Positions 1 to 34,123 of a DNA stretch of 34,123 nucleotides are shown one piece after another. Within the stretch, counting starts at the first letter, position 1; each line of letters begins with the position of its first letter. Position numbers and translations under genes: made by a program. The notes below the pieces were generated by a model. It did not search any database and was not told where the DNA came from. It was given only the letters and a program-made list of their open reading frames with translations. Source of the DNA: an uncultured Candidatus Saccharibacteria bacterium (GTDB lineage Bacteria > Patescibacteriota > Saccharimonadia > Saccharimonadales > Saccharimonadaceae); NCBI GenBank assembly GCA_947304135.1, contig CAMYZZ010000007.1:1-34123 (forward strand), given 5' to 3'.

Positions 1-530
1 ACCTTTCCATTCCCCAAATCCTCCATCACGCATTCCATCGTGTTAGGATTAAAAACTGACGAGTTCACACACCGTCTATAATCCGCACGCGACCTCTGCG
101 CCACTGTCCTATCTGTGTACCTCACATAATAGTCAATTATCCCGATTGTGTTATTAATCAGCTCGCCGCCAACCCTAATATTAGCAATCTTATATTCATC
201 GCCATTCTCCAACGGTTTGCCACCTTTAATAGAAATACCATTATGTTTATAGATTACCGGGTTAATCTCTCCGTTGTACAAATTATACAGTGAAGCATCC
301 GGCATACCGCCGTACGAAAAATTCAAATACTGCGGCACCCCACCTCCGTATAAAGTTCCATCATACTTGATCACAAAATATCCTTTCTTTGGATTAATTT
401 TCGTAATCATGATATCCTCTTTTATGTTCGCAAGATACACAGGTGGCGCCGCAAAAACAGAGCTAGCCGGTAGAACAACCGAAGATAGCATCGTTGCCGC
501 CGCCAAAACTGGAATAAATTTTTTACGCAT
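1..530 (-). CDS. Secreted protein of unknown function, truncated by the window start (C-terminus missing)
   Basis: Absent from the ORF track because it runs off the edge. Manual translation from ATG at 530: MRKKFIPVLAAATMLSSVVLPASSVFAAPPVYLANIKEDIMITKINPKKGYFVIKYDG... Open to base 1. Signal-peptide-like N-terminus; GGAG upstream of the ATG. Confidence 0.75.
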   Translation of the reverse strand, partial: MRKKFIPVLAAATMLSSVVLPASSVFAAPPVYLANIKEDIMITKINPKKGYFVIKYDGTLYGGGVPQYLNFSYGGMPDASLYNLYNGEINPVIYKHNGISIKGGKPLENGDEYKIANIRVGGELINNTIGIIDYYVRYTDRTVAQRSRADYRRCVNSSVFNPNTMECVMEDLGNGK

Positions 531-689
531 TACACGCTCCTTTTAAATTTATAATTCCAGTCTAAAAAATTTTCCTCAGATTAAAAGCTTAAGCACGTTA
601 TTTCGTAGAATATCATGCTTAAGCTTGCATTTATTTTTATTAATGCTTATCAAAACTACCCCTATCCGAACACTTATTTTAAGCATAAG

Positions 690-714
690 AAAAGAGCCCG
701 CATTGCGGGCTCAA
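690..714 (-). terminator. Intrinsic terminator after the small membrane protein gene
   Basis: Minus strand GAGCCCGCAATGCGGGCTC followed by TTTTCTT. Confidence 0.75.
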
Positions 715-715
715 A

Positions 716-1051
716 TTACTGTGACAAAGAAAGGCCTTTACCTCTTAATAGCTTCTCGATACTTTCAAATGCTGCTTCTTTCATTCTACCAAAGAATATC
801 TCCCCTAGTACAATCACAACTAAAATGTCCAGCAGAACGATTAGTGCAAGCACAATGAAATACGTATACCAAACTATCAGCATTTCCTTTTCTCCCGCCA
901 ATCCATACAGTGTTAGCAGTAGCGCAAATTTGTCTATCGCCGGTATAATCAAAAAATAAATCATCCCAAAAAGCGCTGTCACCCCAGATGCATACCACAA
1001 AATCTTACAAGATAGAAGCCTTTGTTGTATCACTCTCTCCTTCCTTGTCAT
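716..1051 (-). CDS. Small multi-pass membrane protein, unknown function
   Basis: Start MTRKERVIQQ (GGGGGAGATAATATG) preferred over the longer ORF start at 1102; several hydrophobic segments. Confidence 0.65.
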   Translation of the reverse strand: MTRKERVIQQRLLSCKILWYASGVTALFGMIYFLIIPAIDKFALLLTLYGLAGEKEMLIVWYTYFIVLALIVLLDILVVIVLGEIFFGRMKEAAFESIEKLLRGKGLSLSQ

Positions 1052-1134
1052 ATTATCTCCCCCTCTCTTAAAGTACAATAAACCACCTCCATTATACCAC
1101 AAAAGAATGAGGCCGCAATCTTGCGACCTCTTTT

Positions 1135-1392
1135 CTAAGAATAGTACTTATACATGGCGTTAACCAACAAATCTGTTACGTCGCAATCAAGCGCTTCCGC
1201 CAAAGTAGCTAAAAACTCCAAACTCGGCTTTTTGCGCCCCTGTTCTACGCTACTTATATAACCAACTGATTTGCCTACCCATTTAGCTAATTTAGCCTGA
1301 GTAAATTTTTCACCCTTATAGTTGGTGCCTTTTTTCTTGCGATAGTATTTGATATTTTCACCAACTACTTCGTAGTTAATTCCTGCTGCCAT
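1135..1392 (-). CDS. XRE-family HTH transcriptional regulator
   Basis: FTQAKLAKWVGKSVGYISSVEQGRKKPSLEFLATLAEALDCDVTDLL is a classic XRE HTH; start MAAGINYE preferred. Confidence 0.85.
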   Translation of the reverse strand: MAAGINYEVVGENIKYYRKKKGTNYKGEKFTQAKLAKWVGKSVGYISSVEQGRKKPSLEFLATLAEALDCDVTDLLVNAMYKYYS

Positions 1393-1434
1393 TCTAAGCC
1401 CCCTTTCAAAGTGCATTACTCTATAACTTTTTAT

Positions 1435-1463
1435 ATTATACAACAAAAAGAAGCGCCTGTAAA
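1435..1463 (-). promoter_or_regulatory. Predicted promoter of the XRE gene (TTTACA-17-TATAAT)
   Basis: -35 TTTACA at 1463..1458 lies in the loop of the gyrA terminator; -10 TATAAT at 1440..1435. Confidence 0.55.
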
Positions 1464-1474
1464 GACGCTTCTTC
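1448..1474 (-). terminator. gyrA intrinsic terminator
   Basis: Minus strand AAGAAGCG TCTTTACAGG CGCTTCTT TTTG; 8-bp stem. Confidence 0.65.
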
Positions 1475-1484
1475 TCTACCTCCC

Positions 1485-4094
1485 CTATTTCTTATCGGCC
1501 TTTTCCGTTGCCGCTTTCTCTACTGGCGTTTCCTCCGGTTCTTCGTCTGGAAGCACGATCCCAATAGAGGCAACTGTATCCCCATCAGACATCTTCATGA
1601 TACGAACACCTTGAGTTGCGCGACCAAGCGTTGGGATTTCTTTCATCGCCACTCTAATCGCCTGCCCCTTGGTAGACATCATGATAACCTCTTTAGCCTT
1701 TGGATCAAGCGTATGTACCGCCACGATCGGACCAGTCTTCGTCGTCACAGAAGCAACTTTAATACCGACTCCGCCACGCTTGTGTACCGGGAAGTTCCCT
1801 ACTGCGGTCGCCTTGCCATAGCCATTTGCCGAAACTGCAAGTAGCTTCTGGGATGGGTCAGTCACAACATCCATACCAACAATCTCATCTTTTGGACGAA
1901 GCCTCATACCGCGAACACCTCTAGCCGAGCGGCCCATCGCACGTACCTGGTCTTCATTAAATCTCACCGCCTGCCCAGCAGAGGTAGAAATAATGATATC
2001 ATTCGAACCAGTTGTTGCTTTAACCCACTTTAGCTCGTCGCCATCATCGAGCTTAATAGTAATCAAGCCATTTGTCCTGATATTTTCGTAGTCCTTAATA
2101 GAAGTCTTCTTGATTGTGCCCTTCTTAGTAGCCATAAAGAGGAACCCATCTGGACCAACCTCATCACCCTGCTTAATAATAGAGGTAATTCTCTCTTCTG
2201 GGTGCATGTTGAGCATATTCACTGCCGCCGTACCCTTCGCAGTAAGCGACGCCTGCGGTACTTCATACGCCTTCAAGCGGAAAATACGCCCCTGAGAAGT
2301 AAAGAACAGTAAGAAATCGTGTGAATTTGCGGTGATAATCTGCGCAATCACATCCTCCTCTTTTGTGGTCATACCACGCTTACCTTTACCGCCCCTGTTC
2401 TGTTTACGGAAATCGTTCTGCGACACACGCTTCATGTAATTCTGCGCCGTGAGCAAGATAACGCTTTCCTCTTCTGGCACTAGCTCCTCTTCAGAGAATT
2501 TGCCAACCTCGTGTTTGATAATCTTCGAGCGACGAGGGTCACCATATTTCTCTTTCATAGCGATAAGCTCTTCTTTGATCACGCGCAAAATCTCATTCTC
2601 GTCAGCCAAAATCGCCTCGAGTTTCTTAATTAGCTCATGGAGCTCTTTGAGTTCTGCTTCAATCTTGTCGCGCTCTAGTCCTTGTAGACGACGTAGCTGC
2701 ATTGCAAGAATTGCTGCTGCCTGAATCTCAGATAGCCCAAACTTACTCATAAGCTGCTTGTCTGCATCGTCATAAGATTCGCGAATCGTCTTGATCACCT
2801 CATCGATATTGTCGAGCGCAATCTTCAAACCTTCCAAGATATGAGCACGTTCTTTTGCCTTCTTCAAGTCAAATTCCGTCCTTCTGCGAACAACTTTTTG
2901 ACGATGTTTGATAAACTCGCCAAGAATCTCCTTGAGCCCAAGAATTCTTGGTTGAATCCCATCAACAAGAGCCAACATATTGTAATGGAATGTCGTCTGA
3001 AGCTGGGTCATCTTATAAAGTTGATTCAAGATCTTCTTTGGGAATGCATCCTTCTTGAGCTCAACCACCACACGAATCTTACCACGCGCAGACTCGTCTC
3101 TGGCATCTGCAATATGATCAAGTTTCTTATTCAAAACAAGTTCACGCACCTTCTCAATAAACGCCTCTTTGCTCATTCCATATGGCACTTCTGTAATCAC
3201 AATGTTATAACGGCCATTCTTGCGTTCTTCGATATTCGCCACTGCGCGAATCGTTACAGAGCCCTTACCAGTAGCATAAGCCTGCTTCATCGGTGTTCCG
3301 CCATAGACCTCTGCCCCTGTTGGAAAATCTGGACCTTTAACATGCTTCATTAACTCATCAAGAGTAATCTCTGGATTATCAATCTGCGCCACTGTTGCAT
3401 CAACTAATTCCCCAAGGTTATGTGGTGGAATATTGGTCGCCATACCAACGGCAATACCCATCTGGCCATTAAGGAGAATATTTGGGAGCGCCGCTGGCAA
3501 AACTGCCGGCTCCTGTTCCGTACCATCGAAGTTGTCACGAAAATCAACTGTATCTTTTTCGATGTCGGTCAGAAGTTCTGCACCCACCTTGTCCATTCTC
3601 GCCTCTGTATAACGGGAAGCAGCTGGATCATCACCATCCATCGAGCCAAAGTTACCTTGGCCTTCAACTAACGTATATCTCATCTTCCAAGGCTGAGCCA
3701 AGTTCACCATAGCATCATAAATCGACGAATCGCCGTGTGGATGATATTTACCCATTACTTCACCGACGATACGAGCGGATTTTACTGTTGCATGTGGGGC
3801 CTTCCAGCCATTCTTGTTCATCGCATAGAGAATACGCCTATTCACCGGCTTTAAACCGTCACGCACATCTGGAAGCGCACGGTCAATGATCACCGACATC
3901 GAATATTTCAAGAAATACTCTTCCATCGTGTGCTCCACCTGGCGTTTCTCAATACCGTTTACAATCTCCCCTTCAACCGGTTTATCAGCCACCTCTGCGG
4001 CAGTCGCCCCAGAAGCCTCCGCCTCACCAGTTTTAGGTGTTTCTACCTCAGCTGCTTCAGCTTCAGTCTTTTTGATTTCATCATCTTTTGCCAT
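1485..4094 (-). CDS. gyrA: DNA gyrase subunit A
   Basis: 869 aa; [43 protein letters not shown], GyrA-box-like QNRGGKG; directly follows gyrB. Confidence 0.97.
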
Positions 4095-4115
4095 AATCTA
4101 TTTTTCCCTTTTCCC

Positions 4116-6098
4116 TTAGAAGTCTAGGTCATCCAGGTTAACGCTTGCCGCCCCAGCCTGAATAAAGTTTTTACGAAGATCGACCTGATCACCCATCAGC
4201 TTCGTAAATACAGCATCTGCCTTTTCTGCATCATCAATGTGCACCTGTACAAGTACACGATTCTCCGGATCCATTGTAGTCTCCCAGAGCTGTTTTGCGT
4301 CCATCTCACCAAGACCCTTAAAGCGCTGTTGTGCAGTATATCCTGCCTGTTTAAAGCGCTCCTGGCTTTCGTCTACCTTTGTGCCGGCAGCCTTCTTCTC
4401 TTCAATCTTCTCTGTCAGCTTTTTCTCAAGCGCTACCTCGTCATAAAGATAGTCAATCTTGCGTGAGCTGCCCGTACCCTTAATCAAACCAAATAGTGGT
4501 GGTTTCGCTAGATACACGTGCCCCGCTTCAATCACCTGCGGCATATAGCGGAAGAAGAATGTCATCAAAAGCGTCGCGATATGAAGGCCATCAACATCGG
4601 CATCTGTCATAAAGATAATCTTGTCGTATCTAAGCCCATTAATATCAAACTGTTCCCCAATGCCAACACCAAGACCCTTAATCAAAGATACGAGCTCTTG
4701 GTTGGCAAGCATCTTATCTAGTCTTGCCCTCTCAGTATTGAGCACCTTACCACGAAGTGGTAAAATCGCCTGAATCTTTGGATTTCTACCTTCCTTCGCA
4801 GAACCCGCCGCAGAGTTACCCTCTACAATAAAGAGTTCACATTCGCCTCTGTCGCGAGAAGAACAATCCGCAAGCTTAGATGGGAGATTTAGTCCTTCAA
4901 AAGCACCTTTACGGATAACATTATCACGCGCTGCACGAGCTGCCTTACGTGCCCTAGCTGCAAGCGTCGCCTTACCGACAATCTTCTTTGCAATCTGTGG
5001 ATTCTCTTCAAGGTAGTAGCCAAAATATTCGCTCATCACCTTATCGACATAGCCACGAATCTCCGGGTTACCAAGTTTATTCTTAGTCTGGCCCTCAAAC
5101 TGTGGATCAGGAAGTTTTACCAAGATAACAGCCGTCAAACCCTCCTTAATATCATCACCAGTAAGATTATCTTCTTTCTCCTTTAGGAGTCCATTTTTGC
5201 GAGCATAATCGTTAATCGTACGATTTAAAGCCGTCCTAAAACCAACCACGTGCATACCACCATCAGGTGTCAACACGTTGTTTGCAAACGGTTTCATTGT
5301 TTCTGAATAGGAATCGTTATATTGGACAGCAATTTCTACTTCGGAATCTTCTACCGGTTTCTCGACATAGAAGATATCGTCGGACAATACTTCCTTGCCA
5401 TTATTTAGGCGCTTCACATAAGATTTAATACCACCTTCAAAATAGAAAGATTCCTTTTCTCCGGTGCGCTCATCGGCGACACAGATTAAAATTCCCTTTG
5501 TTAGATATGCCTGGTGGCGCGCATAACTTGCCACCCAAGAGTATTCAAATGTTGTTGTTTCTTTAAAAATAGTTGGATCTGGATAAAAAGTAATAGAGGT
5601 TCCGCGTTTCGTAGTTTTCCCCGTTACCTCTAATGGCTTAACAGTCTTGCCTGTATCAAACTCAATATGATTTACCTTTCCGTCTCTATAGACCTCGGCA
5701 ATCATATGAGTGGAAAGTGCGTTTACAACCGAAGAACCCACACCATGCAAGCCAGACGACACCTTATATCCACCATCGCCAAACTTACCACCAGCGTGGA
5801 GCACGGTCAAAACTGTTTCAAGTGTAGACATGTGTGTTTTCGGGTGTAGATCAACAGGAATACCGCGCCCATTATCCTCCACTCTTACTCCCCCGTCTTT
5901 TAGCAATGTGATCACTACCTTCGTACAGAAGCCCGCAATTGCTTCATCTATTGAGTTATCGGCAATCTCTTTAATGAGGTGATGCAAACCGTCATAACCC
6001 GTAGATCCGATGTACATACCAGGACGCTTGCGTACTGGTTCCAGCCCCTCAAGCACTTGAATTTGAGAGCTGTCGTAACTATTAGCTTTGTCAGCCAT
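4116..6098 (-). CDS. gyrB: DNA gyrase subunit B
   Basis: 660 aa; RPGMYIGSTGYDGLHHLIKEIADNSIDEA, EGNSAAGSAKEGRNPKIQAILPLRGKVLN, DADVDGLHI. Confidence 0.97.
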   Translation of the reverse strand: MADKANSYDSSQIQVLEGLEPVRKRPGMYIGSTGYDGLHHLIKEIADNSIDEAIAGFCTKVVITLLKDGGVRVEDNGRGIPVDLHPKTHMSTLETVLTVLHAGGKFGDGGYKVSSGLHGVGSSVVNALSTHMIAEVYRDGKVNHIEFDTGKTVKPLEVTGKTTKRGTSITFYPDPTIFKETTTFEYSWVASYARHQAYLTKGILICVADERTGEKESFYFEGGIKSYVKRLNNGKEVLSDDIFYVEKPVEDSEVEIAVQYNDSYSETMKPFANNVLTPDGGMHVVGFRTALNRTINDYARKNGLLKEKEDNLTGDDIKEGLTAVILVKLPDPQFEGQTKNKLGNPEIRGYVDKVMSEYFGYYLEENPQIAKKIVGKATLAARARKAARAARDNVIRKGAFEGLNLPSKLADCSSRDRGECELFIVEGNSAAGSAKEGRNPKIQAILPLRGKVLNTERARLDKMLANQELVSLIKGLGVGIGEQFDINGLRYDKIIFMTDADVDGLHIATLLMTFFFRYMPQVIEAGHVYLAKPPLFGLIKGTGSSRKIDYLYDEVALEKKLTEKIEEKKAAGTKVDESQERFKQAGYTAQQRFKGLGEMDAKQLWETTMDPENRVLVQVHIDDAEKADAVFTKLMGDQVDLRKNFIQAGAASVNLDDLDF

Positions 6099-6133
6099 CC
6101 AGATTTACCTCAACTTTAAATAATATTGTATCT

Positions 6134-6162
6134 ATAATACACCAACAAGAACTCTTTTTCAA
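6134..6162 (-). promoter_or_regulatory. Predicted gyrB promoter (TTGAAA-17-TATTAT)
   Basis: Minus-strand -35/-10 with exactly 17-bp spacing upstream of the gyrB start. Confidence 0.5.
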
Positions 6163-6300
6163 GAGGTTTAAGCTAATTTGACGCATTTTAAGGCTATTTT
6201 TGGCGGTCTTTTTCAAAAGTCGTAATCACACTCGTCTTTGCGTCGAGACCCGCCTTAAATCGTCTCCTAGCGCCTCACAGCCGTATAAATTATTTAACCA

Positions 6301-9018
6301 TTAGCGTATTTTAACCGACTGCCCTGGCTTCAAGGAAGCCTCAGGAGGGATGCTCTGCGATGAAGAAGGAGCACCGGAGCGAGACGTACTTGAAGTACGT
6401 TGAGCGAGGAGCACATCTTCTGAAGAAGCAGAACGCTCTCCTGTGACTTCCTTTTGTATCCTAGCCATGATATCTTCTGGAGACCCCTGCTTCTTGCTCA
6501 TCCAGTCTTCCAAAAATCCTCTCTCTGTTCTTGCAACCTCTTTCACCTCCGCCCCCATTCGACGATTAATCTCAGCCTCAACCTCTGCCCTAGTCCTACC
6601 ATACTTCGTTGCTGAATAATTTTTTAGTTCTTCCAAGATACTCCTATCGCCTTCAAACGCTGGCGGTCTGAGCTGCATTGTGAACGGTCTACTTGGCATA
6701 TCAAACATCATCACTTGTGTAATCGCATGGTGATTTGGCTGGTTATGTAAATCTTCCGCATTGAACGTTGGCAAAAACGCCTTTTCGATAATCTCAGCGT
6801 CAGTGATACCAATCCTACCGCAAATCAATGTTCCTACATTCCCTAATACACCCTCGCGAATCTTATCTGTCAGCTGAGTCATAAACTGGTTCGCCACAAT
6901 CAAATTCAAACGGAATTTTCTAGCCTCAGACAAGATAGACTCAAAGCTCTCCGTCGCGAAATTCTGGAACTCGTCCACAAACAAGCAGAAATCCTTCCTC
7001 TGATCCTCAGGCATATCTACTCTAGACATTGCTGCCGTCTGGAACTTCATTACAAAAATCATACCTAGAAGTTTCGAGTTAATCTCCCCCATCTTACCCT
7101 TAGAAAGATTCACAAGTAAAATCTTGTTATTATCCATAATATCTCTGATATTAAACCCAGAGTGCACCTGCCCCAAGATATCTTTCATCATTGTATTAGA
7201 GAGGAACGGACCCCATTTTGAAGCAAACCAAGTAATCACCTCGCCTGCATCACTAGACTTCTGTGACTCTGGAAACTCTTTCGTCCAATAATCGTATACC
7301 GTCTTATCTGTCACGTATTGCAATTTATCCTTCACAAACTCCGGATCAATAAAACACCTAGGGATATCAATAAACGTTGCGCCATTCGGGTCACTCATTA
7401 GCAGTAGCGCCGCATTTCTAAACATATGTTGACCTCTTGGCCCAAAGAAACCTTGGTTCCCTGGATCATACAGTGATTGCAACATATTAATCCCCTCTTG
7501 GACGATAAAGTCCTTCTGGTCCTCCGTCTCCCACTCAAACATATTCATCCCAATCGGGTGCTCAATATTGCCTGGGTCAAAATAGATTACATCATCAATT
7601 CTATCCTCAGGGACTTTAGAAAGAATATCTTCCACTACATCACCGTGTGGATCAATAAACGCAAAACCTCTCCCCGCCTCCATATCTTGGCAGGCAATAT
7701 TAGAAAGAAGTACCGATTTACCCATACCAGTAGCACCAATCACATAAGCGTGACGACGCCTATCGTTATCAGATAGCCTAATCTCCTTCTTTACGCCCCT
7801 AAACACGTTATCGCCCAACCAAACCCCATCTTTTGGAATCTTTACAGGACCGTCTACCTGTTTGACGGTTTGTCTCTCAACCTGAGAAGTCGGGATTGCG
7901 CCCCTGTTCGGCAAATGATAGATTGACGCAAGCTCTACAGAATTCAAAATATTCTTATTCTTATTCTGTGGGAAAAGTCTAAAGATAAAATCTCTAGCAA
8001 TCTTCTCTTTATCTTTTAGCATCTCATATTTAAACCCATTTAGAGACGTCGAATTAAACTGAGAAAACGCACTTACAACGCCACCAATCAAAGCCTCAGA
8101 TCTAGCTTCTGAGTCCGAGCTCGCTACTACTCTAATTAGAACCTCAAATCCAGGGTACTTAGCCTTCTCATCTATTGCTTGTATTTTCGTTTGTTCATCA
8201 GCTGTTAATATTTTTTCTTGCTTTTTTGACTTATCAGCAGCTTCTGGCGGCTCAAATGGTGCACGCACCAAGCCTTTTGCAATGTCAACAATCGCAATTC
8301 CAGACGAACCACTTTTTTTGTTCCCGCCCTTTAAATTTTGTGTTCGTTCAGATGAAACTTTTGTCCAAATCGGGTCAGTCGGCCTGAACATTAATTGTAA
8401 TCCCATCCCCTCATGATTCTTTACCATAGAGAAAGCGTTAATCAACGCCCCAGATGCGTCCCACTTTGTCTCCTCATAGGTTGCAATAGGGTAAACAAAT
8501 TCCCGAGAGAGGGCTAATTCCCCACCGGCCACCCCAGTTATCTCTGCAGTCTTAGAGAAGATGTTATCTTCAAAAATCTCCTCTAGTCGAGCCGTTGGAT
8601 AAGCAGATATAATTGCCTGTTTCACCGTCTCCGTTATCACTGCTGGCACCACCGCATAGTATTTAATTGACCCATTCGTGGCTACAATCTCAAAAGAAAT
8701 ATGTCTTTGGCCGTAGATACGAGATTTCCACCCCTTCTTCAATGTAGATGCAATGATAGAGTACATAATCTGCGCCTGAGAAAGCGCCTCGCTTGTCACA
8801 TCACGCTCATCCCTGCCATTTCCCTTTATATTATCTGTTTCTGGCGGCAAATGGATCAACATCGGTACCATCTTGATACCACGCTCCAAATTCTTAGCTT
8901 CCCTACGTCTTTTTATCTGTCTTAATGCAATTCCTACCGCTACACCAACGACTATTAGCGCGGCCGATATCGCAATCAGCCATCTCATCTGAATAAGCGT
9001 GCTATCTGTCTGATTCAT
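6301..9018 (-). CDS. TraG/VirD4-like (type IV secretion coupling-type) ATPase with an N-terminal membrane anchor
   Basis: Walker A YVIGATGMGKSVLLSNIA, FAFIDPHGDVVEDIL, CLFVDEFQNFATESFESILSEARKF, hydrophobic N-terminus. Start MNQTDS (9018) or MRWLIA (8988) more plausible than 9060. Confidence 0.8.
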   Translation of the reverse strand: MNQTDSTLIQMRWLIAISAALIVVGVAVGIALRQIKRRREAKNLERGIKMVPMLIHLPPETDNIKGNGRDERDVTSEALSQAQIMYSIIASTLKKGWKSRIYGQRHISFEIVATNGSIKYYAVVPAVITETVKQAIISAYPTARLEEIFEDNIFSKTAEITGVAGGELALSREFVYPIATYEETKWDASGALINAFSMVKNHEGMGLQLMFRPTDPIWTKVSSERTQNLKGGNKKSGSSGIAIVDIAKGLVRAPFEPPEAADKSKKQEKILTADEQTKIQAIDEKAKYPGFEVLIRVVASSDSEARSEALIGGVVSAFSQFNSTSLNGFKYEMLKDKEKIARDFIFRLFPQNKNKNILNSVELASIYHLPNRGAIPTSQVERQTVKQVDGPVKIPKDGVWLGDNVFRGVKKEIRLSDNDRRRHAYVIGATGMGKSVLLSNIACQDMEAGRGFAFIDPHGDVVEDILSKVPEDRIDDVIYFDPGNIEHPIGMNMFEWETEDQKDFIVQEGINMLQSLYDPGNQGFFGPRGQHMFRNAALLLMSDPNGATFIDIPRCFIDPEFVKDKLQYVTDKTVYDYWTKEFPESQKSSDAGEVITWFASKWGPFLSNTMMKDILGQVHSGFNIRDIMDNNKILLVNLSKGKMGEINSKLLGMIFVMKFQTAAMSRVDMPEDQRKDFCLFVDEFQNFATESFESILSEARKFRLNLIVANQFMTQLTDKIREGVLGNVGTLICGRIGITDAEIIEKAFLPTFNAEDLHNQPNHHAITQVMMFDMPSRPFTMQLRPPAFEGDRSILEELKNYSATKYGRTRAEVEAEINRRMGAEVKEVARTERGFLEDWMSKKQGSPEDIMARIQKEVTGERSASSEDVLLAQRTSSTSRSGAPSSSQSIPPEASLKPGQSVKIR

Positions 9019-9466
9019 CCTGCCCACCTTCGCTGCCATTATTTCCAAAGATACGCCCAAAACTGTCCCTCAAGAACTCAACCATTGCCTCATCTCTGTA
9101 GTTTTGCAGCTCGTACGGTTTATCTTTTAGTTCAACAATCTTCTGCCTGACCTCTTTTGCGGACGCCTCATCAAGCTCTTCGCCAGACAGTCTCAGCGCA
9201 AGTTTTCCCAGATTGCCCTCGGTTGTTCCATCCATTGCTAGTGGCCTAGACTCTGGAGCATCTTCTATCCCAGCACCAGCAAACTGAACCGTCTCTGGAG
9301 TCATTGTTCCAGGAGCGCTGTTGTAGTCTTGTGCCGCATTCTGGTTAACGCCGCCAAAAGCAGGAGCATCCGAAAAAGCTTTCTCAAAACTTTCCGGAGC
9401 ACCAAAAGTCTCCGGCTGCCCACCGTTAAAAGTACCTCTGTTACCTCCCACATTGGTATTGTCCAT
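9002..9466 (-). CDS. Small acidic/low-complexity protein, translationally coupled to the downstream ATPase
   Basis: 154 aa; 3' end overlaps the ATPase start; TGATAAAAT extended -10 six bp upstream of the ATG. Confidence 0.7.
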   Translation of the reverse strand: MDNTNVGGNRGTFNGGQPETFGAPESFEKAFSDAPAFGGVNQNAAQDYNSAPGTMTPETVQFAGAGIEDAPESRPLAMDGTTEGNLGKLALRLSGEELDEASAKEVRQKIVELKDKPYELQNYRDEAMVEFLRDSFGRIFGNNGSEGGQDESDR

Positions 9467-9566
9467 ATGCTTATTTTATCACAGTCTCTCTATTTTGTGC
9501 TAAAATTCTTATGTCAAAACGTCAAAATTCTTATTCAAACCTTTTAGATATGGATTCGCTCACTAC

Positions 9567-9908
9567 TTATATTCTCTTTTTGATTACAAAGCACCCCAAA
9601 AAGACAAAAACAGCGGTCATTGCCACCGTAATCAAATTAAGACTCCCAAAAGACTGGACTAAAAGAATCATAATCGGGCCAAAAGAAACCATCGCAGCAT
9701 AATACTTCCCCTTAGCCTGGCTCTTCCCGCCGGCCTTCATGAACAGTCCGACTATCAAGTTAGTTATGCCATAGATTATTACATAAATCATCATGAAAAA
9801 AACTAAAACTCCTAGCGGACCGACGCCCGTAGGAGTTGTAAAATTTATCATCGCGAGAATAACCACCACTGCTACAAAGCTCAAAACTAGTGTCAGACGA
9901 TTAAACAT
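9567..9908 (-). CDS. Small multi-pass membrane protein, unknown function
   Basis: 113 aa with several hydrophobic segments; TATAAT six bp upstream of the ATG. Confidence 0.65.
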   Translation of the reverse strand: MFNRLTLVLSFVAVVVILAMINFTTPTGVGPLGVLVFFMMIYVIIYGITNLIVGLFMKAGGKSQAKGKYYAAMVSFGPIMILLVQSFGSLNLITVAMTAVFVFLGCFVIKKRI

Positions 9909-9924
9909 AAGCTAATTATAGCAT

Positions 9925-10497
9925 ATCTAAAGTGGCTTGGAAACAATGTTCCGTCTCGGATTCTACTGGCCAACTGCGAAAAGCCAGTGTTTCCCTTTCA
10001 AGTTATTCTCCCAACGATAAAAGAATTTATTCCCCCATTGTAGCCCATGGAACTTCCTGCGACTCAAAGTTCTATGGGCTAAAGAGTGGAGGTCATCCGG
10101 CAAATTGTATGATATTACTTTGGGCCGCGACCTTCGCCCACCCTTCAGCTTTTTGACCGCCTCGTGTTTAACGAGGCATTGTCCTTGCTTTTCCCTAATC
10201 ACTCTGCTTATGGCTAATGTACTAATGATCAGGAAGTAGCGCGCTCTACGCTTTTGGCGGAGCTAAAGGTAATTCCTAGAGTTTAATTCTCTCAGGTTTT
10301 ACCCTGGTTGGAATAAACTTCTTTGTAATTTATGGCTAGAAATTACCTATTCGCTCGCCAAAACAACAACGAAAGCCTCCGAATCATCTTTCAGGCTCTA
10401 ATCCCCTGCCTAAAAAACCTTTTGGCTCTCTATAAGCTATTTCGGTTTCATGTTTTTTCCTTTTAATTTGCGTTTTTGTTTTCGTCTTAATGACTTA
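9925..10497 (-). ncRNA. Large structured RNA of unidentified family (~570 nt)
   Basis: No credible ORF. Complementary helices: 10252-10259/10356-10363; 10267-10279/10336-10348 (12 bp, one mismatch); 10280-10289/10311-10319; 10042-10055/10067-10080 (13 of 14 pairs); 10159-10165/10171-10177; 10121-10125/10136-10140; 9965-9970/9983-9988. Minus promoter TTGAAA-17-TATGCT at 10531..10503. The 3' end is uncertain. Confidence 0.6.
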
Positions 10498-10502
10498 ACT
10501 AG

Positions 10503-10531
10503 AGCATAGCACAAACGGTATATTTTTTCAA
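10503..10531 (-). promoter_or_regulatory. Predicted promoter of the large structured RNA (TTGAAA-17-TATGCT)
   Basis: -35 at 10531..10526, -10 at 10508..10503, 17-bp spacer, minus strand. Confidence 0.5.
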
Positions 10532-10551
10532 GCATTTTGAACAAATTTTTT

Positions 10552-10568
10552 GTTGTATTTTTTACAAC
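10552..10568. repeat. Operator-like inverted repeat, copy 1: GTTGTATTTTTTACAAC
   Basis: Inverted repeat (GTTGTA/TACAAC) identical to the one at 10619-10635. Confidence 0.65.
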
Positions 10569-10618
10569 ATACAGCTTTTTTGCTCAATTCTACCCCTGGA
10601 AGCGCTCCAAATTTCCGT

Positions 10619-10635
10619 GTTGTATTTTTTACAAC
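10619..10635. repeat. Operator-like inverted repeat, copy 2: GTTGTATTTTTTACAAC
   Basis: 17-bp exact copy of 10552-10568. Confidence 0.65.
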
Positions 10636-10790
10636 AATAGCCTATTTTTGATTCCGATTTTTTGAATAAATCATTTAACTATAAGCATCTTGAATGACAC
10701 TTTATTGCTCATCTTTCACCTTTTTTATTGCTTCCCTGCCATACGTTTTAAATCGCTTATCGTTAAAATTTTTAACTATTAGAACTTTAG

Positions 10791-11166
10791 CCAAAAAGCT
10801 GCAACGATCGCTCAATTTAGTACGTTCATGCTGCCAAAATGACAAGCCTTACTCGCCATTCTAAGCGCGTTTTAAGCCATTTTTAGCACAAAAAGGCTAC
10901 AGTTTACGCCCGCGTCCAAAAAACTCCGCGCTACGCGCTTTCATGCGCTTTGTATTTTTTCTTGCCAAAAAACTCCCAAAATATCGCCCTTCTTAGCCCA
11001 CTTTTGGACCCCAAAATGCTTGTGGAAAACGTCCAAAAATTCATAAAAAATTTATGCAAAAAAGTCTTGACATAAGCTTTTTGGCGCGGTATTATAGAGG
11101 TAGCTTTTGAATAAAAAAATTATTCAAAGCCAAAAACAAAAAATCTATTATAGCCAAAAAAACTCC
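10791..11166. repeat. Cluster of CCAAAA/TTTTGG motifs including three CCAAAAA(A)ACTCC copies
   Basis: CCAAAA at 10791, 10834, 10916, 10965, 10976, 11011, 11033, 11130, 11154; TTTTGG at 11002, 11079. CCAAAAAACTCC at 10916 and 10965; CCAAAAAAACTCC at 11154. Confidence 0.6.
11067..11095 (+). promoter_or_regulatory. Strong sigma70-like promoter (TTGACA-17-TATTAT)
   Basis: TTGACA 11067-11072, 17-bp spacer, TATTAT 11090-11095. Confidence 0.65.
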
Positions 11167-11214
11167 ACACTCTACAAAAGACCAGCTATCCTCGCAGTAA
11201 GCTGGTCTTTTTCT
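11102..11214 (+). ncRNA. Candidate small RNA (~110 nt), unidentified
   Basis: Bounded by the promoter at 11067-11095 and a perfect 11-bp terminator stem at 11177-11187/11200-11210 plus T-tract. 5' hairpin 11103-11114/11120-11130; A-rich unpaired linker; no ORF. Confidence 0.6.
11177..11213 (+). terminator. Intrinsic terminator of the small RNA
   Basis: AAAGACCAGCT ATCCTCGCAGTA AGCTGGTCTTT TTC. Confidence 0.8.
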
Positions 11215-11320
11215 ATTCCCTAGAAAGCAGTTGCAAATGCCTCTCTATTTATTAGATAAAACCGCTCAAGAGAGCGTTTTCTCCGTGCGAAGCGCGCCTT
11301 ACGGGCGAGCAAGCACGAAA

Positions 11321-11345
11321 AAACGCCCTATTGGGCGGTTTTAGC
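11321..11345 (-). terminator. tmRNA terminator
   Basis: Minus strand ACCGCCC AATA GGGCG TTTTTTCG, with a second hairpin CGCTC TCTT GAGCG GTTTT further downstream (about 11262-11282). Confidence 0.65.
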
Positions 11346-11357
11346 AATAAATAAATT

Positions 11358-11713
11358 TGGTGGAGCTGCCGGATACTGCCTCCGGGTCCGAACTACCTCG
11401 TGGATACCATTCTACACGCATAGTTTATCTGTTCATCTCGACATGCTCAGATAGCACAAACAAACAAAACCTATCTGATGTCATGATTAAATCTCAAACC
11501 TCTGTTTATCACGCAGGGATTCTATTCCCATAAGTCTGATAATCTTCCCCGTTATGGAACCTCACAAGGTCGATCAGCCTATCTTATACTAGGCAAATGC
11601 AGGCATGTAAGCAACATGCTTGCTAGAAGTTTTAGCTTCATTTATTCAATACTTACGGTATTAATCGTCGTGCTTGGTATCTGTTAATAATCCGTCTAAG
11701 CTTTGTCAGCCCC
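11358..11713 (-). ncRNA. ssrA: Transfer-messenger RNA (tmRNA)
   Basis: 5' GGGGCTGACAAAGCTTAGACGG; 3' GAGGCAGTATCCGGCAGCTCCACCA with encoded CCA. Tag reading frame 11636..11592, stop TAG at 11591..11589. Confidence 0.93.
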
Positions 11714-11722
11714 AACACCCAC

Positions 11723-11751
11723 ATTATACCACAAAATAAAAATAGCCACAA
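11723..11751 (-). promoter_or_regulatory. tmRNA promoter (TTGTGG-17-TATAAT with TGG extended -10)
   Basis: Minus TATAAT at 11728..11723, ten nt upstream of the mature 5' end. Confidence 0.55.
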
Positions 11752-11826
11752 GCCTATTGTCAAAATTACATAGACACCTGCGTTCTCAATACCAAAGCCC
11801 GCCAAAGCGCGTACTCTCCCCCTGTT

Positions 11827-11843
11827 TCTGTATTTTTTACAAC
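11827..11843. repeat. Operator-like repeat, copy 3 (TCTGTATTTTTTACAAC)
   Basis: 15 nt identical to copies 1 and 2; lies 64 bp upstream of the likely comM start. Confidence 0.5.
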
Positions 11844-11906
11844 GCTTGCAAAAAATTATAAATGCTTATGCTTGATATCATAAATCTCCCCTGCTACGCT
11901 GAGATT

Positions 11907-13445
11907 ATGATAGCTAAAACATATTCCATAGTCCCAGATGGCTTCGGCGGCTCCGTCATCGAAGTCGAGGGTGACCTAAAATCCGGCCTTCCCGGCTTCA
12001 ATATAGTCGGCATGGCCAACAAAACAGTTTCAGAAGCTCGTGAGCGCGTCAAATCGGCCATCAAAAGCTCCTGCTTCAGCTTTCCTGACAAAAAGCTCAC
12101 TATTAACCTTGCACCTGCCGATCAGGAAAAGGACAGCACTCATCTAGACGTTGCCATTGCTCTCAACATCCTGATCCTAACAGAACAACTCCGCCAAGAA
12201 GACGTCGCAGATTCTGCCTTTGCCGGGGAACTCTCTCTAGATGGCTCTATCCGTCCGGTCAACGGCATTATCAATATTGCAGAGGCCGCCAAAGAAGCCG
12301 GATTCAAACAACTCTTTATCCCTGCTAAAAACTTCGCCCAGGGGTCATTAGTTAAAGGAATCGAATTGAAATGTATTAATTCCCTCTCGGAGTTGTATTT
12401 CTATCTTAAGCATCAATCCGCCCTCCCTGTTCCAGAAATCGTTGTAAAAAATACCAAGACAGATGTAGCTGCCCCCACCTTTGACCAAATCTACGGCCAA
12501 GACCTCGCCAAACGCGCGCTAGAAATTGCCGTAGCCGGACACCACAATATTCTCCTTTCGGGTCCGCCCGGCACAGGCAAAACCATGCTCGCAAAAGCCG
12601 CCCTAAACTTGCTCCCGCCGCTCACAGAGCCTGAACAAATATCTTCCACCAAGATATATTCCCTTTCTGGTCTATCCTCAAACGTTATTGTCACCCGTCC
12701 ATTCCGCGCCCCGCACCATACTAGCAGCCTTGCAGCCCTCATTGGCGGCGGCCCAAAAGCACTCCCCGGAGATATCTCCTTGGCTCATCTTGGCGTTCTA
12801 TTCTTAGACGAACTCCCAGAGTACCCTCGCCCAATCTTAGAAGCACTCCGCCAACCTCTAGAAGATCGCCAAGTATCCATCTCTCGTGCCAAACGACGCG
12901 TCACCTATCCTGCTGATTTTATGTTAATCGCCACTATGAACCCCTGCCCCTGTGGCTATCTTGGAGATCCAAACCACCCCTGCACCTGTGCCCCTTCTCA
13001 GATCCAGGCCTACCAGAAAAAGCTCTCTGGCCCATTCCTAGACCGCATAGACCTTTTTGTTAATGTCGACCGTGTCTCGACCTCAAAACTCCTCAGTACA
13101 ACGCACCAAAAAGCCTCTAGTACGCATCCAGGCACATCACATATAAAAGATTCTATCCTCTCGGCCATCAACGCGCAGCGCGCAAGATATAGTAACCAAG
13201 CCACCTACAACGCCTCTCTTCCAACTCATCAAATCGCCACGCTCATCCCTCTATCCCCACCAGAAAAATCTTTCCTAGATGCCGCCGCAAATAGTCTCAA
13301 TCTATCCGCCAGAAGCTATTTCAAAACTATCAAAGTCGCCCGCACCATTGCTGATCTAGAAGGCTCCTCAAATATCAAGCAATCTCATCTGGCCGAGGCC
13401 CTCAATTTCCGTAAGATTCCCCTTGAAAAAACCTCTAGTTTTTGA
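11907..13445 (+). CDS. comM: YifB/ComM family Mg-chelatase-like AAA ATPase
   Basis: MIAKTYSIVPDGFGGSVIEVEGDLKSGLPGFNIVG, Walker A LLSGPPGTGKTMLAKA, LFLDELPEYPRPILEALRQPLEDRQVSISRA. The 11862 start is also possible. Confidence 0.93.
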   Translation: MIAKTYSIVPDGFGGSVIEVEGDLKSGLPGFNIVGMANKTVSEARERVKSAIKSSCFSFPDKKLTINLAPADQEKDSTHLDVAIALNILILTEQLRQEDVADSAFAGELSLDGSIRPVNGIINIAEAAKEAGFKQLFIPAKNFAQGSLVKGIELKCINSLSELYFYLKHQSALPVPEIVVKNTKTDVAAPTFDQIYGQDLAKRALEIAVAGHHNILLSGPPGTGKTMLAKAALNLLPPLTEPEQISSTKIYSLSGLSSNVIVTRPFRAPHHTSSLAALIGGGPKALPGDISLAHLGVLFLDELPEYPRPILEALRQPLEDRQVSISRAKRRVTYPADFMLIATMNPCPCGYLGDPNHPCTCAPSQIQAYQKKLSGPFLDRIDLFVNVDRVSTSKLLSTTHQKASSTHPGTSHIKDSILSAINAQRARYSNQATYNASLPTHQIATLIPLSPPEKSFLDAAANSLNLSARSYFKTIKVARTIADLEGSSNIKQSHLAEALNFRKIPLEKTSSF

Positions 13446-13451
13446 TATAAT
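13446..13451 (+). promoter_or_regulatory. Predicted infC operon -10 (TGATATAAT; TG supplied by the comM stop codon)
   Basis: TATAAT preceded by TGA, which is also the comM stop codon. Confidence 0.5.
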
Positions 13452-13483
13452 AAACCCATTAAGGTCTAACAGAAAGGAACCCC

Positions 13484-14005
13484 ATAGGTAACAAGAATTC
13501 GCACACTCGTATAAACGGAGAAATCCGTTATGAAAAAGTTCGCGTAATTGGACCCAGTGGTGAGCAGCTCGGCATCATGAGTAGCCGAGACGCCCAAATC
13601 CTTGCCAGAGACCAAGGTGTCGATCTCGTCGAGATTGCGGCCAACGCCAATCCTCCTGTCGTCAAGATTATTGACTGGGGTAAATACCAGTATCAAAAGA
13701 TGAAGGAAGAAGCCAAGAACCGCAAAAAAGCCCGCGAAAAACAATCCGAGCTCAAACAGATGAAAATTGGCCTCAAAATCTCTGATAACGACCTTAACAT
13801 TAAAATCCGCAAAATCAAAGGCTTCCTTGAAGACGGCGATCGTGTCAAGATTATGATTATCTTCCGTGGCCGCGAGATGGCTCACAAAGACCTAGGCCAA
13901 GAGCTCTTAGACAGAGTCCTTGCCGAGATCGGCGATATCGCCATCGTAGAAGGTAAACCTCAATTTGCCGGACGCAACCTGTCCATTCAGATTCGGAAGA
14001 AGTAG
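13484..14005 (+). CDS. infC: Translation initiation factor IF-3, probable AUA start codon
   Basis: In-frame sequence upstream of the ATG at 13577 encodes the conserved IF3 N-terminus ([33 protein letters not shown]). In-frame stop TAA at 13460; no ATG/GTG/TTG in between; AAGGA then CCCC ATA at 13484. Confidence 0.85.
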
Positions 14006-14102
14006 CTCTTTTGACTTCCACGGTCTAGGACACGTTCCTTCCCCGCTAAAGCCTGTTTGCAGGCCCATAGCAACTATTATCAACCAAACTAAAGGAGTAT
14101 TT

Positions 14103-14297
14103 ATGCCAAAGCTAAAAACGCATAAAGGTACAGCTAAGCGCATTAAAATTACCGGTTCTGGTAAACTCGTCCGCGAGCGCGCTTACAAAAATCACATCTT
14201 GGCTAAAAAGTCGAAAGCTAGGAAACGCAATATGAAAACCGCCGCTACAATCAACGGCAAGATTGCAAAAAACATTAAGACTGCATTAGGAGCATAA
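14103..14297 (+). CDS. rpmI: 50S ribosomal protein L35
   Basis: [50 protein letters not shown] upstream. Confidence 0.95.
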
Positions 14298-14298
14298 G

Positions 14299-14646
14299 AT
14301 GAGAGTTAAAAGAGGTGTACCTGCACACGCAAAGCACAAAAAGATCCTTAATGCCGCCAAGGGGATGCAGCATTATCGTACCCGCAGCTATCGCATGGCT
14401 AAACAGGGTGTTATTAAATCCCTCCGTTATGCATATCGTGATCGTAGAAATAAGAAACGCGATCTTCGCGCTCTCTGGATCACCCGCATCAACAACGCTT
14501 CTCGCGAACTTGGTCTTTCCTACTCTCAGCTTATCGCTGGCATGAAAGCCAAGAATATCAACGTTGACCGCAAGATCCTTGCTGATCTCGCCGTCAATCA
14601 GCCAGAAGCTTTCAAAGCTATTGTTAATATGGTTAAGGAGAAATAA
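14299..14646 (+). CDS. rplT: 50S ribosomal protein L20
   Basis: [67 protein letters not shown]. Confidence 0.97.
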
Positions 14647-14647
14647 G

Positions 14648-14839
14648 ATGGCAGTTTGTGAAATTTCCGGCAAAGGTAAAATGTACGGCCACAACGTCTC
14701 TTTCTCCCAGAGAAAGACTCGCAAGGTCTTCAAGCCTAATGTTCAAAAACGTACCCTTATCGTAGATGGTCGCAAAATCAAAGTTAACGTTGCTACCTCT
14801 ACCCTACGTACGCTCAAGAAAAAGGGCCTAATCAAATAA
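14648..14839 (+). CDS. rpmB: 50S ribosomal protein L28
   Basis: MAVCEISGKGKMYGHNVSFSQRKTRKVFKPNVQKRTLIVDGRKIKVNVATSTLRTLKKKGLIK matches the L28 pattern. Confidence 0.9.
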   Translation: MAVCEISGKGKMYGHNVSFSQRKTRKVFKPNVQKRTLIVDGRKIKVNVATSTLRTLKKKGLIK

Positions 14840-14865
14840 TACGCCCTTATACTAAATCATAAACC

Positions 14866-14900
14866 AAAATAAAGTCAGGACATGTGCCTGACTTTATTTT
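14866..14900. terminator. Bidirectional intrinsic terminator shared by rpmB (+) and rnpB (-)
   Basis: Perfect 14-bp stem AAAATAAAGTCAGG / CCTGACTTTATTTT, 7-nt loop, T-tracts on both strands. Confidence 0.85.
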
Positions 14901-14905
14901 ATTAC

Positions 14906-15229
14906 GCTCTCAGTAAGCCGGGTTCTGTCATCAGACCAAAGTCTGATGGACAACCATCTATCTAGACCCTAAATTGCTCTAGGGTTCAAGCGGTAAGCGT
15001 GCATCCTCGGGACGAGGTATCTAGCACTCCTTGCAGCTGGTAGGGTTTGCCTCTAATAGACATCGCTATCTATTACTGTGGGCTCTTGCCCCACTCTTTT
15101 CACCCTTGCCATAATGGCGGTTTTGTCTCTGTGGTACTTTCCCTATCCTTTCGGACGGTCGCCGTTAGCGACTACCATACCCTGTGCTGCCCGGACTTTC
15201 CTCTGAAAACCAGCGGTTGTCTTTTGAGC
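14906..15229 (-). ncRNA. rnpB: RNase P RNA (bacterial type)
   Basis: Minus strand contains GAGGAAAGTCCGGGC, CAGGGT..GGTAG, GGGTGAAAAGAGTGGGGCAAGAGCCCAC and a 3' GACAGAACCCGGCTTACTGAGAGC. Ends approximate. Confidence 0.92.
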
Positions 15230-15236
15230 TCTCTTA

Positions 15237-16202
15237 TTATATCACAAAAGAATCGTCATTACCATCGCCAGCGTCCTCAGCACCCGTATCTGCCGTCAAC
15301 TGCTCCAACCCCATCCTTTGCGGTAAAGTCCTCTTTTTCCTATTGAAATGTCCTTCTAAAGCCTCGTTTGCTTCCGCGTCCGCAATTGCATTCTGAGTCC
15401 TTTTTACATGCACAAACGTAACGGCTTCAAAATTGCTGAGTAAATTTTGTATTTCGTTGTACAACGGAATTAAGTCATTGTTTTTAACTGAGTAAATTCC
15501 GCGCAACTGATTTACCATCATCAAGTTATCGGAAATAAACCGCACACGAGTCAAGCCAAGCTCAATCGCCTTCTTTATTCCAGCCCTCATCGCATAGTAT
15601 TCAGCCACCCGAGAAGTAGCAAATCCAATAAACTGCCCCTCTTGCGCCAAGACTTTTCCATTTTCCCCTATAATATACATACCGATCGCAGCTGGGCCAG
15701 GATTACCACGGCTTCCACCATCCACATAGACAGTCGCGCCATTGGCAGCTTCCCTAGCCTGATTCATTACATTCTTTACGCCCTTAAGTGGTGTCGTCCT
15801 ATCTGTAATCTCGAGTACTGAGATTGTCGAATCAGTTAGTCTCATAGACACCATCTCATCCAGCTTGCAATACTTATACATTGTGTATCGATCAATCGGC
15901 GAAATCTTTACTCCATCAGGTATCTTTATACTAAAAACGATGTAGAGATTACTCTGCCCCGATGCATCCGCAAGCGAGGTAAAGGTCACTACATCCTTAA
16001 GTTTAACTTCAGCAAGTTCCACCCCTAGATACTCGTAGGCAGTTCTAGCGATTGCTTCCTCTGGCTGTTCGCCAAAACGAATCTTACCGGTCAAGAGTTC
16101 CCACTCTGGCTGTTGCTCCATCCGCCCCTGCGCTTTCTTAAAAAGCATCGTCTTTCCGTCGACGGTTCTTGCAATTCCTACTACTCTAATTCTCTGTTTC
16201 AT
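15237..16202 (-). CDS. Nudix-domain / ribonuclease HI-domain fusion protein
   Basis: N-terminus with degenerate Nudix box GKIRFGEQPEEAIARTAYEYLG; C-terminus with RNase HI motifs YVDGGSRGNPGPAAIG, AEYYAMRAGI, FISDN, AIADAEANEAL. Confidence 0.85.
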   Translation of the reverse strand: MKQRIRVVGIARTVDGKTMLFKKAQGRMEQQPEWELLTGKIRFGEQPEEAIARTAYEYLGVELAEVKLKDVVTFTSLADASGQSNLYIVFSIKIPDGVKISPIDRYTMYKYCKLDEMVSMRLTDSTISVLEITDRTTPLKGVKNVMNQAREAANGATVYVDGGSRGNPGPAAIGMYIIGENGKVLAQEGQFIGFATSRVAEYYAMRAGIKKAIELGLTRVRFISDNLMMVNQLRGIYSVKNNDLIPLYNEIQNLLSNFEAVTFVHVKRTQNAIADAEANEALEGHFNRKKRTLPQRMGLEQLTADTGAEDAGDGNDDSFVI

Positions 16203-16221
16203 TTGCCCACTTTTTCTTTAA

Positions 16222-16352
16222 AACCCTAGCAGCTTATTGTTTTCCCTGCGATATAGACAAGGTGGGTAAATTCTCTTGCGCATTCCCACGGGAATAACGC
16301 CTCGAAATCCCTAAACATGATTATTCAGGAAAATCATGTTACCACTAGGGTT
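16222..16352 (-). promoter_or_regulatory. Structured 5' leader (candidate riboswitch/attenuator-like element) upstream of the Nudix-RNase H gene
   Basis: AACCCTAG (16352..16345) can pair with distal CTAGGGTT (16229..16222), or its CCCTA with internal TAGGG beyond a 9-bp AACATGATT/AATCATGTT hairpin. A second hairpin has ATTCCC/GGGAAT. Confidence 0.5.
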
Positions 16353-16358
16353 AATTCC

Positions 16359-16387
16359 ATTATACCACAAGCCTATCTTCCTACCAA
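16359..16387 (-). promoter_or_regulatory. Predicted promoter TTGGTA-17-TATAAT (extended -10 TGG)
   Basis: -35 16387..16382, -10 16364..16359; begins inside the 3' end of the M50 gene. Confidence 0.55.
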
Positions 16388-17008
16388 CATCATAAAAAAT
16401 TCAAGTATGCCTGTTATTGCGCCACTCATTAACCACGAGAGCGCCGAAGAGAACACTAAAATTAATGCAAAAACCAGCCAAATCCCAGCTGTTTTCTCTA
16501 TTCGCTCCATCACCTCCCTCGCCCCATCCGGCGCTAAAGCGTATAAAATTCTTGAACCATCCAGAGGTGGGATAGGTATAATATTGAATACAAAAAATCC
16601 TAAGTTAATCATTACAAAATTTAATACTGCCACCCTCAAAAATCCAGGAGTATCGAGCACCCCCGTAGCGTTACTTATCAAAAACGCCACCAGTGCCAAC
16701 AAAAAGTTTGTCAAAGGCCCTGCCGCTGCTACTAATGCCATCCCCCACGCTCCACCTTTCAGCCTTCGTGAATCAACCGGTACCGGCTTTGCACCACCAA
16801 ACACCGGGCCACCCATCACGTACATAATCACCGGTATTAAAATAGAAGTAATCGGGTCTAAGTGCTTTAGAGGATTCAGCGTCAATCGTCCATTCTCCTT
16901 TGCGGTCGTGTCACCCAATGCATATGCCACCAATCCATGTGCCAGCTCATGCAAAATCACCGATACTAGTATCATTACCAGAACGGCCGCCACCATCCCT
17001 ATTTGCAT
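16373..17008 (-). CDS. Site-2-protease family (M50) membrane metalloprotease
   Basis: HELAH within VILHELAHGLVAYALGD; PIPPLDGSRIL motif; multi-pass membrane protein. Confidence 0.88.
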   Translation of the reverse strand: MQIGMVAAVLVMILVSVILHELAHGLVAYALGDTTAKENGRLTLNPLKHLDPITSILIPVIMYVMGGPVFGGAKPVPVDSRRLKGGAWGMALVAAAGPLTNFLLALVAFLISNATGVLDTPGFLRVAVLNFVMINLGFFVFNIIPIPPLDGSRILYALAPDGAREVMERIEKTAGIWLVFALILVFSSALSWLMSGAITGILEFFMMLVGR

Positions 17009-17026
17009 TTATCCCTCCCTCAAATC

Positions 17027-17539
17027 CTAGTTAAGCGCTACAACTTCAAGCGTGGCAGGAAGATCGTCTACCTTTTTCACCTTGAGCTTCTTCTCTGTCC
17101 TGGCGGCAAGTTTTAGCTCTGTCACCATGCCGTCAATGTTACCCATCGCAATCACTAGCTTTGGCTCGATCTCACGTACTGCTCTAACCGAAGAAGTGCA
17201 TAGAATATCAGAAACACCCAAGTCATCTAACCCCCTATCGATGTCGCCAAGAATGCCAATATGGATACCGCCAATCTCTACGTCGTAAATAGTCTCGCCA
17301 GATAACTCCGGTTTTACTCCATCAGCCTTGCCATCTGCAGTATCTTCTGCAGAAGAACCCTTTTTAGGCACTGGCAAACCTCTAATTGTCGCATCACCAA
17401 TTTCAAACTCACCTGGCCCCTGAATCTTCCCTACCTCAAGATTCGCATCGATTGTAAAATCGTCCATATTAAACGTAATAGATGTTCTCTTAGTGGTAAC
17501 TGTAATCTCTTCTGGTTTTTTACTTTCAATCTCAAACAT
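17027..17539 (-). CDS. MBL-fold-like protein lacking the metal-binding HxHxDH motif
   Basis: GPGEFEIGDATIRGLPV, TIYDVEIGGIHIGILGDI, IEPKLVIAMG resemble the C-terminal half of UlaG-like MBL proteins; no HxHxDH in the translation. Confidence 0.45.
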   Translation of the reverse strand: MFEIESKKPEEITVTTKRTSITFNMDDFTIDANLEVGKIQGPGEFEIGDATIRGLPVPKKGSSAEDTADGKADGVKPELSGETIYDVEIGGIHIGILGDIDRGLDDLGVSDILCTSSVRAVREIEPKLVIAMGNIDGMVTELKLAARTEKKLKVKKVDDLPATLEVVALN

Positions 17540-17549
17540 ATTTCCTCCT

Positions 17550-18158
17550 TTATTCTGCTATTAGTCTCTCTGGATCATAGGTGTCGGTAATTTCCATCTC
17601 CATCACTTCCATCAAGAATCTATCTCTCACGCTCTTTCGATAGGTATAGTCATCTGGACTCATGATCACATAATTTAGTGGTTTACCCATCTTCTTTTCT
17701 ACTACCTCAGCCCAGTGTGTCAATTTCTTTGTCTTGTCGTTGCCAATAATAAGGATATCAATTCCCTCCTGACCAGGCAAACGATTCGTCACAATCAAGC
17801 CCTTAAGATAAAGTTTTACAGGCTTAACTAGCTCTTCCCAAACATTTGTACGCTTTGGCTCTTTCTCGCTTGCCTCAATTGTACGTGCGTTGAACATTTC
17901 CGAAAGCGCATGTGCGTACACGTGTTTCATATTAGCTGAATAATAAACCTTGTTGTCATAAGTCTCGTTCTTGACAACACCAATATTTTCAAGATTAGAA
18001 AGCTCGCGACGGACAGAGTTAATCTGCTCATCAATCACCCTAGTAATCTCTCTTACATAGAATGATTTCCCCGGATTTTCAAAGAAAAGGTTCAAAAGTT
18101 TAGCCCTAGTCTTCGAACCAAACAATTTTTCAACCGGTGTATTATTTTCTTTAACCAT
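17550..18158 (-). CDS. Winged-helix transcriptional regulator with a C-terminal nucleotidyltransferase-like region
   Basis: KTRAKLLNLFFENPGKSFYVREITRVIDEQINSVRRELSNLENIGVV is a wHTH; C-terminus EGIDILIIGNDKT. Confidence 0.65.
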   Translation of the reverse strand: MVKENNTPVEKLFGSKTRAKLLNLFFENPGKSFYVREITRVIDEQINSVRRELSNLENIGVVKNETYDNKVYYSANMKHVYAHALSEMFNARTIEASEKEPKRTNVWEELVKPVKLYLKGLIVTNRLPGQEGIDILIIGNDKTKKLTHWAEVVEKKMGKPLNYVIMSPDDYTYRKSVRDRFLMEVMEMEITDTYDPERLIAE

Positions 18159-19008
18159 TCTGTATACATTTTAGCACGGCCGACTTAATTTTATCAAGTG
18201 GAAGCCAGGTAATTTCCTGATTTCTTTTGAACCATGTCATCTGCCTTTTTGCCAAATGATAATCTCGATATAGACAAAGCTCCTTCGCCCTGTCTAGCGA
18301 GTATTCTCCTTGCATATAACCCCAGGCATACTCATATATATCGCTCTTCATTGCCTGGCTTCCCCACCCATATTTCGACACCAAAAACTCAGTCTCATCA
18401 TAGAGTTTCTGAACAAATAATTTATTCAATCTCAAAGAAAGTCTTTCCCGAAGCTCTTCCATATCCCACATAATACCAAAAACCTTATATCCGGACACCA
18501 TCTTCTTGCGGTCTGAACACATTTTTTGCTCACTTGTAGCATTTCCTGGCGCTTTTTCCCCAGTCTTCCCCCTAAACGGATAATTGAACACTAAAGCATC
18601 TATATACAGTCCTGTTCCACCTGCCACAATCGGCACGTGTCCACGCTCCCGAATCTCAGCAATCCGAGCCTCAGCATATTCTTTCCAGTCGGCCACCGTA
18701 AATCTCTCTCCCGGCTCTACCAAATCTATCCCAAAATGTGGCGCAGCCGCCTGCTCAAACTCATCTGGCTTCGCTGTGCCAATATCCATATACTTATATA
18801 TGGCACGAGAATCAGCAGAGACAATCTCCCCACCAATTTCCCCCTTGGAAAGGCCCAAGACAGAGCCCAGCTCCTTTGCAATCTCAATCGCAACCCCAGT
18901 CTTCCCTGACCCAGTTGGCCCTGCAATCACAATCACAGGCCCGATATAACGTCCAGCATCGTCAAAAATGCCGCCCAGAGCACCCCCTACGCTTTGAGCG
19001 GCAATCAT
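18151..19008 (-). CDS. miaA: tRNA dimethylallyltransferase
   Basis: IVIAGPTGSGKTGVAIEIA, IVSADSRAIYKYMDIGTAKP, HFGIDLVEPGERFTVADW, VAGGTGLYIDAL. Confidence 0.95.
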   Translation of the reverse strand: MIAAQSVGGALGGIFDDAGRYIGPVIVIAGPTGSGKTGVAIEIAKELGSVLGLSKGEIGGEIVSADSRAIYKYMDIGTAKPDEFEQAAAPHFGIDLVEPGERFTVADWKEYAEARIAEIRERGHVPIVAGGTGLYIDALVFNYPFRGKTGEKAPGNATSEQKMCSDRKKMVSGYKVFGIMWDMEELRERLSLRLNKLFVQKLYDETEFLVSKYGWGSQAMKSDIYEYAWGYMQGEYSLDRAKELCLYRDYHLAKRQMTWFKRNQEITWLPLDKIKSAVLKCIQNG

Positions 19009-20784
19009 CTATAGCTCCTTTAGGTACTCAGCGAGCTCAGAAAGCTTAACCTTCTCTTCCTTATCGCGTAGTCTCACGCTAACTTCTTTAGCCTCAGCAT
19101 CCTTTGGCCCGACAATCAATACACAAGGAATCTTCATCTCTGTCGCGCGACGAATCTTCTTACCTAGAGACTCAGACGAGTCATCAATCGTAAACCTAAG
19201 CTCATTGTGTGCTAGTGGCTTCTCCAAGATTACGCCCTCAAGCACCGCACGAATCTCGCCTACATAGTCAGCCACCTGATCATTCACGGTCAAGATACGG
19301 ACCTGTTCTGGCGCGCTCCAGAATGGGAACCAACCTGCCGTGTGCTCGATAAACACGCTCATAAAGCGCTCGATCGAGCCCAGCGTTGCGTGATGAATCA
19401 TCACCGGACGCTCTTTCTCACCCTTCTCGTTCACGAACTCCAGCCCAAATCTCTCTGGTTGTACAAAATCTAGCTGAATCGTCGCCACCTGGTGTTCGCG
19501 TCCAATTGCATCCTCAGCCATAAAATCAATCTTTGGCCCATAGAACGCTGCTTCACCTTCCATCTCAAAGTAGTCTAGACCATTCTCTTCAGCCGCCTCA
19601 CGAATCTGGCCTTGCGCCATCTCCCAAAGCTTCGCATCGCCAAGGTATTTGTCCTCGTCGTTGCGATAAGAAAGACGCGCCCTCAGTTTCATACCCATAG
19701 AGCCATAAAATTCTTTCACGATAGAAACCAGATTGTGAATCTCTTCCTTAATCTGTGTAGAACGACAAAATACGTGACTATCATCCTGAGTCAAAGAACG
19801 AACACGAGAAAGTCCGCCTAGCTCGCCAGTTTTCTCATCGCGATAATCTGTCGTTGGCTCCATATAGCGCACCGGCATCTCTTTATAGGTACGTGGCTTG
19901 GATGCAAAAATCTGCGTGTGGTGTGGACAGTTCATCGGCTTCATCGCAAACTCTTCCCCATTCACCTGCGAATGTACCATAAACAGCTCGTCACCAAACT
20001 TTGCGTAATGTCCAGAGGTCTTATATAGATCAACCTTGGTGATATGCGGCGTCCATACCCGACCAAACCCAGCACGCTTCCTTAGGCTCAAAGAATAATC
20101 CGCCAAAAGATCACGCAGTACGGTGCCTCTTGGAGTAAACAATGGCAAGCCAGCGCCGACTAAATCAGAAAAAGTAAATAGGTCAAGCTCACGGCCCAAC
20201 TTGCGGTGATCTCGTGCCTTAGCCTCTTCCTGGCGCTTCAAATAGGCCTCAAGCTCCCCTTCCGTCTCAAAAGCCACACCATAGATACGCGTAAGCATTT
20301 GGCGCTTCTCATCTCCCCTCCAATATGCACCAGCTACACGCACTAGTTTGAATGGACCACATTCATCGGTATTCTCAACGTGTGGCCCCTTGCAAAGATC
20401 ACTAAACACGTCACCTAAATCATAAAAAGAAATTGTAGTATCAGCAGGAAGCTCTTCAATCAGCTCTTTTTTAAGATCTTGCTTCTCAGCAACCGCCCAG
20501 TTCATCGCCTCTTCGCGCGATACTTCGCGACGAGTCATCGGAAGATGTCTCTGAATGAGCCCACGCATCTTTTTCTCAATACGAGGCAAGTCTGTCTCGG
20601 AAATCTTTGTGTCACCAAAATCAATATCGTAATAGAATCCATCATCAATTGCTGGACCAATTCCAAACTTGGCATCTGGATACATCTCACGAATTGCAGC
20701 CGCCATCACGTGCGACAATGTATGACGCATACGCTCCACAAATTCTACATCTATTTCCGCCTCATCTATCTGTTTTTTGCTCAT
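19009..20784 (-). CDS. thrS: Threonyl-tRNA synthetase lacking an N-terminal TGS domain
   Basis: 591 aa; HTLSHVMAAAIREMYPDAKFGIGPAIDDGFYYD, KPMNCPHHTQIF, class II motifs; starts directly at the editing domain. Confidence 0.95.
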   Translation of the reverse strand: MSKKQIDEAEIDVEFVERMRHTLSHVMAAAIREMYPDAKFGIGPAIDDGFYYDIDFGDTKISETDLPRIEKKMRGLIQRHLPMTRREVSREEAMNWAVAEKQDLKKELIEELPADTTISFYDLGDVFSDLCKGPHVENTDECGPFKLVRVAGAYWRGDEKRQMLTRIYGVAFETEGELEAYLKRQEEAKARDHRKLGRELDLFTFSDLVGAGLPLFTPRGTVLRDLLADYSLSLRKRAGFGRVWTPHITKVDLYKTSGHYAKFGDELFMVHSQVNGEEFAMKPMNCPHHTQIFASKPRTYKEMPVRYMEPTTDYRDEKTGELGGLSRVRSLTQDDSHVFCRSTQIKEEIHNLVSIVKEFYGSMGMKLRARLSYRNDEDKYLGDAKLWEMAQGQIREAAEENGLDYFEMEGEAAFYGPKIDFMAEDAIGREHQVATIQLDFVQPERFGLEFVNEKGEKERPVMIHHATLGSIERFMSVFIEHTAGWFPFWSAPEQVRILTVNDQVADYVGEIRAVLEGVILEKPLAHNELRFTIDDSSESLGKKIRRATEMKIPCVLIVGPKDAEAKEVSVRLRDKEEKVKLSELAEYLKEL

Positions 20785-20850
20785 TGAAAAACACTTCCTT
20801 TCTTACTTCCATTTTACCACATTTTATGATAAAATATAAGAAATCGACCA

Positions 20851-20927
20851 GGGTTGTTAGCTCAGTTGGCTAGAGCGCCTCGTTTACACCGAGGAGGTCG
20901 GGGGTTCGAGCCCCTCACAACCCACCA
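20851..20927 (+). tRNA. tRNA-Val, anticodon TAC, CCA encoded
   Basis: Acceptor GGGTTGT/ACAACCC, D-arm TAGCTCAGTTGGCTAGAGC, anticodon loop TTTACAC, GGTTCGAGCC T-arm, 3' ACCA. Confidence 0.95.
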
Positions 20928-20956
20928 ACAACATAGCTCAATACAATCTAGTCATC

Positions 20957-20987
20957 AAAAAAGGACCCAGAAGGGCCCTCTTTTTAT
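20957..20987 (+). terminator. Intrinsic terminator after tRNA-Val
   Basis: AAAAAAGGACCCAGAAGGGCCCTCTTTTT. Confidence 0.65.
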
Positions 20988-20996
20988 CTCTAGTAA

Positions 20997-21518
20997 CTAT
21001 TGCTTCTTGCTATAATTTATTATCCCATCCATATTACGATTAGAGACAATCTTAACTTGTCCCTGTTTCCCTGTAACCTCAGTGGTCTTCAACCCAAAAT
21101 TAGAAACTGTCCCCCGAAAGCTATCAATCTCTACCTCATCTCCAATATTAAACTGATCCTCCGCAATAATCGTCACCCCCGCAATCACATCCTTAATCAT
21201 ATCCTGGAACGCCAAGCCAAATATTGCCGTCATAATCCCTAGCCCGGCTAGGAGTGACGTTACATTCACCCCAAGATTAGCTAGTATCACCAACACAACA
21301 ATAATCAGCAAGAAATATCTTAAAAGGCTCAAAAACAGCCGCGACACTGTCTCGATTTTTTGCTTCTGTGCGCTAGATATTTTATGCCTTGTCGCCCTAT
21401 CAAATATGACCTTCAGTATCCTTCTCAAAATCAGATACAGCACCACCACAAAAGCAATATAAATTGCCGAGCAAACCAGTTTTTTAACGCTTACTTCCAT
21501 TCCAAAAATATCTAGCAT
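20997..21518 (-). CDS. Small MscS-family mechanosensitive channel
   Basis: LLAGLGIMTAIFGLAFQDMIKDVIAGVTIIAEDQFNIGDEVEI is typical MscS pore/beta domain; start MLDIFG preferred. Confidence 0.88.
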   Translation of the reverse strand: MLDIFGMEVSVKKLVCSAIYIAFVVVLYLILRRILKVIFDRATRHKISSAQKQKIETVSRLFLSLLRYFLLIIVVLVILANLGVNVTSLLAGLGIMTAIFGLAFQDMIKDVIAGVTIIAEDQFNIGDEVEIDSFRGTVSNFGLKTTEVTGKQGQVKIVSNRNMDGIINYSKKQ

Positions 21519-21519
21519 A

Positions 21520-22467
21520 TTACCCCTCAATCAAATCGCTACCAGAAATATCATAATCAGCAAGACAAGCTTTCTGAATTGCTGGATTCTCATAAGTATT
21601 CCAATAATACGTTTTGCTAGCTACAGAATAGCCACCAGTATAAACGGTTTTCTCAAAGTCACCTGTTGCCATTGCCGCCGCTCCGTCAATCATCGCCACA
21701 CCGGCAAGTGTATGGAACAATCTAGAAACATTCTCGTCCTCCGTAGATTTCACCGGATAATGTGTATTAAGATATGCCACACGTACAAATCTAGATGGTG
21801 AATAATAGTCGCCAGGAAGTCCACGCATCAAAGAACCGGAGCCAAAAGCCGTCATCTCGGCCTTACCCCAATTCACCTTCTCTGGCTGTGGGCTGCTGAG
21901 GTTCATATAGTTACGCAAATTCTCTTTGTGCCAACCGTACCCCGGCTGATTCGTCAAAACATCCACATCGTTCTGGAAAATCTGTAGCCCCTCTGCGGTA
22001 TACTCAACCACAATACTTCTCTTCGCGTCACCAATAATCCAGTGCAGCATCGACACTGGATATTTGTCATTGATAGCCTTCGCTACAATTGCAACATCAA
22101 CTAGCGCCTTTTCTACCTCATCAACCGTAGAAAAATTCATCGCCACCCAGAGTGGAAATTCATAAGCCGCCACATTAGTCTTCCCTTCTACTGCGTCCGG
22201 CGCATACTGTGCATAGCCTGGAAAATTCAGTCCCGCAATCGCAAGCCCTGCCTCATTTCCGCAATCAAAATATAGCGGCACATTTTCTTGTACAATCCCC
22301 ATACCAATCACAGCATATTTTGGCTGAGCACTACCAAGAAACGCAGAGTTATAATTATACCCCTTAGGAGTGACAACAATTTTCTGACCATATCCAACCG
22401 ACCAATCCAAATTGCGCCCAAAATACATATTCCCCTTATCATCACAAAAACGTACACCCGTGCACAT
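21520..22467 (-). CDS. Choloylglycine hydrolase / penicillin V acylase family (Ntn linear amide C-N hydrolase)
   Basis: MCTGVRFCDDKGNMYFGRNLDWSVGYGQKIVVTP with Cys2 nucleophile; GLAIAGLNFPGYAQY, LTNQPGY, SPSRFVRVAY; AGGAGG upstream. Confidence 0.9.
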   Translation of the reverse strand: MCTGVRFCDDKGNMYFGRNLDWSVGYGQKIVVTPKGYNYNSAFLGSAQPKYAVIGMGIVQENVPLYFDCGNEAGLAIAGLNFPGYAQYAPDAVEGKTNVAAYEFPLWVAMNFSTVDEVEKALVDVAIVAKAINDKYPVSMLHWIIGDAKRSIVVEYTAEGLQIFQNDVDVLTNQPGYGWHKENLRNYMNLSSPQPEKVNWGKAEMTAFGSGSLMRGLPGDYYSPSRFVRVAYLNTHYPVKSTEDENVSRLFHTLAGVAMIDGAAAMATGDFEKTVYTGGYSVASKTYYWNTYENPAIQKACLADYDISGSDLIEG

Positions 22468-22514
22468 TTCTACCTCCTTTAACAGTAATTAGCTTATTCT
22501 TATTTTATCACAAA

Positions 22515-24167
22515 TTAATGTTTCACAACTTTTTTCGTCACGTCAAACTTTTCCATATAGTGCCCAGTTAAGAGTCTGGTCTGAGCATAAAACGCTGCAA
22601 AGCTCTGGTACACAATCGCCACAACCGGAGACAAAATCCACTGTAGCACCATCCCAAAGGATTTAATCTTGTTATATTTTTTTGGCCTTGGCGGGAGCAT
22701 CCTCAGCGACATAAAAATCGTAATCATAAGACCGATAGACGCAAACAGCTGAATCCAAGACACCGTGTTTGGCAAATTATATGTAAGGAGGTCCCTGGTC
22801 TGGAAATTGAGTAGTCTCGGCACCCAACCGCCAAACGCCACAATCGGACTCATCGCCGCAAGCGTCACGTGACCGTCAAGTAACCTCCAAAACTTAGCGA
22901 GTAAATACCAAAAATTCATCCTTCTACGTTTTGGATTAACCAGGCGCACGCCCACATATGCCACATCACTTGCACCATAATCCCAGCGTCTTAACTGTAC
23001 AAACTGCGCCTTAATCGTCTTTATAAACGTTTCCTCGATCACCGCATCCTGATAAATTGGTACCTTGATAGACAGCACCTCGTATTTCCCTCTAAAATGG
23101 AACAAACTGCGCCAATACTGGTGCCCGTCCTCCACAATCGTCCGCTTACTCCAGAAATTCATCTCACTCAAAGCATCTAGCGGCTGTGAGTGTGATGCAA
23201 AATTACGTAGCAGGTGCGGTCTTTTAACGTTAATTACGTTAAAGAATGAGTTAGACACCGCAATTACACGCATCGGCGCACTTGCATCCCAAATATTGTT
23301 CATAAATAGCGACACCGGCTGGAACGCCATACGTTTTCTGTCCTCATGCACTACAAATTCGTACGCAACATAATCAAGATAGCCTTCGCTCATCCTGTTG
23401 TCACTATCAAGCGACGTCACAATCACCTTCTCCGCCGAAATTCTTTCCCTTTTTACAAATCTCGCCAATCTCTCACCCGCATAGGTTAGATTTGGCCCCT
23501 TGCCCTTAATTTCGTCTGGCAACCCATCTGGGTGTTTCACCGGGATAAACGCGTAGAATGTATCTTTATACATTTCTTCTAGCTCTCTGGCACACTTCTC
23601 AATCTCTTCCCCGCCACGTTCCTCGTAACCGAACACAAAAATGATTCGCTCGTTCGGAAAACTAGTGTTTTTGACTGCCTCCACCGTTGGTACGAGCGTT
23701 TCCATCCCCTCGTTATAAGCCACCATGATCACAGCGTGATATATCGACTCTGGGTCTGGGAAATCGTCTGGCGATACCGTCATCGCACGCAAATTTTCTA
23801 CGTGGTCATCAAACTCAAACTCATCAGAATTCCTACCGCGCAATTTTTCAAAATTATCATGCGGGTTCTGAGTCTCTTCCAACCTCTTATGCCAATCCAC
23901 CTTCATAGCGTCTTGGATATCCTTGTAACCCTGCACCGTCCGCACAGCCACACCCACCGCCTTCACAAGTGTAATTGTAATAATAATCAAAAGATAAATC
24001 GCTGCCACCATCGGTGAAATAATCGAAAAAATAAATAGCGCCGCAATCATGGAATATGATAAGGCGCCTGGCAAAATCTCAAAAAAACGATACAACTTGG
24101 TTCGCTTGCCAAGAGGAATCTCAAGATCATCATCGAGCATTGTTTTATCAGAATTCATTTTTTCCAT
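22515..24167 (-). CDS. Membrane-anchored family 2 glycosyltransferase
   Basis: N- and C-terminal TM segments, HAVIMVAYNEGMETLVPTVEAV, DSD acidic motif, QLRRW motif. Confidence 0.8.
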   Translation of the reverse strand: MEKMNSDKTMLDDDLEIPLGKRTKLYRFFEILPGALSYSMIAALFIFSIISPMVAAIYLLIIITITLVKAVGVAVRTVQGYKDIQDAMKVDWHKRLEETQNPHDNFEKLRGRNSDEFEFDDHVENLRAMTVSPDDFPDPESIYHAVIMVAYNEGMETLVPTVEAVKNTSFPNERIIFVFGYEERGGEEIEKCARELEEMYKDTFYAFIPVKHPDGLPDEIKGKGPNLTYAGERLARFVKRERISAEKVIVTSLDSDNRMSEGYLDYVAYEFVVHEDRKRMAFQPVSLFMNNIWDASAPMRVIAVSNSFFNVINVKRPHLLRNFASHSQPLDALSEMNFWSKRTIVEDGHQYWRSLFHFRGKYEVLSIKVPIYQDAVIEETFIKTIKAQFVQLRRWDYGASDVAYVGVRLVNPKRRRMNFWYLLAKFWRLLDGHVTLAAMSPIVAFGGWVPRLLNFQTRDLLTYNLPNTVSWIQLFASIGLMITIFMSLRMLPPRPKKYNKIKSFGMVLQWILSPVVAIVYQSFAAFYAQTRLLTGHYMEKFDVTKKVVKH

Positions 24168-24185
24168 CCATCCACCCTTTTCTTT

Positions 24186-24593
24186 TTAGCCTTCCCCAAG
24201 TAGCCTTACTAGCACAATCAGTGCCCCTACCAAAATTGCCAGACTCATAGTTAGAAATGCTTTTGCCGAACCCTCACCACGACGGTTGCATAGTCTAATC
24301 GCAATCAAATTATGTAGCACTCCGATAATTAGTGCCACCATCGGAAAAGCAAACATCGAGGTCCAAGAGCCGTCTCTATATCCACCGGCCGAACGCATCC
24401 CAGTTAGATCGTTGCCAGCAAAACTGCCGATGTCACTATAGCCAGTCTTCACAATGGCCGAAGACGGCGAAAGCGTCGCAAGCGAAAAAATCAAAAACAT
24501 AAAAGACAGTAACATCACAAAAATCATCAAGACAAAAAGCCCCCGATGTTCTCTGTAAACTGACCTTAGATTCTCTAGTAAGCTGTTTTTCAT
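24186..24593 (-). CDS. Small membrane protein, unknown function
   Basis: 135 aa with several hydrophobic segments; GATATAAT upstream. Confidence 0.6.
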   Translation of the reverse strand: MKNSLLENLRSVYREHRGLFVLMIFVMLLSFMFLIFSLATLSPSSAIVKTGYSDIGSFAGNDLTGMRSAGGYRDGSWTSMFAFPMVALIIGVLHNLIAIRLCNRRGEGSAKAFLTMSLAILVGALIVLVRLLGEG

Positions 24594-24635
24594 GACTGCT
24601 AGAAAAATTATATCATAAAAAGAATGAAAAAGATA

Positions 24636-25628
24636 TTAATTCCCTAGCCACTCCGGATGCGTCAAATACCAGTCCACCGTCTTTGCGATTCCGTCTTCAA
24701 ACTTCGTCTCTGGCTCCCAACCGAGCTCAGTCTTAATCTTAGTTGGATCAATCGCATAACGCAAATCATGTCCCTTTCGATCCTCAACAAACTCAATCAA
24801 ATCCTCACCCTTGCCAAGCCTTGCCAAAATCAGCTTTGCGATATCGATATTTCGCATTTCGTTATGGCCACCGATACAATACCTCTCCCCCGCCGGCGCA
24901 TTATGATAAACCATATCAATTGCCTTACAGTGATCATCCACATACAACCAATCGCGAATATTCTCTCCAGCTCCATAAATTGGCACCTTCTCATCTTTAA
25001 GCGCCTTTCTAATAATCGTCGGAATTAGCTTCTCATAGTGCTGATAAGCACCATAATTATTTGAACAGTTCGTAATATTCACATTCATCTTAAACGTTTC
25101 GTGATAGGCCCTTGCCACCATATCTGAGCCAGCCTTAGATGCGGAATAAGGCGAATTCGGCTGAATCTGTCTTTCCTCGTTAAAATAGCCCTCCGGCCCG
25201 AGCGTGCCAAACACCTCGTCCGTAGAAATGTGTACAAACTTGTTCAAACTTCCCTCGCCCCATTTCTCGCGCGCAACATCAAGTAGTACTTGCGTTCCTA
25301 ATACATTTGTCTCTGTAAAAATCCGCGGATTTTTAATCGAATTATCAACATGGCTCTCCGCCGCAAAATGAATCACCCCGTCAATTTCATATTCATCAAA
25401 CACACGTTTTACATGCTCTGCGTCGCAGATATCGCCCTTTATAAACTGCACTTGCTCACCTGTCGCGTTTCCGTCCAAATCCACAAACGGCGCCAAATTC
25501 GCCAAGTTTCCAGCATATGTCAGCTTATCAAAAACGACTAATTTATCCTCCGGATGCCGAGCTACATAATAATGCACAAAATTGCTACCGATAAACCCCG
25601 CTGCCCCAGTTACTAGAATGTTGGCCAT
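24636..25628 (-). CDS. rmlB: dTDP-glucose 4,6-dehydratase
   Basis: ILVTGAAGFIGSNFVHYYV, HFAAESHVDNSI, HISTDEVFG, YSASKAGSD; in the rml cluster. Confidence 0.95.
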   Translation of the reverse strand: MANILVTGAAGFIGSNFVHYYVARHPEDKLVVFDKLTYAGNLANLAPFVDLDGNATGEQVQFIKGDICDAEHVKRVFDEYEIDGVIHFAAESHVDNSIKNPRIFTETNVLGTQVLLDVAREKWGEGSLNKFVHISTDEVFGTLGPEGYFNEERQIQPNSPYSASKAGSDMVARAYHETFKMNVNITNCSNNYGAYQHYEKLIPTIIRKALKDEKVPIYGAGENIRDWLYVDDHCKAIDMVYHNAPAGERYCIGGHNEMRNIDIAKLILARLGKGEDLIEFVEDRKGHDLRYAIDPTKIKTELGWEPETKFEDGIAKTVDWYLTHPEWLGN

Positions 25629-26206
25629 TTTTGATCCTTTTCGCTAATTATTAATTTATCTTCGCCACCTATCTCATCAATTGGCCAATCAATCCCCACA
25701 GAGTTCCACAAAACCCCGCCCTCATCGTCTGGATGATAAAAATCATCAACCTTATAAGCAAACTCCGCCGTTTCCGAAAGTACCAAAAAGCCATGTGCAA
25801 ATCCGCGTGGTATAAAGAACTGCTTTTTATTTTCTGCGGACAGCCTAACCGCAAAATGCTTACCATAAGTTTCCGAATCCGGGCGCATGTCCACTGCCAC
25901 ATCAAACACCTCGCCACTCACTACGCGCACTAGTTTTGCCTGAGAATGTTCCTTTTGGTAATGTAACCCACGCAGAACTCCCCTAGACGACTTACTTTGA
26001 TTATCCTGTACAAATTCGCAGTCAATATCAAACTCTTCAAAGTCTCGCTTAGAATATGTCTCCATAAAATAGCCGCGCCCATCCTCAAAAACGCGTGGAG
26101 TAATTACCTTGAGACCAGCAATTTCCGTCCCCTCGCATTGAAAATTACCACCTTCAACCGTTCTCGTAGCTTCTTCTGTGATTAATTCTGTCATCTCGTC
26201 ATCCAT
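25613..26206 (-). CDS. rmlC: dTDP-4-dehydrorhamnose 3,5-epimerase
   Basis: DGRGYFMETYSKRDF, FVQDNQSKSSRGVLRGLHYQ, FFIPRGFAHGFLVLSE. Confidence 0.94.
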   Translation of the reverse strand: MDDEMTELITEEATRTVEGGNFQCEGTEIAGLKVITPRVFEDGRGYFMETYSKRDFEEFDIDCEFVQDNQSKSSRGVLRGLHYQKEHSQAKLVRVVSGEVFDVAVDMRPDSETYGKHFAVRLSAENKKQFFIPRGFAHGFLVLSETAEFAYKVDDFYHPDDEGGVLWNSVGIDWPIDEIGGEDKLIISEKDQKWPTF

Positions 26207-27111
26207 TATTTCTTTTCCTCCGCTAAATCTTTTAGATATTGACCGTATTCAGTTTTCATTAGAGGCTTTGCAAGCTTTGTTAGCTGCTCGCCCGTAATCC
26301 AGCCATTTTCATAAGCCATCTCGTCCGGCGAGCAAATCTGTAGCCCTTGACGTTTTTCAATCGTCTGCACAAACTGCGCTGTTTCTAGAAGCGCGTCGTG
26401 CGTGCCAGTATCAAACCAAGCCGTTCCACGCCCAAGCTCCTCAACGTTCAATCTGCCCTGTTTCAAATATGCTTCCTGCACCGAAGTAATCTCCAGCTCT
26501 CCTCTGGCACTTGGCTTAACTTTCTTCGCGATTTCCGCTACATCATTTGGAAAGAAATATAACCCAGGAATCGCCAAATCAGACTTCGGACGCTCTGGCT
26601 TTTCCTCTATAGATACTGCCTTGCCATTTTTGTCGCATTTTACTACACCATATCTGCGGGGATCTTTTACGTGATAGCCAAAAATCGTCGCTTCATTCTT
26701 CCTGCTTGACGCCATCTCCAGAGTTCTTCTTAGAGTCTCGCCATAGAAAAGATTGTCGCCCAAAATTAATGCAACGCTGCTATCACCAATAAACTCTTCG
26801 CCCAATATAAACGCCTCCGCCAAACCTTTTGGGTTATCCTGAATCTTATACTCCAGAGTCATTCCCCACTGCGAGCCATCACCAAGTAGATTCTTAAAAA
26901 TTGCATTGTCGCGCGGCGTGGTGATAATCAAAACCTCGCGAATTCCCGTCAGCATCAAAACAGAAAGTGGATAGTATATCATTGGCTTATCATAGACTGG
27001 CATCAACTGTTTAGAAATCGCTAGCGTCAAAGGATAAAGCCTCGTTCCACTACCACCAGCTAAAATAATCCCCTTTCGATTTATTGCTTTTTTCGGCTTA
27101 ATCTTAAACAT
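26206..27111 (-). CDS. rmlA: Glucose-1-phosphate thymidylyltransferase
   Basis: [55 protein letters not shown]. Confidence 0.96.
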
Positions 27112-28216
27112 CCTGCTCCTTTGCTTTTAAATTACCAGTTTCCTTTAAATAACGCCTTAGGGCATCTTCCCAATCCGCTATAACAACCCGCGCGTCAAGC
27201 AATTTCTGTTTGCTCATTTGTGAATTAAGCGGCCTCTTGGCTACAATTCTCTTTTCGCCCTTTGCAGCCGCTTTCTGCTCGGCCTCAGCTTCATATTCTG
27301 CACTAGAAATACCAATTACATCACAAGAAATGCCTACTAGCTCATAAATTTTTTTCGTAAAATCAGCCCAGGTCGTAAAACCTTCGTTTGTCGCGTTGTA
27401 GATTCCAAATGGAATTTGCTTATAGACTGCCTGATAGATAATATCAGCCAAATCCTTTGTATAAGTTGGGCTGCCGTGTTGGTCGCTCACCACACGCACC
27501 TCAGCTTGTTGCTCCTCTCCGCCCTTCACTGCTTCTTCCTGTGCTTTACCAGCCCTAATCATTGTGTCAACAAAATTCTTTCCGCCCTTGCCATAGAGCC
27601 AAGCCGTGCGGAAAATATAATATTTTCCAGTTTTACCCATCTGTTGTTCAATAGCTTGCTCTCCAGCCAGCTTAGTTCTACCATAAACACTTTGTGGATT
27701 CTTCTCGTCGTCTTCAGAGTAGACATTTTTTTCCGGCTCCATGTCTAGCTCTGCCATATTCTCCTGTATTGGCTTCGCGCCGCCAAAAACATAATCCGTC
27801 GAAACATGCACCAAAATTGCACCAGCACCGCCACCAACTTTATCGCTTGCCCCATTTTCACTTTCAGTCGCTACCGCGGCCTTAGCTAAATTCTCTGGAC
27901 CCAGAGCGTTCACCCTCTCTGCTGTTTTCTCTGCCTGCTCCGCGCCATCCACATTGGTATATGCTGCGCAGTTAATGATTAAGTTAGGCTTAACCTTGTC
28001 AACCAATGTTTTTACTGCTTCTAGATCCGTAATATCGAGCGCGTGCCTATTACTCGTCTGACTAATTTCATTTTTGCCGTTGGCATCAACATTATCCACC
28101 CCAATCGAGCGGTCAGTCAAAATAATTTCATTCGCCTGGCCGTCAGGGTCTTTTTCAAATCGCTTGCGCACTGCCTGTGCCAGCATCCCCTTCGCACCAG
28201 TAATCAAAATTCTCAT
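27104..28216 (-). CDS. rmlD: dTDP-4-dehydrorhamnose reductase with acidic insertions
   Basis: [57 protein letters not shown]; 370 aa, longer than typical. Confidence 0.92.
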
Positions 28217-28259
28217 AGAATAATTATACTACAGAGACTAGCCTCTGCATTGTTGAAGT

Positions 28260-28796
28260 TTAATTTAGTGCCGCCACGCCAACGTTGAGATAGGTTGCAA
28301 AAGTCACCCAGAGAAGATATGGAAGCAAGCACCAGAACGCGCCCCTATTTAGACGATGCGCCAAAATCGTCAGCGCCAAAATCATAGCCCACATTACGAT
28401 GATCCACCCTAGCGCAAACCATCTCAGTTCCAACTTAAAGAAGAAAATAGACCATAAGAAGTTAAATACTAGCTGAACTCCATATAGTACCAGCGCGGCT
28501 TTCCCAGTCCTAACTTTTTTAACGCTCTCGGCATTTCTCTTTCCGCTATGTGCCCGGATAGCCATTGCTATAAGATAGCTCGCAACACCCATCAACACAT
28601 AAAGAATTGTCCAAGCAATTGGGAACAAGATAGCCGGCGGTGCAAGTGGTGGCTGATTAAAATCACCAAACTTTTTCATTGCATCCATTGTGAGCACTGC
28701 CGACACACCACCAACCGCAAGTGGTATAACGATCGCTACCGCTATCCGCCAAATTTTACCCCACGCTGTTAGTTTTTTGGTTTTCTTGCCCACCAT
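28260..28796 (-). CDS. tspO: TspO/MBR family protein
   Basis: QPPLAPPAILFPIAWTILYVLMG, VQLVFNFLWSIFFF, PYLLWVTFATYLN; five hydrophobic segments. Confidence 0.9.
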   Translation of the reverse strand: MVGKKTKKLTAWGKIWRIAVAIVIPLAVGGVSAVLTMDAMKKFGDFNQPPLAPPAILFPIAWTILYVLMGVASYLIAMAIRAHSGKRNAESVKKVRTGKAALVLYGVQLVFNFLWSIFFFKLELRWFALGWIIVMWAMILALTILAHRLNRGAFWCLLPYLLWVTFATYLNVGVAALN

Positions 28797-28852
28797 AAGT
28801 GTCTCTCCTAATGATTATTTCTTAAAGCCATTATAACACATCCCCCAAGTTC

Positions 28853-30040
28853 TTAGTCTCTTCCCCAAAGATCCCTTGTATAAATTTTTTGCTCAACGTC
28901 TTTTAGCTCATTCTCCATTCGATTTGCTAAGATAACAGATGAAATATCCTTAAACTCTTCCATATTATGGACCACCCTAATTCCTTCAAACTCGTCGCCA
29001 GCAATCGTCGGTTCATAAATCACTACGCGCTTCCCCGCCGCACGTAGCTTCAAAATAATATCCTGAATTGCCGATGAGCGAAAATTATCTGAGCCGCTTT
29101 TCATCGTCAAGCGATAAACTCCAACCACCTCCGGCTTCATCTCTAAAATCTCATCCACAACGAACTGTTTGCGTGTCTCATTGGCTTTTACGATTGCCTC
29201 AATCAAGTTCTGTGGCACATTTTCATAATTTGCAAGCAGCTGCTTTGTATCCTTCGGCAAACAGTAGCCACCATAGCCAAATGAAGGATTATTATAGAAA
29301 TCTCCTACCCTTGGGTCCAAACACACGCCCTTAATAATCTCGCGCGCATTAAGTCCTTTTACGTCGGCATAAGTATCAAGCTCGTTAAAATAGGATACGC
29401 GAAGCGCCAAATAAGTATTCGCAAAAAGCTTCACCGCCTCAGCCTCAGTACTGCCCATAAATAGCACAGGCGTATTTTCATCCAGAGAAGCTTCCTTTAA
29501 TAACTCTGCAAATCGTGTTCCAGATTCGCCGTGTGAGCCAACAATAATCCTGGATGGATGCAAGTTATCATAAAGCGCTTTCCCTTCCCTCAAAAATTCT
29601 GGAGAGAAAAAGATATCTAGCTCTGGATATCTCTCTTTCATTCTAGAGACATAGCCAACAGGAATTGTTGATTTAATCACAACTGCCGGAACAACATCTC
29701 CAAAATCGCCGCCAGCACGCAGCCCTTCAATTTTATCCAAGATATCTTCAACGGACGACGTATCAAAATAATTTTTCTCGGAATCATAATTTGTTGGTGT
29801 AGAAATAATAACAAACTCTGCCCCAGAAAACGCCTCCTTATAATCTAGCGTAGCGGTGAGATTTAGCTCCTTCTCAGCGAAATATTTTTCAATGTATTCA
29901 TCTTGAATCGGAGACTTACGATGATTAATCATCTCCACTTTTTCTGGGATAATGTCAAGCGCAAACACTTCATGCCTTTGCGCCAGAAGCGTCGCCAGCG
30001 ACAACCCAACATAGCCTGTGCCTGCGATTGCGATTTTCAT
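28853..30040 (-). CDS. ugd: UDP-glucose/GDP-mannose dehydrogenase family (UDP-glucose 6-dehydrogenase)
   Basis: MKIAIAGTGYVGLSLATLLAQ, STPTNY, SPEFLREGKALYDNLHPSRIIVG, NPSFGYGGYCLPKDTKQL. Start at MKIAIAG, not the ORF-track start. Confidence 0.93.
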   Translation of the reverse strand: MKIAIAGTGYVGLSLATLLAQRHEVFALDIIPEKVEMINHRKSPIQDEYIEKYFAEKELNLTATLDYKEAFSGAEFVIISTPTNYDSEKNYFDTSSVEDILDKIEGLRAGGDFGDVVPAVVIKSTIPVGYVSRMKERYPELDIFFSPEFLREGKALYDNLHPSRIIVGSHGESGTRFAELLKEASLDENTPVLFMGSTEAEAVKLFANTYLALRVSYFNELDTYADVKGLNAREIIKGVCLDPRVGDFYNNPSFGYGGYCLPKDTKQLLANYENVPQNLIEAIVKANETRKQFVVDEILEMKPEVVGVYRLTMKSGSDNFRSSAIQDIILKLRAAGKRVVIYEPTIAGDEFEGIRVVHNMEEFKDISSVILANRMENELKDVEQKIYTRDLWGRD

Positions 30041-30088
30041 ATCAATAATTATACCACGTATCCGAACAATTATTTTACCATTTACATC

Positions 30089-30117
30089 TTGACTTTTGAA
30101 TAAAAATTTGATACAAT
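30089..30117 (+). promoter_or_regulatory. Predicted promoter TTGACT-17-TACAAT
   Basis: TTGACT 30089-30094, 17-bp spacer, TACAAT 30112-30117. Confidence 0.5.
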
Positions 30118-30123
30118 AAAAGT

Positions 30124-30175
30124 ATATTCGGGAATACCCGTCCACCCCAACCGCAAGGTTGGGGGATATTTTTAC
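30124..30175 (+). ncRNA. Candidate tiny RNA (~50 nt) with CGGG-AATA-CCCG hairpin and terminator
   Basis: Immediately downstream of the predicted promoter; terminator CCCCAACC-GCAA-GGTTGGGG then GATATTTTTAC. Confidence 0.4.
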
Positions 30176-30598
30176 TTATATAATTTATGGAACCCAGTCT
30201 TTACTAACTCCAGATCTGAATCCGGCACGGTCCCCATCTTCTCGTATAGACGAAAGACGCTGAAAGTCCTCACCTGCGACAATACTGCGACCTGCTTTCT
30301 ATTCTTAAAGACAAAAGGTACATACCACGTGCCTTCATGTGCTTGAGAAGTAAGTGGCACACCCAGGAAGCCCATTTTACTGAGTTTTTTTCAGCACAAG
30401 AACCGGCCTAGAAAATTCTTGATTTTTACCATTTATCTCTATCCCTACATTCTCGCCCACTGCACACCACCAAACATCGCCTTCCCTGAATTCATGAGAA
30501 ACCCCCATATAGTGTAGTTTTGATTTCAAGTCAATCCAATCGCCAAAACATTTTCTGGCGTCCAATTCGTCGTTGCTGATCTTTTTATTTTCTGCCAT
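30172..30598 (-). pseudogene. MazF/PemK-like toxin split by a frameshift at an A7 tract
   Basis: Upstream ORF REGDVWWCAVGENVGIEINGKNQEFSRPVLVLKK and downstream ORF LSKMGFLGVPLTSQ...VAVLSQVRTFSVFRLYEKMG join into one MazF-like protein after a one-base change at AAAAAAA (about 30384-30391). Confidence 0.7.
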
Positions 30599-30635
30599 TT
30601 TTAGTAAATTCCTTAGTATTACCTCTATTAATTCA

Positions 30636-30664
30636 ATTCTACAACAATTCGCTTGACAAATCAA
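30636..30664 (-). promoter_or_regulatory. Promoter of the MazF-like gene (TTGATT-17-TAGAAT)
   Basis: -35 30664..30659; -10 30641..30636; 17-bp spacer. Confidence 0.5.
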
Positions 30665-30681
30665 TAGCATTATTTCATAAT
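30653..30681 (+). promoter_or_regulatory. Divergent promoter TTGACA-17-CATAAT, upstream of the ImmA/IrrE gene
   Basis: -35 30653-30658 abuts the minus-strand -35. Confidence 0.55.
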
Positions 30682-30753
30682 GCTTATGCTTTATTTGAGC
30701 GCTATGTTAAACTGCCCCCGGCTATCTCCGCAAAAAGCATCCTCATTTGAAGA

Positions 30754-30782
30754 TTGCATTAAACATTGACTTGGTGTATAAT
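30754..30782 (+). promoter_or_regulatory. Proximal promoter TTGCAT-17-TATAAT, giving an almost leaderless ImmA/IrrE mRNA
   Basis: TATAAT ends 10 nt before the ATG at 30793. Confidence 0.5.
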
Positions 30783-30792
30783 TACCCCACAC

Positions 30793-31350
30793 ATGAATAA
30801 CGACGGTTTCATACTGCCTGCAGAGAAGGCTAAGGAAATTTCTTCTAGATATAATCCAAAAACCCTTATACCGTTTCCATTTGAAAGAATTTTGGAAGCC
30901 GAAAAAAATATTTCCATCATCTACCCTGACCTACTAGAGCAAGGGGTATCAGGGGCCATAATTTATGAAAATAATTTTTACAAAATACTTGTGAGCTCTT
31001 CTGAGACGAAAGAACGCCAATATTTCACGCTTGCACACGAGATGGGACACTACTTCCTACATAAAAACGATATAATAACCGCGACAGACAAAGTCCTCAT
31101 TGACAATCAAGACAACTACGCAGGAGCACTATTTAGAGCAATGCCATTGTCAGAAGCCGATAGGCGGCGCGAAACTGAAGCGAATGAGTTTGCGGCAGAG
31201 CTTATAATGCCGTCCGACAAAGTACGCGAAATTTGGGAAGAGACAGACGGAAAATTGTCCGTAGAATACTATGCAAAAATGTTTGGGGTTTCCATCTCTG
31301 CGATGGCTATAAAAATGGAGCGGTTGGGACTAAGGACTGACCGCAAATGA
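30793..31350 (+). CDS. ImmA/IrrE family metallopeptidase
   Basis: FTLAHEMGHYFLHK (HExxH) and EANEFAAELIMPSDKVREIWEE, hallmark ImmA/IrrE motifs. Confidence 0.9.
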   Translation: MNNDGFILPAEKAKEISSRYNPKTLIPFPFERILEAEKNISIIYPDLLEQGVSGAIIYENNFYKILVSSSETKERQYFTLAHEMGHYFLHKNDIITATDKVLIDNQDNYAGALFRAMPLSEADRRRETEANEFAAELIMPSDKVREIWEETDGKLSVEYYAKMFGVSISAMAIKMERLGLRTDRK

Positions 31351-31736
31351 ATAATAATCTTGCAGACTTACTAAAAGAGATTGCCGCCTCGACTCCACAA
31401 AATAAGCGCAATGGCAGACCAACATATCTCAACGAAACCGACACGCCGCAATCATTTGACTCCAAGGTCGAACAAGCAAGAGCGAAAAAAATCCGTAACG
31501 ATAATCGTGTGAGTGATCAACAAATGAAAAAACACTCTCTCCGTGCGCTCTTTACATTATTAGCCATCGAGACTGCCGCCCTATTCACACTAGCTTTTCT
31601 ACAAGGCTTTGGCGGCGGAGAAGGCGGGTGGTTTCATATTAATGAGTGGTGTTTCAACATCCTTACTGGCGCGACCCTATCACAAATTGCTTACATGCTC
31701 ACAATAGCGATAAAACATCTATTTCCAACAAAATAA
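31347..31736 (+). CDS. Small membrane protein (two predicted TM segments), coupled to ImmA/IrrE
   Basis: ATGA overlap with the upstream stop; soluble N-terminus then LRALFTLLAIETAALFTLAFLQGF and CFNILTGATLSQIAYMLTIAIKHLFPTK. Confidence 0.75.
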   Translation: MNNNLADLLKEIAASTPQNKRNGRPTYLNETDTPQSFDSKVEQARAKKIRNDNRVSDQQMKKHSLRALFTLLAIETAALFTLAFLQGFGGGEGGWFHINEWCFNILTGATLSQIAYMLTIAIKHLFPTK

Positions 31737-31769
31737 CATAAAGGCTACCAAACCGTGCGGGCGAATAAT

Positions 31770-33215
31770 CTATCTCTTCCCCACCCTTTCCCTCACGATC
31801 CCCAAAATATAATCAAACATCTCAAACTTCAAAACTTTCGCTCCAACAATATAAATCACAGCACCAATCAAGATCTGAGCCAAAGTCAAAAGCAATAGCG
31901 GCCCTTCTACAAAGTTCAGCGGCAAAATTACAAGCCCCATCACCACGGCCAGCAAAATGCTCGGCGCCATATCTTTTAGCTGCTCAAGATAGCCATAGTC
32001 AATCAACTTCTTGTTTGGCCAAGAATTGATTATCTGACTTGTAAAACTCGAAATCAGCAAGCTTATTGCAATCGCGATCACGCCAAATCTTATAGATATA
32101 AGTAACAGCACCACATCAATCACGGTTTTTATTACTTCAAGCCCCAAAAACAAATCACTTCTTCCCTTTGCCTTAATGGCGTTCAGGTTTGCAGTGTGTA
32201 GTGGGTAGAACATAAATGTCACAGAAAACACACACAAGAACGGCACACATCCCAACCACTTGTCAGTTAATAATAATCTCACAATATTCGTCGAAGCAAA
32301 CGCCAGCCCCATCATTAATGGCGCGATAATAAAGATGCTCGTCTTGATAGCTCTACGTGTCATAACTTTTACACGCCTCTTGTCTTCCTGCTCATTTGAC
32401 AGCGTTGGGAACAACACACTATCTATGGATTTATTGATATTCTCTACTATAATATTCGGGAATTGCTTACCGCGATTAAATAGCGCTAGATCCGTTGAAC
32501 TATAGATTTTACCAATTAACAGCTGCCTAATGTTCTGGTACGTTGTGCCAATGATAGACGAAACTAAAAGCTTCCACCCAAAGGAAAATAGCGACCCTAA
32601 TCTCTTAAAAGAAAACTGCAGTGTTGGCCTCCACTTAACTGTAATCCAAAGCACAATCGTGTCTAATGTCAGATTAAACAACATCTGAGCCACCAACGCC
32701 CATACTCCGAACCCATTGTAGGCCATCGTTATGCCAATAACAGCAGCGCCAATGGTCCCTGCCAGTGTCGAGAAAAAGAACTTTTTAAATATTAAATGTC
32801 TCGAAACATACGCTTGCTGCACATTTTTTATCCCAGAAACAACTACCGTAAGCCCAAGAACTCTTGTTATAGCTATAAGCGATGGGTCATTATAAAAATT
32901 TGCAATTAGTGGTGCTGCTAAAAACAATATAATATATAGCACTACACATAGCGCTACGTTCGCATAAAATACCGTCGAAAAATCTAAACTGTCAGCATTC
33001 TTTTTTTGGATCAGCGCATTTCCTAAGCCGCTATCAACAAAAACCTGCAAAATCGTGATAAATACTGTTACGAGCGCAATCGTCCCATAAGCTTCCGGTG
33101 CCAATATGCGCGCCAAGACAATTGAAACGACAAATTGCACAGCTTGCGCGCCTACCCGTTCAGCAAACCTCCATGCAAGATTTGAAACAACTTTTTGCTT
33201 AACTCCCTCAGCCAT
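31770..33215 (-). CDS. Wzx-like polysaccharide flippase (MOP superfamily)
   Basis: 481 aa multi-pass; VVSIVLARILAPEAYGTIALVTVFITILQVFVDSGLGNALIQKK. Confidence 0.9.
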   Translation of the reverse strand: MAEGVKQKVVSNLAWRFAERVGAQAVQFVVSIVLARILAPEAYGTIALVTVFITILQVFVDSGLGNALIQKKNADSLDFSTVFYANVALCVVLYIILFLAAPLIANFYNDPSLIAITRVLGLTVVVSGIKNVQQAYVSRHLIFKKFFFSTLAGTIGAAVIGITMAYNGFGVWALVAQMLFNLTLDTIVLWITVKWRPTLQFSFKRLGSLFSFGWKLLVSSIIGTTYQNIRQLLIGKIYSSTDLALFNRGKQFPNIIVENINKSIDSVLFPTLSNEQEDKRRVKVMTRRAIKTSIFIIAPLMMGLAFASTNIVRLLLTDKWLGCVPFLCVFSVTFMFYPLHTANLNAIKAKGRSDLFLGLEVIKTVIDVVLLLISIRFGVIAIAISLLISSFTSQIINSWPNKKLIDYGYLEQLKDMAPSILLAVVMGLVILPLNFVEGPLLLLTLAQILIGAVIYIVGAKVLKFEMFDYILGIVRERVGKR

Positions 33216-34123
33216 CTATTTCCCTAAAACAATATCACAAATTCTATCAACTTCCTCAAGATCCAAATCTGCATACATTGGCAAAGTCAAAACGTTGTCA
33301 GACACCCACTTCGCAACTGGCGTCTCCGCACTATCATATTGCTCCCTATAGCATTCGTAATCGCTAATCAATGGATAAAAATATTTACGGGCAAATATCT
33401 TATACTCCGCAAGTTCGTCATAAATTTCATCGCGGTTCTTGCCAAAAACATCCTTATCAAACACTACTGGGAAATATGCATAGTTAGGTTCTACCCCACC
33501 CTGAGGGGTAGAAATTTTAACTCCATCGGCACCGGAAAGTCTCTTCACATACCTATCATAAACTTTTTTACGTTTTGCTATTTCCTCGTCAAAATGGCGC
33601 AAGTTACAAATACCCATTGCTGCCGCAAATTCATTCATCTTTGCATTCATACCTACTGCTTTTACGCTTTCTGCGTTCTCAATGCCAAAGTTTTTTAGAT
33701 AATCAAAAACTTTGCTTAAACTAGAGTCATTATAAACTAGCGCACCACCCTCAATCGTATTAAATACTTTTGTTGCATGAAAGCTAAACATCGATACATC
33801 ACCCCATTTCGCAATACTTTCTCCGTTGTATTTGACGCCAAAAACGTGTGCAGCATCATAGATGACCTTTAAATTATGCCGTTTCGCAATATCTTCAATC
33901 TTTTCTACGTTGCAGATATGTCCATATACATGCACCGGCACAATGGCAACTGTTTTTTCAGTAATCAAATCTTCAATTTTATCTACATCTATCGTATAAT
34001 TCTCTGGTTCAATATCGCAAAAAACTGGTTTTAATTTATTCTGGACAATAGCATGTGTAGTCGATGCAAAGCTGTACGGAGTAGTAATTATTTCGCTTCC
34101 TTCCGGAAACTGCATAGCCTCAA
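33216..34123 (-). CDS. DegT/DnrJ/EryC1 family aminotransferase, N-terminus beyond the window
   Basis: SEIITTPYSFASTTHAI, VIYDAAHVFGVKYNG, SMFSFHATKVFNTIEGGALV; frame open to the window end. Confidence 0.9.
   Translation of the reverse strand, partial: EAMQFPEGSEIITTPYSFASTTHAIVQNKLKPVFCDIEPENYTIDVDKIEDLITEKTVAIVPVHVYGHICNVEKIEDIAKRHNLKVIYDAAHVFGVKYNGESIAKWGDVSMFSFHATKVFNTIEGGALVYNDSSLSKVFDYLKNFGIENAESVKAVGMNAKMNEFAAAMGICNLRHFDEEIAKRKKVYDRYVKRLSGADGVKISTPQGGVEPNYAYFPVVFDKDVFGKNRDEIYDELAEYKIFARKYFYPLISDYECYREQYDSAETPVAKWVSDNVLTLPMYADLDLEEVDRICDIVLGK

Follow-up and report, generated by a model that had tools for sequence, protein, structure and literature searches.

A structured minus-strand RNA of the Saccharibacteria, predicted to represent an order-wide family absent from Rfam

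Our analysis of a 34,123-nt stretch of DNA (the window) from a 711 kb Candidatus Saccharibacteria genome revealed that the region 9925-10497 encodes a genuine structured RNA on the minus strand. Sequence comparisons place it in an RNA family of the order Saccharibacteria that was not described before and is absent from Rfam. That the region is the gene of a new order-wide structured RNA family, whose members stand alone, bind protein and work in trans, is a reading to which we give roughly even chances. An earlier note on this DNA had already seen a large structured RNA of no recognised family here, and its proposed checks for an Rfam match and for covariation bore this out. In cmscan searches, Rfam gave 0 matches for 9925-10497 at gathering score, and under permissive settings (E<=5) a single meaningless chance match and nothing else; covariation among homologues was far above background and exceeded all controls. 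No description of the RNA was found in the open-access literature on Saccharibacteria RNAs. Viral, phage and plasmid collections held no match to it, and it was found in Saccharibacteria chromosomes only. The minus-strand fold has an energy of -156.6 kcal/mol compared to a shuffle mean of -120.5 (sd 6.3; z = -5.7), and 0 of 100 shuffles were equally low.

Transcription from the minus strand, as proposed before, is settled by nearly invariant G-U pairs (47/47 in P2 and 81/82 in P5), which would become A-C mismatches on the plus strand, and by a mini-ORF that reads on the minus strand. The promoter TTGAAA-17-TATGCT noted earlier is present at 10531-10503 and is found in the same place in relatives. 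The RNA plausibly extends from about 10497 to about 10000. In 5' to 3' direction on this strand, two palindromes (10635-10619 and 10568-10552), the promoter, a 5' hairpin and an A-rich stretch with a Shine-Dalgarno site and the mini-ORF are followed by lineage-specific hairpins, P1 around P2, P3, P4, P5, P6, a lineage-specific P7 and a CUUGGGG-like element.

All helices described here lie on the minus strand. The 5' hairpin P0 (GUC...GAC, 10484-10494) is conserved in position in the genus alignment and in other genera reads GUGCU/AGCAC or GCUUUU/AAAAGC. P1 pairs 10356-10363 with a 3' strand within 10252-10260, and P2 pairs 10337-10348 with 10267-10278, leaving the conserved loop GCCAUAAAUUACA at 10324-10336. 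Both helices covary across the genus of the window (model R2). The long arm at 10252-10363 that had been read from the sequence alone is thus real, with compensatory changes in P2 in a second genus; its apical helix (10310-10319 with 10280-10291) is an extension restricted to a subclade. In 132 of 136 scanned sequences a P1-like helix with 7 or 8 of its 8 pairs was present, a count that includes spurious pairs picked by the scan in several diverged genomes. P3 (GCUC/GAGC, 10260-10263 with 10243-10246) has its 5' strand before and its 3' strand after the 3' strand of P1, so that P1 and P3 cross and form a candidate pseudoknot in the family of the window. In P3, 98.9% of the cells are paired and one pair shows 6 double changes; covariation backs it weakly because it is mostly invariant.

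The P4 hairpin (10194-10233) comprises the UGAUCAUU/AGUGAUUA region and a conserved UUAGUAC, and 7 of its 8 pairs changed on both sides. P5 (GGAC-AAU-GCCUCGU/ACGAGGC-GGUC, 10155-10184) is conserved family-wide and order-wide, with 99.5% of the cells paired and covariation in 5 of 8 pairs. The long hairpin P6 (10078-10150), which also covaries, is divided into P6a (10138-10150 with 10078-10089) and P6b/c (10125-10132 with 10091-10100); the hairpin carries a conserved GGAU bulge and an AGUAAU-type loop. Model R3 matched the window at 10078-10195 with E=2.6e-24, the window sequence being part of its training set. An H-type pseudoknot of GGAGGTC with GACCTTC, suggested earlier, was dropped in favour of the nested P6: its GGTC/GACC pairing corresponds to the covarying helix P6b, and the enclosing TGGGC/GCCCA conflicts with the covarying P6c. 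Invariant unpaired elements are GGUCAGUC 3' of P5 as well as the AUAGU-type loop and the GGAU bulge of P6. The previously noted hairpin at 10042-10080 (P7) is present in the sequence, but is lineage-specific and located 3' of the order-wide core. Near the probable 3'-end, a CUUG(U)NGGGGA-like element (GUUGGGAGAAUAACUUG in the window, 9999-10015) is conserved in the genus alignment and in a second genus.

Covariation was scored in three alignments. In A1 (47 distinct sequences) 94.1% of the cells were paired and 85 cells carried double changes, compared to 25 in shuffled and 8-30 in slid controls. The respective values were 98.2% and 115 versus 17.4 and 3-15 for A2 (82 distinct sequences), and 92.8% and 105 versus 32.5 and 9-22 for the family-wide alignment A3. 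Since shuffles break relatedness, the slid controls and the results across families weigh more.

With the window sequence as query, blastn matched 32 of 60 relatives, all within the genus; a 141-nt core matched 148 of 174 genus genomes, including 104 of the 110 near-complete ones. Among the matches listed, all 80 core-motif loci in named genomes (80/80) were titled Candidatus Saccharibacteria, many of them from animal gut. Two model matches each were seen in some genomes of the genus (G119, G149, G061 and G193), which may be true duplications or artefacts of binning. Model R2 found the RNA in two further genera, in one of which P2 reads AGCUUAUUUCUA/UAGGAGUAAGCU compared to AGGUAAUUUCUA/UAGGAAUUACCU, with several compensatory changes and an unchanged loop. 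The gap before the downstream 113-aa gene contains a diverged RNA, readable by eye, in eleven more genera of this family; model R1 detected it weakly in seven of them. Model R3 matched 216 of 295 genomes and 76 of 123 genera of the order. It was built family-wide, and matches outside the family were absent from its training set; covariance-model E-values are rough, and the many-genome searches were run with strict filters. Part of the 79 order genomes without a match are probably false negatives. Matches in the phylum beyond the order (G654, G593 and G623) were marginal and were not accepted.

Of eighteen further loci fetched, 14 belong to other families within the order and three to the own family; the last, the doubtful G654, lies outside the order and showed neither motif nor synteny. 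In the loci of other families the RNA typically is a compact form of about 200 nt consisting of the 5' hairpin, P5 and P6. Here, the 5' hairpin has an A-rich loop, followed by CGCUC..GAGCGGUCAGUC and the P6 motif GAUAAGCGC...GCGGAUUUAUC. A T4CP-like ATPase was encoded downstream in 13 of these 14 loci and in 3 of 3 loci of the own family. As synteny played no part in the search, this confirms the order-wide matches. To judge from these comparisons, a P1-P4 domain with the candidate pseudoknot is an addition to the core in the family of the window, and a basic mini-ORF was added as well in its genus. The expansion from about 200 to about 570 nt and the 79 of 295 genomes without a match show fast change, a point against the reading favoured here.

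The region had been called free of open reading frames. This applies to ORFs of at least 80 aa, of which none lies within 9925-10497. In the genus of the window, however, the region is not wholly non-coding, as a short ORF that we judge to be translated lies inside it. In the window, a Shine-Dalgarno sequence AAAAGGA and the mini-ORF ATGAAACCGAAATAG (MKPK*) can be read directly at 10437-10464 on the minus strand, the ORF itself occupying 10437-10451. The arrangement of Shine-Dalgarno site, ATG, ORF and stop was found in 80 of 119 genus loci compared to 4.3 expected from dinucleotide shuffles, and in 72 loci (1.2 expected) when a K+R content of at least 40% was required. Furthermore, the MKYK* class varies synonymously (AAA/AAG, UAU/UAC, UAA/UAG). 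The Shine-Dalgarno sites and the synonymous variation are strong evidence that this lysine/arginine-rich mini-ORF is translated. Since no clear case was found in the second genus or beyond, it probably is a late addition. A function of the RNA merely as carrier of the mini-ORF was rejected, because the core RNA exists without it.

The sequence upstream of the RNA contains two operator-like palindromes GTTGTAN5TACAAC, both perfect matches, at 10619-10635 (distal) and 10552-10568 (proximal), the latter conserved just 5' of the -35 box. They are spaced by about 66-67 bp, and other genera and families likewise have paired sites in front of the RNA, again at a distance of about 66 bp. In other families 27 half-sites were counted versus 8.6 +- 2.9 in shuffles, often as pairs 45-75 bp apart. 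The excess was weaker in other genera of the own family (17 versus 9.0 +- 2.6). Genome G000 contains 8 perfect copies and 15 with at most one mismatch, compared to 3 for a reversed control pattern. Several copies are intragenic, one of them in a phosphoketolase-like gene in five species, and one is located near comF in three species. We do not claim a regulon, since most other genomic sites are intragenic or do not recur, the exceptions being the comF-adjacent site and a few intragenic ones such as that in the phosphoketolase-like gene. A palindrome with two mismatches (1428-1444) lies at the start of a gene for an XRE-type HTH protein (1135-1446, minus strand), which is a candidate regulator.

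The region is located between the tmRNA gene (11358-11713, minus strand) and a gene for a 113-aa membrane protein (9567-9908, minus strand). The tmRNA, with a tag read as AKTSSKHVAYMPAFA, is followed by an intrinsic terminator; it is found by Rfam and missed by ARAGORN. As indicated by tblastn and synteny, the 113-aa gene is the first of an operon that continues with a second small, P-rich protein and the T4CP-like ATPase (Pfam T4SS-DNA_transf). The same downstream gene was present in 53 of 53 distinct genus loci checked and tmRNA was upstream in 9 of 9 R2-detected loci read. The order comM - tmRNA - gap - 113-aa gene - ATPase is kept in the eleven other genera of the family.

We propose that the RNA would act in trans as a stand-alone small RNP, with GGUCAGUC after P5 and, in P6, the GGAU bulge and the AUAGU-type loop as its protein-binding sites. 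A transcription factor that recognises the palindromes would govern its synthesis. In the genus of the window, ribosomes translating the mini-ORF would in most loci come to a stop next to P1 and could gate the P1/P3 fold. We infer protein binding from the invariant unpaired nucleotides alone, and their binding partner may not be a protein.

An unlikely alternative is that the RNA is a cis-acting leader, i.e. a riboswitch or attenuator, of the membrane protein/T4CP-like ATPase operon. The operon follows the RNA directly in 16 of 17 order-level loci and in almost every locus of the family, a tighter linkage than that to the upstream neighbour (comM in 11 of 17), and inspection revealed no terminator after the RNA in the window or its genus. 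However, an extended -10 box (TG.TATAAT, 9915-9920, minus strand) is located 6-7 nt before the ATG of the 113-aa gene and is conserved in three genera, so that this gene appears to be leaderless with its own promoter; such a -10 beside the start codon was seen in the genera read. Moreover, in roughly half of the 17 other loci the RNA is set off from the gene by a complete intrinsic terminator (5 in a strict scan, about 9 with cases judged by eye, among them the longer-looped or imperfect terminators of L236, L239, L241 and L245). No alternative terminator/antiterminator arrangement was found. From these sequence features we favour a protein-binding RNA that acts in trans rather than a leader in cis: a promoter of the RNA, terminators after it and a separate promoter of the downstream gene have each been seen, though not all three in one lineage.

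Rather improbable is a translation-gated switch in which, similar to leader-peptide attenuators, ribosomes on the mini-ORF would determine whether P1/P2 or an extended P3 (GCUCCGC/GCGUNGAGC) forms. It would agree with the mini-ORF, which both the statistics and its synonymous variation show to be real and whose stop lies at the P1 edge in most genus loci, and with the overlap of the P1 3' strand with the extended P3; the extension can pair over its full length in 75 of 84 scored loci. Yet the mini-ORF is not clear beyond the genus, that of the window lies about 70 nt upstream of P1, and covariation is silent on the P3 extension, whose pairing hardly varies.

Very improbable, too, is a highly diverged SRP RNA or 6S RNA missed by the Rfam models. 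Such roles are formally vacant, since RF00169, the small bacterial SRP RNA model, had no match in 98 near-complete genomes from this phylum, versus matches in 11 of 14 control genomes, and 6S RNA was not found in the genus. But neither RF00169 nor RF00013 (6S RNA) matched the region, the permissive cmscan gave nothing relevant, and by inspection neither the SRP domain IV core motif nor a 6S-like single rod with a central bubble is present. Besides, the RNA is limited to one order, whereas the SRP gap is phylum-wide, and a single weak 6S match (G037) proved to be a different RNA. Practically no weight can be given to chance folding of DNA-level repeats or a decayed gene: despite the long inverted repeats and AT-rich surroundings, it is refuted by covariation, with compensatory changes, one-strand invariant G-U pairs, a conserved promoter and order-wide homologues.

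Going further, the family could be an order-wide RNP under a dedicated regulator that is translation-gated in the genus of the window, with the tiny basic mini-ORF delivering ribosomes up to a pseudoknot by which the activity of the RNA is switched, and possibly tied to the T4CP-like machine in a host-dependent lifestyle; we regard this extended picture as quite doubtful. The wide spread, dedicated promoter and near-fixed genomic position suggest a core role of the RNA. A conserved RNA gene that extends over the greater part of an order in the candidate phyla radiation and is absent from Rfam would be among the few lineage-wide RNAs known for these host-dependent bacteria. Its stepwise growth from about 200 to about 570 nt, by insertion of a domain and then a mini-ORF, provides a traceable case of the origin of a large RNA. 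The RNA is directly testable, as gene deletion is now possible in naturally transformable, culturable Saccharibacteria (PMC10633639).

The earlier remark that the RNA is unlike tmRNA, RNase P RNA, SRP RNA and group I/II introns proved correct; the RNase P RNA (RF00010/RF00011) is located elsewhere, at 14899-15232. The comparison with ROOL, GOLLD and OLE, which are long, ornate, structured RNAs of unknown or partly known function, was based on a size of about 570 nt. The RNA of the window is indeed large and shares their ornate character, but the likeness is one of size alone, because this size is derived and the order-wide core, confined to Saccharibacteria chromosomes, measures only about 200 nt. 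Covariance models of ROOL, GOLLD, OLE, raiA and other large Rfam RNAs did not match at gathering or permissive E-values. With 6S RNA it would share the properties of a stand-alone housekeeping-type RNA of about 200 nt present in most of the order, but it is built from three hairpins and not as a single rod with a bubble. Like its genomic neighbour tmRNA, it is a conserved and probably independent RNA gene with a short reading frame, here in the genus of the window only. In contrast to tmRNA, whose model RF00023 had no match in the region, it has no tRNA-like domain, and its frame has an own Shine-Dalgarno site and start codon instead of being a tag frame without own start. Finally, a short Shine-Dalgarno-led frame just 5' of mutually exclusive helices is reminiscent of leader-peptide attenuators. 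Here, however, the downstream gene appears to be leaderless with a promoter of its own, and the core RNA exists without the frame.
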